The notes beneath the pieces were generated by a model. It was not told where the DNA came from and searched no databases. It saw nothing but the letters and a program-made list of their open reading frames with translations. From the NCBI RefSeq assembly GCF_028595305.1, contig NZ_JAQQXS010000001.1, positions 248,001 to 312,000 of the forward strand: 64,000 bases of DNA. The letters are read 5' to 3'. Source of the DNA: Roseateles koreensis. Lineage in GTDB: Bacteria; Pseudomonadota; Gammaproteobacteria; Burkholderiales; Burkholderiaceae_C. The position numbers were made by a program, and so were the translations under genes. Below are positions 1-64,000 of this stretch, piece after piece (positions within the stretch are counted from its first letter, which is position 1; the number at the start of each line of letters is the position of its first letter).

Positions 1-298
1 TTGCATTTGCGCGAACCCAGTAATGGTCGCCATTCTTGCGCCGATTCTTGACCAGGGCCGTCCAGGATTCACCCGCCTTCAGCGTGGCCCACATGTCGGC
101 AAAAGCCTCGACAGGCATATCGGGATGGCGCACCAAGTTGTGCGGCTGGCCGATGATCTCGTCGCGATCAAAGCCACTGACATCAATGAACGCTGCGTTG
201 GCGTAGATGATGTGGCTTTGCGTGTCGGTGGTCGACATCAGCGTCGCTGCAGCCGGGAAATCGTACTCGCGTTGGGAGACTGGGTGGTTGGTGCGCAT
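1..298 (-). CDS. PAS-domain chemoreceptor, N-terminal part (Aer-like), cut by window edge
   Basis: Reading the minus strand from an ATG at 298 gives an open frame that runs off the left edge, about 99 residues. It begins MRTNHPVSQREYDFP and continues with a PAS core: an IIYANAAFIDVSGF stretch, then IIGQPHNLVRHPDMP and WTALVKNRRKNGDHYWVRAN. This is the hallmark N-terminus of Aer-type energy-taxis receptors and related PAS methyl-accepting chemotaxis proteins, where the PAS domain binds FAD or heme and precedes membrane segments, HAMP and a signalling domain. Only the PAS part is visible, so the membrane and signalling domains are inferred. An AAGG stretch lies about 11 nt before the start. The next gene on the same strand, a c-di-GMP enzyme, is 318 nt away, so a shared transcript is not evident. 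Confidence 0.85.
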   Translation of the reverse strand, partial: MRTNHPVSQREYDFPAAATLMSTTDTQSHIIYANAAFIDVSGFDRDEIIGQPHNLVRHPDMPVEAFADMWATLKAGESWTALVKNRRKNGDHYWVRANA

Positions 299-616
299 GT
301 CTTGGACGCCTTTTCAAATTGTGGGCAAAGGCATTCAAGCCTGTACCGTGCAAACGCCGTTCTTGGGTCTGTCGCGCTGTTCTTCAGTTGCGGACATGTG
401 ATGAGGTCGTCGTGCCGGCACGCCACCTCAATCGCACAACTGCGCAGATCGTTCAATCCCGTGGTCCTCCCTTGGACGCAGTGAAATTTATTCCCCTCGG
501 GCGGGGGTGATCCTCAAAGAAGTCGGGGATTTCACCCTGAATTCTTGCGGTGAAAAATAACAGACAAGCCAAGCTGACTGTCAGGCGCGCGACGCTTTGG
601 GCAGCGTTCTCCCGTG
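299..616. other. intergenic region upstream of the chemoreceptor
   Basis: This 318-nt gap separates the chemoreceptor start from the stop of the GGDEF-EAL gene. Short open frames exist in several frames but none has a convincing start or recognisable protein. An inverted repeat (ATTTCACC at 529-536 against GGTGAAAA at 549-556) could form a hairpin, without a U-run on either side. I see no flagellar-type promoter I would defend. Confidence 0.5.
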
Positions 617-2803
617 TCAAAAGGCGCGGTCGGGTGATGACTGGGCCATCCAGTTGGGTAGATCCGCAGCTGCCATGGGCCGGGCGAAAAAATAACCCTG
701 GGCCACCTCGCATCCCAGATCGCGCAAGACATGGTATTGCGCGGTAGTTTCCACGCCTTCTGCGACAACGCTGAGATTCAGTGCACGTCCGATGCTGATC
801 ACGGCCTGGGACAGCGCACGGTCATCGGCATCGGTTTCCAGATCGCGCACGAAGCTTTTGTCCAATTTAAGCTCCGACACCGGCAGTTGTTTCAGGTAGC
901 TGAGGCTGGAGTAGCCGGTACCGAAGTCGTCCACCGATAAGCGCACCCCCATGACGTCGAGCGCCTGGAGTTGGCTGCGCGCCTGGGGGGCGTTGTCGAG
1001 CAACAAGCGTTCGGTGATTTCCAGGGTGAGTTGCGACGCAGCCAGTTGATAGCGTTCCAGCAATTGACCGACATGGGCCGCCACATCGTCTTGAAAAAAC
1101 CGCAAGGCGGACACATTCACGGCCACATTGGGTACGGCAACGCCGGCCTCGTGCCAGGCGGCCAATTGCCGGCAAGCGGATTCAAGCACCCAGGCGTCCA
1201 ATGCGTTGATCAGGCCGCACTCTTCCGCAATGGGGATAAAGACATCGGGCGCCACGGGCCCCAATTGCGCATCCGTCCAGCGCAGCAGCGCTTCGACACC
1301 CGCCAGCTGCAAGTTCTGCAAGTGAACTTTGGGCTGGAAGTGAAGCTGCAAATGACCGGCGCTCAGGGCCACCCGCAAGGCGGATTCGATGCGCAGGCGT
1401 TCGTCAAGCTCCTGGTTCATCGTTTGCAGGAAATAGCGCGTGCAGTTTCGCCCTGTGCGTTTGGCCTCGTACATGGCGATATCAGCACTTTTGAGCAAGC
1501 TGCTCAGGGTCTTACCATCGCCTGGAAACGTGCTGATGCCAATGCTGCCACTCAATCTCAACTCGGCGATCCCGAATTCGGGCAATGGCAGATTTGCTCG
1601 CAGGGCCGTGTGAAGCTTTTCCGCCACCAGCATGGCGTCATGCGCGCAGCAGCCCGGCAACAGGGCGACAAACTCATCTCCGCCCAGGCGGGCCAGGGTG
1701 TCAATCTCTCGCAGGGTTGCTTGGAGCCGGGTGGCAACTTTTGCTAATACCTGGTCGCCGGCCGCATGACCCATCGAGTCGTTGATGGTCTTGAATCGGT
1801 CCATGTCCAGCAGCAACATCGCCACTTGGCCTTCTTGCCGAGTTGCCATGTGCAGCGTTTGTTCCGCCCGGTCGGAAAACAGCGTCCGGTTGGGCAGGCC
1901 CGTGACGTTGTCGAAATAGGCCAGGCGTTCAATCTGCCGCTTGTTGTGTTCGTGCTTCAAAGCGACTTGGCAAAGCTGCACGCAGGCCTCCACCATGTGG
2001 CGGTGGAAGGGGGCGATGGAGCGAGGCTCGCGGTAGTACAACGCGAAGGTGGCGCCCACCTTGTCGCCGCTCACGAAGATGGGGTTGGACCAACAAGCGG
2101 CCAAGCCATATCCCAAGGCCAGTTCTTTGTAGGGGGTCCAGAGGGGGTCGTTGGCGATGTCTTTAACTTCCACGGGCTCGCGCCGCCATGCTGCCGTACC
2201 GCAAGACCCCACGTTCGGCCCAATGGGCAAGCCGTCCAGGGCCTGCCCGTAGGCGGCCGGAATGCTGGGTGCGGCAACCGGACGCAGACAACCCTGATCG
2301 TCAACCTCCAGTACCGTGCAGACCACGTCTGGCGCAATGGCCTCCACCCGTCGGCACAGCAAGTCCATCACCTGCTGCATGGGGCGCCCCAGGGCGACGG
2401 CCTCCAGGATTTCGCGCTGCAGGGCATCGATGATTTGATGCTCGCTATGGTTTTGCGGCTCACTCAACAAAAGTGCCAACGCCGGAGCACCGGGAAGGCC
2501 CAGCCTGTGTGACGTCACCATCAGCCTTTGCCCGGATGGGGCTAAGCTCAGAAATTGAGATTTTGCATGCCGCGCGGGTGGATTCAGCAGGGCAAGCTGC
2601 TGCTGCGGTGTCAGCTCAATGCACTGCGTGACTTCCATGCCGCGCCAGACGCTTGTTGTCAGGCCCGCCCATCGCAGAAAGGTTTCGTTTGCAAACTCGA
2701 CATACCCCTGCGCATCCAACCAGAGCAGGCCCAATTCGGCGGCATCCAACGTGTGAGACAGCAGGTGATCCATCTGTCCTAACGGTTCGGGCAAGCGGCT
2801 CAT
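617..2803 (-). CDS. PAS-GAF-GGDEF-EAL cyclic-di-GMP signalling protein
   Basis: The 728-residue protein has a PAS-like N-terminus (about 5-75), a GAF domain (about 125-285), a GGDEF domain starting near DNVTGLPNR (298-306) and a C-terminal EAL domain. The diguanylate cyclase signature is intact (RLGGDEF, GGDEF at 374-378), with an RxxD inhibitory site (REID) five residues before it. The EAL motif is intact (VEALLRW, about 503-509), and a DDFGTGYSSL loop follows. Both cyclase and phosphodiesterase activity are therefore possible; which one dominates cannot be read from sequence. No membrane segment or signal peptide is seen, so the protein should be cytoplasmic and sense a soluble or redox signal through PAS/GAF. 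It lies beside an Aer-like receptor, suggesting a motility or redox sensing neighbourhood. Confidence 0.92.
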   Translation of the reverse strand: MSRLPEPLGQMDHLLSHTLDAAELGLLWLDAQGYVEFANETFLRWAGLTTSVWRGMEVTQCIELTPQQQLALLNPPARHAKSQFLSLAPSGQRLMVTSHRLGLPGAPALALLLSEPQNHSEHQIIDALQREILEAVALGRPMQQVMDLLCRRVEAIAPDVVCTVLEVDDQGCLRPVAAPSIPAAYGQALDGLPIGPNVGSCGTAAWRREPVEVKDIANDPLWTPYKELALGYGLAACWSNPIFVSGDKVGATFALYYREPRSIAPFHRHMVEACVQLCQVALKHEHNKRQIERLAYFDNVTGLPNRTLFSDRAEQTLHMATRQEGQVAMLLLDMDRFKTINDSMGHAAGDQVLAKVATRLQATLREIDTLARLGGDEFVALLPGCCAHDAMLVAEKLHTALRANLPLPEFGIAELRLSGSIGISTFPGDGKTLSSLLKSADIAMYEAKRTGRNCTRYFLQTMNQELDERLRIESALRVALSAGHLQLHFQPKVHLQNLQLAGVEALLRWTDAQLGPVAPDVFIPIAEECGLINALDAWVLESACRQLAAWHEAGVAVPNVAVNVSALRFFQDDVAAHVGQLLERYQLAASQLTLEITERLLLDNAPQARSQLQALDVMGVRLSVDDFGTGYSSLSYLKQLPVSELKLDKSFVRDLETDADDRALSQAVISIGRALNLSVVAEGVETTAQYHVLRDLGCEVAQGYFFARPMAAADLPNWMAQSSPDRAF

Positions 2804-3017
2804 GACGGCGTATACATTCCGGGCAGGATGAAAGTTACGCTTGATTTTGCGCCGACTTTGACCGGCCCGGTTGGCTGAAATGCAGGTGCTTCACGGGGGC
2901 ATCGCCATTTGTCGCAATTTCGCCTGTGGAGCCGAGTCGCCAACCTTGGCCCGAATACTTGGCAAACGACGGGGCGTTGCGTGTGTCAGCGTCGGTGGCG
3001 ATTTGGCGATTTGTCGC

Positions 3018-3731
3018 TTAGGCGCTTAGCACGCACAGTAGCCTGTCCAGGCCGCCGCTGTTGATGGCCACCATGGCTTGCTCGCGCACCTTGGGCTTGG
3101 CGTGGTAGGCCACGGACAAACCGGCGGCCGACATCATCGGCAGGTCGTTGGCGCCGTCGCCCACTGCGATGCACTGGGCGGGCAAGGCGCCAATCTGCGC
3201 GGCGCAGGCCAACATCATGCGGCGCTTTTCTTCGCCATCGCAGATATCACCCCAGTCCTGCATCACCAACTCACCGGTCAGCGCGCCATTGGCGTCAAAA
3301 GCCAACTCATTGCTGCGCACAAAGTCCATGCCCAACTGCGCGGCGACATAACGAGTGAAATACGTGAATCCGCCGGATACCAGCACCAGTTTCAAGCCCG
3401 CGGCCTTCAGCGCCGCGCAGAGTTCACGTGCGCCGGGGTTGAACTGGAGCCGCTCGTTCAAGACCTGCTCCAGGGCGGAGACGGGCACGCCCTTGAGCAA
3501 GCTCAGGCGGCGGCGCAGGCTGTCTTTGAAATCGGTGATTTCGCCGCGCATGGCGGCTTCGGTGATGGCGGCCACTTCAGCCTTTTTGCCCGCGGCGGCG
3601 GCAATCTCGTCGATGCACTCGATATTGATCAGAGTCGAGTCCATGTCGAAGGCGGCGAGTTTGAAGTCGGCGCGTTTCAACGGCGGGGTGAAGCCCTGGA
3701 TGACCAGGTCGGGAGCAAAATTCACAGGCAT
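3018..3731 (-). CDS. serB: phosphoserine phosphatase SerB
   Basis: SerB hydrolyses O-phosphoserine to serine, the last step of the phosphorylated serine pathway. The 237-residue HAD-superfamily protein shows the DxDxT nucleophile motif as FDMDST (Asp29 as nucleophile, Asp31 as acid/base), the cap-domain stretch ECIDEIAA, the LVSGGFTYF loop and the GDGANDLPM metal site near the end. It is shorter than the E. coli enzyme because it lacks the N-terminal ACT-like domain; the short form is common in betaproteobacteria. It follows mfd by 24 nt on the same strand and is probably co-transcribed with it. GGCGATTT occurs twice in tandem just beyond the stop, of no known meaning. Confidence 0.95.
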   Translation of the reverse strand: MPVNFAPDLVIQGFTPPLKRADFKLAAFDMDSTLINIECIDEIAAAAGKKAEVAAITEAAMRGEITDFKDSLRRRLSLLKGVPVSALEQVLNERLQFNPGARELCAALKAAGLKLVLVSGGFTYFTRYVAAQLGMDFVRSNELAFDANGALTGELVMQDWGDICDGEEKRRMMLACAAQIGALPAQCIAVGDGANDLPMMSAAGLSVAYHAKPKVREQAMVAINSGGLDRLLCVLSA

Positions 3732-3755
3732 GGCTTTTATGCGGTAGGGGTCAGG

Positions 3756-6700
3756 TCAATTCTGCTTGAGCGGCTGGCCCAGCAGGCGCAGCACTTCACG
3801 GATGGCTTGCGCCCGGTCCTTGGGGTCGCTCAGCGCCTTGTCGATGCGCAGCTTGTCGTTGCCCACCAGTTTGATGTTGCGGTTTTTCTGGACCAATTCG
3901 ATCACGCGCATCGCATCGATTGGCGGGTTGGGGCGGAAGTTGATGTTCATGGCCGTGGCGCCCGCATCGATTTTGGCCACGCCGTAGGGCTTGGCCAAAA
4001 CACGCAGGCGGTGGGTGTCGAAAAGGGTCTGCCCTTGCGGCGGCAACTTGCCAAAGCGGTCGGTCACCTCTTCGAGCAGTTTGTCGATCTGCTCGTTTTT
4101 CTCTGCCGAGGCCAAGCGCTTGTACAGCGACAGGCGCTGGTGCACGTCTCCGCAATAGGCGTCGGGCAGCAGGGCGGGGGCGTGCAGATTGATTTCGGTG
4201 GTGGCCGCCAGCGGCGAGAGCAGGTCGGGCTCTTTGCCGGCTTTGAGCGAGCGCACCGCCTCGGCCAGCATCTCGTTGTAGAGCTGGAAGCCGATTTCCA
4301 TCATGTTGCCGCTCTGGTTTTCGCCCAGCATCTGGCCGGCGCCGCGAATTTCCAGGTCGTGCATGGCGAGGTAGAAGCCCGAGCCCAGCTCCTCCATGGC
4401 CTGGATGGCATCCAGGCGTTGTGTGGCCTGCTTGGTGAGGCCATCCAGATCGGGCACCAGCAAGTAGGCGTAGGCCTGATGGTGGGAGCGCCCAACGCGG
4501 CCGCGCAATTGATGCAGCTGCGCCAGGCCGAATTTGTCGGCGCGGGCCATGATGATGGTGTTGGCGCTGGGCACGTCGATGCCGGTTTCGATGATGGTCG
4601 AGCACAGCAACACATTGTGTTTGCCACCCACGAACTCGCGCATCACCCGCTCCAGCTCACGCTCGGGCATCTGCCCGTGGGCAATGATGATGCGGGCCTC
4701 GGGTACCAGCTCTTCGAGCTTTTGGCGGCGGTTCTCGATGGTCTCCACCTCGTTGTGCAGGAAGTAGACCTGCCCGCCACGCTTCAACTCCCGCAGAATC
4801 GCCTCGCGGATGACGCCGCTGGTTTCGCCGCGCACAAAGGTCTTGATGGCCAGGCGGCGTTGCGGCGCCGTCGCGATAACGCTCAAGTCGCGCAGACCCT
4901 CGAGCGCCATGCCCAAGGTGCGCGGAATTGGGGTGGCCGTCAGCGTGAGCACGTCCACCTCGGCGCGCATGGCCTTCATGGCTTCTTTGTGGCGCACGCC
5001 GAAACGGTGTTCCTCGTCGATCACCAGCAGGCCCAGGCGCATGAACTTGACCTCGGGGCTCAGCAGCTTGTGGGTGCCGATGACGATGTCGATGCTGCCG
5101 TCAGCCAGGCCTTCCATGGCGGCCTTGATCTCCTTGGTGGAGCGAAAACGGCTCATCTCCGCCACGCGCACCGGCCATTTGCCAAAGCGGTCGGCGATGT
5201 TTTGATAGTGCTGCTCGGCCAGCAGCGTGGTGGGCGCCAGGATGGCCACTTGCTTGCCGCCCATCACCGCCACAAATGCCGCACGCAGCGCGACCTCGGT
5301 CTTGCCAAAGCCCACGTCGCCGCACACCAGGCGATCCATGGGTTTGGGGCTGATCATGTCTTGGATGACCGCATGGATGGCGGCCCGCTGGTCCGCCGTT
5401 TCCTCGAAGCCAAAGCTGGTGGCAAAGGCTTCGTAGTCCTGCGGCGAGTAGCGGAAGGCATGGCCCTCGCGCGCGGCGCGGCGGGCGTAGAGGTTGAGCA
5501 ACTCGGCGGCGGTGTCGCGCACCTGCTCGGCGGCTTTGCGCTTGGCCTTCTCCCACTGGCCAGAGCCCAGGCGGTGCAGCGGTGCTTCTTCAGCGCTGAC
5601 GCCGGTGTAGCGGCTGATCAGGTGCAACTGGGCCACAGGCACATAGAGTGTGGCGTCATCAGCATATTTCAGATGCAAAAACTCGCTGGCACCGTCGCCA
5701 ATGTCGATATTGATCAGGCCCTGGTAGCGGCCGATGCCGTGGTTGTTGTGCACCACGGGGTCGCCAACTTTCAGCTCCGACAGGTCTTTGATCAGCGCAT
5801 TGACATCGCTGACTTGCTCTTGCTTGCGCCGCCGGCGGGTGGTGGGCGTGGTGGCGAAGAGTTCGGTCTCGGTGAACAGCTGCAGCACCCGATCTTGCTC
5901 AGGCTCATGCCAGAAGAAGCCGGCCGCCAGGGGCGCTGCCGTGATGGCGAATTTCTCCGGGCTGCCCAAAAACTCCGCCAGCGTGCCAACCGAGGGCGGG
6001 TCGATCTTGTTGTCGCGCAGCAGCTCCAGCAGGCTCTCGCGGCGGCCTTCACTCTCGGCCACGAGCAGCACGCGGTGAGGCGTGCTTTTCAGGTGAGCGG
6101 ACAAACGGGCCAGGGGCTCCTGCGCGCCGCGTTCGATGCTGACGTCGGGCAGGGGACGTGCCACCTCGGACGTCTGCTCGGAGGTAATCGTGCCGCGAAT
6201 GGCCAGCACCGGGTGGCTGTGCGTGAGGGCAAAGAACTCCTCGACCTTCAGGAAGATTTCTTCCGGCGGCAGGATGGGCCGCTCCGGGTCGTGCTGCAAA
6301 AAGCGGTGGCGTTCACGGGTGTCTGTCCAGAAGCGGTTCAGCGCTTCGTCCACCTCGCCGTGCAAAGCCAGGGCGGCGTGCTCTCCCAAAAATTCGAAAA
6401 TGCTGGCCGTTTGTTCGAAGAACACCGGCAGAAAATATTCAATGCCGCCGGTGGCAATGCCCGTGGCCATGTCTTTGTAGATGCGCGAGCGGGTCGGGTC
6501 GCCCTCCATCTTCTCGCGCCAGCGGGCGCGAAAATTTTGCCGCGCCGTTTCATCCATCGGAAACTCGCGCCCGGGCAGCAGGCGCACCTCAGGCACTGGG
6601 TACAGGCTGCGCTGGCTGTCGGGGTCAAAGGTGCGAATGGAGTCCACCTCGTCACCAAACAGGTCGACCCGGTAGGGCACCAGCGAGCCCATGGGGAACA

Positions 6701-7232
6701 GGTCGATCAGCCCCCCCCGCACCGCGTACTCACCCGGCGACACCACCTGGCTGACATGGGTGTAGCCGCCCAGCGTGAGCTGAGATTTGAGGCTGGCTTC
6801 ATCCAGGCGTTGCTTGGTCTTGAAGTGGAAGGTGGTAGCAGCGAGAAAGGCGGGCGGCGCCAAGCGCGTGAGCGCCGTGGTGGCGGGCAGCAGCACCACG
6901 TCAGCCTCCCGCTGATCGGCGGGCTTTCCTTGTGATTGCAGCAAACGCCACAGCGTGGCCAGCCGCTCGGAGATCAGGTCCTGATGGGGCGAAAACGTGT
7001 CGTAGGGCAGTGTCTCCCAGTCCGGAAATACGGCCACGCGCAAGTCGGGCGCAAAGAAATTCAGTTCATCTTCTAGCCGCTGCGTGTCGCCCGGCTCAGC
7101 CGTGATGATTGCGGTGATGCGGCCCGCGGCCATTTGTGCCATGGCATAACGCGCCAGCACCATGGCGTCGGCGGAACCGGTAGGGCGGGCGACGGTAAAT
7201 TTTTTGCCGGGGGAGATCTGGGGTAGCTGCAT
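3756..7232 (-). CDS. mfd: transcription-repair coupling factor Mfd
   Basis: Mfd removes RNA polymerase stalled at DNA lesions and recruits UvrA for nucleotide excision repair. The 1158-residue length is typical. Visible in order are the UvrB-like N-terminal region, the RNA-polymerase-interacting domain (LKVGDPVVHNNHGIGRYQG), the helicase Walker A (GDVGFGKTEVAL, about residue 635), the DEEH box (LLVIDEEHRFGVRHKE, about 740), motif III (LTLTATPIPRTL), the translocation region with QLRGRVGR, and the C-terminal domain that masks UvrA binding. Helicase and RecG-like TRG motifs look complete. It is the first gene of a probable mfd-serB unit, starting 17 nt beyond a terminator-like hairpin. No clear Shine-Dalgarno sequence is seen before the ATG. 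Confidence 0.97.
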   Translation of the reverse strand: MQLPQISPGKKFTVARPTGSADAMVLARYAMAQMAAGRITAIITAEPGDTQRLEDELNFFAPDLRVAVFPDWETLPYDTFSPHQDLISERLATLWRLLQSQGKPADQREADVVLLPATTALTRLAPPAFLAATTFHFKTKQRLDEASLKSQLTLGGYTHVSQVVSPGEYAVRGGLIDLFPMGSLVPYRVDLFGDEVDSIRTFDPDSQRSLYPVPEVRLLPGREFPMDETARQNFRARWREKMEGDPTRSRIYKDMATGIATGGIEYFLPVFFEQTASIFEFLGEHAALALHGEVDEALNRFWTDTRERHRFLQHDPERPILPPEEIFLKVEEFFALTHSHPVLAIRGTITSEQTSEVARPLPDVSIERGAQEPLARLSAHLKSTPHRVLLVAESEGRRESLLELLRDNKIDPPSVGTLAEFLGSPEKFAITAAPLAAGFFWHEPEQDRVLQLFTETELFATTPTTRRRRKQEQVSDVNALIKDLSELKVGDPVVHNNHGIGRYQGLINIDIGDGASEFLHLKYADDATLYVPVAQLHLISRYTGVSAEEAPLHRLGSGQWEKAKRKAAEQVRDTAAELLNLYARRAAREGHAFRYSPQDYEAFATSFGFEETADQRAAIHAVIQDMISPKPMDRLVCGDVGFGKTEVALRAAFVAVMGGKQVAILAPTTLLAEQHYQNIADRFGKWPVRVAEMSRFRSTKEIKAAMEGLADGSIDIVIGTHKLLSPEVKFMRLGLLVIDEEHRFGVRHKEAMKAMRAEVDVLTLTATPIPRTLGMALEGLRDLSVIATAPQRRLAIKTFVRGETSGVIREAILRELKRGGQVYFLHNEVETIENRRQKLEELVPEARIIIAHGQMPERELERVMREFVGGKHNVLLCSTIIETGIDVPSANTIIMARADKFGLAQLHQLRGRVGRSHHQAYAYLLVPDLDGLTKQATQRLDAIQAMEELGSGFYLAMHDLEIRGAGQMLGENQSGNMMEIGFQLYNEMLAEAVRSLKAGKEPDLLSPLAATTEINLHAPALLPDAYCGDVHQRLSLYKRLASAEKNEQIDKLLEEVTDRFGKLPPQGQTLFDTHRLRVLAKPYGVAKIDAGATAMNINFRPNPPIDAMRVIELVQKNRNIKLVGNDKLRIDKALSDPKDRAQAIREVLRLLGQPLKQN

Positions 7233-7248
7233 ATCGGGCGCACCAATG

Positions 7249-7270
7249 AAAACAGCCCCGAGCGGGGCTG
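7249..7270 (-). terminator. intrinsic terminator-like hairpin between the PEP-CTERM gene and mfd
   Basis: CAGCCCC and GGGGCTG (7253-7259, 7264-7270) pair around a four-base loop. Read on the minus strand, the hairpin is followed by four U. It would end the transcript of the PEP-CTERM gene before mfd. The short U-run makes it a modest terminator. Confidence 0.55.
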
Positions 7271-7347
7271 GGGGCTGTGGTCATTGTAGGCAAGCTGTCA
7301 GTGGCTTGCCGGCCGTCCATCGGTAAATGGCGGAGATTGGGGGCGTT

Positions 7348-8022
7348 TCAGCGCGAGGAGTTGCGACCGCCGCGACGGGTCACCAGCGCCATGCCGCCCA
7401 GGGCCGCCAGCACCAGGACCATGCTGGCTGGCTCAGGCACATTGGCCGCTTGCAGCGCTGGGCTCAGCCCGTCGTTGGCGGCAATGGTCCGGTAGCCGGC
7501 ACCCTTGATGTTGAACTGCGCCTGTTGACCGCCATCGCAGCAGTTTTCAAGGCCGAAAATCTGCAGGGTATGCAGACCTTCGGTCAGGCTGATATTGCTG
7601 AAGACGAAGGCCTGATTGGTGTTGCTGTAGCTGCCGTTCCACCACATGTCATTGGACTTGAAGCCCAGTGCCAAGCCGTCCAGAAAAACCGCGCCGCCCT
7701 TGCCAAAGTCGGTACCGGCACGCAGACCCCAGTTGCCTGCATTCGCGGCGCTGACGTCGAAGTTCACTGTGAACCGGTAGGCCAGGTTGCTGTTGGAGCC
7801 ACCAAATACTGCGCTGTTGCTCAGGTTGTTGTAGGTGCTGACCGTGGCGTGCTTGGCGCCGGTCTGGCCGACTGCCGCGTTGACAACGGTTTTATAGGCC
7901 TCGGCGCTGCTTTGTGCCGCTGCGGTCGAGTAGGCCGCGTCGAAAGTGATGATGCTGGCGTGCGCGCTGGCGGCAAATATGAAGGCAGTCAGGGCCAGGC
8001 TTTTGGAGATCGAGATAGGCAT
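7348..8022 (-). CDS. PEP-CTERM sorting-domain exported protein
   Basis: The 224-residue protein starts with a signal peptide (MPISISKSLALTAFIFAASAHA). It ends with a PEP-CTERM tail: VPEP near residue 195, a hydrophobic segment (MVLVLAALGGMALV) and an Arg-rich end (TRRGGRNSSR). In Gram-negative bacteria such tails are processed by exosortase (EpsH/XrtA), usually alongside exopolysaccharide or biofilm matrix production. The central region is rich in Ser, Asn, Gly and Ala and resembles an all-beta extracellular domain (NIKGAGYRTI, FVFSNISLTEGLHTLQIFG), with two adjacent Cys (ENCCDGG). No exosortase gene is in the window, so the sorting enzyme must be encoded elsewhere. The substrate or binding role is unknown. 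Confidence 0.85.
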   Translation of the reverse strand: MPISISKSLALTAFIFAASAHASIITFDAAYSTAAAQSSAEAYKTVVNAAVGQTGAKHATVSTYNNLSNSAVFGGSNSNLAYRFTVNFDVSAANAGNWGLRAGTDFGKGGAVFLDGLALGFKSNDMWWNGSYSNTNQAFVFSNISLTEGLHTLQIFGLENCCDGGQQAQFNIKGAGYRTIAANDGLSPALQAANVPEPASMVLVLAALGGMALVTRRGGRNSSR

Positions 8023-8226
8023 TGTTCGATTAACGGGTTATTTAGACGGTGCAGCGCGTACGCATCAGAGTCGCCAATATAAGCAATAACCCTTGACTGC
8101 CAGCCCCCTCAATCACAGGGTTGAGCGGCAGCAATCTGGCAATTTGTCACGCATTTGTGCGAGCAGCGTGCGCGTGATGCCTGCGACGGCCGAAGTACGC
8201 GTGGGGCGCGTGGCGCACCTCGTCGC

Positions 8227-9261
8227 TCAAATCCGCTTCAGATGCACGATGTGCGCTGACGGCGCACCGGCACTTCTTGCCCTCAACTGGCCGCAGCCGC
8301 CGTCCACGTCTTGACCCGCTGAGTCTCGCAGTTTGGTCAAAATGCCCTGGCGGTGCAGCTCGGCCGCGATTGCGCGTGCCTTGTCCCAGCTGGGCCGCCG
8401 AAAGGGCAGGTCAGGGATGGTGTTGTAAGGGATCATGTTCAGCAGCGCGTACTTGCCTTTGAGCAGGCGCACGATGCCATCGAGTTCGTCCTGGCCGTCA
8501 TTGACGCCGTCCAGCAAGGTCCATTGGTACTGGATGGGGTAGCCGCTGCCGCGTGCATAGTGCTCCCCCAGGTCTACCAGTTCTTGGGGCGTGAGGCGCG
8601 GCGCGCGGGGCAGCAGTTGTTCTCGCAGCGCGGGCTTGGTGGTGTGGAGGGAGAGGGCCAGCGCGGGCTTGACGGTCTCGTTGGGCAGCCGTTCGAACAC
8701 GCGGCGGTCGCCCACGGTGGACAACACCAGGCTCTTGTGACCGATGTCGCCTTCGCTGCCCAGCAGGTCGATGGCTTCGAGCACGTTGTCCAGGTTGTGC
8801 GCGGGCTCGCCCATGCCCATGAACACGACCTTCTTGACCTTTCTGAGGCGCCGCGCCTGTACCACCTGCGCCACCATCTCGGCGCTGCTGACCTGGCGAA
8901 TGAGCCCTTCACGTCCCGTCATGCAGAACTGGCAGCCCACCGCACAGCCCACCTGGCTGGAGATGCAGACCCCATCGCGGGGCAACAGCACGGTTTCTAC
9001 CGTCAGGCCGTCGCGCAGCCCCAGCAGCAGGCGGGCGGAGCCGTCTACGCCGGGATGGCTGGAGATCATGTTGGTCAGTGTTGATAACTCGGTATCCAGG
9101 CGGTCCAATTCTTGCCGCAGGGCCAGCGGCAGAAAGTCTTGGCTCTTGCGCCGGCCGCTGTCGTGCGCGCGCAGGCGCACCCAGTCGCGCAACACACGTT
9201 GCACGTGAACCGGTTTGGCGCCCAGCGCGCGCAGGCGCTGGCGGATGTCTTCAATTTGCAT
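8227..9261 (-). CDS. RlmN-family radical SAM RNA methyltransferase (paralogue)
   Basis: The 344-residue protein belongs to the RlmN/Cfr family, which methylates C2 or C8 of an adenine in RNA by radical SAM chemistry. The cluster motif is CAVGCQFC (CxxxCxxC), preceded by GVCISSQVG. The SAM-binding GMGEPAHNLDNV, the STVGDRRVF and the LSLHTTKPALREQL stretches are all family-typical. A C-terminal cysteine in DVDGGCGQLRA matches the methyl-carrying Cys of RlmN. It differs from canonical RlmN in its N-terminus and is about 40 residues shorter. Burkholderiales commonly hold such a second copy beside the classical rlmN, so the exact RNA target is uncertain. It is divergent from ispD, with about 100 nt between the two starts. 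Confidence 0.82.
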   Translation of the reverse strand: MQIEDIRQRLRALGAKPVHVQRVLRDWVRLRAHDSGRRKSQDFLPLALRQELDRLDTELSTLTNMISSHPGVDGSARLLLGLRDGLTVETVLLPRDGVCISSQVGCAVGCQFCMTGREGLIRQVSSAEMVAQVVQARRLRKVKKVVFMGMGEPAHNLDNVLEAIDLLGSEGDIGHKSLVLSTVGDRRVFERLPNETVKPALALSLHTTKPALREQLLPRAPRLTPQELVDLGEHYARGSGYPIQYQWTLLDGVNDGQDELDGIVRLLKGKYALLNMIPYNTIPDLPFRRPSWDKARAIAAELHRQGILTKLRDSAGQDVDGGCGQLRARSAGAPSAHIVHLKRI

Positions 9262-9362
9262 GGGCTGCGGAGTTTAGGCGAGACCGCCCAAAGCGGAGGC
9301 TTGCATCTGTTTTGACCGCCGCTGCGGCGGGGCCATTGCGCATGGCTTTATAGAATGCCCTC

Positions 9363-10076
9363 ATGACGACATTTCCTGTGGGCCTGCAGCCCCAATGCTA
9401 TGCCTTGGTGCCGGCTGCCGGCGTGGGCGCGCGCGCTGGTACGGCCGTGCCCAAGCAATACGTGCCGCTGGCTGGCAAGGCCATGATGGCGCACACGCTG
9501 GAGGCGTTGCTGCAGGTGGAGCGCGTGGCTGCCACGCTGGTGGTGCTGTCGCCGCAGGACGATCAGTTCGAAGTGGCGGTGCCGGGTTTCACCGGTGAGC
9601 GCGCCTGGGTGGCTCGGGTGGGCGGCAAAAGCCGTGCGCAATCGGTAGCCCAGGGGTTGGACGAATTGCTCGCGCGCGGCGCCCAAGCCCACGATTGGGT
9701 GCTGGTGCATGATGCGGCGCGGTGCTTGTTGCGGCCTGAATGGGTCGATCGCCTGATTGATGCCTGCTGGGAAGACGAGGTGGGCGGTTTGCTGGCCTTG
9801 CCGGTGGCAGATACTTTGAAATCGTCTCGAAATGGGCGCGTTGCCGCCACCGTGGACCGCCGTGAAAAGTGGGCGGCCCAGACGCCACAGATGTTTCGTC
9901 TCGGCCTGCTGCGGCCCGCGCTGGCCAATTTGAATGAGGCCATCACCGATGAAGCGAGTGCGGTGGAGGCGCTGGGGCATCAACCGTTGTTGGTGGAAAG
10001 CCCCATGGAAAACTTCAAGCTCACCTGGCCGGCAGATTTCTCCATGGCTGAAGCCTTGTTGAAGAGCCGGGTTTGA
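9363..10076 (+). CDS. ispD: 2-C-methyl-D-erythritol 4-phosphate cytidylyltransferase
   Basis: IspD transfers CMP from CTP to methylerythritol phosphate in the non-mevalonate isoprenoid pathway. The 237-residue protein shows the nucleotide-binding start [20 protein letters not shown] (the Gly-rich loop with its downstream Lys), the VHDAARCLL metal-binding region and the [12 protein letters not shown] stretch. Length and motif order match the family. It is followed after 22 nt by ispF, the classical ispD-ispF pair, so the two are probably one transcript. Confidence 0.96.
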
Positions 10077-10098
10077 TGCACGCCTTTTTGGAAACCTC

Positions 10099-10629
10099 AT
10101 GACTGAAACAAAATTTCCTTCGTCTTCGCCGATTCGCCCCGTGCAATTGCCGGCTTTGCGCATTGGTGAGGGCTGGGACACGCATGTGCTGGTGACCGGG
10201 CGCCCCTTGATCTTGGGCGGCGTGACGATCCCTCACACCCATGGACTGCTGGGGCACTCCGATGCCGACGCGCTGGCGCACGCGATCACCGATGCTTTGC
10301 TGGGCGCGGCAGCGTTGGGTGATATCGGTCAGTTGTTTCCCGACACGGCGGCGGAGTTCAAGGGGGCGGATTCCATGGTCTTGCTGGCGCTGGCCTATGC
10401 GCGGGTGCGTGAAGCGGGTTGGCAAATCGTGAACATCGACTCGACCATCAAAGCGCAGGCGCCCAAGATGGCTCCGCATATTCCCGCTATGCGTGCCCGT
10501 TTGGCGGCAGCGTTAGGCCTCGATGCGGGGCAGGTCAACGTCAAGGCCAAGACCGCTGAAAAAATGGGCCCGGTGGGCGAAGGTTTGGCGATGGAGGCGC
10601 ACGCGGTGTGCCTGCTGGCCGGCGTTTGA
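10099..10629 (+). CDS. ispF: 2-C-methyl-D-erythritol 2,4-cyclodiphosphate synthase
   Basis: IspF cyclises 4-diphosphocytidyl-methylerythritol 2-phosphate, releasing CMP. The 176-residue protein shows the zinc-binding DxH as GWDTHVL, then [17 protein letters not shown], the GDIGQLFPD loop and a C-terminal [11 protein letters not shown], all diagnostic. The N-terminus is about 15 residues longer than the E. coli enzyme; an internal start is possible. It lies 22 nt behind ispD and converges on the histidine-kinase gene with a 22-nt gap. Confidence 0.96.
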
Positions 10630-10651
10630 AGGCGGGCTGACTCTCAGCGAC

Positions 10652-11986
10652 TCAGCTGGCTTTTTGCAGGCGGATCGACGTCAGTAGGCCGCCATCTTCA
10701 GCGTTGCAAATATCCAATTGCCCGCCGAGGCGCTGTACCGATTTTTCAACAATCGCCAGGCCCAGGCCTGCACCGGTCGCCGCCGTGCGTGCGGCGTCGC
10801 CTCGAAAGAATGGCGTGGTGAGCCGCGCCATCTTGTCTTGCGGAACACCCGGGCCGAAATCGCGCACCTGCAAGGTGATCCACGGCCCTTGTAGGACGTG
10901 GCTGACTTCCACCAAGGTGGGCAAGCCGGGCGCGTGGCCATAGCGGCGGGCGTTTTCGAACAGGTTCAATAGCACCCGCGCCAGCTCGGTTTCATCGGCC
11001 CAAACTTTCAAACCCATCGGTAGCAGCACGCGAATGCGGATCTGGTCCAGGTTGCGAAAGCCTTGCGCTTCGTGCTCCACCACCTCGGTCAAATCGAGCG
11101 GCTGCAGTTGCAGCTCGGACGGGCGGGCGTAGTCCATGAACTTGTTGATGATGGCGTCTAGCTGCTCGATGTCGTGCGCCATAAATTGGCGGGCTTGCTC
11201 ATCCGCCACGCTCATCTCGGTTTCAAGCCGCAGTCGGGCCAGCGGAGTACGGAGGTCGTGCGAAATGCCAGCGAGCATGACGGTGCGGTCTTCTTCCATC
11301 TTGGCCAGTTCACGGGCCATGCGGTTGAAGCCCATATTGACCTCGCGGATCTCGCTGGTGCGGGTGCTTTCGTCGAGGCGGGAGTCGTATTCGCCCTCGC
11401 GGATGCGATGCGCGGCGAAGCTGAGTTCTCTCAGCGGTTGGTTGATCAGCCGCGTGATCAAGGCGGAGCCGAGCGCTGTGGCCACCAGTGCGACGCCCAG
11501 CCACCATGCGTTGTTGGGCAAGGAGACGGATAGGGGGGCCGCACTGGTTTGCAGCCAAAAACTGTCGTTGCCCATGCGAAACCGGACCCACAGACCCGGC
11601 TCGCCATTGACACTGCGTGCCACCACGGTGTCGGGCCCCAGTCGCATGCGCAACTCTGCGGCCAATTGCTTGGCAAAGGCGTTGGCGTCGTAAGGCTGCC
11701 ACCGGTCTTGTTGCTCGGCCACGCGGACTTGCACGGCTTCACTTCGTGCCAGCGTGGACAACACGGCTACGCGGTTGATGCTGTCCGTTTCAGCCAGCGC
11801 CACCCGGCTCAGGTTCACCAGGCCCGCCAACTGTTGCGCGGACTCCAGGGCCCGCGGCTCGGCCTCCAGGACTTTGAAGGTTTGTTGCCAGGCCAACACA
11901 CCACCCGACAAGAGCAAGGCGAGCAGGGCGAAGGTGCGCCAGAAAAGATTGAGCGCCAGGCGGGGCTTGGCGATTTCCAACATCAT
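10652..11986 (-). CDS. EnvZ-like sensor histidine kinase
   Basis: The 444-residue kinase has a first membrane segment (about 13-33), a periplasmic domain, a second segment (WWLGVALVATALGSALI, about 161-177), a HAMP domain and a HisKA/HATPase core. The phospho-acceptor His lies in GISHDLRTPLARL (His243), followed by the N box NLFENARRYG and a GLGLAIVEKSV G2 box. This is the EnvZ/OmpR-type arrangement. Its start overlaps the stop of the response-regulator gene by 4 nt, so the pair is translationally coupled. The signal is unknown: osmolarity, envelope stress or acid are typical for this class, but nothing here decides. Confidence 0.93.
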   Translation of the reverse strand: MMLEIAKPRLALNLFWRTFALLALLLSGGVLAWQQTFKVLEAEPRALESAQQLAGLVNLSRVALAETDSINRVAVLSTLARSEAVQVRVAEQQDRWQPYDANAFAKQLAAELRMRLGPDTVVARSVNGEPGLWVRFRMGNDSFWLQTSAAPLSVSLPNNAWWLGVALVATALGSALITRLINQPLRELSFAAHRIREGEYDSRLDESTRTSEIREVNMGFNRMARELAKMEEDRTVMLAGISHDLRTPLARLRLETEMSVADEQARQFMAHDIEQLDAIINKFMDYARPSELQLQPLDLTEVVEHEAQGFRNLDQIRIRVLLPMGLKVWADETELARVLLNLFENARRYGHAPGLPTLVEVSHVLQGPWITLQVRDFGPGVPQDKMARLTTPFFRGDAARTAATGAGLGLAIVEKSVQRLGGQLDICNAEDGGLLTSIRLQKAS

Positions 11987-12726
11987 CCCGCCGGGGTGGC
12001 TTCGTCAGGTACAAAGACATAACCGACACCCCATACGGTCTGGATGTAGCGTGGTTGCGTGGGGTCGTCTTCCAGCAACTTACGCAGGCGAGAGACTTGA
12101 ACGTCTAGGCTGCGGTCAAACGGTTCGAACTCACGGCCACGTGCCAGTTGCGCCAGCTTGTCGCGCGAGAGTGGTTGGCGTGGGTGCCGTACCAGGGCCT
12201 TGAGCATGGAAAACTCACCGGTGGTGAGTGGCAGTACTTCGCCCCTTTTGGACAGGCGCCGTTGCGCCAAGTCGAACTCAAAGGCACCAAAGGTCACGGT
12301 CGCGGCTTCAAGCGAGGGCGCCCCTGGTGCTTCGGGCGTGGGGCGGCGGCGCAACACCGCATTGATGCGAGCCAGCAGTTCACGCGGGTTGAAGGGCTTG
12401 GAGAGATAGTCGTCCGCACCCACTTCCAGGCCGACGATGCGGTCCACCTCTTCGACCTTGGCGGTCAGCATGATGATGGGCGTATTGTCATTGCCCGCGC
12501 GCAGTCGGCGGCAAATGGTCAGCCCGTCTTCACCGGGCAGCATCAGGTCAAGCACGATCAAATCGACGGTTTCACGCGTCAATTGGCGGTTGAGGCTTCG
12601 CGCATCTTCGGCCAGCAGCACATCAAAACCCTCTTGCGTCAGGTAACGGCGCAAGAGGTCGCGGATACGGGCGTCGTCGTCGACCACCAGGATGCGGTTG
12701 GCTCTGGTATTGCTCGGGCTGTTCAT
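11983..12726 (-). CDS. ompR: OmpR-family response regulator
   Basis: The 247-residue regulator begins MNSPSNTRANRILVVDDDAR. It has a receiver domain with the phosphorylated Asp in LIVLDLMLPGEDG (Asp60), the conserved Lys in MLTAKVEEVDR, and a winged-helix DNA-binding domain ending in YIQTVWGVGYVF. The frame stays open upstream to 13053, but that part is compositionally random and spans the divergent promoter region, so the ATG at 12726 is chosen. The 4-nt overlap with the kinase and the sequence LVVDDDARIRDLLRRYL strongly resemble OmpR. The symbol reflects this similarity; the true regulon is not known. Confidence 0.9.
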   Translation of the reverse strand: MNSPSNTRANRILVVDDDARIRDLLRRYLTQEGFDVLLAEDARSLNRQLTRETVDLIVLDLMLPGEDGLTICRRLRAGNDNTPIIMLTAKVEEVDRIVGLEVGADDYLSKPFNPRELLARINAVLRRRPTPEAPGAPSLEAATVTFGAFEFDLAQRRLSKRGEVLPLTTGEFSMLKALVRHPRQPLSRDKLAQLARGREFEPFDRSLDVQVSRLRKLLEDDPTQPRYIQTVWGVGYVFVPDEATPAG

Positions 12727-12954
12727 GATGTTGCGCAGTGGGCCGCGATGGCGGCTGAATTTGTAACAGAGCGATTGTGCTGCGTTTTTCGCCGTTTTGG
12801 CGGGCGGATAGCGGCCGTTACAGCTCCGTAACAAATAGGATGGACGGTGTAGAGCGTATCGTGATGGCCAAGGCTTGCAATGCAGCGCTGCGGCCTTAAG
12901 CTCTGGTGGTCTGTCGTTGGTGAATCGATTTTGAATGTTCTTGAGGAGGCCTTG
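12727..12954. promoter_or_regulatory. divergent promoter region with GTAAC repeats
   Basis: This 228-nt region separates the response regulator from the SIMPL-domain gene. It carries GTTAC-N6-GTAAC at 12817-12832, extended to GTAACA, and a second GTAACA at 12763-12768. GTAACA-type motifs are typical of sites bound by OmpR-family regulators, so autoregulation or control of the divergent SIMPL gene is plausible. This is inference from motif and position only. A good AGGAGG ribosome site sits 6 nt before the ATG at 12955. Confidence 0.4.
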
Positions 12955-13704
12955 ATGTCGTTTCAAACTTTGAAGATATTGCCTACATTGCCCATCCTGA
13001 TGCTGTGGGTGGTGGCCGTGTCGAGCCCTCTGGCTCAGGCCGCACCGGGGCAACCTGGGGCGGATGGCTTGCCACGCGATCGTCTGAATCTGCAGGCCTC
13101 CGCCAGTGTGGAGGTGGCGCGCGATGTGCTGGGCGTTGTGTTTTCAACCACCAAGGAGGGCAGTGATGCCGCGGCTGTGCAGACGGCGTTGAAGCAGGCT
13201 TTGGACGCTGCGTTGAGCGAGGCCCGCAAGGTGGCCAAATCCGGCCAGATTGAGGTGCAGGCGGGCAACTTCTCGCTGTATCCGCGTTACGCCCCAAAGG
13301 GAGGTATCAACGGCTGGCAGGGTTCAGCCGAGTTGCTGGTGGAAGGCAAGGACATGGCTGGCATCGGCCAACTGACGGGCCGTATCAACACCATGACGAT
13401 TTCCAGGGTGAGCTACAACCTCTCGAAGGATCAGCGCCAGAAGGTGGAGGCCGATGTGGTCGGCCGGGCCATTGCCAATTTCAAATTGCGGGCGGCCGAT
13501 TACGCCCAGCAGTTCGGCTATGGGGGCTACAGCATTGGCGAAGTCAATGTGAACACACAAGACATCGGCCCCGTGCCCATGGCCGCGCCGCAAGCACGCT
13601 TCAAAGCCATGGCCGCTTCAGCCGACGAGGCTCTGCCGGTGGAGTCCGGCAAGGCTACCGTAGCTGTGACGGTCAATGGGTCGGTGGTGATGACGCTGCG
13701 TTGA
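12955..13704 (+). CDS. SIMPL (DUF541) domain periplasmic protein
   Basis: The ATG at 12955 is chosen over an earlier in-frame start at 12880 because AGGAGG precedes it at the right distance and a signal peptide begins there (MSFQTLKILPTLPILMLWVV, cleaved near AQAAPG). The mature part matches the SIMPL/DUF541 family: LNLQASASVEVARDVLGVVF near the start, two long helical-repeat segments, and a C-terminal VAVTVNGSVVM strand. Family members are periplasmic or outer-membrane associated and of poorly defined function; some form ring-shaped assemblies. It is divergent from the OmpR-type regulator, which may control it. The 249-residue length is usual. Confidence 0.85.
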   Translation: MSFQTLKILPTLPILMLWVVAVSSPLAQAAPGQPGADGLPRDRLNLQASASVEVARDVLGVVFSTTKEGSDAAAVQTALKQALDAALSEARKVAKSGQIEVQAGNFSLYPRYAPKGGINGWQGSAELLVEGKDMAGIGQLTGRINTMTISRVSYNLSKDQRQKVEADVVGRAIANFKLRAADYAQQFGYGGYSIGEVNVNTQDIGPVPMAAPQARFKAMAASADEALPVESGKATVAVTVNGSVVMTLR

Positions 13705-13843
13705 TGGCCGTGCGCGTGCTTATCCACCCGCTTTTGCATCTATGGGGCCAGCTCCTGCCTCGGGCAAATCAAAGCATGCGCTGGGCTCCTGCACACTAGA
13801 TGAACCCCCACAAGACGTACTCATTTCGAAAGGACGCGCTTTC

Positions 13844-14740
13844 ATGACCCAGCCGCAACTCAAACATGTGCAATCCTTGGGCAACTCAGGCTTGTATCGC
13901 ATGGCGTACTGGGAGTGGGCCTATGGCGGCCCGGCGTTGCCCGAAGGGGTGACGCCTCCCGTGCTGGTATGCGTTCATGGGCTCTCGCGGCAGGGACGTG
14001 ATTTCGACACCCTGGCCCGCGCCATGCAGGCGCGCTACCGGGTGATCTGCCCTGATGTGGTGGGCCGTGGCCAGTCGGCGTGGCTGAGCAACCCGGCGGG
14101 CTATCAGGTTCCGGCCTATGTGGCGGATATGGTGACGTTGCTGGCGCGTCTGGACGTTCCGCAAGTGGATTGGGTGGGGACGTCGATGGGCGGGCTGATC
14201 GGCATGGGGCTGGCTGCCTTGCCTGGCAATCCGATACGGCGCTTGGTGCTGAATGATGTCGGCCCCACACTCGACTTTGAGGCCTTGCAGCGCATCGGCC
14301 GTTACCTGGGGCAGCCCAAAGTCTTCGAGTCGTTGGACGAGGGCGCTGCATATCTGGCCAGCATTTCGCAGAGCTTCGGTCCGCACACGCCAGAGCAATG
14401 GGCCGCCTTGTCTGCACCCATGTTGAAGGCGTTGCCGGGTCAGGTGGGGCGCTTCTCGCTGCATTACGACCCCGCCATTGCGCTGCCCTTTGCGTCTATG
14501 ACCGAGGAGTTGGTGCGGCAAGGGTCGGCTGCGCTGTGGCAGACCTACGACGCCATCTCTTGCCCAACGCTGCTGCTGCGGGGACACGAGTCTGACCTGC
14601 TTTCTCTCAAGACTGCCCATGCCATGGGCGAACGCGGGCCGTGCGCCCGCTTGAAGGAGTTTGACGGCGTGGGGCACGCACCGACCTTGGTGCATGCCGA
14701 GCAGATCAATGCGGTTGCCGAGTTTCTGGGCGCGGCATGA
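13844..14740 (+). CDS. alpha/beta-fold hydrolase
   Basis: The 298-residue protein, started at the ATG at 13844 behind an AAAGGA ribosome site, is a classic alpha/beta hydrolase. It shows PVLVCVHGLSRQGRDFDTLA (the HG oxyanion region), the nucleophile elbow GTSMGGLIGM with the catalytic Ser, and the C-terminal FDGVGHAPTLVH with the catalytic His; an acid lies in LLLRGHESDLLS. No signal peptide is present, so it is cytoplasmic. Substrate cannot be read from sequence; family members include esterases and ring-cleavage product hydrolases. It lies 46 nt upstream of relA, on the same strand, perhaps in one transcript. Confidence 0.85.
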   Translation: MTQPQLKHVQSLGNSGLYRMAYWEWAYGGPALPEGVTPPVLVCVHGLSRQGRDFDTLARAMQARYRVICPDVVGRGQSAWLSNPAGYQVPAYVADMVTLLARLDVPQVDWVGTSMGGLIGMGLAALPGNPIRRLVLNDVGPTLDFEALQRIGRYLGQPKVFESLDEGAAYLASISQSFGPHTPEQWAALSAPMLKALPGQVGRFSLHYDPAIALPFASMTEELVRQGSAALWQTYDAISCPTLLLRGHESDLLSLKTAHAMGERGPCARLKEFDGVGHAPTLVHAEQINAVAEFLGAA

Positions 14741-14786
14741 TGTCACCTTGAATCCATGCAGTTAGACGAAGAAGTCGTAGAAGTAG

Positions 14787-17189
14787 ATGAAGACCGGTTT
14801 AACCCCTTTAGGCCTAACAGGTGCAGTTGCCACCCCGAACGCGGCACCGATTGTTGCCCTGGTGGATGTCGAGTTGGCTGAACCCGGCCACGGCTTGATG
14901 CCGAGCCCGGCAGCGGCCCCGCTAGGTCGGGACGCCGTGGCCCGCGCCCGGGCGTTTGCCGAACCGCTGTTGATGGCGCAAGCGCTAGACACGGGCGAAG
15001 AGGCGCTGGTCCACGCTGACGGGGTGGCGGCCATTCTGGCCGCTATTGGCGCTGCGCCTTCCATGCAAGCCGCCGCGTACCTGGTTTACGCCGGGGACTA
15101 CCTCAACAAGCCTGAAGAGGTGGTCGCCAAGGCCTTTGGCGAGTCCTACGCGAGCTTGGTGACGCATACCCGCCGTCTGGTTCAGATTCAGCGTGCCGCG
15201 CGTGAAGCCAAGGTGGACCAGGAGCGGCGATCCGAGCAGACTGAGCGTGTGCGCAAGATGCTGCTGGCCTTCTCGCGGGATCTGCGCGTGGTGCTGCTGC
15301 GGCTGGCCTCACGCTTGCAAACTCTGCGCTTTTTTGCGCAGAGCAAAAGGAGTTGCCCCGCCAACTTGGCGCTTGAATCCCAACAGGTGTTCGCGCCGCT
15401 GGCCAACCGCCTGGGCATCTGGCAAATCAAATGGGAAATTGAAGACCTGTCATTTCGTTTTCTTCAACCCCAAGCCTACCGTGATCTGGCCCGCGCCCTG
15501 GACGAAACGCGGGTGGCCCGGGAGCAGGGCGTTGAGAGTGCACGCGCCGATTTGCAGGCCGGATTGCGGGCGCAAGGCATTGCGGCCCAAGTGCAAGGGC
15601 GACCCAAGCATCTGTACAGTATCTACAAAAAAATGCAAGGCAAGGGCCTGACGCTGGCCCGCGTGTTTGACCTGCGCGCCCTGCGCGTGATCGTGCCCGA
15701 CCTGATGGCGTGTTATGCCACCTTGAGTTGGCTGCACGAGGCCTACACCCCCGTGGCGGGTGAGTTTGATGACTACATTGCCCGTCCCAAGCCCAATGGC
15801 TATCAATCGCTGCACACGGTTGTACTGGGTGCCGATGGGCGCGCCACGGAAGTTCAGATTCGCACCCAGGCCATGCACGACCATGCCGAGCACGGCGTGG
15901 CCGCCCATTGGGCTTACAAGGAGGCGGGCGCCCGGGGTTACGCCGGCGTGAGTGCTGCGGGCGAGTTCGAAGATCAGGTGGCGCAGGCGCGCAAGGCGGT
16001 ACTGCGTCAATTGCTTGCCTGGGAGCGTGATCTGGCGCATGGGGCGACCGAGGAGGAGCACGCCGACAGTGAGGCAAAGGCCGCCCGAGGCGATGGCCTT
16101 GGTGCTGCTGCAGGCGCAGGTTCAAACGACACGAATCGCGCTGCCAGCGAAAAGAGCCTCACGTTTGATGACCGTATCTATGTGTTCACACCGCAGGCCA
16201 CGATTGTTGAATTGACTGCCGGTGCTTCACCCATCGACTTCGCTTACGCAGTTCACACTGACCTGGGGCACCGCTGCCGTGGCGCCAAAGTGGATGGCCA
16301 AATCGTGCCCCTGGGAACGCCCTTGCAAAGCGGGCAGACCGTGGAAATAACGGCCGCCAAAGAAGGCGGCCCTTCGCTGGACTGGTTGCATCTCGAGTCC
16401 GGTTATCTGCGCAGCCCACGCTCCCGCGCCAAGGTGCGCGCCTGGTTCAATGCGCAAGCTCAGGCCCAAACCATTGCACGGGGCCGTGAGGCCGTGGAAA
16501 AGCTGCTGCAGCGCGAAGGCCGCACGGCCATCAAACTTGAAGACTTGGCCGGGCGCCTGGGTTTCAAGAATGCCGACGCCTTGTTCGAGTTAGTGGGCAA
16601 AGACGAATACTCGCTGCGCAATATCGAACAACTCCTGCGCCCCACCGTGCAAGAGCCCCTGTCCGACGAATTGCTTGCGCAGCGAATGAGCAAAGGGGAG
16701 GGCAAAGCTCCTCGGGGCGGGGTGTTGGTGGTGGGGGTCGATTCCTTGCTGACCAACCTTGCGCGTTGCTGCCGACCAGCGCCACCCGATCAAATTGGCG
16801 GTTATGTGACGCGCGGCAAAGGCGTGGCCATCCATCGCTGCGATTGCATCAATTTTCGCCAGATGGCCCAGCGTTCCCCCGAACGTGTGATCGACGTGAC
16901 CTGGGGCGGGGATGAGGTCGCAGGGCCCAAGGGCAAGGGGGCTGCGCTTTATCCGGTCGACGTGATCGTCGAGTCATCCGATCGGCAAGGTTTGCTGCGT
17001 GACGTGCTTGAAGTGCTGGCCAAAGAGAAGATGAATGTCATTGCAGTCAACACCCAGTCTGTCAAACAAACGCGGGGAGAAACCGCCTGGATGAACTTCA
17101 CCGTCGAGGTGGCCGACTCAGGGCGCTTGGCGCAAGTGCTGCGCAGCGTGACACAAGTGCCAGGCGTTCGTGCCGCCCGGCGCAAGTGA
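14787..17189 (+). CDS. relA: RelA-type (p)ppGpp synthetase
   Basis: The 800-residue protein makes the alarmone (p)ppGpp from ATP and GDP/GTP during the stringent response. In order: a degenerate N-terminal HD region, the synthetase domain (RPKHLYSIYKKMQGK, FDDYIARPKPNGYQSLH, VQIRTQAMHDHAEHGVAAHW), a TGS domain (DRIYVFTPQATIVELTAG), a helical part, a Cys-rich/RIS region (LARCCRPAPPDQIGG, HRCDC) and a C-terminal ACT domain. In bifunctional enzymes the N-terminal region carries an HD motif; here the equivalent stretch reads AAYLVYAGDYLNKPEE without His-Asp. The hydrolase is therefore probably inactive and the gene is RelA rather than SpoT. The first about 40 residues look non-conserved and the start may lie downstream, for example at Met38. 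Confidence 0.94.
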   Translation: MKTGLTPLGLTGAVATPNAAPIVALVDVELAEPGHGLMPSPAAAPLGRDAVARARAFAEPLLMAQALDTGEEALVHADGVAAILAAIGAAPSMQAAAYLVYAGDYLNKPEEVVAKAFGESYASLVTHTRRLVQIQRAAREAKVDQERRSEQTERVRKMLLAFSRDLRVVLLRLASRLQTLRFFAQSKRSCPANLALESQQVFAPLANRLGIWQIKWEIEDLSFRFLQPQAYRDLARALDETRVAREQGVESARADLQAGLRAQGIAAQVQGRPKHLYSIYKKMQGKGLTLARVFDLRALRVIVPDLMACYATLSWLHEAYTPVAGEFDDYIARPKPNGYQSLHTVVLGADGRATEVQIRTQAMHDHAEHGVAAHWAYKEAGARGYAGVSAAGEFEDQVAQARKAVLRQLLAWERDLAHGATEEEHADSEAKAARGDGLGAAAGAGSNDTNRAASEKSLTFDDRIYVFTPQATIVELTAGASPIDFAYAVHTDLGHRCRGAKVDGQIVPLGTPLQSGQTVEITAAKEGGPSLDWLHLESGYLRSPRSRAKVRAWFNAQAQAQTIARGREAVEKLLQREGRTAIKLEDLAGRLGFKNADALFELVGKDEYSLRNIEQLLRPTVQEPLSDELLAQRMSKGEGKAPRGGVLVVGVDSLLTNLARCCRPAPPDQIGGYVTRGKGVAIHRCDCINFRQMAQRSPERVIDVTWGGDEVAGPKGKGAALYPVDVIVESSDRQGLLRDVLEVLAKEKMNVIAVNTQSVKQTRGETAWMNFTVEVADSGRLAQVLRSVTQVPGVRAARRK

Positions 17190-17284
17190 AGTCTTGTAGG
17201 GCTCACACCCTTCAGCCCCTCTCGCTTTCGCATGCACCGAGTACCTGCTCATGAACTTGATTGTCGAAAATTTGCAGACAGTGC

Positions 17285-17314
17285 TTGCGCACTCCAAAAA
17301 ATGCATGCTATACT
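17285..17314 (+). promoter_or_regulatory. promoter of the tRNA-Val gene
   Basis: A -35-like TTGCGC (17285-17290) and a -10 TATACT (17309-17314) are separated by 18 nt. Transcription would start within about 7 nt of the mature tRNA 5' end. Confidence 0.6.
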
Positions 17315-17326
17315 GCGAAGCTCTTG

Positions 17327-17403
17327 AGGCGCGTAGCTCAGCTGGTTAGAGCACCACCTTGACATGGTGGGGGTCGTTGGTTCGAGTCCAATCGCGCCTA
17401 CCA
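17327..17403 (+). tRNA. tRNA-Val (anticodon GAC)
   Basis: The 77-nt gene folds as a cloverleaf. The acceptor stem pairs AGGCGCG with CGCGCCT. The D arm holds AGCTCAGCTGGTTAGAGC, the anticodon stem CCACC/GGTGG encloses TTGACAT with anticodon GAC at 17361-17363, and the T arm contains GGTTCGAGTCC. The 3' CCA is encoded (17401-17403). GAC reads valine codons GUC and GUU. It stands alone, with its own promoter and terminator. Confidence 0.97.
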
Positions 17404-17451
17404 AACACGCAAGTCGTAAGGTAGGCGTTACTCTCAAGTAACGTTGAAGCA

Positions 17452-17485
17452 AAGCCCGGTAGATCATTGATCTGTCGGGCTTTTT
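17452..17485 (+). terminator. intrinsic terminator after tRNA-Val
   Basis: AAGCCCG (17452-17458) pairs with CGGGCTT (17476-17482), with AGATC/GATCT extending the stem, followed by a run of T. It ends the tRNA transcript about 50 nt beyond the CCA. Confidence 0.85.
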
Positions 17486-17541
17486 GCTTTGCGTTTGCCA
17501 ATCGGTTTGGTGAGTCGGCTTGGTGCCGACTTCACTCGGGG

Positions 17542-19494
17542 CTATTTTTCCAAAACGTAGGTCCCGGGGGCGGCACCCAGAGGTTTGTGTTTGCGTGAAC
17601 CTAGCTTTTTGGGAGCTTCAATCCAGTCGCCAGATTTACCTTGAATCCATTCGCGCCAATGCGGCCACCAACTGCCTTCTTTTCTGGACGCTTGCGCCTG
17701 GGCCGCCCAGGTGACTGGATCCTCCGTGTTGGCCGTTCCTTCGAAGAAATAGGACTTGGGGATTCCGGGTGGGTTGATCATGCTTTGCAAGTGCCCGGCG
17801 TTGGCGAGGATGAAGATGGAGTTGGGCCCAAACAGACGGGCTGTTCCGTAGCAGGCACGCCACGGCGTGATGTGATCAGTCAACCCTGCTACGACGTAGG
17901 CATTGACGCGTACTTGTGAAAAATCGATAGCCAAGCCGTCAATCTCTAATGCGCCGGGGTTGACGTAGGGATTTTTTTCCATCATTTCGATGAGGTCGCA
18001 ATGGTACTGGCCGGGGAGTCGGGTGGTGTCGGCGTTCCAGGCCAAGATGTCATAGGCTGGCGGGCTGTTGCCCAGGAGATAGTTGTTCACCCAATAGTTC
18101 CAGATCAGATCGTTCGGGCGCAGCCAGGCGAACATGGAGGCCATTTCCTCCCCGGTCACGATGCCTCGGCGCCGTGAACGAGCTTTGGCTGCTCGCAAAG
18201 CTTCTGGCGAACTGAATAGGCCGAGGGTCGAATCTTCGATAGCTGCTTCCGTGTTTAGAACGCAAACGGCCCATGACGTGTTCGCCACCTTGTGCTCCCC
18301 GCGTGCTGCCAGCCATCCGAGGTAGGCGGCAAGGGTCATGCCCCCTGAGCAACTGCCCCACATATTGACGTCGGGACTTCCCGTGATTTCGCAGGTGGCG
18401 TTGACGGCAATGTCGAGTGCCTTCACGTAGTCAGTCAAGCCCCAGTGGCGTTGTTCGAGAGTGGGGTTGCGCCAACTGACAACGAACAGTTGCACGCCGC
18501 TATCGCAGGCCCATTTCACCAAGCTCTTGTCGGGTGAAAGGTCCATGGCGTAATACTTGTTGACCTGAGGCGGGGACATCACCAGGGGCCGCTGCATCAC
18601 TGTCGATGTGCTGGGGGTGAATTGAAGTAACTCGAACATCTCGTGCCGCAGCACCACTTGGCCGACGGACGTTGCCACATTCACGCCGACCTTGAACGGC
18701 GTGGTGTCAACTTGCGACGGCAGCATGTGGTTGTAGCGCAAGTCGTGGACCAGATTTTTCAGGCCCTTGACGAGGTTGTCACCGCCGGTATCCACGATTT
18801 TTCGCACTGCGGAGGGGTTGCCCAATACCCAGTTGGATGGCGCAAGCGCATCGGTTACCAGGGAGGCGAAGAAGTGGGCCCGCCCCTTGTCTTTGCTCGT
18901 CAACTCGGACTGGTCGATGAATTGCCCCAATTCTTTTTGTGTCAGCAGGAAGGCTTGCAACAAACGCTTGTACAAGACGTTGCCCTGCCACGCGGGGTCG
19001 GAGAAGCGGCGATCTTTGGGCTCGGCGGCCAATTGGGAGTTCCCTCGCACAACGCGCCCCAACTCTTTCAGATAGAGCGCATAGTTTGCGCCGGCCTTGC
19101 GTGGTGACACCACGACTGCTTTGAGCAAGGCCTTGGCCGCGGTGGCCATATCACCCCCTCTGACGCCAATCAAGGGATTGAAAGCCATGGCGTGATCTTC
19201 CGGGGCTCGGTCGACTTGCGCCACGGCGGACGTGCGTGCTTGAGGTGCTGCGGCAGGCAAAGGCCTGGTCACAACGGGCGGGGCGGCTTTATCTCGGGGC
19301 GGCGGCCGGGTTGCCGCTGCGGGGGACGAGCGTTGGATTCTTTTCCTGGGGACATTCATCCCGGGGAACAAGGTGGGCGCATCACCTGCTGCTTTGCCTT
19401 GCCGGTGCGTCCGGCGGCCCGCCGTGGCGGACGGCGCCGAGTCGGAATTTTTGATCGAAGGATTCGTTACCGCTTTGGATCGGGTGCTGGCCAT
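17542..19494 (-). CDS. phaC: polyhydroxyalkanoate synthase, class-II-like PhaC
   Basis: PhaC polymerises (R)-3-hydroxyacyl-CoA to PHA at granule surfaces. The ATG at 19494 is used because GGAGA lies 9 nt before it; an in-frame start at 19575 lacks this. The 650-residue protein has a Pro/Ala-rich basic N-terminal extension of about 100 residues, then the conserved core. The lipase-like box is GSCSGG with Cys382; the acid lies in GLTDHITPW and the His in NAGHLQSMINPPG. Stretches such as RRFSDPAW, RAHFFASLVTDALAPSN and MRPNDLIWNYWVNNYLLG-type segments are closer to Pseudomonas class II enzymes than to class I as I remember them. Medium-chain or mixed monomer specificity is inferred from that and from the depolymerase nearby. 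It is the last gene of the PHA cluster. Confidence 0.92.
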   Translation of the reverse strand: MASTRSKAVTNPSIKNSDSAPSATAGRRTHRQGKAAGDAPTLFPGMNVPRKRIQRSSPAAATRPPPRDKAAPPVVTRPLPAAAPQARTSAVAQVDRAPEDHAMAFNPLIGVRGGDMATAAKALLKAVVVSPRKAGANYALYLKELGRVVRGNSQLAAEPKDRRFSDPAWQGNVLYKRLLQAFLLTQKELGQFIDQSELTSKDKGRAHFFASLVTDALAPSNWVLGNPSAVRKIVDTGGDNLVKGLKNLVHDLRYNHMLPSQVDTTPFKVGVNVATSVGQVVLRHEMFELLQFTPSTSTVMQRPLVMSPPQVNKYYAMDLSPDKSLVKWACDSGVQLFVVSWRNPTLEQRHWGLTDYVKALDIAVNATCEITGSPDVNMWGSCSGGMTLAAYLGWLAARGEHKVANTSWAVCVLNTEAAIEDSTLGLFSSPEALRAAKARSRRRGIVTGEEMASMFAWLRPNDLIWNYWVNNYLLGNSPPAYDILAWNADTTRLPGQYHCDLIEMMEKNPYVNPGALEIDGLAIDFSQVRVNAYVVAGLTDHITPWRACYGTARLFGPNSIFILANAGHLQSMINPPGIPKSYFFEGTANTEDPVTWAAQAQASRKEGSWWPHWREWIQGKSGDWIEAPKKLGSRKHKPLGAAPGTYVLEK

Positions 19495-19646
19495 ATCAGC
19501 TTGTCTCCGTTTGAATTGTCGTCGGGTCAGGCCCCTGCGCCTGACCCAGTGAAAAGCCCGCGAGTCAGAGCCCAACCGATTTGGATGTTGGCGAATTCAG
19601 GCCTTGTGGCTCAGTGCGTGCGGACGGGTTGGGCTTGGGTTAGGGC

Positions 19647-20120
19647 TCAGCTGAGGAGTGCCAGCGAAGTGGCAATGAGTGCGGGCTTGTCCTGCCCTTC
19701 AATTTCGATGGTGTTCTCACTTGTGGTCAGGTAGCGGCCATCACCTTTGTCCAGAACTGAGACAAGCGTGATGCGATTGCGCACGCGCTGTCCGGCGCGG
19801 ACAGGCGCCAGAAACCGAACCTTTTCCAGCCCGTAGTTGACGGCTTGTTTCAGGCTGACCAGTCCATTGAGGACTTCGAAGGTGGTGGGGGCAAGCAGGG
19901 AAAGAGTCAGGTAGCCATGGGCTATTGTTCCGCCAAAGGGGCTTTCGCGCTGGGCGCGCGGTACATCGATGTGAATCCATTGCGTGTCGCCAGAACAGTC
20001 GGCGAAGGCGTTGATGCGCGGTTGATCCAGTGTGATCCAACTGGAAACGCCGAGCTCCGTGTTGACGCGCGACAGCAGGGCAGACGGTGCGATGGTGGAT
20101 GGGTGTGAATGGGTGGGCAT
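19647..20120 (-). CDS. MaoC-like (R)-specific enoyl-CoA hydratase
   Basis: The 157-residue hot-dog-fold protein shows the hydratase 2 motif: Asp45 and His50 in CSGDTQWIHID, then FGGTIAHGYLTLSLL. R-specific hydratases of this type (PhaJ-like) turn trans-2-enoyl-CoA from fatty acid beta-oxidation into (R)-3-hydroxyacyl-CoA, the monomer for PhaC. Its place between phaZ and phaC supports that role. It follows phaZ by 36 nt. The 152-nt gap to phaC may hold a separate promoter. MaoC proteins act on other thioesters too, so the assignment rests on context. Confidence 0.85.
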   Translation of the reverse strand: MPTHSHPSTIAPSALLSRVNTELGVSSWITLDQPRINAFADCSGDTQWIHIDVPRAQRESPFGGTIAHGYLTLSLLAPTTFEVLNGLVSLKQAVNYGLEKVRFLAPVRAGQRVRNRITLVSVLDKGDGRYLTTSENTIEIEGQDKPALIATSLALLS

Positions 20121-20156
20121 TTCATCTCCTCAGGGTTTTGTATTTGTAGGGCGTTG

Positions 20157-21038
20157 CTAGGGGCGTTGCAGAAACTCACGAATGGCGCTGACTGATTCCT
20201 GCATGCGGGTCAGAAGAAAGAGGTGCCCGCAGTCGAATACTTTGAGTTCACTGTTTGGAATCAGGCGATTCATCAGCCGTGCGTTGATCAATGGAATCAA
20301 GGGGTCATCATTGCCGGCCATTACCAAGGTGGGTTGATTCAGGCGATGTAACCAATGAATGCTGGTCCAGCCCGTCATGGCCGCAATTTGGAGGTAGTAC
20401 CCCAGCTTTGACTGCCATTTGACGTGGCCAAAAAACTGTGCGGCGGCACCGGGGTTGGCGCGAAAGTCGCCGCCGTAGATGTCGCCCGAAATTTGCTTGA
20501 TATAGCTTCGGCTGATGTAACGGCGTGGGGTGGCCATCTTGAGCAAGACGCTGGGTCGCGCCGGCACCATGAATACGCCTGTGGCGGTGGCGCACAAGAT
20601 CAATCGCCTGCAGCGATCTGGCGCTGTGTGTGCAAATTCCTGGGCGGCCCCGCCGCCCCAGGAGATGCCCAGTACATCGCAGGTTTTGTGTCCAAAATGG
20701 TCGAGAACGCCGCAGGCCAATTCAATGATGGTGTCCAGACGGTAAGGGCGCTTGGGCATGAGCGAGTGACCGACACCCGGGATGTCGAAGGTAATTACTT
20801 CGCGCTCAGGAAGTGCCCGCGCCAGAGGCGCTAGGAGTTCAATGTTGCCGCCAATGCCGTTGAAAAGGAGCAGCGGCACCCCGCGACCCAGACCGGGTTG
20901 GCGGCCGACTCGCAGCACCTGTGCGCCAACGTGCAGCATTTCGATATTGAAGGCACCACCGGCTTGAGGCGGTGCCGCCGACACGGCGTCAAGGTCATGG
21001 GCGGCGGGCCGGGGCAAGGTGGAGGCGTTTTGCATCAC
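20157..21038 (-). CDS. phaZ: intracellular PHA depolymerase-type alpha/beta hydrolase
   Basis: The 293-residue protein matches the intracellular medium-chain PHA depolymerase family found in Pseudomonas pha clusters. The nucleophile elbow is GISWGGG (Ser126), the acid lies in AGNDDPLIPLINARLM and the His in FDCGHLFLLTR. RRYISRSYIKQISGDIYGG is a family-typical cap region. No signal peptide is seen, fitting an enzyme acting on granules inside the cell. It releases 3-hydroxy acids that FadD, encoded directly upstream, could reactivate. It follows fadD by 52 nt on the same strand. Confidence 0.87.
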   Translation of the reverse strand: MMQNASTLPRPAAHDLDAVSAAPPQAGGAFNIEMLHVGAQVLRVGRQPGLGRGVPLLLFNGIGGNIELLAPLARALPEREVITFDIPGVGHSLMPKRPYRLDTIIELACGVLDHFGHKTCDVLGISWGGGAAQEFAHTAPDRCRRLILCATATGVFMVPARPSVLLKMATPRRYISRSYIKQISGDIYGGDFRANPGAAAQFFGHVKWQSKLGYYLQIAAMTGWTSIHWLHRLNQPTLVMAGNDDPLIPLINARLMNRLIPNSELKVFDCGHLFLLTRMQESVSAIREFLQRP

Positions 21039-21090
21039 GAGGTCGTCAGGTTATGTGAGAGGGCACTGCTGCAACTGGGTGACGCTCGGC

Positions 21091-22734
21091 TCATTGCAGG
21101 TCTCTCAGCTCGCGACGCAATATCTTGCCAACGGTTGACTTGGGGAGCGACTCCATGAAGCGGACACGCCGAGGTATCTTGTAGCCCGTCAGTTGCGATC
21201 GGCAGTGGTCAAGCACAGTCTTTTCCGTCAGCGCAGACGAAGAGGTCTTCACGACAAAGAGTTGTACGGACTCACCTGATTTTTCGTCTGGCACACCGAT
21301 ACAGGCACATTCGACAACACCCGGGCAACTGGCGGCCACGGCTTCGATTTCGTTCGGGAATACATTGAATCCGGAGACGATGATCATGTCTTTCTTGCGG
21401 TCAACGATCTTGAGGAAGCCTTTTTCGTCGAAGACGCCGATGTCGCCGGTGCGAAAGTAGCCGTCATTGGTAAAGGCCGTGGCATTGGCTTGCGGCTGTT
21501 GCCAGTAGCCGCGCATGACTTGGGGCCCCTTGACGCAAATTTCGCCAGCCTCCCCAAGGCTCACTTCGAGATCCTGGTCGTCAAGCAACTTGATATCTGT
21601 AGAGGGCATGGGCAGGCCAGTGGTGCCCGTAAATGCCTGGATATAGGCCGGATTGAAGCTCACCACGGGTGAGGTTTCGGAGAGGCCATATCCTTCGCGA
21701 ATGAAGTTGCCGGTGATTTGTTGCCAGCGCTGGGAGGTGGCGCCCACCACGGCAGCGCCACCCCCGACCGCCAATTTCAGACGAGACCAGTCCACCTCGC
21801 TGATTTTGGGGTGTTGGACCAAGCCGGCATACAAGGAGTTGACGCCCACGAAGATGGTGGGCCGAGCTTGACGGATGGTGTCGACAAAGCCATCCATATC
21901 ACGGGGATTTGCAACCAGCCAATTCAGGGCGCCCACTGAGAAGTACGCCAGGGACATGGTTAAGGCGAAGATGTGATAAACCGGAATTGCCGTGACCAGG
22001 GATTCGGCGCCAGACACAATGGCCTCGGGCATGAAAGCCTTGTATTGCTCGATGTTGGCCACCAGGTTTCGATGGGAGAGCGCAGCCCCTTTGGACACGC
22101 CGGTGGTGCCGCCGGTGTACTGAAGAAAGATCAGGTCGCTGCCGCTGAGGGGCACCTTTTTGAAGGAACCTTGCGTGCCTTGTGCGATGGCGTCAGTGAG
22201 GGATACAACGGCCCCCAAACGTGGGTCAATCTCTGGGTTTGCCGGGGCGCTGGCCTCATCGCGAGGTTTGGCGTCGCCCAGGTCGACGCTCACGATAGAT
22301 GCGACGCCGGTGGCTGCCTTGATTTCGGCGAGCGTAGCGAGTGCACTGGTGTGAAGCACGATCACTTTGACGCCCGCGTCATTGAGTTGGTGTGTCAGCT
22401 CCCGGGCGGTATAGAGCGGGTTCACATTCACCTGTACCGCCCCCACCCGGAGGATGCCCAGCATGGCAATCGGGAAGGACAGCACGTTGGGCATCATCAG
22501 CGCAATGCGATCACCTTTTTTGACACCTAGAGTGCCTTGCAGGTAGGCGGCGAATGCTTGCGACAGCCGATCCACATCGTTGTAGCTGAGAATCTTGCCA
22601 AAGGCCTTGAAGGCCGGCGCGTCAGCGTATTTCGTGATTGCTTCATCAATCAGATCGAGCACCGAGCGGTAGCGGTCGGGGTCAATTTCTGTCGGGATAT
22701 TTCCATAGGACTCGGTCCAGTGTCGGGCGCTCAT
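21091..22734 (-). CDS. fadD: long-chain fatty acid-CoA ligase
   Basis: The 547-residue AMP-forming synthetase activates fatty acids to acyl-CoA. Seen are the P-loop-like YTGGTTGVSKGA, the acyl-adenylate region GYGLSETSPVVSFNP, YFRTGDIGVFDEKGFLKIVD with the conserved Asp, DRKKDMIIVSGFNVFPNEIE, and the C-terminal Lys in KSTVGKILRREL. The gene heads the PHA cluster behind a 214-nt region holding four phased 11-bp repeats. In this setting it likely feeds fatty acids, or hydroxy acids released by PhaZ, into the CoA pool. Length and motifs fit FadD; chain-length preference is not readable. Confidence 0.92.
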   Translation of the reverse strand: MSARHWTESYGNIPTEIDPDRYRSVLDLIDEAITKYADAPAFKAFGKILSYNDVDRLSQAFAAYLQGTLGVKKGDRIALMMPNVLSFPIAMLGILRVGAVQVNVNPLYTARELTHQLNDAGVKVIVLHTSALATLAEIKAATGVASIVSVDLGDAKPRDEASAPANPEIDPRLGAVVSLTDAIAQGTQGSFKKVPLSGSDLIFLQYTGGTTGVSKGAALSHRNLVANIEQYKAFMPEAIVSGAESLVTAIPVYHIFALTMSLAYFSVGALNWLVANPRDMDGFVDTIRQARPTIFVGVNSLYAGLVQHPKISEVDWSRLKLAVGGGAAVVGATSQRWQQITGNFIREGYGLSETSPVVSFNPAYIQAFTGTTGLPMPSTDIKLLDDQDLEVSLGEAGEICVKGPQVMRGYWQQPQANATAFTNDGYFRTGDIGVFDEKGFLKIVDRKKDMIIVSGFNVFPNEIEAVAASCPGVVECACIGVPDEKSGESVQLFVVKTSSSALTEKTVLDHCRSQLTGYKIPRRVRFMESLPKSTVGKILRRELRDLQ

Positions 22735-22866
22735 GTGTGTCTCCTGTCAGGTGAACAAACCGGCGCGATGAGGCGGCGCCGGTGCTGGCTTCTTTGGGAG
22801 ACATTCTGTCGAGGGGCGTCTTGGGCGCCTATGCTGCAGCAGGACAAATTGCGCATCGAAACGGGC

Positions 22867-22910
22867 GCATCACCTAGGCATTACCCGGGCATCACCGGAG
22901 CATTGCGGAT
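22867..22910. repeat. four tandem 11-bp repeats upstream of fadD
   Basis: GCAT occurs at 22867, 22878, 22889 and 22900, exactly 11 bp apart. The units read GCATCACCTAG, GCATTACCCGG, GCATCACCGGA and GCATTGCGGAT, consensus GCATYACCNGG. One unit per helical turn places all copies on one face of the DNA. They lie about 135-175 nt before the fadD start and just beyond the araC-type gene's stop. A binding site for a regulator, possibly that AraC protein, is the simplest reading. Confidence 0.75.
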
Positions 22911-22948
22911 TAGCGCTGCTTACCGTTTCATTGCGTGCCGAACGGGTG

Positions 22949-24037
22949 TCAGCGGCGGAATTGCGCGGGTGTCTTGCCAGTCCACCGCTTGAAGGCGTGG
23001 CGAAAGCTGGCTGCCTCGCTGAAGCCTAGGGCCGCGGCGATGTCGCTGACACTAAGGGGGGATTGGCTCAGATAGTCCAGCGCGAGTGAGCGGCGCACAT
23101 CGGCCAGCAGGGTGCTGTAGGCCGTTCCTTCTTCTTCAAGGTTGCGCCGCAGGGTTCTCGCATTCATGTTGAGGACTTTGGCGATGGCCTCAATGCTTGG
23201 AAATACGCCAGGCGTGCGCGTCAGGGCCTCGCATACTTTGCGAGACAGTCCCGCCCCGTGCTGGATGTCTTCGATCATTCGGGCACAAGTGGCTGACATT
23301 TCGCTCGCGGTGATGGGGTGTGCCAGTTGGGGTGGGCGGTCAAGCCATTTACGCTCGTATTGAAGTTCGTTGCGGGCTTGCTCGAACAGAACCGGGCAGC
23401 CGAACAGCGTCGACATTTCATCGGCATGGGGCGGGCGGGGCGCGGTACTTAGCACCTGAAGTGGCCGACACCAGTCGCCCATGGCGTCCTGAATCAGGGT
23501 GACGTGGATGGCGGCCTGCATTTCGAGCAGGCATACATAAAGATCGTGGTCCAGGTCAGGCAATTGCAGCGTGTCGAATGCGGGCAAATGCCAAGTTGCC
23601 GTGTCGCTCTCTTCGGTCCAATGGATTGGTAAAACGGGCGTGGCGAGTAGGCGATGCCGGAGTGATTGGTCAAAGGCAACGCGCAATGACGACGAGCACA
23701 TCAGGGCGTAGCCGTACAAGCCGTAGCTGGTGGGCCGCAGGCGTCGGCCGACATGCAGAGCCCAGGCGGTGTGGTGGGTCAGCCGCTGGGCGTTGCGGCA
23801 CACTGCCAGAAATTGGGCAAGCGAGGTGCGAGTGCCAGGATTTTCCAGCGCGTCCGCGGTCAGGTCGGTATGCGCCAGCATGTCGCCCGGCCTGACACCC
23901 TGCGCCGCGAGAACCTGAACGACCGCAAAAATTTTCAGCGGCGTGTAGATTTTTTCGAAGGCCGAAAACCGCGCTTGAGCGCGAGGCTTTTTGAGCTCTT
24001 GGGCGGGACGGGTCGATGGAGTGAGACGATCTTGCAT
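22949..24037 (-). CDS. AraC-family transcriptional regulator
   Basis: The 362-residue protein has an N-terminal effector domain of the arabinose-binding-like type seen in OruR/ArgR-like AraC regulators (RTSLAQFLAVCRNAQRL, GLYGYALMCSSSLR). A C-terminal double helix-turn-helix follows: SVSDIAAALGFSEAASFRHAFKRWTGKTPAQFRR is split over the last 35 residues. Such regulators often sense fatty acids or their CoA esters and activate adjacent lipid genes. It lies directly upstream of fadD-phaZ-maoC-phaC on the same strand, with an 11-bp repeat array between. It is divergent from the RND efflux operon across a 450-nt gap, so control of that operon cannot be excluded. Confidence 0.88.
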   Translation of the reverse strand: MQDRLTPSTRPAQELKKPRAQARFSAFEKIYTPLKIFAVVQVLAAQGVRPGDMLAHTDLTADALENPGTRTSLAQFLAVCRNAQRLTHHTAWALHVGRRLRPTSYGLYGYALMCSSSLRVAFDQSLRHRLLATPVLPIHWTEESDTATWHLPAFDTLQLPDLDHDLYVCLLEMQAAIHVTLIQDAMGDWCRPLQVLSTAPRPPHADEMSTLFGCPVLFEQARNELQYERKWLDRPPQLAHPITASEMSATCARMIEDIQHGAGLSRKVCEALTRTPGVFPSIEAIAKVLNMNARTLRRNLEEEGTAYSTLLADVRRSLALDYLSQSPLSVSDIAAALGFSEAASFRHAFKRWTGKTPAQFRR

Positions 24038-24487
24038 CAGTCAGGCAGTACGACCAAGGGGCCGCACGGGAAGAAGGCCGTGAAGGGTTCGGAATGTGTA
24101 TTGCGCATATCGGTGAGCCTGTGCAATGGTTTGAGCGAGTTTGAAGTCGCCACACATTGTTTCGGATGCAACGCCAAATACTGCAAGATGAATGTGCCTG
24201 ATTTATGGGACATTCTCCATGATGACTTACCTGCAAGTGGCTGATTTTGCAGGGGCTGCCGCTCAGGTTCCGCCTGTTGCACAACGGTGAGTTGCCTTGT
24301 GCCAGAACGGTCGCAATATTTCCTTACATGCTGCTCATCTGGTGGCAACGCCTGGCGGTGACAGTGCGTGGTGTTTTGCTACTCAGGCAATTTCTCGGGC
24401 GCGGTATTTTTCGCCTGTGGCCATGCAAATCAGCTGAATGAAAATGCTTGCCCCCCGGATTCGTTGCGGGCGGATGAAAAGGATGGT
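24038..24487. promoter_or_regulatory. divergent intergenic region between the AraC regulator and the RND operon
   Basis: The 450-nt gap contains no credible gene. A perfect 7-bp inverted repeat, CCTGCAA (24230-24236) and TTGCAGG (24247-24253), separated by 10 nt, is a candidate regulator site. The composition is less GC-rich than the flanks. AAAAGGAT lies a few nt before the efflux adaptor's ATG. Nothing else is identifiable. Confidence 0.4.
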
Positions 24488-25795
24488 ATGAAATCTGTGA
24501 GTTCTGACGGCAATGCACCCCGGCGCCAAGCCGGGCTTAAGGCATGGATTTGGGGTGGTTTGCTGATTTTTTTGATGGCCGCGGGAGGCTATTGGCTGAC
24601 ACAGGTGCCCGCAGGAAAGGGCGGCGCGGTTGTGGAGATGGGCGGCCCCGGCGCCAAGGGCGGGGGGCGTACACAGCCGGTTACGGTGGGGGAAGTGCAG
24701 CGTCGTGATCTGCGCGTGGTGGTGAGCGCCATTGGCACGATTGCTGCGGCCAACACGGCTGTGGTCAGGCCCCGGGTGGACGGCGAACTCAAGGCCATTT
24801 ACTTTGCGGAGGGCCAGTCGGTACGGGCTGGGCAAGTGCTGGCCCTGATTGACCCTCAGCCGTTTCAAATTGCCCTGAATCAAGCGCAAGGCGTTTTGAC
24901 CCGCGATCAGGCGCAACTTCGCAATGCGCAATTGGATTTGCAGCGCTACCGCGATCTGGTCGCCAAAGAGGCGGCACCCAAGCAACAGTTGGACACCCAG
25001 GATGCGCTGGTTCAACAATTGCAGGGCACAGTGCTGACGGACCAGGCAGCCTTGGACAGCGCCAAGTTGCAACTGGCCTACACCCGCGTTGTAGCGCCTA
25101 TCTCGGGCCTGGCGGGCTTGAAGCAGGCGGACCTGGGTAACATCGTTCATGCCAGTGACACCAACGGGCTGCTCAGCATTGCGCAGACGCGGCCGGTTTC
25201 TGTGATCTTCGCCATTCCGGATGCGCGTCTGCCCCAGCTTCGGGCGCAACTCGGCGCGCATACCCAGGTTAATGTGGAAGCCTGGGACCGAGCCCAGAAG
25301 TCACAGTTGGCCCAGGGCAAGGTTGCCAGCACGGACAACAGCATCGACACCACGACCGGCACGATCAAGGTCAAGGCCTTGTTTGCCAATGCCGACAACA
25401 GCCTGTTCCCGAACCAATTTGTCAACGTGCGTTTGTTGCTGGGCAACTTGCCTCAGACCTTGGCGGTACCCAGTGCCGCCGTTCAACGCGGTGCGCAAGG
25501 CAGTTATGTCTATGTGGTGGGGGACGGGAGTGTGGTCAGTTTGCGCAACGTGAGCATTGACGGCACCGATGGCGATTGGGTCGCGCTCCGAGGCGAGCTC
25601 AAACCCGGTGAAAAAGTGGTGACCGACGGCGCTGACCGCCTGCGCGATGGTGCCAAGGTGGAAGTGATCACCCCCGCCGATAAAGGTGCGGGCGGCGAAG
25701 CTACGCCGCGCAAGGGGAGGCATCGCGCCGCTGATGGTGCTGGTGCGGCCCAGCCCTCCACCCTTGCACCTGCATCTGCAACACGTTCGCCTTGA
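24488..25795 (+). CDS. mdtA: RND efflux periplasmic adaptor (MdtA-like)
   Basis: This membrane fusion protein links an inner-membrane RND pump to an outer-membrane channel. The ATG at 24488, behind AAGGA, gives 435 residues: one N-terminal membrane segment ([19 protein letters not shown]), a biotinyl-lipoyl fold ([20 protein letters not shown]), an alpha-hairpin coiled coil with [18 protein letters not shown], and beta-barrel and membrane-proximal domains ([27 protein letters not shown]). A following tandem of two permeases marks the MdtABC layout. The C-terminal about 30 residues are Gly/Ala-rich and look unstructured. Substrates of such pumps include bile salts, novobiocin and metals, but none can be claimed here. 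Confidence 0.92.
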
Positions 25796-25823
25796 GTGCG
25801 CGCCCCCGGTTCGGACCCCACCC

Positions 25824-28800
25824 ATGAGCGCAGTCAATCCATCACGCATTTTTATTGAACGCCCAGTGGCCACGTCCTTGTTGATGCTGGCCACTTTGTT
25901 GGCCGGGCTGCTGGCCTACCGTCTGTTGCCGGTGGCGGCTTTGCCGGAGGTGGACTACCCGACCATTCAGGTCACGACCCTGTATCCCGGTGCCAGTCCG
26001 GAGGTGATGACGTCATCGGTGACCGCGCCGCTGGAGCGGCAGTTCGGTCAAATGCCGGGCTTGGCGCAGATGTCGTCCAGCAGTTCGGGCGGCGCTTCGG
26101 TCATTACCTTGCGTTTTGCCTTGAGCCTGTCTTTGGATGTGGCGGAACAAGAGGTTCAGGCCGCGATCAATGCCGGCGGTAACCTGTTGCCAACCGATCT
26201 GCCCATGCCGCCCGTTTACAGCAAGGTCAACCCGGCGGACGCACCTGTCATGACCCTTGCGGTCAGTTCGGCCACGCTGCCGGTCATACGCGTGCATGAC
26301 TTGGTGGAAAGTCGGCTGGCGCAGAAGATTTCGCAAGTCCCAGGCGTGGGTTTGGTGAGCATTGCCGGCGGGCGGCGGCCTGCAGTTCGAATCCAGGCCA
26401 ATCCGACGGCGCTGGCTACCCTGGGTCTCTCGTTGGAAGACTTGCGCACGGCGGTGGGGTCGGCCAATGTCAATCAGGCCAAGGGCAGTTTTGATGGCCC
26501 CTTGCGGGCCTCAACCATCGATGCCAACGACCAGATGCGCAGCGCGGCCGAGTACGCCAACATGATTTTTGCCTATCGCAATGGCAACCCGGTGCGATTG
26601 CGCGATGTAGCCACCCTGGTGGACGACGCTGAAAACCTTCGCCTGGCGGCCTGGGCGGATGCCACGCCGGCGGTGATCCTGAATGTGCAACGCCAGCCCG
26701 GTGCCAATGTGATTGAAACCGTGGACCGCGTGCGGGCGCAATTGCCGGCGCTGCAGGCCAGCCTGCCGGCTTCGGTCGATGTGCGGGTGCTCAGCGACCG
26801 CACCACCACGATTCGGGCGTCTGTCGACGACGTGGAGCTTGAACTCTTGCTCGCGATTGCACTGGTCATCGCGGTGATCTTTGTATTTTTGCGCAGCCTT
26901 CCTGCCACGCTCATTCCCAGTGTGGCGGTGCCGCTGTCGCTGGTAGGTACCTTCGGGGTGATGTCTCTGGCCGGCTTTTCGATCAACAACCTCACGCTGA
27001 TGGCCTTGGTCATCTCTACGGGCTTTGTCGTTGACGATGCAATCGTGATGATCGAGAACATCGCCCGTTATGTGGAGGAGGGCGAGACGCCCATGGCTGC
27101 GGCGCTCAAGGGGTCTCAGCAGATTGGCTTCACCATCATTTCCCTGACCATATCCTTGATTGCGGTGCTGATCCCTTTGCTGTTCATGGGCGATGTGGTG
27201 GGGCGGCTGTTTCATGAATTTGCCATCACGCTGGCGGTGTCTATCCTGATATCAGCCGTGGTTTCGCTGACGCTCACGCCCATGATGTGCGCGCGGCTTT
27301 TGCGGCATGAGCGGGACGACGCGCATGGGCGCGTGTGGCGTGCGGTGGGCCGCGCGTTTGATCGCATCATCGAACTTTACGGCCATGCCTTGACCTGGGT
27401 GCTGGACCGCAGCCGTGCCACCTTGGCTGCTTTTGGGTTGACCCTGCTGTTGACGGCCGGGCTGTACTTTTTGGTGCCCAAGGGCTTCTTCCCGGTGCAG
27501 GACACGGGGCAGATACAGGCCATTACCGAGGCGGCCCAGTCCACCTCCTTCGAGGCCATGGCCGAGCGCCAGCAGGCCATGGCGCAGCGCATTCTGCAAG
27601 ACCCCGCGGTGGCCACGGTGTCTTCCTTCATTGGCGTTGACGGGGGCAACGCCACCTTGAATACCGGCCGCATGCTGATCGCCCTCAAACCTTTGGCCGA
27701 GCGCAAGCAGACGGCTGAGGCAGTGGCTCAGCGTTTGAGCCATCTTGCGCAGGACCTGCCGGGGCTGTCGGTCTACCTGCAGCCCGTGCAAGACCTGACG
27801 ATTGAAGACCGCATTGCCAAAACGCAGTACCAGTTCACGCTCAGCTCACCCGACATCAAAGAGCTCTCACGCTGGAGCCAAGACTTGCTGGTGCGCTTGC
27901 AACGCCTGCCGCCCGAGGCGGGTTTGGTCGATGTGGCCAGCGACCAGCAGGAGCAAGGTTTGCAGGCCTTTGTCGACATCGACCGCGACGCGGCCGGGCG
28001 CTTTGGCGTGAGCGTTGCCGCCATTGACAACGTGCTGTACAGCGCCTTCGGCCAGCGTTTGATCTCCACCATTTTTTCGCAGAGCAACCAGTACCGGGTC
28101 GTGTTGGAGGTAGCGCCTGAGTACAAGCGGGGGCTGGACGCGCTCAACCACCTTTATGTCGCCGGGACGGGCGGCGTGCAGGTGCCATTGAGCAGCGTGG
28201 CGCATTTCAGCGAGCGTGTAGCTCCCTTGGCGGTCAACCATGTGGCGCAGTTTCCGGCCGTGACCTTGTCGTTCAATGTGGCGCCGGGTTCTTCTTTGGG
28301 GGCCGCGGTCAAGGCCATCAAGACCGAAGAAGCCGCCCTGCAGATGCCGGCCAGCATCGAGACCAGTTTTCAAGGTGCGGCGCTGGCCTTTCAGTCCTCG
28401 CTGTCCAGCACCTTGCTCTTGATTCTGGCGGCCATTGTCACGATGTATATCGTGCTCGGCGTGCTGTATGAAAGCACCCTCCATCCGCTCACCATTCTTT
28501 CCACCTTGCCTTCGGCAGGCCTGGGCGCCTTGCTGGCCTTGCTGGTGTTTAGGCTCGATCTGGACATCATCGCCATCATCGGTATCGTGCTCTTGATCGG
28601 CATCGTCAAGAAAAACGCGATCATGATGATTGATTTCGCCCTCTACGCGCAGCGCGAGGAGGGCTTGAGCCCCCGGGCGGCGATTCACAAGGCCTGCCTG
28701 CTGCGCTTCAGGCCGATTTTGATGACCACGATGGCCGCCTTGCTGGGCGCTTTGCCCTTGATGCTGGGCGCAGGTGTCGGCAGCGAGTTGCGCCATCCGC

Positions 28801-28952
28801 TGGGTGTGGTGATGGTGGGCGGGCTGATCGTCAGCCAGTTGTTGACTCTGTTCACCACGCCGGTGATTTACCTCGGTTTTTCGGCCTTGGCGCAGAAAAT
28901 TCGCCGAACGCGTGGGGCCGATTCAGAGCCCGGGCAGGAGCCGTCGGCATGA
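25824..28952 (+). CDS. mdtB: RND efflux permease, first of a pair (MdtB-like)
   Basis: The start at ATG 25824 ([19 protein letters not shown]) is chosen because the earlier in-frame extension overlaps the adaptor gene and is not conserved-looking; the result is 1042 residues, normal for the family. The protein shows the N-terminal helix and porter-domain signature ([18 protein letters not shown]), the large periplasmic loops, and membrane helix 4 with the proton-relay Asp pair in [19 protein letters not shown]. Helix 10-12 stretches include [16 protein letters not shown]. It would pair with the next gene as a heterotrimeric pump. It begins 28 nt behind the adaptor and overlaps the next permease by 4 nt. 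Confidence 0.93.
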
Positions 28953-31900
28953 ATTTGTCACGCGCCTTCATTGAGCGGCCGATTGGCACCAGCCTGATCA
29001 CCCTGGGTTTGGCGTTGGCCGGTGGCATCGCCTACTTTTTGTTGCCCACGGCGCCCTTGCCGCAGGTTGAATTTCCGACCATCTCGGTGTCGGCGTCCTT
29101 GCCCGGTGCCAGCCCCGACACCATGGCCGCGACGGTGGCGACGCCTCTTGAGCGTGCCTTGGGCGGCATTGCTGGGGTGAATGAAATCACTTCGTCCTCA
29201 TCCTTAGGCAACACCCGCATCACGCTTCAATTCGACCTCAGCCGTGACATCGACGGCGCCGCACGCGATGTGCAGGCGGGCATCAACGCCGCGCGGGCGC
29301 TCTTGCCCACAGGCTTGCCCAGCAACCCGACCTACCGCAAGGTGAATCCGGCGGATGCGCCCATCATGATCGTCGCCTTGACCTCTGACACGTTGACACG
29401 CGGGCAGATGTACGACGCTGCGTCCACGGTGCTCGCCCAGCGGCTGGCGCAAGTGGAGGGCGTGGGGCAGGTGAACGTGGGCGGCGGTGCCTTGCCGGCA
29501 GTGCGCATTGAGTTGGACGCCACCAAGCTCGCGGCGCAAGGCTTGTCTCTCGAAAACGTACGTGCCAGCGTCGTGGCCAGCAATGCCAACCGGCCCAAGG
29601 GCGCCTTGGAGGACGACCGCCACTACTGGCAACTGGGCAGCAATGACCAATCATTCAGCGCGGCGGAATATGCCCCGCTGGTACTGAGTTATGCCAACGG
29701 TGCCGCCCTGCGCCTGCGCGACGTTGCCAGGGTCACCGACAGCGTGCAGGATGTGCGCAACTACGGCATGAGCAATGGCAAGCCGGCCGTGCTGTTGATC
29801 CTGAACAAGTCGCCGGGCGCCAACATCATCAAGACCGTTGACACCATTCGCGCCTTGCTGCCGCAGTTGAAGGCGTCCATTTCCCCCGCCATTGACACGC
29901 AGGTGGTGATGGACCGCACGCCTACCATCCGCGCTTCCATCAAGGAGGTGCAGCGCACGCTGGCCATCTCTTTTGGGCTGGTGGTGGCGGTGGTGTTTTT
30001 GTTCCTGCGCAATTTTCGTGCGGCCTTGTTGCCAGCGGTGGCAGTGCCGGTTTCGCTGGCAGGTACCTTCGGGGCGATGTACCTGCTGGGCTACAGCATC
30101 GACAATCTGTCATTGATGGCGATGACCGTGGCCACCGGGTTTGTGGTGGACGATGCCATCGTGGTGCTTGAAAACATTTCCCGCCATGTCGAACGCGGGC
30201 TCTCGCCCAAAGAAGCCGCTTTGCTGGGCGCCAAGGAGATCGGGTTCACCGTGGTCTCCATCAGCCTGTCGCTGATTGCGGTGTTCATTCCCATCCTGGC
30301 TATGGGCGGCATTGTCGGGCGGCTCTTTCGGGAGTTTGCGGTGGTGTTGTCAGTCGCCATTCTGGTTTCCATGCTGGTCTCGCTGACCACCACGCCCATG
30401 ATGGCGGCGGCCCTGCTCAAGCCCGCCGATCGGCATCAAGTGGTGGGGCTATGGGCGCGCCGCCTGGGCCAACTGCAACGCAAGCTGGTGCGCGCGTACC
30501 GGCGCAGCCTGTGCTGGACCTTGCGCCATCAACCCTGGGTGTTGCTGGCTTTGGCGGGGGTGATCGGGCTGAACGTTTCGCTCTACATCAGTATTCCCAA
30601 GGGATTCTTTCCGCAACAAGACACCGGCCTGTTGATTGGCGGCGTACAGGCGGATCAGGCCAGCTCCTTCCAGTCCATGCAGAACAAGTTGACGAGCTTC
30701 AGCGATATCGTGCGTGCCGATCCGGCGGTGGCTACCGCGACGGGCTTTACTGGAGGCGGTCAGCGCAACACGGCCAATATGTTCATCATGCTCAAGGCGC
30801 GCCCGGAGCGGGTTGAAAATGTGGATCAGGTCATGAACCGCTTGCGAGGCAAACTGGCCCACCTTCCGGGCGCCAATTTGTTTCTTGTGCCAGCGCAAGA
30901 CATCCGCATCGGCGGGAGGCAATCCAATTCAGCGTGGCAGTACACCCTGCAGGCCGACGAGTTGACGGATCTGCGCACCTGGGAGCCCCGCATCCGCCGG
31001 GCCATGATGCAGGTGCCCGAATTGGTTGACGTCAACAGCGACCAGCAAGATAAGGGGCTGCAGACCAGCCTTGAGATCGACCGTGACGCGGTGGCGCGTT
31101 ACGGCCTCACCGTCAATGCCATTGATAACGCGCTCAACGATGCATTTGGCCAGCGACAGATCGGCGTGATCTACAACCCGCTCAACCAATACCGCGTGGT
31201 CATGGAGTTAGCCAGTGCAGAACTCCAAAGCCCGGAGGCGCTCAAACGCTTCTACGTCGGGACTCCGCAAGGCGCGCAGGTGCCCTTGAGCAGCTTGGCC
31301 CGGATCGAAACCAGCAATACGCCTTTGGCAGTGAACCACCAAGGTGGCGCCCCGGCGGGTACCGTGAGTTTCAACCTTGCGCCGGGTGTCGCCTTGTCGC
31401 AAGCGGTGGCCGCCATCAACCAAGGCCTGTCACGCCTAGGCGTGCCGGTGTCGGTGCGCGGCAGTTATCAGGGCACGGCGCAGGCCTTTCAGGCTTCACT
31501 CAAATCTCAACCGTGGCTGGTGCTTGCCGCCATCGTTGCGATCTATCTGGTGCTGGGGATTTTGTATGAAAGCCTGATCCATCCAGTGACGATTCTCTCG
31601 ACGTTGCCATCGGCTGGCGTGGGCGCCTTGCTGGCACTGATGCTGCTCAAGACCGACTTCACCATCATTGCCTTGATCGGTGTGGTGCTGCTGATCGGCA
31701 TCGTCAAAAAGAACGCAATCATGATGATTGACTTTGCCATCTCCGCGCAGAGGCTGGCACGCGAACGAGGCTCACACCTCAGCCCGGGTGCCGCCATTTA
31801 CCGCGCGGCAGTTTTGCGCTTGCGGCCAATCTTGATGACCACGGTTGCGGCCATTTTTGGCGCAGTGCCCCTGGCGCTGGGGCAAGGCGACGGCGCCGAG

Positions 31901-32095
31901 TTGCGCGTGCCACTGGGCCTGTCCATCGTCGGCGGTTTGGCCTTGAGTCAAATCCTGACCCTGTACACCACGCCCGTGGTTTTCGTGTGCATGGACCGCT
32001 TGCGCCGGCGGCCACGCGCCTCGTCCAAGCCTGCCGCTGCGGCCTTGGTGCCCGCGGTGTCTGTTGTGCCTTCGCCTGTGAATCTCTCTGAATGA
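28949..32095 (+). CDS. mdtC: RND efflux permease, second of a pair (MdtC-like)
   Basis: The 1048-residue protein is a second full RND permease, starting [20 protein letters not shown]. Porter motifs ([18 protein letters not shown]), the helix 4 proton-relay motif ([19 protein letters not shown]) and the helix 10-11 [14 protein letters not shown] stretch are intact, so neither member of the pair looks inactive. The ATG overlaps the stop of the first permease (ATGA), implying coupled synthesis and a fixed ratio. The two are paralogues, not identical copies; in E. coli MdtB and MdtC form a 2:1 trimer. Confidence 0.93.
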
Positions 32096-33549
32096 CTCTT
32101 CCCATGCATCACTTCAAGCAAACCGTGTGCCGTGGGTTGACGCCCGTGGCGCTGTCAATACTGGGGCTGATTCTGGCTGCCTGCAGCACGCAGCCTACCG
32201 TGACGGCGCGTCCCGTCGAGCCGCCCGCGGTCTTCAAGGAGGCGCAACTCTGGAAGCCCGCCGCGGCCACCCAGCCGCGGGACAAAGCCGCTGTGGTGCC
32301 GGCTGACTGGTGGCAATTGTTTCAAGACCCAGTGTTGAATGACTTGGAGTCGCAACTGCTGGTGGGCAACGAAAACCTCAAGTCGCTGGCCAGCCAGGTT
32401 GCCAGTGCGCAGGCGCTTTTGCAGGCCAGTCAGGCAGCTTTGTGGCCCAGCCTGAATCTGACTGCGGGCGGGACGCGCGCCGGCAGTCCGCCGAGCGGCA
32501 GTGCTGAGTCGCGCACCACGGCCAATACCGTGTCGGTCGGCACGTCCGCGTCGTGGGAGCTTGATCTGTGGGGCCGCTACCGTAGCGCCGCGCGAGTGGC
32601 CGACATCAAGCTGCAAGCCAGCCAGGACGATCTGGTCGCCGCGCGGCTCTCCGCCCAGGCCACCTTGGCGCAGACCTATCTGGCGCTGCGCGCCGCCGAG
32701 GCGCAATTGGCCGTGCAGATGCAGACCGAAAGTGCCTACCAACGCATGCTGGCGTTGACGCAGGCACGATTGGACGCCGGTGTCGTGTCTCAGACCGATG
32801 TGCTACAGGCGCAGATCCAACTCCGCACCGTGCAGACCCAGATTGAAGAAAACCGCGCACAACGCGCGCAGTTCGAGCATGCCATCGCCGTGCTGCTGGG
32901 CCGGGCGCCAACGCAGCTCACCTTGGCCAGCACCGGCGCCTTGCCTCAATTGCCCACGGTGCCTGAGGTGTTGCCGGCCCGCTTGCTCGAGCGGCGACCC
33001 GACATTGCCTCCGCAGAGCGTGCCGTGGCTGCTGCATTTGCTCAAATCGGCGTGGCTGATGCGGCGTTTTATCCCGACATTTCACTGTCCGCCAGCGCAA
33101 GCTACCGCAGTGCTTCATTGGGGCAGGTGTTTAACGCGTCGAGCCTGCTGTGGTCATTGGGTCCGTCCGCTGTTTTGGCGGTGTTTGACAGTGGCGCGCG
33201 CCAATTGGCCAGCAGCCAGGCGCGGAGCGCGGCAGAGCAGGCGGTGTCCAGCTATCGCCAAACGGTGTTGCAGGCCTTTCAGGAAGTTGAAGACAATTTG
33301 GTACTGCTGCAGCGACTCGGCGCCGAGTTGAATTTGCAGAACGACGCTTTATCAGCCGCCCGCCGCAACCTTGAAATTACGCAGAGCCAGTACCAGGCAG
33401 GCACCGTCAGCTATCTGAACGTTTCAACGGCACAGAGCACCGCGTTGACGGCCGAAAGCTCGGTCGTGACCTTGCGCAACCGCCAACTCGCCGCTGCCAA
33501 TGTCTTGCTGAAGAATTTGGGCGGTCGCTGGCAGGCTGAGGGCGGCTGA
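32092..33549 (+). CDS. NodT-family outer-membrane efflux lipoprotein
   Basis: The 485-residue protein is a TolC-like outer-membrane factor of the NodT/OprM type. The N-terminus is a lipoprotein signal peptide with the lipobox LAAC (Cys31). Two repeats of the TolC-like helical barrel follow: [18 protein letters not shown] and [18 protein letters not shown] in the first half, [23 protein letters not shown] in the second. Its ATG overlaps the second permease's stop by 4 nt; a second Met five codons on (32104) is an alternative start, with no clear Shine-Dalgarno before either. It closes a complete adaptor-permease-permease-channel operon. Confidence 0.92.
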
Positions 33550-33646
33550 AGAACCCCAGGGTGCTTTGCTGCCCTGCCAAAAGTCATCTTGTCCCGCAGC
33601 GCGGCATGGACTAACCTAGCCGGCTTTTTAGGGCAAGGGTTTGGGA

Positions 33647-35779
33647 ATGAAATTGAAGCACTTGGCCGCATGGGCCGGATGGTGGCAGGGCAAAGTGCCT
33701 GGCAAAGTACATCGCAAACTACCGAGCAGACTGACAGTTACCGCGGCAGGCTTGTTGATTGTGGCCATGTCCAATGGGCTTGCAATGGCTGCAGCGGCCA
33801 CGCCTGCCGCAATGCCCACCGAGGCCGCCTCGGCGGCCTCTGGTATCGACACGCAGGCGTTTGACCGCAAAGTCAGGGCGCAAGACGACTTGTTTCAAGC
33901 TGCCAATGGCGCTTGGTTGAAGGCAACGCCGATTCCGGCGGACAAATCATCCTATGGCGCGTTCGAGCAATTGGCCGATCAGTCTGACCGGCAGGTGAGG
34001 GCATTGGTTGAGAAACTGGCCGCTTCGCCCCAGCCAGACGGTAGCGTGGCGCAGAAAATCGCGGCCTACTACACCAGCTTCATCGACTTGCCCGCCATTG
34101 ACCAAGCCGGGTTGGCGCCCACGCAGGCGCGTCTGGACGGCATCGCTGCCATTCAAGCCCGGACCGATCTGGCGCGCTGGCTGGGTGAAAACCAGGGTTT
34201 GAGCAACTTGCCGGTCAATTTGACTGTTATGCCCGACCCCACGCAGCCGCGAGTGAACCGCGTGATGGCCCTGCAAGGGGGCTTGGGGCTGCCCGATCGC
34301 GACTACTACCTCAAGTCGGACGCCAAGCTGCGGCAAGCCAAGACGGCCTATCTGGTCTACCTCAGCACCCTGGCGCGCCTTAGCGGGGAGTCGCAGCCAG
34401 AGCGGGCCGCTGCCCGTGTTTTGGCGCTGGAGACGCGCATTGCCCGACTGCAGTGGGACAAGGTGGCTGACCGCGACCCCATCAAAACCTACAACCCGAT
34501 GACGCCGGCCGAACTGGCCAAGCGCGCGCCGGGGCTGGATTGGCCGCAGTTTCTGAAGGCCGGGCAACTGGCCGAGCCTGAGTTGTTGTCGGTCCGGCAG
34601 CCCAGCGCCGTCGTCGGCTTGGCGGGTTTGGTGGGCAGCGTGCCTTTGTCTGACTGGAAGCTGTACCTCAAGCTGCATGTGCTGGACGAAAGCGCACCCG
34701 TGCTGCCGCAGGCCTTTCGGGACGCGCACTTTGCCTTTCGTGGCGCGGCCCTGACTGGCGCCAAGCAAGCGCTGCCGCGTTGGCAACAAGGCATCAGCGA
34801 CGTCAATGGCGCGCTGGGTGAGGCGGTGGGGCAGCTCTATGTGGCGGCGCATTTCCCGCCGGCGGCGAAGGCGCGTATGCAAGAGATGGTGGTGCGCCTG
34901 TTGGCGGCCTACCGTGACTCCATCGACGGCTTGAGCTGGATGACACCCGCCACCCAGGCGGCGGCGCGAGAAAAGCTCGCCAAGTACATGGTGAAGATTG
35001 GTTATCCAGACGCTTGGCGTGACTACTCGAAGCTGGAAGTGCGGGCCGGCGATGCCTTGGGCAACAGCCTGCGTGCGGCTGCTTTTGAGTACCGGCGCGT
35101 GGCGCAGCGGGCCAGTCAGCCGGTGGACCGCAGCGAGTGGGAAATGACGCCGCAGACGGTGAACGCCTACTACAACCCGGCTTTCAATGAAATTGTGTTT
35201 CCGGCGGCGATTTTGCAGGCACCGTTCTTTGATATGGCGGCCGACGACGCTGTCAACTACGGCGCGATCGGCGCGGTGATCGGCCATGAAATCAGCCATG
35301 GCTTTGACGACGAGGGCAGCCAATACGATGGCGATGGCGTGCTGCGCAATTGGTGGACCGCGCAAGACCGCAAGGCCTTTGACGCCATCGGCGCCCGGCT
35401 TGTTGCCCAGTTCAGCAAGTATGAGTCGCTGCCCGGCAAGGCGATCAACGGCCGCTTGACGCTGGGCGAAAACATCGCCGATCTGTCTGGACTCCAAATT
35501 GCCTACAAGGCTTACCAAAATACCTTGGGCGGCAAGCCTGCGCCGGTGCTTGACGGGCTCAGCGGAGATCAGCGCTTTTTCTACGCCTGGGCCCAAGCCT
35601 GGCGGTATCAGGCGCGCGAAGCCTTGAGCCTGCAGCTTTTGAGTGTTGACCCGCACGCACCGCCCAAGTTCCGCGCCAATGGTGCGGCGCTCAATCACGA
35701 CGGATTCCACGAAGCCTTTGGCACCCAGACGGGAGACGCGATGTTCAAGGCGCCGGCACAGCGGATCCGGATTTGGTGA
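33647..35779 (+). CDS. M13 family (neprilysin-like) metallopeptidase
   Basis: The 710-residue zinc endopeptidase is secreted or periplasmic: a signal region (LTVTAAGLLIVAMSNGLAMAAAA) precedes the mature start with the family hallmark DDLFQAANGAWLKATPIPAD. The catalytic HExxH is GHEISHGFDDEG (His547 region), the third ligand Glu in LGENIADLSG, and NAYYNPAFNEIVFPAAIL precedes them. Bacterial members are PepO-like and degrade short peptides. A TTG lies two codons before the ATG at 33647; ATG is preferred behind the GGG-rich stretch. It is separated from the efflux operon by about 97 nt and is probably independent. Confidence 0.92.
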   Translation: MKLKHLAAWAGWWQGKVPGKVHRKLPSRLTVTAAGLLIVAMSNGLAMAAAATPAAMPTEAASAASGIDTQAFDRKVRAQDDLFQAANGAWLKATPIPADKSSYGAFEQLADQSDRQVRALVEKLAASPQPDGSVAQKIAAYYTSFIDLPAIDQAGLAPTQARLDGIAAIQARTDLARWLGENQGLSNLPVNLTVMPDPTQPRVNRVMALQGGLGLPDRDYYLKSDAKLRQAKTAYLVYLSTLARLSGESQPERAAARVLALETRIARLQWDKVADRDPIKTYNPMTPAELAKRAPGLDWPQFLKAGQLAEPELLSVRQPSAVVGLAGLVGSVPLSDWKLYLKLHVLDESAPVLPQAFRDAHFAFRGAALTGAKQALPRWQQGISDVNGALGEAVGQLYVAAHFPPAAKARMQEMVVRLLAAYRDSIDGLSWMTPATQAAAREKLAKYMVKIGYPDAWRDYSKLEVRAGDALGNSLRAAAFEYRRVAQRASQPVDRSEWEMTPQTVNAYYNPAFNEIVFPAAILQAPFFDMAADDAVNYGAIGAVIGHEISHGFDDEGSQYDGDGVLRNWWTAQDRKAFDAIGARLVAQFSKYESLPGKAINGRLTLGENIADLSGLQIAYKAYQNTLGGKPAPVLDGLSGDQRFFYAWAQAWRYQAREALSLQLLSVDPHAPPKFRANGAALNHDGFHEAFGTQTGDAMFKAPAQRIRIW

Positions 35780-35938
35780 GGGGCAAGTACAAAATATTCA
35801 AGCGTTGCGTTGCTGCCTTGTCACCGCAGGGGTAATCCCGGCGGAGGCGGGGTAGGGCCGCTTTTAGAATGGGAGGAGAGCCGTGGGGGTCTGCAGTGGG
35901 CTTCTGGTGCTCAATAATCCGTCTGACAAGGAGTTTTC

Positions 35939-36508
35939 ATGGTGACTGCCCAAAGAGGCAAGGCGGCGAGTTCGGCCGAGTCGGCTTCCGCAGCTCAGGT
36001 TCGGGTCTTGAAAAAGTACCCGAATCGGCGCCTCTACGACACCCAGACCAGCAGCTACATCACGCTGGCTGACGTCAAGAAAATGGTGTTGGACGGTCAA
36101 ACCTTTGAGGTTCGCGACGCCAAAACCAGTGAAGACCTGACGCGCAGCATCCTCCTGCAAATCATTTTGGAAGAAGAAACCGGCGGCGTGCCCATGTTCT
36201 CCACCAGCTCGCTGGAGCAGATCATCCGCTTCTACGGCCACGCCATGCAGGGCGTGATGGGCGACTATCTGGAGCGCAACGTCAAGACTTTCGGCGAATT
36301 GCAATCGCGCTTCACCGAGCAAAGCAAAGGCCTGGCCTTCAGCCCTGAACTCTGGACCCAGTTCATGGGTGCCCAATCGCCCATGTTGCAGGGCTTGATG
36401 GGCGGCTACGTGGAGCAGTCCAAGAACCTGTTGACGCAGATGCAGGAGCAGATGCAGCAAGCCGGGGTGATCTTCCCGGGGATGCCGGGTTTTCCACCCA
36501 AGAAATAA
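35939..36508 (+). CDS. phaR: polyhydroxyalkanoate synthesis repressor PhaR
   Basis: PhaR is the DNA-binding repressor that senses PHA granules and represses phasin genes. The 189-residue protein shows the PHB/PHA accumulation regulator N-terminal domain with VRVLKKYPNRRLYDTQTSSY and ITLADVKKMVLDG, followed by a second domain around EEETGGVPMFSTSSLEQII and FYGHAMQGVMGDYLE. The C-terminus is rich in Gln and Met (QMQEQMQQAGVIFPGMPG). No phasin gene is adjacent. It lies 17 kb from the pha cluster, and lies between the peptidase gene and rimO, both on the same strand. Confidence 0.93.
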   Translation: MVTAQRGKAASSAESASAAQVRVLKKYPNRRLYDTQTSSYITLADVKKMVLDGQTFEVRDAKTSEDLTRSILLQIILEEETGGVPMFSTSSLEQIIRFYGHAMQGVMGDYLERNVKTFGELQSRFTEQSKGLAFSPELWTQFMGAQSPMLQGLMGGYVEQSKNLLTQMQEQMQQAGVIFPGMPGFPPKK

Positions 36509-36811
36509 GCCGGTGGCGCGGCAGGCCCGTGCCGCGTGCCGATTTGCTTACTGGGCTCAGGCCGCCACTGCGCGTTGATCCGAACATGCCACGCGCCGTC
36601 GTATTCCTTCAGTTCGTTTCCCGGGGAGCCTTCATGAAGTTCAACGGGCGCGCAGCATCAAGTTAACGGCCAACGTGGGCCATTTTCTCGCCCCGCGTTT
36701 CCTCGCTTGCTCATGGCATTTGAAGGGCCTCGCTGACGCTGAAGATCAACGGTGGTTGCCGTAAATCGATGCGAAACTGCGCGCTTCGCCGGGATGAGCG
36801 AAAATCGTGGG
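36509..36811. other. intergenic region between phaR and rimO
   Basis: About 300 nt with no gene I can support. A GC-rich inverted stretch (GCGGCA at about 36519 against TGCCGC) follows phaR but has no T-run, so it is not an obvious intrinsic terminator. The rimO promoter must lie here; no clear -10/-35 pair is visible. Confidence 0.4.
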
Positions 36812-38224
36812 ATGAATGACATCCACACCCCCAGCCCGCTTGCCACCCTCACAGGCGCGGCCGCTCCCAAGATCGGTTTTGTTTCACTCGGATGCCCGAA
36901 GGCGTTGACCGACTCCGAGTTGATCCTTACGCAACTGCGGGCCGAAGGCTACGAAACCTCCAAGACCTTTGCGGGCGCCGATCTGGTGATCGTCAACACC
37001 TGCGGCTTCATCGATGATGCGGTGAAAGAAAGCCTGGACACTATCGGCGAAGCCCTGGCCGAAAACGGCAAGGTGATTGTGACGGGATGCCTGGGTGCCA
37101 AGGCGGGTGCAGCCAGCGCCGATGCGGGCAGTTTGGTTCGCGAAATGCATCCGAGCGTGCTGGCCGTTACGGGGCCGCACGCCACGCAAGAGGTGATGGA
37201 TGCGGTGCACACCCATGTGCCTAAGCCACATGATCCTTTTGTCGATTTGGTGCCCGCCTACGGCATCAAGCTAACCCCCAAACACTACGCGTACTTGAAA
37301 ATCAGCGAGGGCTGCAACCATCGGTGCTCCTTCTGCATCATTCCCAGCATGCGGGGTGATCTGGTGTCGCGGCCCATCGGTGATGTGTTGAACGAAGCAC
37401 GCGCTTTGTTTGAGGCCGGCGTCAAGGAGTTGCTGGTGATCAGCCAGGACACCAGCGCCTATGGGGTGGATGTCAAATACCGCACTGGTTTTTGGGACGG
37501 CAAGCCGATCAAGACGCGCATGTTCGACTTGGTGGCTGCGCTGGGCGAAATGGCCAAGGCGCATGGCGCCTGGGTGCGTCTGCACTATGTCTACCCCTAT
37601 CCGCATGTGGACGAGGTGCTGCCGCTGATGGCACAAGGCCTCATCTTGCCTTACCTCGACGTGCCCTTGCAGCACGCCCATCCGGATGTGCTCAAGCGCA
37701 TGAAACGCCCCGCCAACGGTGAAAAGAATATGGAGCGCATCCTGCGCTGGCGCGAGACGTGCCCGGACATCGTGATTCGCTCTACCTTCATCGCGGGCTT
37801 CCCTGGCGAGACGGAAGAGGAGTTCCAGTATCTGCTGGACTTTATGCAGGAGGCGCGCATCGACCGGGCGGGTTGCTTTGCTTACTCGCCGGTGGAAGGC
37901 GCTTCGGCCAACGACTTGCCCGGCGCCTTGCCCCAGCAGGTGCGTGAGGAGCGCCAGGCGCGATTCATGCAGGTGGCCGAGGCCGTTTCCATCGCCAAGT
38001 TGCGCTCGCGCATCGGCGCCACCATGCAGGTGTTGGTGGACTCCGCCCCAGCCCTGGGCCGCAAGGGTGGGGTGGGCCGCACTTATGCCGACGCGCCTGA
38101 GATTGATGGCACCGTGCGCATCCTGCCGCCAGAGAAGGCCAGTCGCATCCTCAAGGTGGGCGAGTTCACCAAGGTGCGCATCGTCGCCGCAGAAGGGCAT
38201 GATCTGGTTGGTATGCCGGTCTGA
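36812..38224 (+). CDS. rimO: ribosomal protein uS12 methylthiotransferase RimO
   Basis: RimO adds a methylthio group to Asp88 of ribosomal protein S12 by radical SAM chemistry. The 470-residue protein (start ATG 36812, MNDIHTP) has the N-terminal MTTase domain with auxiliary-cluster cysteines Cys28, Cys64 and Cys93 ([30 protein letters not shown]). The radical SAM motif is [16 protein letters not shown] (Cys168, Cys172, Cys175), and a C-terminal TRAM domain ends at about 450. [12 protein letters not shown] fits RimO rather than MiaB. Earlier in-frame starts exist (36752, 36794) but are less plausible. The stop lies 1 nt from the next ATG. Confidence 0.95.
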
Positions 38225-38225
38225 C

Positions 38226-39422
38226 ATGAGTAAACGCGCCATCTCTACGGAGCAAATTCACCACCCCTACCGTGCGCCTGAAGGCTGGAACGCCCATCCC
38301 GTGGGAGTTTTCAAGGCGTCCACGGTCTTGTTCAAGAACACGGCGGATCTGCATCAATACCGGCCGCGTGACGGCAAGAGCTACCGTTATGGCTTGCACG
38401 GCACGCCCACTAGTTACACGCTGGCGGCGCGCATTGCCACGCTGGAGTGCGCGGCGCATTGCCTGCTGGTGCCGAGCGGCTTGGCGGCAGTGACCCTGGT
38501 CAGCCTGGGGCTGTTGCGCCCGGGTGATGAGGTGCTGGTGCCCGACAACGTCTATGGGCAAAACCGCTACCTGAGCGAGTCCCTGCTGCCACAGTTTGGC
38601 ATTGCGTACAAGTTCTACGACCCGCTGGATGCCAAGGGTTTTGAGGCCTTGCTCAGCCCCCAAACCAAGCTCGTATGGCTGGAGGCTGCGGGTTCGATCA
38701 CCCTGGAGTTTCCTGACTTGATCGGCATTTTGTCGGCGTGCAAGCAGCACGGCGTGCTGACGGCGATGGACAATACCTGGGGGTCAGGTATTGCCTTCAA
38801 TCCCTTCGAGATTGCCTCTGGCCTGGGTGTTGACGTCTCCATGCAGGCCCTCACTAAATACGCCTCGGGCGGTGCCGACGTGTTGATGGGCTCGGTTTGC
38901 ACCCGTGATTTGGCTCTGCATGAACGACTCAACCACATGCACGAGCACCTGGGGTATGGCCTGGGTCAGAACGATGTGGAACTGGTGCTGCGTGGCCTGC
39001 CCACGTTGGCCTTGCGCTACCGGGCGCAAGACGCCACAACGCGTGCACTGGCTGAGTGGATGCAGGGCCGACCCGAGGTGGCTCAAGTGCTGCACCCGGC
39101 CCTGGCCGACTCACCGGGGCATGCGTATTGGCTGCAGACCAGCAGCGCTGGCGCGGCTTGTTTGTTTTCGGTGATCTTCAAGCCCGAGTACAGCGCGGCT
39201 CAGGTGGATGCCTTTGTCGATGCGCTCGACTTGTTTGGCATCGGCTATTCCTGGGCCGGCCCCATGAGTTTGGCTGTGCCCTATGACATGAGCCGCAGCC
39301 GTGCCTTGCCCTCCAAGCTGGCGCCGGGCCGCATCGTGCGCTTTGCTATAGGCCTGGAGGATGCGGCCGATCTGCAGGCCGATTTGGCGCAGGCGTTGAG
39401 CCAGCGGTCGACGAGGGCTTGA
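38226..39422 (+). CDS. metC: cystathionine beta-lyase MetC
   Basis: MetC cleaves cystathionine to homocysteine, pyruvate and ammonia with PLP. The ATG at 38226 starts 1 nt after the rimO stop, giving 398 residues, a normal length. The open frame extends upstream into rimO, but that part is not conserved. Motifs are SYRYGLHGTPTSYTLAARI, LVPSGLAAVTLV, MDNTWGSGIAFNPFE and the PLP lysine in ALTKYASGGADVLMG (Lys211). SYSWAGPMSLAVPYD is typical of cystathionine beta-lyases. Gamma-synthase or gamma-lyase activity cannot be excluded by sequence alone. Confidence 0.9.
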   Translation: MSKRAISTEQIHHPYRAPEGWNAHPVGVFKASTVLFKNTADLHQYRPRDGKSYRYGLHGTPTSYTLAARIATLECAAHCLLVPSGLAAVTLVSLGLLRPGDEVLVPDNVYGQNRYLSESLLPQFGIAYKFYDPLDAKGFEALLSPQTKLVWLEAAGSITLEFPDLIGILSACKQHGVLTAMDNTWGSGIAFNPFEIASGLGVDVSMQALTKYASGGADVLMGSVCTRDLALHERLNHMHEHLGYGLGQNDVELVLRGLPTLALRYRAQDATTRALAEWMQGRPEVAQVLHPALADSPGHAYWLQTSSAGAACLFSVIFKPEYSAAQVDAFVDALDLFGIGYSWAGPMSLAVPYDMSRSRALPSKLAPGRIVRFAIGLEDAADLQADLAQALSQRSTRA

Positions 39423-39439
39423 GTTAAAGGCGAGGGGGC

Positions 39440-39961
39440 TTACCCTTTGCGGCCCGTTGCTGCGTGTCGCATCAACTGCCCCTTCTCTCTTTCCCAATCG
39501 CGTTTCTTCTCGGTGTCTCGTTTGTCATGCAGGTCTTTGCCCTTGGCCAGGGCGATTTCGACCTTGACGTTGCTGCCCTTGAAGTGCAGGTTCAGCGGGA
39601 CGATGGTGAAGCCCTTTTGCTCGGTCTTGGCGGTCAGGTGGCGGATGTCCTCCTTTTTCAGCAAGAGCTTTTTGGTGCGGTCAGCCAGCGGGCTGATGTG
39701 GGTGGACGCGGTGCGCAATGCGTTGATGCGGCAGCCGATCAAAAAGAGCTCACCGCCCTTGTTCATCACATAGCCGTCGGTCAGCTGAACCTGGCCGGCA
39801 CGGATGGCTTTGACCTCCCAGCCTTCGAGTACCACACCGGCCTCGATGAATTCGCTCAGGTGGTAGTCGAAGCGGGCGCGGCGGTTCTCGGCGATGGGCT
39901 TGGAGCTGACGGCAGCTTTGGCCTTGGGTGGCGGTCGGTTGGCGGGAGCGGTTGTGGACAT
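39440..39961 (-). CDS. smpB: SsrA-binding protein SmpB
   Basis: SmpB binds tmRNA and carries it to stalled ribosomes for trans-translation. The ATG at 39961 ([17 protein letters not shown]) gives 173 residues. The core motifs are [58 protein letters not shown] and the basic C-terminal tail [18 protein letters not shown]. The in-frame start at 40021 would overlap the divergent gene and is not used. It is divergent from ratA with a 51-nt gap and converges on metC. No tmRNA gene was found in the window. Confidence 0.95.
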
Positions 39962-40012
39962 GGGTTCAATTCTTTTTGGGCAGGCAGGGCGCCAATACAA
40001 TCCGTCCATTGT

Positions 40013-40498
40013 ATGAAGCATGTCAAAAAGTCTGTCCTCCTTTGGTACTCGCCGCGCGAGATGTATGACTTGGTCGTCGGCGTCGACCGATATCCGGAGT
40101 TTTTGCCTTGGTGTGAGCGCGCAGAAGTTCTATCCGTCCAGCAGCAGGAGTCGACCGTCGAGACGGTGACGGCGCGCCTGCACTTGGCTTATGCCGGCGT
40201 GCGGCATGCTTTTACGACTCGCAATGACAACAGCCACAACCGGCGGGTTGACATGAATCTGGTGGACGGGCCGTTCTCAATGCTAGAGGGTGTGTGGCAA
40301 TTTCTCCCGTTGAACAAACCGGGTGTGGCCTTGGCTGAGGGGCAGGAGGCACAGGCCTGCAAGGTCGAGTTCGAGTTGCGTTACGCCTTTTCCAGCCTGG
40401 CGCTGGAGGCGGTGGTCAGCCCCGTGTTTGACCGGGTGGCAAACACTTTTGTCGAACGTTTTGTCCAGCGTGCCGAGTCCGTCTATGGCGCCCGCTGA
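40013..40498 (+). CDS. ratA: RatA/Coq10-like START-domain protein
   Basis: The 161-residue protein belongs to the polyketide-cyclase/START-like family that includes E. coli RatA and mitochondrial Coq10. The start is [19 protein letters not shown], followed by [15 protein letters not shown] and RLVD-type segments ([19 protein letters not shown]), ending near [15 protein letters not shown]. RatA is described as an inhibitor of 50S subunit association; Coq10 binds ubiquinone. Both functions remain open. It sits between smpB and rnfH, overlapping rnfH by 14 nt, the common betaproteobacterial arrangement. Confidence 0.88.
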
Positions 40499-40823
40499 GT
40501 GGATCGACATCGAGTTGGTCTGGAGCCCGCAGGCAGGTGATGTGCGCCACGCGGCGTTCAGCGTCGAGAGTGGCTGCACCCTTGAGCAGGCTTTGCTGGC
40601 CTGCCCGGCGTTTGCCGATCAAATGCCACTGTTGACGACGCTGAAGATCGGCGTTTGGGGGCGAATTCAGCCTTTGAACACGGTGCTGCGGGCACGTGAC
40701 CGGATTGAAATCTACCGGCCCCTGACGGTGGACCCCAAAGAAGCCCGTCGTGTTCGCTACAAGGCGCGTGGGCAGCGCATCGTGTCGCGGCATCGGCCGC
40801 TGGCGGGCAAGTCGACACGCTAA
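40485..40823 (+). CDS. rnfH: RnfH family ubiquitin-fold protein
   Basis: The 112-residue protein has the small ubiquitin-like beta-grasp of the RnfH family (UPF0125): IDIELVWSPQAGDVRHAAF, IGVWGRIQPLNTVLRARDRIEIYRPLTVDPKEARR. Its function is not firmly established. It overlaps ratA by 14 nt, and the pair is a widespread conserved unit in betaproteobacteria and gammaproteobacteria. The C-terminus is very basic (YKARGQRIVSRHRPLAGKS). Confidence 0.88.
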   Translation: MAPAEWIDIELVWSPQAGDVRHAAFSVESGCTLEQALLACPAFADQMPLLTTLKIGVWGRIQPLNTVLRARDRIEIYRPLTVDPKEARRVRYKARGQRIVSRHRPLAGKSTR

Positions 40824-40832
40824 GCGTCAGTC

Positions 40833-40873
40833 GCTCAATCGATTAACCGATCAACTGCTCAACCGATTAACGG
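40833..40873. repeat. two 17-bp imperfect direct repeats behind rnfH
   Basis: GCTCAATCGATTAACCG (40833-40849) recurs as GCTCAACCGATTAACGG (40857-40873), 24 bp apart, two mismatches. The second copy overlaps the DUF4124 stop codon. The repeats fill most of the convergent gap between rnfH and the DUF4124 gene. No T-run is attached. Confidence 0.6.
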
Positions 40874-41418
40874 CATTCTGAGTGGATCACGCCGCGGGTG
40901 CTTTGCATCTCGGCCTCGCGTTGGGCGTCGTCGATCACCACCGGCTCGCCGGCCTCGTTGCTGCGTTTCAGTCGCACGCCGCTTTCAAGCAGGCGCAAAT
41001 TGTCTTGCGCGTTGCGGCAATTGGCGGCCCGTTGTTCTGCTTGGCGTTGCTCTTGCTCCCGCTGCTTGGCCAGCTTGTCTTTTTCAAGCTGCTTTTCTTT
41101 CGCCTGTTGTTTCAGCTCGTCTTTGCTGGGGCCGCTTGCTGCAGAGTCAGGGGCGGGCGGCGAGGCTGGACTGGCGACGCCATAGGGAACCACCACGATG
41201 CGGGCGGCCTGGGCATTGGCTGGGCGCCGGAGGATGTCTTTTTCAGGCACTGTGCTGGGCGGCGGCAGATCGCTGAACTGCCAGTTGCCGGCGGCATCTC
41301 GCCATTTCCATTGGGCGTTGGCGGGCAGTGCGCTGCAGAACAACAGCGCGCCGAGGGCGCTGAGGGCCGCGAGGCGGCAGAGCCCTTGCGTTGGGGTGAA
41401 AGTGGTGGGCCGGAGCAT
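40867..41418 (-). CDS. DUF4124-domain exported protein
   Basis: The 183-residue protein has a signal peptide (LAALSALGALLFCSALPANA) and a DUF4124 domain just after it (QWKWRDAAGNWQFSDLPPP), the small WxWxDxxGxxxFSD fold common in betaproteobacterial periplasmic proteins. A long charged coiled-coil-like region follows (DELKQQAKEKQLEKDKLAKQ), rich in Lys, Glu and Gln, and a C-terminal part with two Cys. Its function is unknown. It sits next to ratA-rnfH and near guaB, a conserved neighbourhood. It converges on rnfH. Confidence 0.82.
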   Translation of the reverse strand: MLRPTTFTPTQGLCRLAALSALGALLFCSALPANAQWKWRDAAGNWQFSDLPPPSTVPEKDILRRPANAQAARIVVVPYGVASPASPPAPDSAASGPSKDELKQQAKEKQLEKDKLAKQREQEQRQAEQRAANCRNAQDNLRLLESGVRLKRSNEAGEPVVIDDAQREAEMQSTRGVIHSECR

Positions 41419-41605
41419 GGGCTCAGTGTAAGGCTATGGGCCTCGAGCGTTGATTTCGCCCAAGGCAGAATCGTGACTTTTGGTGCGCCAGACGGCCGGG
41501 TCGATCGCTTTGCTGGGCGGGAGTTTCAACGCGTGATTTTGGGCGTAACGTGGAGCTTGAACGGTTTTTTCTTGGCCGCGCGGCAAGGCGGGCGCTGGCA
41601 TTCCG

Positions 41606-41611
41606 TATAAT
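41606..41611 (+). promoter_or_regulatory. perfect -10 element (TATAAT) before the structured leader
   Basis: TATAAT stands in a GC-rich context and would start transcription near 41618, just before the hairpin array. No convincing -35 is seen at 16-18 nt upstream, so a -35-independent or regulated promoter is implied if it works. By position it could be the native guaB promoter. Confidence 0.4.
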
Positions 41612-41617
41612 GCCGCT

Positions 41618-42128
41618 TTGCGGTGCGACACGTTTGTGTCACCCGACCACCTTTGCGTGGTCATATGGGAAGGTTGCCTTTGTGCAACTCATGTTTCGGG
41701 CGGACTTTTGACTGCTCGATTGTGTGGGTCAGCTTCGGCTGAACCCATCTCTGCCGGAGATGGAATTCGTTCCAACTTCGTTTAAGGGCTTCTTCGGATG
41801 CTCTTTCAAGCCCTAGGGCTTGTTTGGACGCGCGGTCGACTTCGGTCAATGCGCACGATCAGAAGTTTGCAGGGGAATTTCCTGTGAATGACTGCGGGAT
41901 TCGTGCGCATGGAACACCAAAAGTGTTTCCCTGTGTGCGTTTCAATAGCCACTATGAGGGCTATTTACCGGGTGCTTTCGGGCGCTCGTCGTGAGGCCTT
42001 CTTTTAGGCTTCGTCTCAGGGTGATCAACTCTGATTTGCCTTGTCATGCGTCCGTGGGAACGGTATGCCATGACCTGTTGTGTGATCAACAGTAGCCTAC
42101 GGTGGCATGCAAAATTGGTAACAATTCT
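41618..42128 (+). ncRNA. candidate structured RNA or guaB leader with about twelve hairpins
   Basis: No open reading frame of interest lies here, yet hairpins follow each other almost without gap: 41622-41643, 41645-41662, 41673-41688, 41725-41747, 41747-41761, 41784-41805, 41830-41854, 41911-41930, 41944-41965, 41993-42012, 42043-42074 and 42075-42092. Two have TTCG loops closed by C-G on the plus strand, which points to plus-strand RNA. TATAAT precedes it. It lacks tmRNA, RNase P, 6S and riboswitch signatures known to me. It is the 5' exon of a group II intron and runs toward guaB. Whether it is an independent RNA or a guaB 5' UTR cannot be decided by eye. Hairpins were found by inspection; no energy was calculated. 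Confidence 0.4.
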
Positions 42129-42722
42129 GTGTGAAGCCCACCGGACAACGTCCACCCACACTAGTGGCATATTTGTCCGTGAGGACGGTATGAACCTGCC
42201 AGCAGGAAGGCGGGGGAAGGGCTAGGCTAGTTCCATATGGGTAACTTAAGTGAACTGTCGTTTGAACTTGCGTAAGCATTGATTGGCCAAACCTGCTGTT
42301 AGGCCAAAGCCAAAAGGCATGCTGCTAGGTGTCCTTGTCGCAAAAGAGGGCACATCACCGACGCGCAGTCGCAAGATAGACAGGCCCTAACTGGGTAGAC
42401 ATTGCAGAGTTTTGATGTGATGTCGGCAATTCAGGGAACGTGGTAAGCCCCACCATCTGCCTGTGCACCTCGGTGCGAAGGCAAGGAAATCGCGAGATGA
42501 CCTGTCGGGTGAGGGGGTATGGGATTGTGGAAAAAGCGAATGCCCGGCCGTAATAGTCGGGATAGAGGTTCAAACTTTGCCTCTCTGCGAAAGCAGGCTG
42601 ACTTCCACTTGGTGCAACCGTCGCAAGTCGGTTGTTGAGTTCTGGAACTGCCCCTTGGGCGCGCATGTCGTCGCCCATCGGGTGGCGGCGTGTGCACTCG
42701 AAGGGCCACCAACGAGGAAAGC

Positions 42723-44423
42723 ATGGAAGAAGTCATCGGTAACGATGATTCTGCGTCCTCGCACGAACCGAGCGATTGGCATGCCATTCAATGGCAGAAG
42801 ATTGAGCGGAGCGTGAGGACGACGCAAATCAGAATTGCGAAGGCAGCGCATGAATGCGACTGGCGCAGAGTGAAAGCTCTGCAACGGTCGTTGACACGCT
42901 CGTTTGCCGCCAGAAGTTTGGCGGTGCGACGGGTGACTGAGAACCAAGGCAAGCGGACGGCGGGAGTCGATCGTGAACTTTGGGAGACGCCGACCATTAA
43001 ATGGGAGGCTGTCAGTGCCTTGAAGCAGCAGCGTGGATATAGGCCAAGGCCGTTAAGGCGGGTCTACATCCCGAAGGCAAATGGCAAGGAGCGCCCGCTG
43101 GGCATTCCGACGATGAAAGACAGGGCAATGCAGGCACTTCACCTGCTTGGCTTGGAGCCGGTCGTCGAATCGCTGAGTGATCCGAATAGCTACGGCTTTC
43201 GGCGAAATCGCTCGACGGCTGATGCCATGAGTCAGTTGTTCGTTTGTTTGTCCCAGAAGGCTGCGGCTCCCTGGGTCTTGGAGGCGGACATCGAAGGCTG
43301 TTTCGACCACATCAATCACGAGTGGCTGGTGAATCATGTCCGCATGGACAAGACAATCCTACGCAAATGGTTGAGGGCAGGGGTGGTCTACAAGGGGCAG
43401 ATGACAAGCACCATTGAGGGTACGCCACAGGGCGGCATCATTTCGCCAACTTTGGCGAATGTGGCTTTGAATGGACTGGAGGCTGGCCTGCGTGCATACA
43501 TTCGCACTCAAGTGGCTCCGTCGAAGGTCCAAAAGCTCAAAGTCAATGTGGTCAGGTACGCTGACGACTTCGTAATCTCAGGCGCGTCGAAAGACTTGCT
43601 TGAGGAGGTTGTTCGGCCGTGGATAGAGGCATTCCTTGCACAACGAGGCTTGCGTCTATCGCCGATTAAGACACGAGTCACACACATTGACGATGGGTTC
43701 GATTTCCTGGGTTGGAATTTCCGGAAGTACTCGGGAACTCTCTTGATTAAGCCTAGCAATAAGAACGTTCGCGCGTTCTATGGCAAGGTTCGGGAGATCG
43801 TCAAAAGCCACAAAACGGTGAAACAGGCGGACCTCATTGAGATATTGAACCCGGTCCTTCGGGGTTGGGCTCAGTACCATCAGCCGGTGGTCGCTAAAGA
43901 AACGTTCAACAAAATCGACTCGCTGCTTTGGTGGCGATTGACGCGTTGGGCGCGGCGGATCCATCCGAAGAAGTCTGCAGCTTGGGTGGTCAAGAAGTAT
44001 TGGACCATCTTTGACGGACGTTCTGAGTTCGCGGCTCGGGTTCGGATGGGGGATGGTGAAGTCAAGTGGAAGCGGCTGTATCGGCTTGCCGATACGGAAA
44101 TTGTCCGTCACAAAAAGGTCAAAGGGGACTTCAATCCTTTCGACCCGGCGTGGGAAGCGTACGGCGAGGAATTGAGGGCGCAGCGTCTGCTGAAAAGCAT
44201 GGCGTATCGCACCCAATGGACTTCGTTGTTTCGCTCGCAAAACGGCAAATGCGCTCACTGCGGCATAGCCATGACCAAGGAAACGGGTTGGCATGACCAT
44301 CACCTGGTACCCCAGGGGATGGGCGGGTCAGACTCGTTATCTAACCGAGTGCTTTTGCACCCGGTATGCCATCACCAACTGCATGCACGCGGGTTGTCAG
44401 TTGTGAAGCCGGCCTCTGAATGA
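42723..44423 (+). CDS. ltrA: group II intron reverse transcriptase/maturase with HNH domain
   Basis: The 566-residue intron-encoded protein has reverse transcriptase blocks including GKERPLGIPTMKDRAMQ, SYGFRRNRSTADAM, the template region TPQGGIISPTLANVALN and the active-site YADD (Tyr279, in VRYADDFVISG). A maturase X domain follows (ILNPVLRGWAQYHQPVVAK). The C-terminus carries an HNH endonuclease with zinc-type cysteines (GKCAHCGIAMTKE, WHDHHLVPQGMGGSDSLSNR, HPVCHHQLHA). The ATG at 42723 lies behind an AGGAAAG stretch; an in-frame GTG at 42690 is the alternative. The protein would bind the intron RNA, help splicing and drive retrohoming. No frameshift is seen. Confidence 0.93.
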   Translation: MEEVIGNDDSASSHEPSDWHAIQWQKIERSVRTTQIRIAKAAHECDWRRVKALQRSLTRSFAARSLAVRRVTENQGKRTAGVDRELWETPTIKWEAVSALKQQRGYRPRPLRRVYIPKANGKERPLGIPTMKDRAMQALHLLGLEPVVESLSDPNSYGFRRNRSTADAMSQLFVCLSQKAAAPWVLEADIEGCFDHINHEWLVNHVRMDKTILRKWLRAGVVYKGQMTSTIEGTPQGGIISPTLANVALNGLEAGLRAYIRTQVAPSKVQKLKVNVVRYADDFVISGASKDLLEEVVRPWIEAFLAQRGLRLSPIKTRVTHIDDGFDFLGWNFRKYSGTLLIKPSNKNVRAFYGKVREIVKSHKTVKQADLIEILNPVLRGWAQYHQPVVAKETFNKIDSLLWWRLTRWARRIHPKKSAAWVVKKYWTIFDGRSEFAARVRMGDGEVKWKRLYRLADTEIVRHKKVKGDFNPFDPAWEAYGEELRAQRLLKSMAYRTQWTSLFRSQNGKCAHCGIAMTKETGWHDHHLVPQGMGGSDSLSNRVLLHPVCHHQLHARGLSVVKPASE

Positions 44424-44492
44424 GGCTTTGGTGTGGGAAATGGGGTGTGTTATATACTAACGTGCTCCCCGAACCCGCACGTTGTTGTGCTT

Positions 44493-44526
44493 GAGCCGGA
44501 TGCGGTGAAAGTCGCAAGTCCGGTTC
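44493..44526 (+). other. group II intron domain V
   Basis: A 34-nt hairpin: GAGCCGGA pairs with TCCGGTTC (eight pairs, one G-U), then a two-base bulge (AG, 44517-44518), an upper stem TGCGG/TCGCA and a GAAA loop. The catalytic AGC triad is at 44494-44496. This is the diagnostic element of the intron and appears intact. Confidence 0.85.
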
Positions 44527-44582
44527 TTAGGGGGGGATGGGTCAGCAATGACCTGTCCCTACCCACCACTGGAGCTTCCCTC

Positions 44583-46052
44583 ATGCGCCTTTTAGGAAAA
44601 GCGCTCACCTTCGACGATGTTTTGTTGGTGCCAGCGTTCTCCCATGTGTTGCCTCGCGACACCAGCCTAGCCACCCGGCTTTCCCGCAACATCCGCCTCA
44701 ACTTGCCCCTGGTCTCTGCGGCCATGGACACGGTGACTGAAGCGCGCTTGGCCATTGCGATCGCGCAAGAAGGCGGCATCGGCATTGTTCACAAGAACCT
44801 GCCGGCCAAGCAGCAGGCCATCGAAGTCGCACGCGTCAAGCGTTACGAATCGGGCGTTGTTCTGGACCCCTTCACGGTTACCCCCAGCGCCACAGTGCGC
44901 GAGGTGGTGGAGTTGAGCCGCCAGCACGGCGTCTCCGGCTTCCCCGTGTTGGAGGGCAAAAAGGTGGTGGGCATCGTCACCGGGCGCGATTTGCGCTTTG
45001 AGACCCGCATGGACCTGCCTGTGCGCGAAATGATGACCCCCGCTGAGCGCTTGGTCACCGTCAAGGAAGGCGCTTCCCTGGAAGAAGCCAAGGCCTTGAT
45101 GCACCAGCACAAGCTGGAGCGTGTGGTGGTGGTCAACGAAGCCTTCGAGTTGCGTGGCCTGATGACGGTGAAAGACATCACCAAACAGACCAGCTTTCCG
45201 AATGCCGCCCGCGATGCCCAAGGCAAGTTGCGCGTGGGCGCTGCCGTGGGTTTTGGCGATGACACCGAAGAGCGTGTGTCCTTGCTGGTCAAGGCGGGCG
45301 TGGACGCGCTGATTGTTGACACGGCACACGGCCACAGCGCTGGCGTGCTGGAGCGGGTGCGTTGGGTCAAGCAGAATTTCCCGGGCGTTGATGTGATTGG
45401 CGGCAATATCGCCACCGGCGCAGCGGCGCTGGCGCTGGTTGAGGCCGGTGCGGATGGCGTCAAGGTCGGCATCGGCCCGGGCTCTATCTGTACGACGCGC
45501 ATCGTTGCCGGCGTGGGCGTGCCTCAGATCACGGCCATCGACAACGTCGCTACCGCGCTGCGCGGTACCGGCGTGCCGGTGATCGCCGACGGTGGCGTGC
45601 GCTTCTCGGGCGATTTGGCCAAGGCCATTGCGGCCGGTGCCGATTGCGTGATGATGGGCGGCGCCTTTGCCGGGACCGAAGAAGCGCCTGGCGACCTGAT
45701 CTTGTACCAGGGCCGCTCCTACAAGAGCTACCGTGGCATGGGCTCGATGGGGGCCATGGCCAAGGGCTCGGCGGACCGCTACTTCCAGGACACCTCGGCC
45801 AACAACCCCAATACCTCCAAGCTGGTGCCTGAGGGCATCGAGGGCCAAGTGCCGTACAAGGGGTCGGTGGTGCAGGTGATCTTCCAGATGGCCGGTGGCT
45901 TGAAAGCGTCGATGCACTATTGCGGCTGCGGCACCATCGAAGAGATGCAAAACAAGGCTGAGTTCGTTGAAATCACTTCGGCGGGCATGCGCGAAAGCCA
46001 TGTCCACGATGTGCAGATCACGAAAGAAGCGCCCAACTACCGATCCGAGTGA
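44583..46052 (+). CDS. guaB: IMP dehydrogenase GuaB
   Basis: GuaB oxidises IMP to XMP, the committed step of guanine nucleotide synthesis. The ATG at 44583 ([20 protein letters not shown]) lies 8 nt behind GGAG and gives 489 residues; the frame extends upstream into the intron but is not coding there. Motifs: [20 protein letters not shown], two CBS domains (about 95-210), the catalytic [15 protein letters not shown] with Cys303, [14 protein letters not shown] and the flap region [10 protein letters not shown]. The group II intron ends about 17 nt upstream, between the ribosome site and whatever promoter lay before. Expression then depends on a promoter within the intron, read-through or splicing. 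Confidence 0.97.
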
Positions 46053-46068
46053 TCGCTTGGGTGTGGGC

Positions 46069-46091
46069 AAAGGGGCTTCGGCCCCTTTTTT
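46069..46091 (+). terminator. intrinsic terminator after guaB
   Basis: AAAGGGGC (46069-46076) and GCCCCTTT pair around a TTCG loop, continuing into a run of T. It follows the guaB stop by about 17 nt and precedes the MFS gene. Confidence 0.85.
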
Positions 46092-46139
46092 CACTGAACA
46101 AGGCGCAGCAATAGTGGCGTGACGTCACCAGGAGACAGA

Positions 46140-47414
46140 GTGAGCGAAAGCGGTTCAAAGCTGAACAAGCGTGAAGCCCCGTCCGGCAAATCGGCTGGCA
46201 TGGGCTTCATCATGGTGGCGGTGTTGATCGACATGATCTCCATCGGCCTGATCATTCCCGTTCTGCCTCCCCTGGTGGGCACCTTCACCTCGAACCAGGC
46301 GGATCATGCCTTCTGGTACGGTGCGGTGGCCTTGGCGTTTGGCATTGCCAACTTCTTCGGCTCGCCCATCTTGGGGGCTTTGTCGGACCGATTTGGCCGG
46401 CGGCCAGTGATGCTGATTGGGTTCTCCGGCCTGGCCCTGAGCTTCTTTGTGACCGCGATGGCGACGGCGCTGTGGATGCTGATCACCGTGCGCCTCGTCA
46501 GCGGCGCCATGCAGGCCAATGCCTCGGTGGCCAATGCCTATGTGGCGGACATCTCGGCGCCTGAAGAACGCGCCAAGCGCTTCGGCATGTTGGGTGCAGC
46601 GTTCGGCATGGGCTTCATCCTCGGGCCGGTGATGGGTGGCATTCTTGGCGACATCAACCTGCACCTGCCGTTCTTCGTGGCTGGCACCATGGCGCTGATC
46701 AATTGGTGCTATGGCTACTTCGTCTTGCCCGAGTCGCTCAAGCCGGAACATCGCCGCGCGTTTGAATGGCGCAAGGCCAACCCGTTGGCGGCACTGAAAA
46801 AGCTCGGCATGCTCAAAGGTGTGGGCCCGCTCGTGCTGGTGATCGGCTTGAGCGGCTTGGCGCAGATGGTGCTGCAAACCAGTTGGGTGCTGTACACCAG
46901 CTTCAAGTTCGGTTGGGGCCCTAAGGAGAACGGCTGGTCGATGTTCGCCGTGGGTGTGATGTCCGTGCTGGTGCAGGGCTTTTTGCTGCCTAAATTGCTG
47001 AAGGTTTTTTCGCCGCAGCGTCTGGTGATACTGGGTTTGTCGTCCAGTGTGCTGACCAACCTGGTGTGGGGCGCCGCCACGGAGGGCTGGATGATGTACG
47101 CCATCATCGGTTTCAATGCGCTGGGCTTCGCCGTGAGTGCGGCCATTCAAAGCTTGATCTCCAACGCCGCCGATCCCAAAACCCAGGGGGAAACCATGGG
47201 CGCCGTGTCCTCGCTCAACAGCATGATGGCCGTGATGGCGCCTGTGGTTGGGGCGACCTTGCTGGGCTTGGTGTCGCACATGCCGCGGGGTGATTGGCGC
47301 ATTGGCGCACCGTTTTATTTCTGCGCCGCCTTGCAAGCCTTGTCGCTGTTCTTCGCCTGGCGCCATTTCACGCGCACACGTGCCATCAGCCCTACGGCCT
47401 CAGCCTCCGTTTGA
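46140..47414 (+). CDS. MFS transporter, TetA/TCR-like
   Basis: The 424-residue protein is a 12-helix major facilitator of the Tet-type drug/H+ antiporter branch: motif A reads [17 protein letters not shown], a motif B/C-like region [21 protein letters not shown], and [21 protein letters not shown] (motif C) in helix 5. A GTG at 46140, 5 nt behind GGAG, is the preferred start over GTG 46119. Its substrate is unknown. It lies between guaB and guaA, a position often occupied by transporters in this group, and could move a purine or drug. It is separated from guaA by 30 nt and from guaB by a terminator, so it may have its own promoter. Confidence 0.85.
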
Positions 47415-47444
47415 ATTCGAATTTAGAGAAAAAGCAGCCTTACC

Positions 47445-49049
47445 ATGCATGACAAAGTCCTGATCCTCGACTTCGGCTCCCAAGTCACCCAGCTGATCGC
47501 CCGCCGCGTGCGCGAAGCTGCCGTGTATTGCGAGATCCATCCCAATGATGTGAGCGACGAGTTCATCCGCAGCTTTGCACCCAAGGCCATCATCCTGTCG
47601 GGCAGCCACGCCTCCACCTACGAAGACCACGAGCTGCGCGCGCCGCAAGCCGTGTGGGATCTGGGCGTGCCGGTGCTGGGTATTTGCTACGGCATGCAGA
47701 CCATGGCGGTGCAACTGGGCGGTAAGGTTGAGTGGAGCGATCATCGCGAATTCGGCTACGCCGAGGTGCGTGCCCATGGTCACACCAAGCTGCTGGACGG
47801 CATCCAGGACCACGCCACGCTGGAAGGCCACGGCATGCTCAAGGTTTGGATGAGTCATGGCGACAAGGTTGGCATGCTGCCGCCGGGGTTCAAGCTGATG
47901 GCCTCCACGCCCAGTTGCCCCATTGCAGGGATGGCCAACGAGGAGAAGGGCTACTACGCCGTCCAGTTCCATCCCGAAGTGACACACACCCTCAAGGGGC
48001 AGGCTATGTTGACGCGCTTTGTGCGCGACATCGCCGGCTGCAAGGGCGACTGGATCATGGGTGACTACATTGCCGAGGCTGTGGCCAAGATCCGCGAGCA
48101 AGTGGGTGACGAGGAAGTCATTCTGGGCCTGTCAGGCGGAGTTGATTCCTCGGTGGCTGCCGCCCTGATCCATCGCGCCATCGGCGACCAGCTCACCTGC
48201 GTTTTCGTCGATCACGGCCTGCTGCGCCTGAACGAAGGCGATATGGTGATGGACATGTTCGCCGGCAAGCTGCACGCCAGGGTGATCCGCGTGGATGCTA
48301 GCGAGCTCTTCCTGGGCCAACTGGCGGGTGTCACTGATCCCGAGAAAAAACGCAAGATCATCGGTGGCCTGTTTGTTGACGTGTTCAAGGCCGAGGCGGC
48401 CAAGCTCAAGGCCGGCGACGGTGGCCACAAAGGCGCAAGCTTTTTGGCCCAAGGCACCATCTACCCCGATGTGGTGGAGAGCGGCGGCACCAAGACCAAG
48501 AAGGCCATCACCATCAAGAGCCACCACAATGTGGGCGGCCTGCCCGAGCAACTCGGCTTGAAGTTGCTTGAGCCCTTGCGTGAGTTGTTCAAGGACGAGG
48601 TGCGCGCCCTGGGTGTGGCCCTGGGCCTGCCTGCCGAAATGGTCTATCGCCATCCCTTCCCCGGCCCGGGTTTGGGCGTGCGCATTCTGGGTGAGGTGAA
48701 GAAGGACTACGCCGACCTGCTGCGCCGCGCCGACGCCATCTTCATCGAAGAGCTGCGTGGCTGGAAGGACGAAGCCACCGGCAAAAACTGGTACGACCTG
48801 ACCAGCCAGGCCTTCACTGTCTTCTTGCCCGTCAAGAGCGTGGGCGTGATGGGCGACGGCCGCACCTACGACTACGTGGTGGCCCTGCGCGCGGTGCAAA
48901 CCAGTGACTTCATGACCGCCGACTGGGCCGAGCTGCCCTACGGCCTGCTCAAGAAAGTATCCGGTCGCATCATCAACGAAGTTCGCGGCATCAACCGCGT
49001 CACCTACGATGTATCCAGCAAACCGCCTGCGACGATTGAGTGGGAGTGA
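47445..49049 (+). CDS. guaA: GMP synthase (glutamine-hydrolysing)
   Basis: GuaA amidates XMP to GMP. The 534-residue protein has an N-terminal class I glutamine amidotransferase domain with the catalytic Cys81 in [16 protein letters not shown], the His/Glu pair in [10 protein letters not shown], then the ATP-PPase domain with the P-loop [15 protein letters not shown], and a C-terminal dimer domain ending PPATIEWE. All lengths are typical. It follows the MFS gene by 30 nt. Its 3' end is a known integration hotspot for genomic islands, and an integrase remnant lies just beyond. Confidence 0.97.
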
Positions 49050-49088
49050 TGGGTATTTCTAACCCGTTGACTTGATTGAAAAGGCCAG

Positions 49089-49128
49089 CGCCATTGATGA
49101 TGTTTTTTGCATCATCAATGGCGTTTTT
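49089..49128 (+). terminator. strong intrinsic terminator after guaA
   Basis: CGCCATTGATGATG (49089-49102) pairs perfectly with CATCATCAATGGCG (49110-49123), 14 bp, followed by five T. It lies 40 nt beyond the guaA stop. Confidence 0.9.
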
Positions 49129-49212
49129 CATGGGCGCCGGCTAGGGCCCCATGGGGAGTAGGGCGCTGATGCCATAGCGGCAAGTAACTCGCCACAGGGT
49201 ATCCATTTGAAG

Positions 49213-49404
49213 TCAGGAAATTGGCGCCAAGGATCCGCCTTGGAAGGCTGCGTCAGCGGTAGCCACTGGGCTGTTGCGCCCCGGCTTCAATACATGCGTG
49301 TAGATCCTGTTCACGTCACATGGGCATGCAGAAGCAATGCCTGAACTATTCAGATAACCGACCGCGGCACTGGCAGCTAAGAAGGGGGCTGAGGGCGCAG
49401 GCAT
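49213..49404 (-). pseudogene. decayed C-terminal fragment of a tyrosine integrase
   Basis: The frame encodes DVNRIYTHVLKPGRNSP, whose IYTHVLK stretch matches the end of tyrosine recombinases, above all integron-type integrases (TTMIYTHVLK then a Gly/Ser-rich tail and SP). The Tyr would be the catalytic nucleophile. Upstream residues do not continue the integrase fold (no Arg-box helices), and the fragment is only 63 codons, so it is broken or a chance match. It lies immediately after guaA, a known island integration site, which strengthens the reading as a remnant. Confidence 0.4.
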
Positions 49405-49932
49405 TCATTCAGCGGCTTCACCATCAACTTCGATGTGCCGATACCCGGAGACCTTGTTGAGAAGTTCGACCAGCATGGCGCGCTCGCCAGGCGTCAGGCA
49501 ATGGGCCAACTCTGCCTCCATTTGGGGAGTGCGACGCGCCAGATCGTCTGCGAACACTGACCCTTCAGCCGTCAGCAAAACTTGCTGAGAGCGCCGGTCA
49601 ATCTCGCTGCGAACTCGTTCTATCAGGCCGTTGTTTTGCAGGCGGTCCAGTAGGATCGTCAAATTGGGGCCGGAAAGGGACAGTGCGCGACTGAGCTTCT
49701 TGGGGGTCAGATCACTGTTGGCGCGCAGAAGCATCAGCACCGAATATTCGACAGGCCGCAGTTTGAAGGGTTTGCCAATGTGCCGAACATACAGCGCTTG
49801 GGTCGCCACCCGCGCTTTGGCGATGTGATAACCGATCACTGACTCGAGCGCACCCTCGGCCAACGGAGATCTCTTGATTTTGGAGGCTGTCATCCCGCCA
49901 TCATGCCAAGAATTTGCGTCGATATTGGTCAT
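49405..49932 (-). CDS. MarR-family transcriptional regulator
   Basis: The protein is a winged-helix MarR regulator: RPVEYSVLMLLRANSDLTPKKLSRALSLS, LSGPNLTILLDRLQNNGLIERVRSEIDRRSQQVLLT with the conserved DRR wing. The start is uncertain: ATG 49932 (175 residues) or ATG 49893 (162 residues); neither has a clear Shine-Dalgarno sequence, and the first follows a small upstream frame by 8 nt. MarR proteins of this kind often sense aromatic or hydroxycinnamoyl-CoA ligands and repress nearby catabolic genes. It is at the 3' end of the liv/beta-oxidation cluster and is the obvious candidate for binding the TAGTTA sites in the divergent promoter region at 58.6-58.8 kb. Confidence 0.85.
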   Translation of the reverse strand: MTNIDANSWHDGGMTASKIKRSPLAEGALESVIGYHIAKARVATQALYVRHIGKPFKLRPVEYSVLMLLRANSDLTPKKLSRALSLSGPNLTILLDRLQNNGLIERVRSEIDRRSQQVLLTAEGSVFADDLARRTPQMEAELAHCLTPGERAMLVELLNKVSGYRHIEVDGEAAE

Positions 49933-49940
49933 GACGGCAT

Positions 49941-50099
49941 CTAGGACAATTGCAAGGGTTGAATCTTGATTCGTGCCCAATCCAATCGCCTCGGGCGCAG
50001 AAAGCACTGACCGCCCCGTCTCGTTTGGTCGGGCAGAGCGGGCCAACCGCCCACGAAAATCCATCGCAAGGACTGTGGGAAGCCGTTCGGCGTTGTCAT
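49941..50099 (-). CDS. possible small leader ORF ahead of the MarR gene
   Basis: A 52-codon frame starts at an ATG at 50099 behind GGCGGGAGAA, one of the best Shine-Dalgarno sequences in this cluster, and stops with TAG 8 nt before the MarR ATG at 49932. Its product (MTTPNGFPQSLRWIFVGG at the start) matches nothing I recognise. It may be a leader peptide coupling translation of the regulator, which itself lacks a ribosome site, or a chance frame. It lies in the 318-nt gap between livF and marR; the rest of that gap (50100-50250) holds a CTTTA/TAAAG inverted repeat at 50109-50121 and no other gene. Confidence 0.3.
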   Translation of the reverse strand: MTTPNGFPQSLRWIFVGGWPALPDQTRRGGQCFLRPRRLDWARIKIQPLQLS

Positions 50100-50250
50100 T
50101 TCTCCCGCCTTTAATATAAAGCCTTGCAAATCGTCGGACCGTTGAGTGAACGCCAAACCTTCAGCGTGAAGCGTCCGGTTGGCTGACGTATATGTTCGAC
50201 GGTGAGCCGCTGCGCTGAGCCGGTGGCGCGCCAATGCGCATCGGTCGACT

Positions 50251-50997
50251 TCAGTGATGCTTCTTGCTGCCAAGGTAAGATTCAATGACGCGAACATCTG
50301 TAGCCAAATCGCGTGCGGGACCATGTAGCGAAATCTCGCCGGTCTCCAGCACATACGCGTAGTCGGCCACCTCCAATGCAGCTCGCGCGTTTTGTTCGAT
50401 CAGCAGGATGCTGACTCCGGTTTCTCGCAGGCGCTCAATGGTTCGGAAGATGTCGCGTACCACCAAAGGCGCCAGGCCCAGACTGGGTTCATCCAACATC
50501 AATACCTTGGGTTGACCCATCATGGCGCGACCCACTGCAAGCATCTGCCGCTCCCCGCCAGACAGGGTGCCCGCCATCTGTTTGCGGCGCTCCTTCAATC
50601 GCGGAAACAATGCGTAGACCGTGTCGATCTGGGCCATCCATTCGGGATTGCGCAGCCGCATTTGTCGGTAGCCGCCCAGGATGAGGTTGTCTTCTACCGA
50701 CATCGTTGAGAACAATTCGCGCCGCTCGGGCACCAGGGCCAAGCCCTTCATGACTCGATCTTCTAGCGCGACATTTTTCAGTGATTGGCCATCAAAAACG
50801 ATGTCACCAGATGCGGGTAACACGCCCATCAAGGCGTTGAGCGTTGTTGACTTGCCGGCCCCATTGGGACCGATCACCGTCACCACAGCACCCCGAGCGA
50901 GTTGCAGATTCAGTCCGCTCACAACCTCTGCACGGCCATAGCCGGCATGGAGATCACGGACATCCAGGATCAATTCATTGCTTGTCGAAGTGGGCAT
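50251..50997 (-). CDS. livF: Liv-type ABC transporter ATPase LivF
   Basis: The 248-residue ATPase couples ATP hydrolysis to uptake in a branched-chain amino acid-like (HAAT) system. Motifs: Walker A GPNGAGKSTTLNAL, Q-loop region, signature LSGGERQMLAVGRAMM, Walker B VLMLDEPSLGL and IEQNARAAL with the LivF-typical spacing. The ATG at 50997 (MPTSTSNELILDV) is used; it starts 4 nt after the upstream livM-livG stop. Context in a CoA-dependent catabolic cluster suggests uptake of an aromatic or short organic acid rather than an amino acid. Confidence 0.92.
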   Translation of the reverse strand: MPTSTSNELILDVRDLHAGYGRAEVVSGLNLQLARGAVVTVIGPNGAGKSTTLNALMGVLPASGDIVFDGQSLKNVALEDRVMKGLALVPERRELFSTMSVEDNLILGGYRQMRLRNPEWMAQIDTVYALFPRLKERRKQMAGTLSGGERQMLAVGRAMMGQPKVLMLDEPSLGLAPLVVRDIFRTIERLRETGVSILLIEQNARAALEVADYAYVLETGEISLHGPARDLATDVRVIESYLGSKKHH

Positions 50998-51001
50998 CGG
51001 T

Positions 51002-52780
51002 TCAATGTTCCGTTCCGAGGTAGGCTGCTCGTACCGCAGGGCTGGCCTGCACCTCGGCAGGTGTGCCTTCAATCAGCTTGGTGCCGAACTCCATCACCAC
51101 GATGCGATCGGTCAGACTCATCACAAACTCCATGTCATGCTCCACCAGAAGGATGCTCATTCCTTCGGCCTTGAGCTGGCGCAGGACTTGGCCCAAGGCC
51201 TGCTTTTCCTTGTGCCGTAAACCGGCGGCGGGTTCATCCAGCAGTAGCAATGCCGGATCGGTGCAAAGCGCGCGGGCAATTTCCATCAATCGGGCGGGGC
51301 CGAGTGCTAGATTTCCAGCCAATTCATGAATTTGGTCCTTCATTCCGATGCGCTCCAACTGACGCTCGGCTTCCAGGAAAAGGCGACGCTCCTCTTCGCG
51401 ATCCAGCCGAAGCACGGCCTGCATAACACCTGCGTGACTGCGGGTATAGCCGCCAAGGGCAACGTTTTCAAGTACCGTCATCTCAGGAAGCATCTTGACG
51501 TGCTGGAACGTCCGAGACATGCCCCTGCGGGCGATTTCTCGAGAGGGCTGCCCGCTGACCTTGGCGCCTCGGAACATGACATCGCCTGAGCTCAGCGGCA
51601 ATACGCCGGTGATGAGATTGAAGGTTGTAGATTTGCCCGCCCCGTTGGGGCCTAGCAGGCCGATGATTTCGCCGGCTCGAATCGAGAAGCTGACATCGTT
51701 CACGGCGACCAGCCCGCCAAATTGCTTGCGCACGCTCCTGACATCGAGCAACAGCTCTCCTGGCGTTGGCTTGCTTCGGGTTTCTAGCGCGGTGGCGCTG
51801 CCCCAATCCCGGTGTCGCCGGTCAGGCGGTAGATGTCGCTGCAGCCATCTCTCGGCATAGGGCCAAAGACCGAGGGGGGCGTACTTTAGGATCGCGACAA
51901 GGATGATGCCGAAGACGATCAACTCATAGTTACCGTTACCACCGAATAGTCGCGGCAGCAGTACCTGAAGCTGGTCTTCGAGAATCTTCGTGAGGGCTGC
52001 GCCTGAGAACGCACCCCAAACGCTGCCTACACCGCCGACTACAGTCATGAACAGGTAGTCAATGCCCTTGGAGAGCGAGAAGGACGATGGGTTCACTGCG
52101 CGTTGATAGTGCGCAAACAGCCAACCCGAGGTGCAGGCCAGCATGGCCGCGATGACAAAGGCCTTGACCTTATAGCGATACGTAGATATCCCCATGGCCT
52201 CGGCCATCGTGACGCCGCCATTGAGTGCGCGGATCGCGCGACCGGCGCGTGAGTCAAGGAGCCGAGCCACGCCAACGGCGGCGGCAAGGGCAATGAGCCA
52301 GATCAGTGCATAGAAGCTACGCCCGCTGCCCAGCCTCCATCCAAACAAGGAAAGCCCAGGAATGTTCAAGATGCCGTCGTACTTGCCCAGGAAGTCCATA
52401 TTGGACATCGCGTAGTACAGCGATAGGCCCCACATCATGGTGGCGAGCGGAAGGTAGTGGCCCGACATCCTCAGCGTGATGCTCGCTAGGACGAGCGCTA
52501 CGCTCACAGTAACAACCATTGCCACCAACAGGCCCAACCACGGCGAAAGACCGTAGGCCGTACTCAAATAAGCTGAGGTGTAGGCGCCGAGGCCGACAAA
52601 AGCCGCTTGCCCGAATGAGGTCAGGCCAGCCACGCCCGTCAGAAGTACTAGCCCTAGGCAGGTTATGGCATAGAGTCCGATGTAGTTGAGGTTGGTGATC
52701 CACAATTCAGGAACAGGTGCCAGCGGCATGGCCGCCACCGCGAGTACCAGCAGTGCGAACGAGATGCGTCGCTTGTCCAT
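51002..52780 (-). CDS. fused LivM permease-LivG ATPase
   Basis: One 592-residue protein joins an inner-membrane permease to an ATPase. Residues 1-330 are the LivM permease (MDKRRISFALLVLAV, TSFGQAAFVGLGAYTSAYL, GIDYLFMTVVGGVGSVWGA); a linker near 335-355 leads into LivG (ELLLDVRSVRKQFGGLVAVN). Walker A is GPNGAGKS (about 377-384) and Walker B LLLLDEPAAGL is intact with the LivG-type AAGL. The signature motif, however, is LALGPARLMEIARA, lacking the usual SGGQ-type core. LivM-LivG fusions are common in Burkholderiales. The ATG at 52780 is 1 nt from the livH stop. Confidence 0.9.
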   Translation of the reverse strand: MDKRRISFALLVLAVAAMPLAPVPELWITNLNYIGLYAITCLGLVLLTGVAGLTSFGQAAFVGLGAYTSAYLSTAYGLSPWLGLLVAMVVTVSVALVLASITLRMSGHYLPLATMMWGLSLYYAMSNMDFLGKYDGILNIPGLSLFGWRLGSGRSFYALIWLIALAAAVGVARLLDSRAGRAIRALNGGVTMAEAMGISTYRYKVKAFVIAAMLACTSGWLFAHYQRAVNPSSFSLSKGIDYLFMTVVGGVGSVWGAFSGAALTKILEDQLQVLLPRLFGGNGNYELIVFGIILVAILKYAPLGLWPYAERWLQRHLPPDRRHRDWGSATALETRSKPTPGELLLDVRSVRKQFGGLVAVNDVSFSIRAGEIIGLLGPNGAGKSTTFNLITGVLPLSSGDVMFRGAKVSGQPSREIARRGMSRTFQHVKMLPEMTVLENVALGGYTRSHAGVMQAVLRLDREEERRLFLEAERQLERIGMKDQIHELAGNLALGPARLMEIARALCTDPALLLLDEPAAGLRHKEKQALGQVLRQLKAEGMSILLVEHDMEFVMSLTDRIVVMEFGTKLIEGTPAEVQASPAVRAAYLGTEH

Positions 52781-52781
52781 G

Positions 52782-53819
52782 TCAGTGGTCTCCCTGATGC
52801 GGGTTGCGCATTGACTGCCACAACAGCACGGGGAGGATGGCGGTGAACACAATCACTTCCTTGAATGAGCTGGCCCAGAAAGCACCAAAGGACTCCAGCA
52901 CGCCCACCGCGAGCGCGCCGATTGCGGCCATCGGGTAGCTCGAGAGTCCAGCAAAAACAGCGGCAATGAAGCCTTTCAGGCCGATCAAGAAACCGCTGTC
53001 ATAAAAAATGGTCGTGGTCGGACCAATCAGCAGGCCGGAGAGCGCCCCGATCAGCGCGGCCAGCGTGAATGACAGGCGCCCCGCACGGGAGGTTGAGATG
53101 CCCATCAACTGCGCACCAAGACGATTCACAGCGGTGGCTTGCAATGCCTTGCCGTAAACCGTGCGACCAAAGAATTGCCATAGCAAGACGATCAATGCAA
53201 ATGAGGCGCCGAACATGATCACCGTCTGACCTGAAAGGGTTACTGCGCCCACACTGAAGCGCACATCCCAGAAGCTTGGATTTCGGAAGCCTTCGGCACC
53301 AAAGTACAAGAGCGCCAGCCCGGTGAGTGCGAAATGCACACCCACCGAAACGATGAGCAGAACCAGCACGGACGCGTCGGCCAGAGACTCGTAGGCGAGG
53401 CGGTAGACCAAAGACCCCATAGGCGCCACAAGTGCCACGGAAAGCACAGCCTGCAGCGCAAGCGGCAACTCCAAGGGTGCCATCAGGTAGGTAACACCGC
53501 CAATGGCAAGTGGGTATGCCAGCGTGCGCAGTGACCCACGCAGCAATTGGGGCGTCGGCTGTGCTAGTTTCAGGCCGCGCGCCAGGTCCAGGACGACAAC
53601 GGCAAATGCCAGTATCAACATGAGCCAAACTGTGCCTGGCACCTGTCGGTTCTGCAGCATTGCGAGGGTCAAAGCGCCGAAGGCGACGAACTCACCCTGC
53701 GGGATGAAGATGACACGCGTCACCACGAACAGCAGTACCGTGGCCATGGCCAGAAGTGCGTAGACCGCGCCATTGGACAAGCCGTCCGCGAGAAGAATGC
53801 TGGAGATGGAAAAGTCCAT
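52782..53819 (-). CDS. livH: Liv-type ABC transporter permease LivH
   Basis: The 345-residue inner-membrane permease has about eight to ten hydrophobic helices and the family motif [20 protein letters not shown] at the start, then [38 protein letters not shown] near the end contains the conserved permease loop. The start at ATG 53819 ([19 protein letters not shown]) is chosen over an in-frame ATG at 53936. It forms the transmembrane pathway together with the LivM half of the next gene. It lies 101 nt from livK. Confidence 0.9.
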
Positions 53820-53920
53820 GCGATATCCGAAAAGGCTGAATATGGCTCGACCGAGCGCGCGCAAGGGCGTCCCGGTCGATGCCAGGGCCGGCGCAACGCC
53901 GGCATCTATGGCGTTGCGGT

Positions 53921-55063
53921 TTACTCGACCTTCCAATCGCCGTTGACCACTTTGAGCATCACGCCGGTTTCATTGGTGAAACCCCAGTGGTTGTCTTTGG
54001 AATAAGCCAGCACACCTTGCGAGACCACGGTACGGCCCATCGATTCGAGGGCATTACGAAGTGCCGTGCGGAACTCCGGCGTTCCTGGTTTGGCGCTCTT
54101 CAGTGCAACCGGGATGATCTTCTCAAGCAGCAAGGTCACGTCGTAGCCGTGGGCAGCAAATTGATTGCGGGAGCCTGGACCATAGGCTTTCTCGTACTTC
54201 TGTACATAGTCCATTGCCAGCGCCTTGGACGGGTTGGTCGCCGCCAGTTGCTCCGCGACGACGGCCGGCCCCGAGACAACGAATGCGCCCTCAACATCTT
54301 TGCCGCCGATGCGCATCAGGTCACGAGATGCTGCCGCATGTGTCTGGTAGATCTTTCCCTTGTATCCGCGCTCGATCACGCTCTTGTGCGGCATCGCCGC
54401 ACCCGAGCCAGAAGCAGCAATCAAGATTGCATCTGGGTTGGCTGCCACTAACTTGAGCGCCTGACCGGTCACTGCCGTATCAGACCGTGCAAATCGTTCG
54501 CTGGCGACAACTTTGATGGTGGGTGCTATTGCTGCAGCCTCCGCTTGGAAGTCCTTCAACCAACTCTCGCCGTAGGCGTCGGTGTAGCCAAGAAAACCCA
54601 CTGTCTTGATGCCTTGGGCTTTCATGTGCAGCAGCATCGCATGTGCCATCACCGCATTTGCCTGAGCGAGGCGGAAGGTCCATGCATCCTTGCCTGGCGC
54701 CAGCATGCCGGGCGAGAGCATCAGTTGGACCGTGCCCGATTCGGCCAGCGGAGCGGCCATTGCAATCGCGACGGGCGTCGCCGCCGAGCCCACGACCAGA
54801 TCGGCATGTTCCTCGGTAGTCAAGCGGTTGCTGTTCTGAACCCCCTTGGTCGGATCGGTCGCATCGTCGAGCACAATCACCTTGAGTGTCTCGCTGCCGA
54901 TCTTGCTGGGCCAAAGCTTGATTGCATTGGCAACCGGAATGCCGAGGCCGCTGGCCGGTCCGGTTAGCGGCAAGCTGACGCCAATGACGATGTCGGCATG
55001 TGCGCTGCCAGTCAGGGCGAACAAGGCCGCAGCGGCCAGCTTTTTGATGCGGTGCTGGTACAT
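53921..55063 (-). CDS. livK: Liv-type periplasmic substrate-binding protein
   Basis: The 380-residue protein has a signal peptide ([18 protein letters not shown]) and the type I periplasmic-binding fold of the LivJ/LivK family: [41 protein letters not shown] and [19 protein letters not shown]. It starts behind GGAGA, 6 nt before ATG. Members of the family in Burkholderiales often bind aromatic or aliphatic acids; the ligand cannot be named. It is 38 nt from the SDR gene, so transport and catabolism share a transcript. Confidence 0.9.
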
Positions 55064-55101
55064 GAGTTGTCTCCGTTATGGTGTGTTGTTGGCAGGGGAA
55101 T

Positions 55102-55866
55102 TCAGCGCGGCGCCATGCGCAGCGCACCGTCGAGGCGAATCACCTCTCCGTTCAAGTGGACGTTGGTGACAAAGTGCGCGGCCAGTGCTGCAAACTCTTC
55201 GGGCTTACCCAAACGCTTGGGGAATGGGATGGAGGAGGCCAAGTTGGCCTGCACCTCCTCGGGTAGCTCCTTCAGCAGCGGCGTCGCAAAAAGGCCCGGT
55301 GCGATCGTGCAGACGCGGATGCCGTGCTGGGCCAAGTCGCGCGCCAGCGGCAAGGTCATGCCGACGATGCCGGCCTTTGACGCTGAATAGGCTTCCTGCC
55401 CGACCTGTCCGTCGAAGGCTGCGACCGAAGCGGTGCATAGAATGGTTCCGCGCTCGTTGTCTTCGAGACTATCCAGTTTTGCAATGCGTGCGGCGGCGAG
55501 ACGAATGACGTTGTAGGTGCCAATCAGATTGATGCGCACGACACGTTCAAAATCTTCCAGCGGTGCCGGCGAACCGTCTCGGCCGATCACCCGCTTGGCG
55601 GTGCCGATTCCGGCAATGCACATCAGGATTCTGGCCGGGCCGTGAGCGACCTCGGCGGTATCGATCGCGGACTGCAAAGAAGCTGTGTCAGTGATGTCGC
55701 AAGGGCAGGCGATGCCTCCGATTTCCTGCGCCACACGGGCTGCATTTACAGCATTAATGTCCAGAATCGCAACCTTCGCACCTTGGCGAGCTAACTCGCG
55801 GGCCACGGCCTCGCCCAATCCAGAGCCGCCGCCGGTGACCAGGGCGGCATGACCTTGAATCTTCAT
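55102..55866 (-). CDS. SDR-family 3-hydroxyacyl-CoA dehydrogenase
   Basis: The 254-residue short-chain dehydrogenase shows the NAD site TGGGSGLG (11-18), the catalytic Ser147, Tyr160 and Lys164 (ASVAAFDGQVGQEAYSASK) and a C-terminal GEVIRLDGALRM. DILDIN after the second strand fits NAD rather than NADP. It resembles type II 3-hydroxyacyl-CoA dehydrogenase (HSD10-like), which oxidises 3-hydroxyacyl-CoA to 3-ketoacyl-CoA. Its position between an acyl-CoA synthetase and a Liv transporter, with an enoyl-CoA hydratase and thiolase nearby, supports a beta-oxidation step. It overlaps the synthetase stop by 4 nt. Confidence 0.88.
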   Translation of the reverse strand: MKIQGHAALVTGGGSGLGEAVARELARQGAKVAILDINAVNAARVAQEIGGIACPCDITDTASLQSAIDTAEVAHGPARILMCIAGIGTAKRVIGRDGSPAPLEDFERVVRINLIGTYNVIRLAAARIAKLDSLEDNERGTILCTASVAAFDGQVGQEAYSASKAGIVGMTLPLARDLAQHGIRVCTIAPGLFATPLLKELPEEVQANLASSIPFPKRLGKPEEFAALAAHFVTNVHLNGEVIRLDGALRMAPR

Positions 55867-57755
55867 CGTGTGTCCTTTTGCGCGTCGACTGCGCTGTTGC
55901 GGTTGGGAAGGATCAGCCAGGGGTCGGCATGCGGCCCCTCGTAAATGGCCTCTACCAATGAAGCGCGGTGCTGCAATACCGCGCGCAGGTTGATTGAATT
56001 CTTGTCGGTGATTTCACCGTGATCGAGTGAGGGTGGCTCGACAAGAATATGCATGCGCTCGATGCGGTTGGCGCTGCCCGAGCCTTGGTGATGGAGTTGA
56101 TCCGCCAGCGCTTGAAAGAAGGCGCGTACCGCAGGGTGATGCAGCACTTCGGCGTTGCTGGCGGTCTCGTCGAGGCCGCTCAGCGCGCGGCAATCCGCCA
56201 GACGTGGGAAGATCAGAACACCCAGCTGATCACGGTTGATGCCCGTAAGGACGGCGTCTTGTACATATGGGTGGCCTTGCAGAACGATGCGGGTACGCAG
56301 TGGACCGACACTCACAAAGGTGCCAGTCGTCAGCTTGAAATCTTCCGCAATGCGGCCATCAAAGAACAGGCCAAGCGACACATCATTTTCGTCGACCAAG
56401 TACGCGGCATCACCGGTGCAGTAGAACCCTTGTTCGTCAAAAGCTGCTGCAGTTTGCTCCGGTGCACGCCAGTAGCCTGGCATCACATTGGGCCCCCGGA
56501 ATCGGATCTCCATCTTGCCCTCGGACGGAACGAGTTTGGCTTCGACGCCGGGGCAGGGCAAACCGATATAGCCAGATTGCGCATGGGTACCAACGACAAA
56601 GGTGCAGGTCGGCGCCGTCTCAGTCATGCCCAGGCTGGTCAGGATTCGCACGCGCTCGCCACAGGCTGCGAGAGCGTGCTCGTCGAGCCGCTTCCAGACC
56701 GCCTGTGACAGGCCGGCAGCCGCAAACATGAAAGCTTTGAGATTGCGAAACAGCGAGTTGCGCAATTCGGCATCGCCGTCCATGACTTTGACGAGTTCCT
56801 CCAGACCCTTGGGGACATTGAAGTAAACGGTGGGCGAGATCTCCTTCAGGTTGCGCACCGTCTCGGCCATGCCAGAAGGCGTGGGCTTACCGTCATCGAC
56901 ATAAATTGTCCCGCCGTTGTAGAGCGCAATACCGAGGTTGTGATTGCCACCAAAGGTGTGACTCCACGGCAGCCAATCGACCAGCACTGGAGGTTCGTCC
57001 GCCAGAAACGCCATGCATTGACGCAACATCTGCTGATTGGCGCAGAGCATGCGATTCGTGATGATCACGCCTTTGGGCTGTTTCGTGCTGCCGCTGGTGA
57101 ACAGAAACTTGACGATCGTGTCAGGCCCCGTCATGGCATGTGCCGCGTCGACACCGGCTCCGGGAACCGTGTTCAACAAGTCGTCGAACTTGCGAGTCGG
57201 ACGACCGTCAAGCGCACCACGTCCCAATACCACGGTCACGTCGCTCGGCACCACTGCCGCGATGGCGGGCCCGAACCCATCGTGGGACGCGTACACCATG
57301 CCGGGCGTGATGGTGCCAAGAATGTGGCGCAACTTGCTGTAGTCCGTCGAGACCATCGAGTAGGCGACCGACACACTGGTGTAGGGGATGCCCGCCCAGA
57401 GTGCAGCCAGCATCAATGTGGCGTGTTCCAGGTCGTTTTCAGACAAAATCGCCAGCGGGCGCTCGGCACTCAGCCCGGCATCCAGCAATGCTTGCCCCAT
57501 CGCCCGCGCGCGCCTCAGCATCTCCGCGTAACTGATGCGCAGCCAGAGTCCGTTCGAATCACGCCGAGCGATGAGCGTTTGGTTGGGGGTTTGTTCTGCC
57601 CACTGCTGGAGCACGTCGCTGAGCCGCGCGGGATACCAGCCAAGCTGCTCGCGGGATGTCAGGAGACGCGCGCCGCCCTCAAGTTCGGTGATGTCGGCTT
57701 CAACACAGCCGCCGACGCGAGCCGGTTTGAACGGGGCTTGTTGTGCGCTGGTCAT
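55863..57755 (-). CDS. feruloyl-CoA synthase-type acyl-CoA synthetase
   Basis: The 630-residue AMP-forming synthetase activates a carboxylic acid to its CoA thioester. Motifs: FTSGSTKQPKGVIITN (P-loop), LVDWLPWSHTFGGNHN, ILTSLGMTETAPTCTF, FYCTGDAAYLVDEN and FFDGRIAEDFKLTTGTFVSVG. The C-terminal LDHGEITDKNSINLRAVL places the catalytic Lys in the DKNSIN form typical of feruloyl-CoA synthases, not the PKTxxGK of fatty acid ligases. A hydroxycinnamic or related aromatic acid is the likely substrate. It overlaps both neighbours by 4 nt, so hydratase, synthetase and dehydrogenase are tightly coupled. Confidence 0.85.
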   Translation of the reverse strand: MTSAQQAPFKPARVGGCVEADITELEGGARLLTSREQLGWYPARLSDVLQQWAEQTPNQTLIARRDSNGLWLRISYAEMLRRARAMGQALLDAGLSAERPLAILSENDLEHATLMLAALWAGIPYTSVSVAYSMVSTDYSKLRHILGTITPGMVYASHDGFGPAIAAVVPSDVTVVLGRGALDGRPTRKFDDLLNTVPGAGVDAAHAMTGPDTIVKFLFTSGSTKQPKGVIITNRMLCANQQMLRQCMAFLADEPPVLVDWLPWSHTFGGNHNLGIALYNGGTIYVDDGKPTPSGMAETVRNLKEISPTVYFNVPKGLEELVKVMDGDAELRNSLFRNLKAFMFAAAGLSQAVWKRLDEHALAACGERVRILTSLGMTETAPTCTFVVGTHAQSGYIGLPCPGVEAKLVPSEGKMEIRFRGPNVMPGYWRAPEQTAAAFDEQGFYCTGDAAYLVDENDVSLGLFFDGRIAEDFKLTTGTFVSVGPLRTRIVLQGHPYVQDAVLTGINRDQLGVLIFPRLADCRALSGLDETASNAEVLHHPAVRAFFQALADQLHHQGSGSANRIERMHILVEPPSLDHGEITDKNSINLRAVLQHRASLVEAIYEGPHADPWLILPNRNSAVDAQKDTR

Positions 57756-58582
57756 GACTTCACGACCTTGGCGGCTTTCCCTTTAAGAAAGGCGCCGAGT
57801 CGCTCCTGCGCTTCCGGGGTGCTGGCGGCCACGGCCGACATCAGCGATTCGGTGAACAGGCCCTCGGCGGGTGACTGCTCTGCAATTCGCGGTAGTGCAT
57901 GCATGACGGCGAAGGCGGTCATTGGGGCGGCCTCTGCTACCTTCTGGGCCAACTCCAAGCCCTTTTTGAGCCCCTCGCCTGCAGGCACACGGTACTGGAC
58001 GAGACCATAACGCTCACCTTCATCGGCGTCATAGACTCTGCCGGTCAGCATCATGTCTGTCATGCGGGCTACACCGATCAAGCGCGGGATGCGAACCGAG
58101 CCGCCGCCGCCGACAAAGATGCCGCGCTGCCCCTCGGGTAGGCCAAAGTACGCCGAATCCTCCGCGACTCTGATATGGCATGCGGCAGCCAATTCCAGCC
58201 CCCCGCCAACGACCGCACCATGCAGGACCACCACCACTGGTACACGCCCGAACTGAACGGCATCGAAAGCCGCGTGCCAACCGCGCGAGTGAAGCACTGC
58301 GCCACCAATATCCCGCTGCACCAGCGCGGACAAGTCGAGTCCCGCGCAGAAGTGCTCTCCCTCGCCGCTAACCAGCACCGCTCGAACGTCGGCAGGTAGG
58401 TGTAGGAATGCAGTATGCAGTTGGGCAATCAATGCATCACTGATGGCGTTCCGCTTTGCTGGTCGATTCAGCCGCAAATGCAGCACCGCACCATGCCGAC
58501 TGATCTGCAGCAGATCCAGCGCGTCGGTCAAGCCATCCGCTGGCACGACCGGGCTGCCAGTGATTGATGTATGTTCACCCAT
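57752..58582 (-). CDS. enoyl-CoA hydratase/isomerase (crotonase family)
   Basis: The 276-residue crotonase has both catalytic glutamates of true hydratases: Glu130 in GGGLELAAACHIRVA and Glu150 in FGLPEGQRGIFVGGGGS. RLNRPAKRNAISDALIAQL is the CoA-binding start and GEHFCAGLDLSALV the oxyanion loop. Because both Glu are kept, hydration of an enoyl-CoA is favoured over the retro-aldol chemistry of feruloyl-CoA hydratase/lyase. It is the first gene of the minus-strand operon. The ATG at 58582 has no Shine-Dalgarno sequence; a short 5' UTR is implied. Confidence 0.87.
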   Translation of the reverse strand: MGEHTSITGSPVVPADGLTDALDLLQISRHGAVLHLRLNRPAKRNAISDALIAQLHTAFLHLPADVRAVLVSGEGEHFCAGLDLSALVQRDIGGAVLHSRGWHAAFDAVQFGRVPVVVVLHGAVVGGGLELAAACHIRVAEDSAYFGLPEGQRGIFVGGGGSVRIPRLIGVARMTDMMLTGRVYDADEGERYGLVQYRVPAGEGLKKGLELAQKVAEAAPMTAFAVMHALPRIAEQSPAEGLFTESLMSAVAASTPEAQERLGAFLKGKAAKVVKS

Positions 58583-58591
58583 ATAATTTTA

Positions 58592-58603
58592 TTACGTAAC
58601 TAA
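58592..58603. promoter_or_regulatory. operator-like palindrome by the hydratase start
   Basis: TTACGTAA (58592-58599) is a perfect 8-bp palindrome; with the flanks the minus strand reads TTAGTTACGTAA. It lies between the predicted transcription start and the hydratase ATG, where a bound repressor would block elongation or initiation. Confidence 0.45.
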
Positions 58604-58740
58604 ACAATGCGTGGATCATGCACTTTTTTGGGGTGCATTTCAATCGAAAATTTTGAGTAATAACCCTTGATTGTTGGACGTTTTTAGAGGAAGTGATGTT
58701 CAGAGTCCTTGTCCCTGTGTCGATTGCGCTTCACTGAATA

Positions 58741-58759
58741 TAGTTATAAAATTTAACTA
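58741..58759. promoter_or_regulatory. operator-like inverted repeat over the thiolase -10
   Basis: TAGTTA (58741-58746) and TAACTA (58754-58759) form a perfect 6-bp inverted repeat with a 7-bp spacer, covering the predicted -10 TAAAAT. The TAGTTA half-site also occurs near the hydratase start (58597-58602 as TAACTA). A MarR-type dimer would fit such a site. Confidence 0.5.
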
Positions 58760-58776
58760 GAAAATTGGAGATCTTG

Positions 58777-59982
58777 ATGAGTGCTTACATTCCCTATGGT
58801 TGCTATTGGTCGACCCCTTTTGCCAAGTGGCAGGGCTCATTGGCCAATCTGAATGCGCTTCAGTTGGCCGCGATTTGCGGCCGTACTGCATTGGAGCGAT
58901 GGCAGTTCCCGATGGAGCAAATCGACCTGGGCATCCTTGGCGTCACCAATCCGCAGAAGGGTGCCTTCTATGGCTTGCCCTGGGTCACTGGCCTGATGGG
59001 CATCGACCGCGTGGCAGGGCCGACCATTCAGCAGGCCTGCGCCACGAGTGTTCGGGCGTTGCAGATGGCCAGCCAGGAAGTTGATGCAGGCAGCGCCAGT
59101 TGCGCACTTCTGGTGATGGCTGACCGCCAGTCGAATGGACCGGTGGTCTATTACCCCGACCCCAGCGGCAGCGGCGGGTACGGCATTACTGAGCATTGGG
59201 TGCCCGACAACATGGCGCACGACCCCTATGCGAAGAACCCGATGCTGCAGACCGGCGAGAACGTCGCGGCGCGGTACGGCTTCACAACCGCCCAGCAGAA
59301 CGCACTCAAGTTGCGGCGCTATGAGCAATACATGGATGCCCTGGCAGACAACCGAGCGTTCCAGCGGAAATACATGGTTGATGTGCCGCTATCTGACAGT
59401 CGTTTCCGTAAAGTCACAGGGGTACTCAGCAGCGATGAAGGCATTTTTCCGACCACGGCAGAGGGCCTTGCAAAGCTCAAGCCTGTGAAGGAGGGGGGCT
59501 CCATCACCTTCGGTGGGCAAACTCATCCAGCAGACGGCAATGCCGGAGCCATCGTCACAAGTCGCGTTCGAGCCCGAGAATTCTCGGCAGAGCCCGGCAT
59601 CGAGATCGAGTTGCTCAGCTTTGGAACCTACCGCGAAGCGCCAGGCTTTATGCCTGCAGCGCCCGGACCGGCGGCGCTGCAGGCTTTGCGGCGCGCAGGC
59701 TTGAATGTGGGGCAACTCGACGCAGTCAAAACCCATAACCCATTTGCTGTCAATGATTTAGCTTTGGCGCATGACATCGGCTTCCCGTGGGAGCGGATGA
59801 ACAACTATGGCAGCTCCATCATTTGGGGGCACCCCCAAGCACCAACAGGTTTGCGCGGGGTGATCGAATTGATCGAGGAGCTTGTGCTGCGTGGTGGTGG
59901 CATTGGCCTGTTCACCGGTTGCGCTGCTGGCGATTCGGGGCTGGCAGTAGTGCTCCGCGTCACTGATGCGCGAATTCGCTGA
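58777..59982 (+). CDS. thiolase-family acyl-CoA acyltransferase
   Basis: The 401-residue protein starts at ATG 58777, 6 nt behind GGAG (an upstream TTG at 58765 is less likely). It has the nucleophilic Cys88 in QQACATSVRALQMA, the NYGSSIIWGHPQAPTG loop with the conserved His, and the second Cys382 in FTGCAAGDSGLAVV. Those residues fit a working degradative thiolase. In this cluster it would cleave a 3-ketoacyl-CoA to a shortened acyl-CoA plus acetyl-CoA. It is followed by a CoA-transferase gene after 55 nt. Confidence 0.88.
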   Translation: MSAYIPYGCYWSTPFAKWQGSLANLNALQLAAICGRTALERWQFPMEQIDLGILGVTNPQKGAFYGLPWVTGLMGIDRVAGPTIQQACATSVRALQMASQEVDAGSASCALLVMADRQSNGPVVYYPDPSGSGGYGITEHWVPDNMAHDPYAKNPMLQTGENVAARYGFTTAQQNALKLRRYEQYMDALADNRAFQRKYMVDVPLSDSRFRKVTGVLSSDEGIFPTTAEGLAKLKPVKEGGSITFGGQTHPADGNAGAIVTSRVRAREFSAEPGIEIELLSFGTYREAPGFMPAAPGPAALQALRRAGLNVGQLDAVKTHNPFAVNDLALAHDIGFPWERMNNYGSSIIWGHPQAPTGLRGVIELIEELVLRGGGIGLFTGCAAGDSGLAVVLRVTDARIR

Positions 59983-60037
59983 CCGATCGTCAGTCCTCGC
60001 GTTACCCCGTTATACAAACTTTATACAAAAACTTGTC

Positions 60038-61606
60038 ATGAAAATCATTCGTCCCTATGAAGTTGGCGCCCTGATTGCCGATGATGCCACCGTGTTTCTG
60101 GGCGGTTTGGCCGTGACCAGCTTGCCCGAAGAGTTGTTGGTCGCAGTGGAGCAGCACTTCTTGAACACAGGGCATCCTCAGCGCGTCTCCACCTGGGCCT
60201 GTGGTGCGATCGGGAACTCCGGCGCTGCAGGCATGAAGCACTTTGCGCACCCCGGAATGATCAAGCGGGTGGTGGCGGGGCACTTTGGCCAGACCGGCAA
60301 AGAGATGATGAAGATGGTGTTCGACGGTGAAGTTGAGGCCTACAACTTTCCGCAAGGTTCGCTGTCGCACCTCACGCGACAGATCGCATGTCGCTCGCCC
60401 GGCGTGTTGACCAAGGTGGGGTTGGGCACTTTCGTTGATCCGCGCTTGGAAGGCGGCAAGATGAACAGTCGCACCACCGAGGATTTGGTGCGGCTGGTCG
60501 AATTCGACGGCGATGAGTGGCTGTACTACAGGGCCCCTAAGATTGACGTTGCTTTGATCCGCGGGACGGTGGCCGACGAGCACGGCAACGTCACGCTGGA
60601 CAAGGAGGGCGTGTTGTTGGAGCAACTTTCTATTGCTCAGGCCGCTCGGGCCAGTGGGGGTATCGTCATCTGCCAAGTTGAACGTATCGTCAAGGCGGGT
60701 AGTCTTCATCCCAAGGCTGTCAAAATTCCTGGTGTGGTTGTCGACTATGTGGTGCTCTCAACGCCTCAGAACCACATGCAGACAATTGCGACGCAATTTG
60801 ACCCAGCGTTGTGCGGTGATATCCAGATTCCCACAGACAGCCTTGTTCCGATGCCCCTGGACGAACGCAAGGTGATTGCCCGCCGTGCGGCCTTGGAACT
60901 GTCGCCAGGCGCTGTGACCAATTTGGGCATTGGCATTCCTGCGGGGATTCCATCGGTCGCCGCCGAGGAGGGTGTTGCCGATGCACTGACGCTCAGCATT
61001 GAGAGTGGGGTCACTGGCGGCATCCCTGCGCAAAAGGGAGACTTTGGCCTCGCTTACAACGCCGAGGCCATCATTGAGCAAAGCTTTCAGTTCGACTACT
61101 ACGACGGCGGCGGCCTTGATGCCAGCTTTCTTGGCCTGGCCCAAGTTGATGCGTCAGGCAATGTCAACGTCAGCAAATTCAATGGGCGCCCCGTTGGCTG
61201 CGGAGGCTTTGTGAACATCACGAGATCTACCAAACGGTTGATCTTCTGCGGTAGTTTTACCGCCGGCGGGCTGGAGTTGCAAGTTGGGGAGGGTGCATTG
61301 ACGATCAAGACGGAAGGGCGTTCGCGCAAGTTCATCAAGCAGGTTGAGCAAATTACCTTCAACGGCCGCGATGCCGCCCTTCGTGGGCAAGAGGTGGTGT
61401 TCGTTACGGAACGTGCGGTGTTTCACCTGCGGGCCGACGGTCTAGAGCTGACTGAGATCGCCCCTGGCGTCGATCTGGAGCGGGATGTGCTGGCACACAT
61501 GGAGTTCCGCCCGATCATTCGCCAACTGCGCACAATGGATGCTGACCTGTTTCGCGCCAACTGGGGCGGCTTGCGTAAAGCACTTTCTGCGGGAACCCGT
61601 CACTGA
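60038..61606 (+). CDS. acetate/propionate-type CoA-transferase (YdiF family)
   Basis: The 522-residue class I CoA-transferase fuses alpha and beta parts. The catalytic Glu is Glu322 in LSIESGVTGG, with NLGIGIPAGIPSVAAEEG before it and GGFVNITRSTKRLIFCG near the end. Such enzymes move CoA between acetyl-CoA or succinyl-CoA and other acids. Beside the thiolase it may release the shortened aromatic acid and save ATP by passing CoA to the incoming acid or to acetate; this is inference. The ATG at 60038 lacks a good Shine-Dalgarno sequence. Confidence 0.88.
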   Translation: MKIIRPYEVGALIADDATVFLGGLAVTSLPEELLVAVEQHFLNTGHPQRVSTWACGAIGNSGAAGMKHFAHPGMIKRVVAGHFGQTGKEMMKMVFDGEVEAYNFPQGSLSHLTRQIACRSPGVLTKVGLGTFVDPRLEGGKMNSRTTEDLVRLVEFDGDEWLYYRAPKIDVALIRGTVADEHGNVTLDKEGVLLEQLSIAQAARASGGIVICQVERIVKAGSLHPKAVKIPGVVVDYVVLSTPQNHMQTIATQFDPALCGDIQIPTDSLVPMPLDERKVIARRAALELSPGAVTNLGIGIPAGIPSVAAEEGVADALTLSIESGVTGGIPAQKGDFGLAYNAEAIIEQSFQFDYYDGGGLDASFLGLAQVDASGNVNVSKFNGRPVGCGGFVNITRSTKRLIFCGSFTAGGLELQVGEGALTIKTEGRSRKFIKQVEQITFNGRDAALRGQEVVFVTERAVFHLRADGLELTEIAPGVDLERDVLAHMEFRPIIRQLRTMDADLFRANWGGLRKALSAGTRH

Positions 61607-61901
61607 GTCTTGCCCTCGCTGCGCATTGGCATCGGCAGCGACAGCGAGAGGCGCGAAAGCTGAATGTAGGTGACGGTATGCCGCTGAGAAACTGGGTGCG
61701 GGCGCGGTACTTACAGGGCATGAACGCCCCCACCCGGGCCCACCTGGATACCATCGATGCCGCCTCAGCGGAGTCTCTCCCGGGGTTTCGGCTTCATGCT
61801 CGGCGACATCCCTGGTGAGCTGATCAAGTGGTTCGCTACTTGCCTGCCGTTTGAGTCGCGTCAGGGCCGGTCAGGCAAGGGGCGAGGCCCATCGCCCGGG
61901 C
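61607..61901. other. convergent intergenic region
   Basis: About 295 nt between the CoA-transferase and mgtA stops. A 7-bp inverted repeat (CTCGCTG 61615-61621, CAGCGAG 61642-61648) lies just after the CoA-transferase stop but has no T-run. A plus-strand frame from 61678 gives about 46 residues with no recognisable content. No repeat of the guaA 3' end was found here. Confidence 0.4.
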
Positions 61902-64000
61902 TCATTGCCAGCCGTAACGCTTCGCATAGAACGACTTCATCGCTTGGGTCAACGCGATGTAGGCCATCAGGATGCCGGCAAGGTAGACGAAGAAGACGGG
62001 CGGCAGCGCTTGAAGTTTGAAATAGTGCGAGAAGGGCCCCATCACCATGAAAACGCCCATGGCCATCACGGCCAGCGTCATGCCCAGTAGCGGCCATGCG
62101 GCGCGGCTTTGCAGGAAGGGGATTTTTCGGGTGCGGATCATGTGCACGATCAAGGTCTGCGACAACAAGCCTTCGACGAACCAGCCAGACTGGAACAAGG
62201 TTTGATGTTCAGGCGTATTGGCCGAGAACACGAACCACATCAGCAGATAGGTGGCAATGTCGAACAAGGAGCTCACAGGGCCGAACCAGACCATGAACCG
62301 GCCAATGTCATCCGGGTTCCAGCGCTGGGGCTGGGTTAGCAGTTCGGCGTCCACATTGTCAAAAGGAATAGCGACCTGCGAGATGTCGTACAGCAGGTTT
62401 TGCACCAGCAGTTGCAGGGGCAGCATGGGCAAAAAGGGCAAAAAAGCACTGGCTATCAGCACGGAGAAGACATTGCCAAAGTTGGAGCTGGCCGTCATCT
62501 TGATGTACTTGAGCATGTTGGCAAAGGTGCGGCGGCCTTCGATCACGCCTTCTTCCAGCACCATCAGGCTTTTCTCAAGCAAGATGATGTCGGCTGCCTC
62601 CTTGGCGATGTCCACCGCGGAGTCGACCGAAATGCCGATGTCGGCGGCGCGCAGCGCCGGCGCGTCGTTGATGCCGTCGCCCATGAAGCCCACCACATTG
62701 CCGGCCGCCTTCAAGCTGCGGACGATGCGCTCTTTCTGCGCGGGACTGAGTTTGGCGAAGACGTTGTACTTGACGGCGATCTCGCTGAGCTCGCTGTCGG
62801 ACATGGCTTCGATCTGCGAGCCCAGCACCACCCCGCGCTGTTCCAAGCCCACCTCGCGGCAGATCTTGGCGGTGACGAGTTCGTTGTCACCGGTCAGGAT
62901 CTTCACCTCGATGCCATGGGCTTTCAGCGCGGTCAGCGCCGGTTCGGTGGACTCTTTCGGTGGGTCCAGAAAGGCGACATAGCCCATCAAGGTCATGTTG
63001 GACTCGTCGGCCACTGAGTAGGCTTGCCGGTGGGGCGGCTCCTCCTTCATCGCTACGGCCACAACGCGCAAGCCTTGCTCGTTCAGCGCGGCGGTGCGTT
63101 GCTTGATGTCGGCGAGGCGCTCCGGCGTGAGGGGCATGTCTTGCCCATCTTCGCGAATGCGGGTGCACACCGCCAGCACTTCCTCAAGCGCGCCTTTGCA
63201 GATCAACTCATGGTGGTCGTCCCGCTCGGACACCACAACCGACATGCGGCGGCGTTGGAAGTCGAAGGGAATTTCGTCAACCTTCTTGTAGTTGGCCGCA
63301 ATGTCCAGGCTGCGGTGCACTTCCGCATGTTCCAGCACCGCGACGTCCAGCAGGTTCTTGAGGCCCGTTTGATAGTGGCTGTTGAGGTAGGCCAGGCTGA
63401 GCACTTCCTCGGACTTGTTGCCATGAATGTCGGTGTGCCGCTCCAGAAAGATCTTGTCCTGCGTCAGCGTGCCGGTCTTGTCGGTGCACAGCACGTTCAT
63501 GGCGCCGAAGTTCTGAATTGCATCCAGTCGCTTGACGATGACCCGTTTGCGCGACAGCACCACCGCTCCTTTGGCCAAGGTGGAGGTGACGATCATGGGC
63601 AACATTTCAGGGGTCAGGCCCACGGCGATGGAGAGCGCGAATAAGGCGGCCTCCACCCAGTCGCCCTTGGTGAAGCCGTTGAGCAGCAGCACCAGCGGCG
63701 ACATCACCACCATGAAGCGGATCAGCAGCCAGCTCACCCGGTTGACCCCGGTCTGGAAGGCGGTGGGTGCACGGTCAGTGGCCGTAACGCGTTGGGCCAA
63801 CGCACCAAAGAAAGTTCGTCCACCGGTCTCCAGCACCACGGCAAGCCCGGCGCCGCTGACCACGTTGGTGCCCATGAATAGGAGGTTCTCTAGCTCCAGC
63901 GCGTTGTTGCTGGGCTGGCGGGGTAGGGCGAATTTTTCCACCGGCAGCGACTCGCCGGTCATGGCGGCCTGGCTGACGAACAAGTCCTTGGCGCTCAAGA
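61902..64000 (-). CDS. mgtA: magnesium-translocating P-type ATPase, N-terminus beyond window
   Basis: The frame runs off the right edge; 699 residues of an expected roughly 900 are visible. The actuator domain motif TGES (AAMTGESLPVEK), the phosphorylated Asp in CTDKTGTLTQDK, the nucleotide-binding KGALEEVLAV, GDGINDAPALRAADIGISVD and the late membrane helices (NFGNVFSVLIASAFLPFLPM, then LLYDISQVAIPFDNVD) are all present. The last segment matches MgtA/MgtB Mg2+ importers (P3B), not Ca2+ or Cu+ pumps. Any Mg2+ leader would lie outside the window. It converges on the CoA-transferase gene. Confidence 0.93.
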   Translation of the reverse strand, partial: LSAKDLFVSQAAMTGESLPVEKFALPRQPSNNALELENLLFMGTNVVSGAGLAVVLETGGRTFFGALAQRVTATDRAPTAFQTGVNRVSWLLIRFMVVMSPLVLLLNGFTKGDWVEAALFALSIAVGLTPEMLPMIVTSTLAKGAVVLSRKRVIVKRLDAIQNFGAMNVLCTDKTGTLTQDKIFLERHTDIHGNKSEEVLSLAYLNSHYQTGLKNLLDVAVLEHAEVHRSLDIAANYKKVDEIPFDFQRRRMSVVVSERDDHHELICKGALEEVLAVCTRIREDGQDMPLTPERLADIKQRTAALNEQGLRVVAVAMKEEPPHRQAYSVADESNMTLMGYVAFLDPPKESTEPALTALKAHGIEVKILTGDNELVTAKICREVGLEQRGVVLGSQIEAMSDSELSEIAVKYNVFAKLSPAQKERIVRSLKAAGNVVGFMGDGINDAPALRAADIGISVDSAVDIAKEAADIILLEKSLMVLEEGVIEGRRTFANMLKYIKMTASSNFGNVFSVLIASAFLPFLPMLPLQLLVQNLLYDISQVAIPFDNVDAELLTQPQRWNPDDIGRFMVWFGPVSSLFDIATYLLMWFVFSANTPEHQTLFQSGWFVEGLLSQTLIVHMIRTRKIPFLQSRAAWPLLGMTLAVMAMGVFMVMGPFSHYFKLQALPPVFFVYLAGILMAYIALTQAMKSFYAKRYGWQ

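Follow-up and report, generated by a model that had tools for sequence, protein, structure and literature searches.

Background

Group II introns whose intron-encoded protein (IEP) is of the HNH type use ordinary homing sites; in yeast, the retroelement Ty3 integrates where Pol III starts transcription. For bacterial group II introns in general, a 2015 review distinguishes, in its accessible part, three types of target, namely homing sites, terminators and attC sites (PMC4424553). These introns are said seldom to interrupt housekeeping genes (PMC6003770, accessible part), and a 2022 survey relates their insertion to terminators and to the replication strand, the word 'promoter' being absent from its main text as far as that text is accessible (PMC8919778). 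Putative promoters were predicted directly upstream of all the group IIB introns identified in integron arrays of halophiles (2021, PMC7923331, accessible part). In the literature searched, chiefly freely accessible papers, no description was found of promoter targeting by group II introns. Waldern et al. reportedly surveyed intron neighbourhoods in 2020, and an earlier description of a promoter address may be found there or in other subscription papers.

Here an element within a 64,000-nucleotide stretch of Roseateles koreensis DNA (termed the window) is analysed together with its relatives. It is probably a mobile group II intron with an HNH-bearing IEP, placed in sense orientation behind the -10-like hexamer of guaB and belonging to a clade that settles at this kind of address. 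The element is thus of a known kind; its address is a new variant of target choice. Like HNH-type introns at ordinary homing sites, it has a GUGCG boundary, domains I and V/VI, a reverse transcriptase-maturase-HNH protein and pairings of EBS1 and EBS2 with their IBS partners; unlike those introns, the members of its clade occupy sites that span many genes and that have in common their distance to a -10-like hexamer. As with Ty3, a retroelement comes to lie within a few bases of (here, predicted) transcription starts, but element and mechanism are unrelated, and in the intron clade RNA pairing would supply most of the recognised bases. Like the group IIC introns at terminators and attC sites, as described in the accessible part of PMC4424553, the lineage is tied to a functional expression element rather than to one gene; unlike them, that element is the -10/start region of promoters, the IEP has an HNH domain, and the EBS1 and EBS2 pairings are both kept. 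The integron-array introns resemble the clade in the putative promoters predicted directly upstream of them, but they reside in gene-cassette arrays, and the accessible part of that report claims neither a fixed distance nor a promoter target (PMC7923331).

Results

A complete intron upstream of guaB

In the preliminary description of this DNA, positions 41618-42128 were singled out as a candidate RNA of unknown class, either independent or a regulatory leader of guaB. On sequence comparison this stretch is not self-contained but belongs to a complete group II intron, as the 5' part of its domain I (Table 1): the actual element begins at 41623 and continues past 42128 as far as 44567. Its first bases, GTGCG, conform to the GUGYG required at group II 5' ends, and the insertion is precise when set against the empty site of genus-mates (TTTGCG|ACTGG). 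Domain I, domain V/VI, EBS-IBS pairing and a reverse transcriptase/maturase protein are all present; the latter, of 566 residues, matches TIGR04416 with 368 bits (cutoff 300) and might alternatively start at an upstream GTG at 42690. We take the intron to be of the chloroplast-like class with an HNH-bearing IEP. A group IIC (terminator/attC) intron was considered and is ruled out by the HNH domain and by insertion behind a -10-like hexamer. At the 3' end the intron finishes in CC (CCCACC|ACTGG) instead of the AY consensus given in the accessible part of PMC7923331, a minor departure, given that the position is fixed by the empty sites and that related introns finish in CC or AC. Both splicing and mobility are predicted for this intron.

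Table 1. Features of the guaB locus, in positions of the window.
Feature	Position	Strand	Basis
-10-like hexamer TATAAT, in 5' exon upstream of guaB	41606..41611	+	sequence; word TCCGTATAATGCCGCTTTGCG in genus-mates
IBS2 (AATGC), final three bases of hexamer plus two	41609..41613	+	5/5 pairing with EBS2; register by covariation, 49 introns
IBS1 (TTTGCG), end of 5' exon	41617..41622	+	6/6 pairing with EBS1
Group II intron	41623..44567	+	2945 nt, GTGCG...CCTACCCACC; empty-site comparison, G001 intron at same base, RF02012 and RF00029
Hairpin-rich 5' part of domain I	41623..42073	+	fold z -5.6; segments of related introns; covarying helices
Conserved portion of domain I, Rfam group-II-D1D4-7	42074..42221	+	RF02012, 112.8 bits, E 6.1e-23, gathering 34
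EBS2 (GCATT)	42276..42280	+	exon covariation over 49 introns, 5/5 pairs in 43
EBS1 (CGCAAA)	42339..42344	+	alignment column versus exon -1..-6; 6/6 in 37/52 introns, z 18 versus permuted exons
IEP: RVT_N, RVT_1, GIIM maturase, HNH endonuclease	42723..44423	+	Pfam; TIGR04416
Domains V and VI and intron 3' end	44491..44567	+	RF00029, 60.8 bits, gathering 40
3' exon leader with Shine-Dalgarno-like GGAG	44568..44582	+	sequence; ORF 15 nt from 3' splice site
guaB (IMP dehydrogenase)	44583..46052	+	Pfam IMPDH, 535.9 bits

When the stretch was searched for in 39 genomes, 21-28 nt around TATAAT proved common to 17/17 genus-mates, all of which have the word TCCGTATAATGCCGCTTTGCG (window 41602-41622), including the downstream side of the hexamer; DNA farther upstream is variable, and no conserved -35 region is evident upstream of the hexamer among these 17. 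The intron is missing in 16 of them, where the guaB ATG follows TATAAT at 26-27 nt and the empty site reads TTTGCG|ACTGGAGC; the remaining genus-mate (G001) has a related intron at the very same base, and in both the window and G001 the 3' exon picks up again after ...CCTACCC[AT]CC. The window intron sits 11 nt behind the guaB hexamer, in sense, which would correspond to about +5 of guaB if transcription starts at the usual, here predicted, position.

The hairpin-rich segment

The dense hairpins originally noted are borne out. Positions 41610-42079 fold at -194.9 kcal/mol, as against a mean of -160.2 (sd 6.2) for 100 dinucleotide shuffles, none of which is as low (z = -5.59); refolding gives 15 terminal loops (about 17 were counted by eye in the first fold), CTTCGG occurs three times on the plus strand (41733, 41792 and 41840), and the reverse strand likewise folds well (z -3.9). 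The perfect TATAAT is present as well. Within the set of 52 related introns described below, drawn from the best 80 of 576 relatives, the 5' domain I segment could be cut out of 31 (median length 364 nt), and 29 of these have z < -2. Covariation among homologues, the check that had been proposed, turned out positive: over 8 related introns, 9 of 16 tested pairs changed on both sides and 98.4% of cells are paired, counted in three eye-picked helices only, because the 8-intron alignment of 5' domain I is poor in the middle. Set against 500 shuffles, four of five covariation measures are higher than every one of them, the exception being the count of further pair types, 10 as against a shuffled mean of 12.4. 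Across the intron family this front portion of domain I evolves fast and is rich in hairpins. Because domain I diverges fast, the hairpin region used as a DNA query against the 39 genomes matched, beyond its own genome, only the promoter word below E 0.01.

What does not survive is the interpretation of the structure as an RNA of its own. Dense, stable folding behind TATAAT would fit an independent RNA or a guaB leader, and if the TATAAT promoter is used the hairpin RNA would indeed be transcribed ahead of guaB. Against this, the whole element is missing in 16/17 genus-mates that keep both the TATAAT word and guaB, it belongs to a complete intron, and elements of this kind stand before other genes too; the empty sites rule out a self-standing RNA or guaB leader, a reading to which we attach a vanishingly small probability. 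Within 41618-42073 no Rfam family reaches its gathering score, which, with the absence from 16/17 genus-mates, also disposes of a riboswitch. RF02012, however, begins at 42074, inside the interval first delimited, and together with RF00029 this assigns the RNA to a known family instead of an unknown class, an outcome that the preliminary description had itself named as refuting its proposal. A structured RNA behind TATAAT therefore stands; its independence, its novelty of class and its leader role do not.

Insertion 9-12 nt behind a -10-like hexamer

The best 80 of 576 IEP relatives in public genomes, with the window and G001, made up a first sample of 82 loci, 70 of which have a 5' end recognisable by pattern (12 do not); merging 18 with near-identical flanks left 52 sites. 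Splice sites were located by the word GTGCGAC in this sample and by GTGCGAY together with EBS1 pairing in a second one, the hexamer being used in neither. In 48 of these 52 non-redundant sites (again, from the best 80 of 576 relatives) a hexamer of the sigma-70 -10 type, scoring at least 4 bits, lies 9-12 nt before the 5' splice site; counts in 48 control windows of the same flanks averaged 1.2, with a maximum of 5. The offset is 10 nt in 30 sites, 11 in 9, 9 in 8 and 12 in 1. As to the four sites below 4 bits, L069 and L076 score 3.9, while L094 and L107 are negative and both outside the clade described below.

A -35 element, in contrast, was detectable in none of three separate attempts: TTG at a spacing of 16-18 occurs in 3/50 sites (control mean 2.2), on a measure that at other candidate promoters of the host picks up little as well. 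The missing signal may mean that these are -10-only promoters, or that the intron particle reads the word itself. For scale, 400 kb of host DNA contain 1040 strong hexamers, of which 93 lie between genes with the start of a sense ORF no more than 110 nt away (93 of 324 if only intergenic strong hexamers are considered), the ORFs here coming from a simple script with a rule different from that used at the intron sites.

Pairing of EBS1 and EBS2 with the 5' exon

Across an alignment of the 52 introns, one block of columns is complementary to exon positions -1..-6 (mean 0.94, versus 0.47 for permuted exons), which places EBS1 and supports the 5' ends; exon -1 to -4 are paired in 52, 52, 51 and 52 of the 52 introns, respectively, as against permuted means of 22-33. 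EBS2 was analysed in 49 introns (L076, L094 and L107 were skipped), and its bases 1-5 are paired in 43, 49, 49, 48 and 48 of them. The centre of EBS2 is an A in 49/49, opposite the last T of the hexamer, and the other four bases show covariation with positions 4 and 5 of the hexamer and with the two bases after its end. At the 18 sites whose hexamer is off offset 10, EBS2 pairing tracks the hexamer (0.933) and not the insertion point (0.356): by this covariation EBS2 is anchored on the hexamer. For hexamer bases 1-3, pairing with EBS2 does not exceed chance in the 49 introns. Since bases 1-2 are unpaired, EBS2 pairing is unlikely to be the sole cause of the hexamer.

Promoter-type introns fall mostly into one clade

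The second sample, from 399 order, 399 family and 369 class genomes (overlapping sets), yielded 50 further loci, among them 2 without a profile hit, 6 without a splice site, 8 matching the first set and 12 repeats; 42 loci gave a site, and 22 sites are new and non-redundant. The hexamer is present at 11/11 of those inside the clade (5.6-11.1 bits) and at 1/11 outside. A quick IEP tree with 119 rows has 92 that carry the promoter-type label (hexamer score of at least 3.5); 88 of them fall within one clade of 90, with support 99, and the label requires 6 changes, versus 24.5 in shuffles. The four promoter-type rows outside the clade, L105, L108, L111 and L162, seem to match by chance. Introns with the guaB word form one group (support 87), inside which an ndk intron (L036) is nested, its EBS1 and EBS2 matching its own site.

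Two Xenorhabdus introns (L100 and L103) lie inside the promoter clade without a hexamer, at sites that end in TAA or TGA. L197, on a Cupriavidus taiwanensis plasmid and not placed in the tree, has an IEP 65% identical to that of the window and sits behind TACTAT at offset 10; no sense gene is recognisable downstream of it, making it an exception to the promoter rule.

What follows the introns

The 3' end was found at 43 of the 52 sites (9 lack one), 42 of these being in the clade, and for 30 of the 42 the downstream protein was scanned against NCBIfam (E up to 1e-20, or 1e-15 in one batch). Twenty-five of the 30 match a model, each starting within the profile's first 35 positions and many of them housekeeping proteins; several matches fall under the curated cut-off because ORFs were clipped at 1500 nt, and the other five proteins have no NCBIfam match. 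The matched families include Ndk, S15, CTP synthase, LptA, ZapD, Psd, UvrC, SecA and SecB as well as RNase T, ArgH, UbiE, CoaD, DapA, HemB, HemJ and RadC. Among the 12 unscanned sites, the window, L033 and L035 have guaB. In L040, another of these 12, a tRNA-Tyr begins 2 nt into the 3' exon, and in L049 a leader resembling the Mn riboswitch stands at the start, with 30.6 bits (under the gathering score of 45).

Proximity to genes by ORF picking alone was discarded as weak: the picker reports an ORF at most intron 3' ends and equally at 390/430 random positions. With tighter demands (an ATG within 115 nt and at least 140 codons) the figures are 26/43 intron 3' ends versus 114/430 random positions. 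Because random positions give ORFs too, gene proximity rests on the family matches.

One sub-clade (L088-L090, L092, L093, L097, L098, L101, L102 and L112) has an ATG at the end of its 5' exon, at 6-7 nt from the preceding -10-like hexamer. At 8 sites whose 5' exon ends in this way, an open frame of 101-630 codons starts with the first base of the 3' exon, in register with that ATG. In intron-free relatives of hemJ, a TAnnnT-like hexamer was seen by eye 6-7 nt before the ATG in 9/10 examined, and transcription may therefore begin at the AUG. If it starts at that A, the sub-clade would have a 5' exon consisting of AUG alone, and only splicing would give the gene this start codon.

Discussion

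Intron boundaries, EBS/IBS covariation, the fixed distance to the hexamer and, where scanned, the downstream protein family are established at the level of sequence, and retrohoming with an unusual target would be the economical reading of them. Most likely, a particle of lariat and protein reads the non-template strand at three points. The TA at the start of the hexamer, being unpaired with EBS2, would be read by the protein or be there because the site must be a promoter; EBS2 would take hexamer bases 4-6 and two more bases, and EBS1 the six bases that end at the insertion point. The particle would then reverse-splice at the recognised point. Such an insertion would leave the promoter intact and make the intron the first thing transcribed, while the downstream gene would retain its ribosome-binding site; in one sub-clade only the gene's ATG sits in the 5' exon.

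With little better than even confidence, we incline to the view that the clade targets the start region of promoters as a fourth kind of target, using the -10 as an address and inserting at about +4 to +5, possibly via the strand opened by transcription, and that the intron, with a 5' exon of only a few nucleotides (perhaps AUG in one sub-clade), is driven by promoters of the host, in many cases those of housekeeping genes. A sharper form of the three-part recognition described above, whose probability overlaps with it, has the particle invade the melted non-template strand at a moment when the promoter is occupied by RNA polymerase or has only just been vacated by it. The promoter bubble extends from about -11 to +3, and with an offset of 10 and a start seven bases behind the hexamer the RNA-paired span, -9..-5 and -2..+4, nearly coincides with it; the strand of the IBS2 and IBS1 footprint is also as expected, many sites precede housekeeping genes, and merely 93 of the 1040 strong hexamers of the host are promoter-like in position. 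Sigma, however, holds the T at -7 in the open complex, the base that EBS2 pairs, so that particle and polymerase would compete, and neither the site of L197, at a hexamer with no evident gene, nor the missing -35 signal is what such targeting predicts. This form is possible, but we hold it only tentatively.

Two further readings dispense with a promoter address. The hexamer might be a target word only, defined by EBS2 pairing and protein contacts and having nothing to do with promoters, as could be argued from the coverage of hexamer bases 4-6 by EBS2, from L197 and again from the lack of a -35 signal. That 25/30 scanned downstream proteins match their families near the N-terminus, and that the hexamer is kept in intron-free relatives of guaB (the word in 17/17) and of hemJ, speaks against this, and we consider it unlikely. 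Slightly less probable still is that the introns land widely and survive only where a host promoter precedes them and a gene follows, so that they are transcribed and do little harm. Selection of this kind would account for sense orientation and gene proximity, but leaves unexplained the distance of 9-12 nt, the rigid register of EBS2 and hexamer, the invariant A at the centre of EBS2, and the choice of different sites by related introns that lie outside the clade.

If promoter targeting is correct, a clade landing ahead of guaB, rpsO, secA, pyrG, dapA, hemB and tRNA-Tyr adds a fourth target type to those described, and it becomes understandable how an intron can live before essential genes and be transcribed by them. 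It also raises the questions of whether a group II intron is able to splice with a 5' exon of 3-5 nt, whether transcription opens the target, and whether hexamer-anchored EBS2 sequences could serve for insertion at chosen promoters.

Other related introns

Sites outside the clade are of other kinds, such as exons ending in TAA or the anticodon arm of tRNA-Gly. The latter is split by a related lineage (L128, L145-L150, L159, L160 and L163) with IEPs 51-53% identical to that of the window. A complete tRNA-Gly gene (ccc; tcc in L159) stands directly before the IEP gene in 10/10 scanned loci of this lineage, and in the nine loci whose 5' junction was examined that complete copy is within the intron, as if the intron were bringing a replacement gene. 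Two more distant plasmid introns, L199 (IEP 52%) and L200 (IEP 57%), have no TAnnnT 8-12 nt before their GTGCGAC candidates. Finally, a sequence deposited as a circular Pseudomonas aeruginosa plasmid (L198, CP075775.1, 2837 bases) consists of a single group II intron of similar kind, opening with GTGCG at base 1 and closing with CTACCCGAC, and may represent either an intron DNA circle or an assembly artefact.
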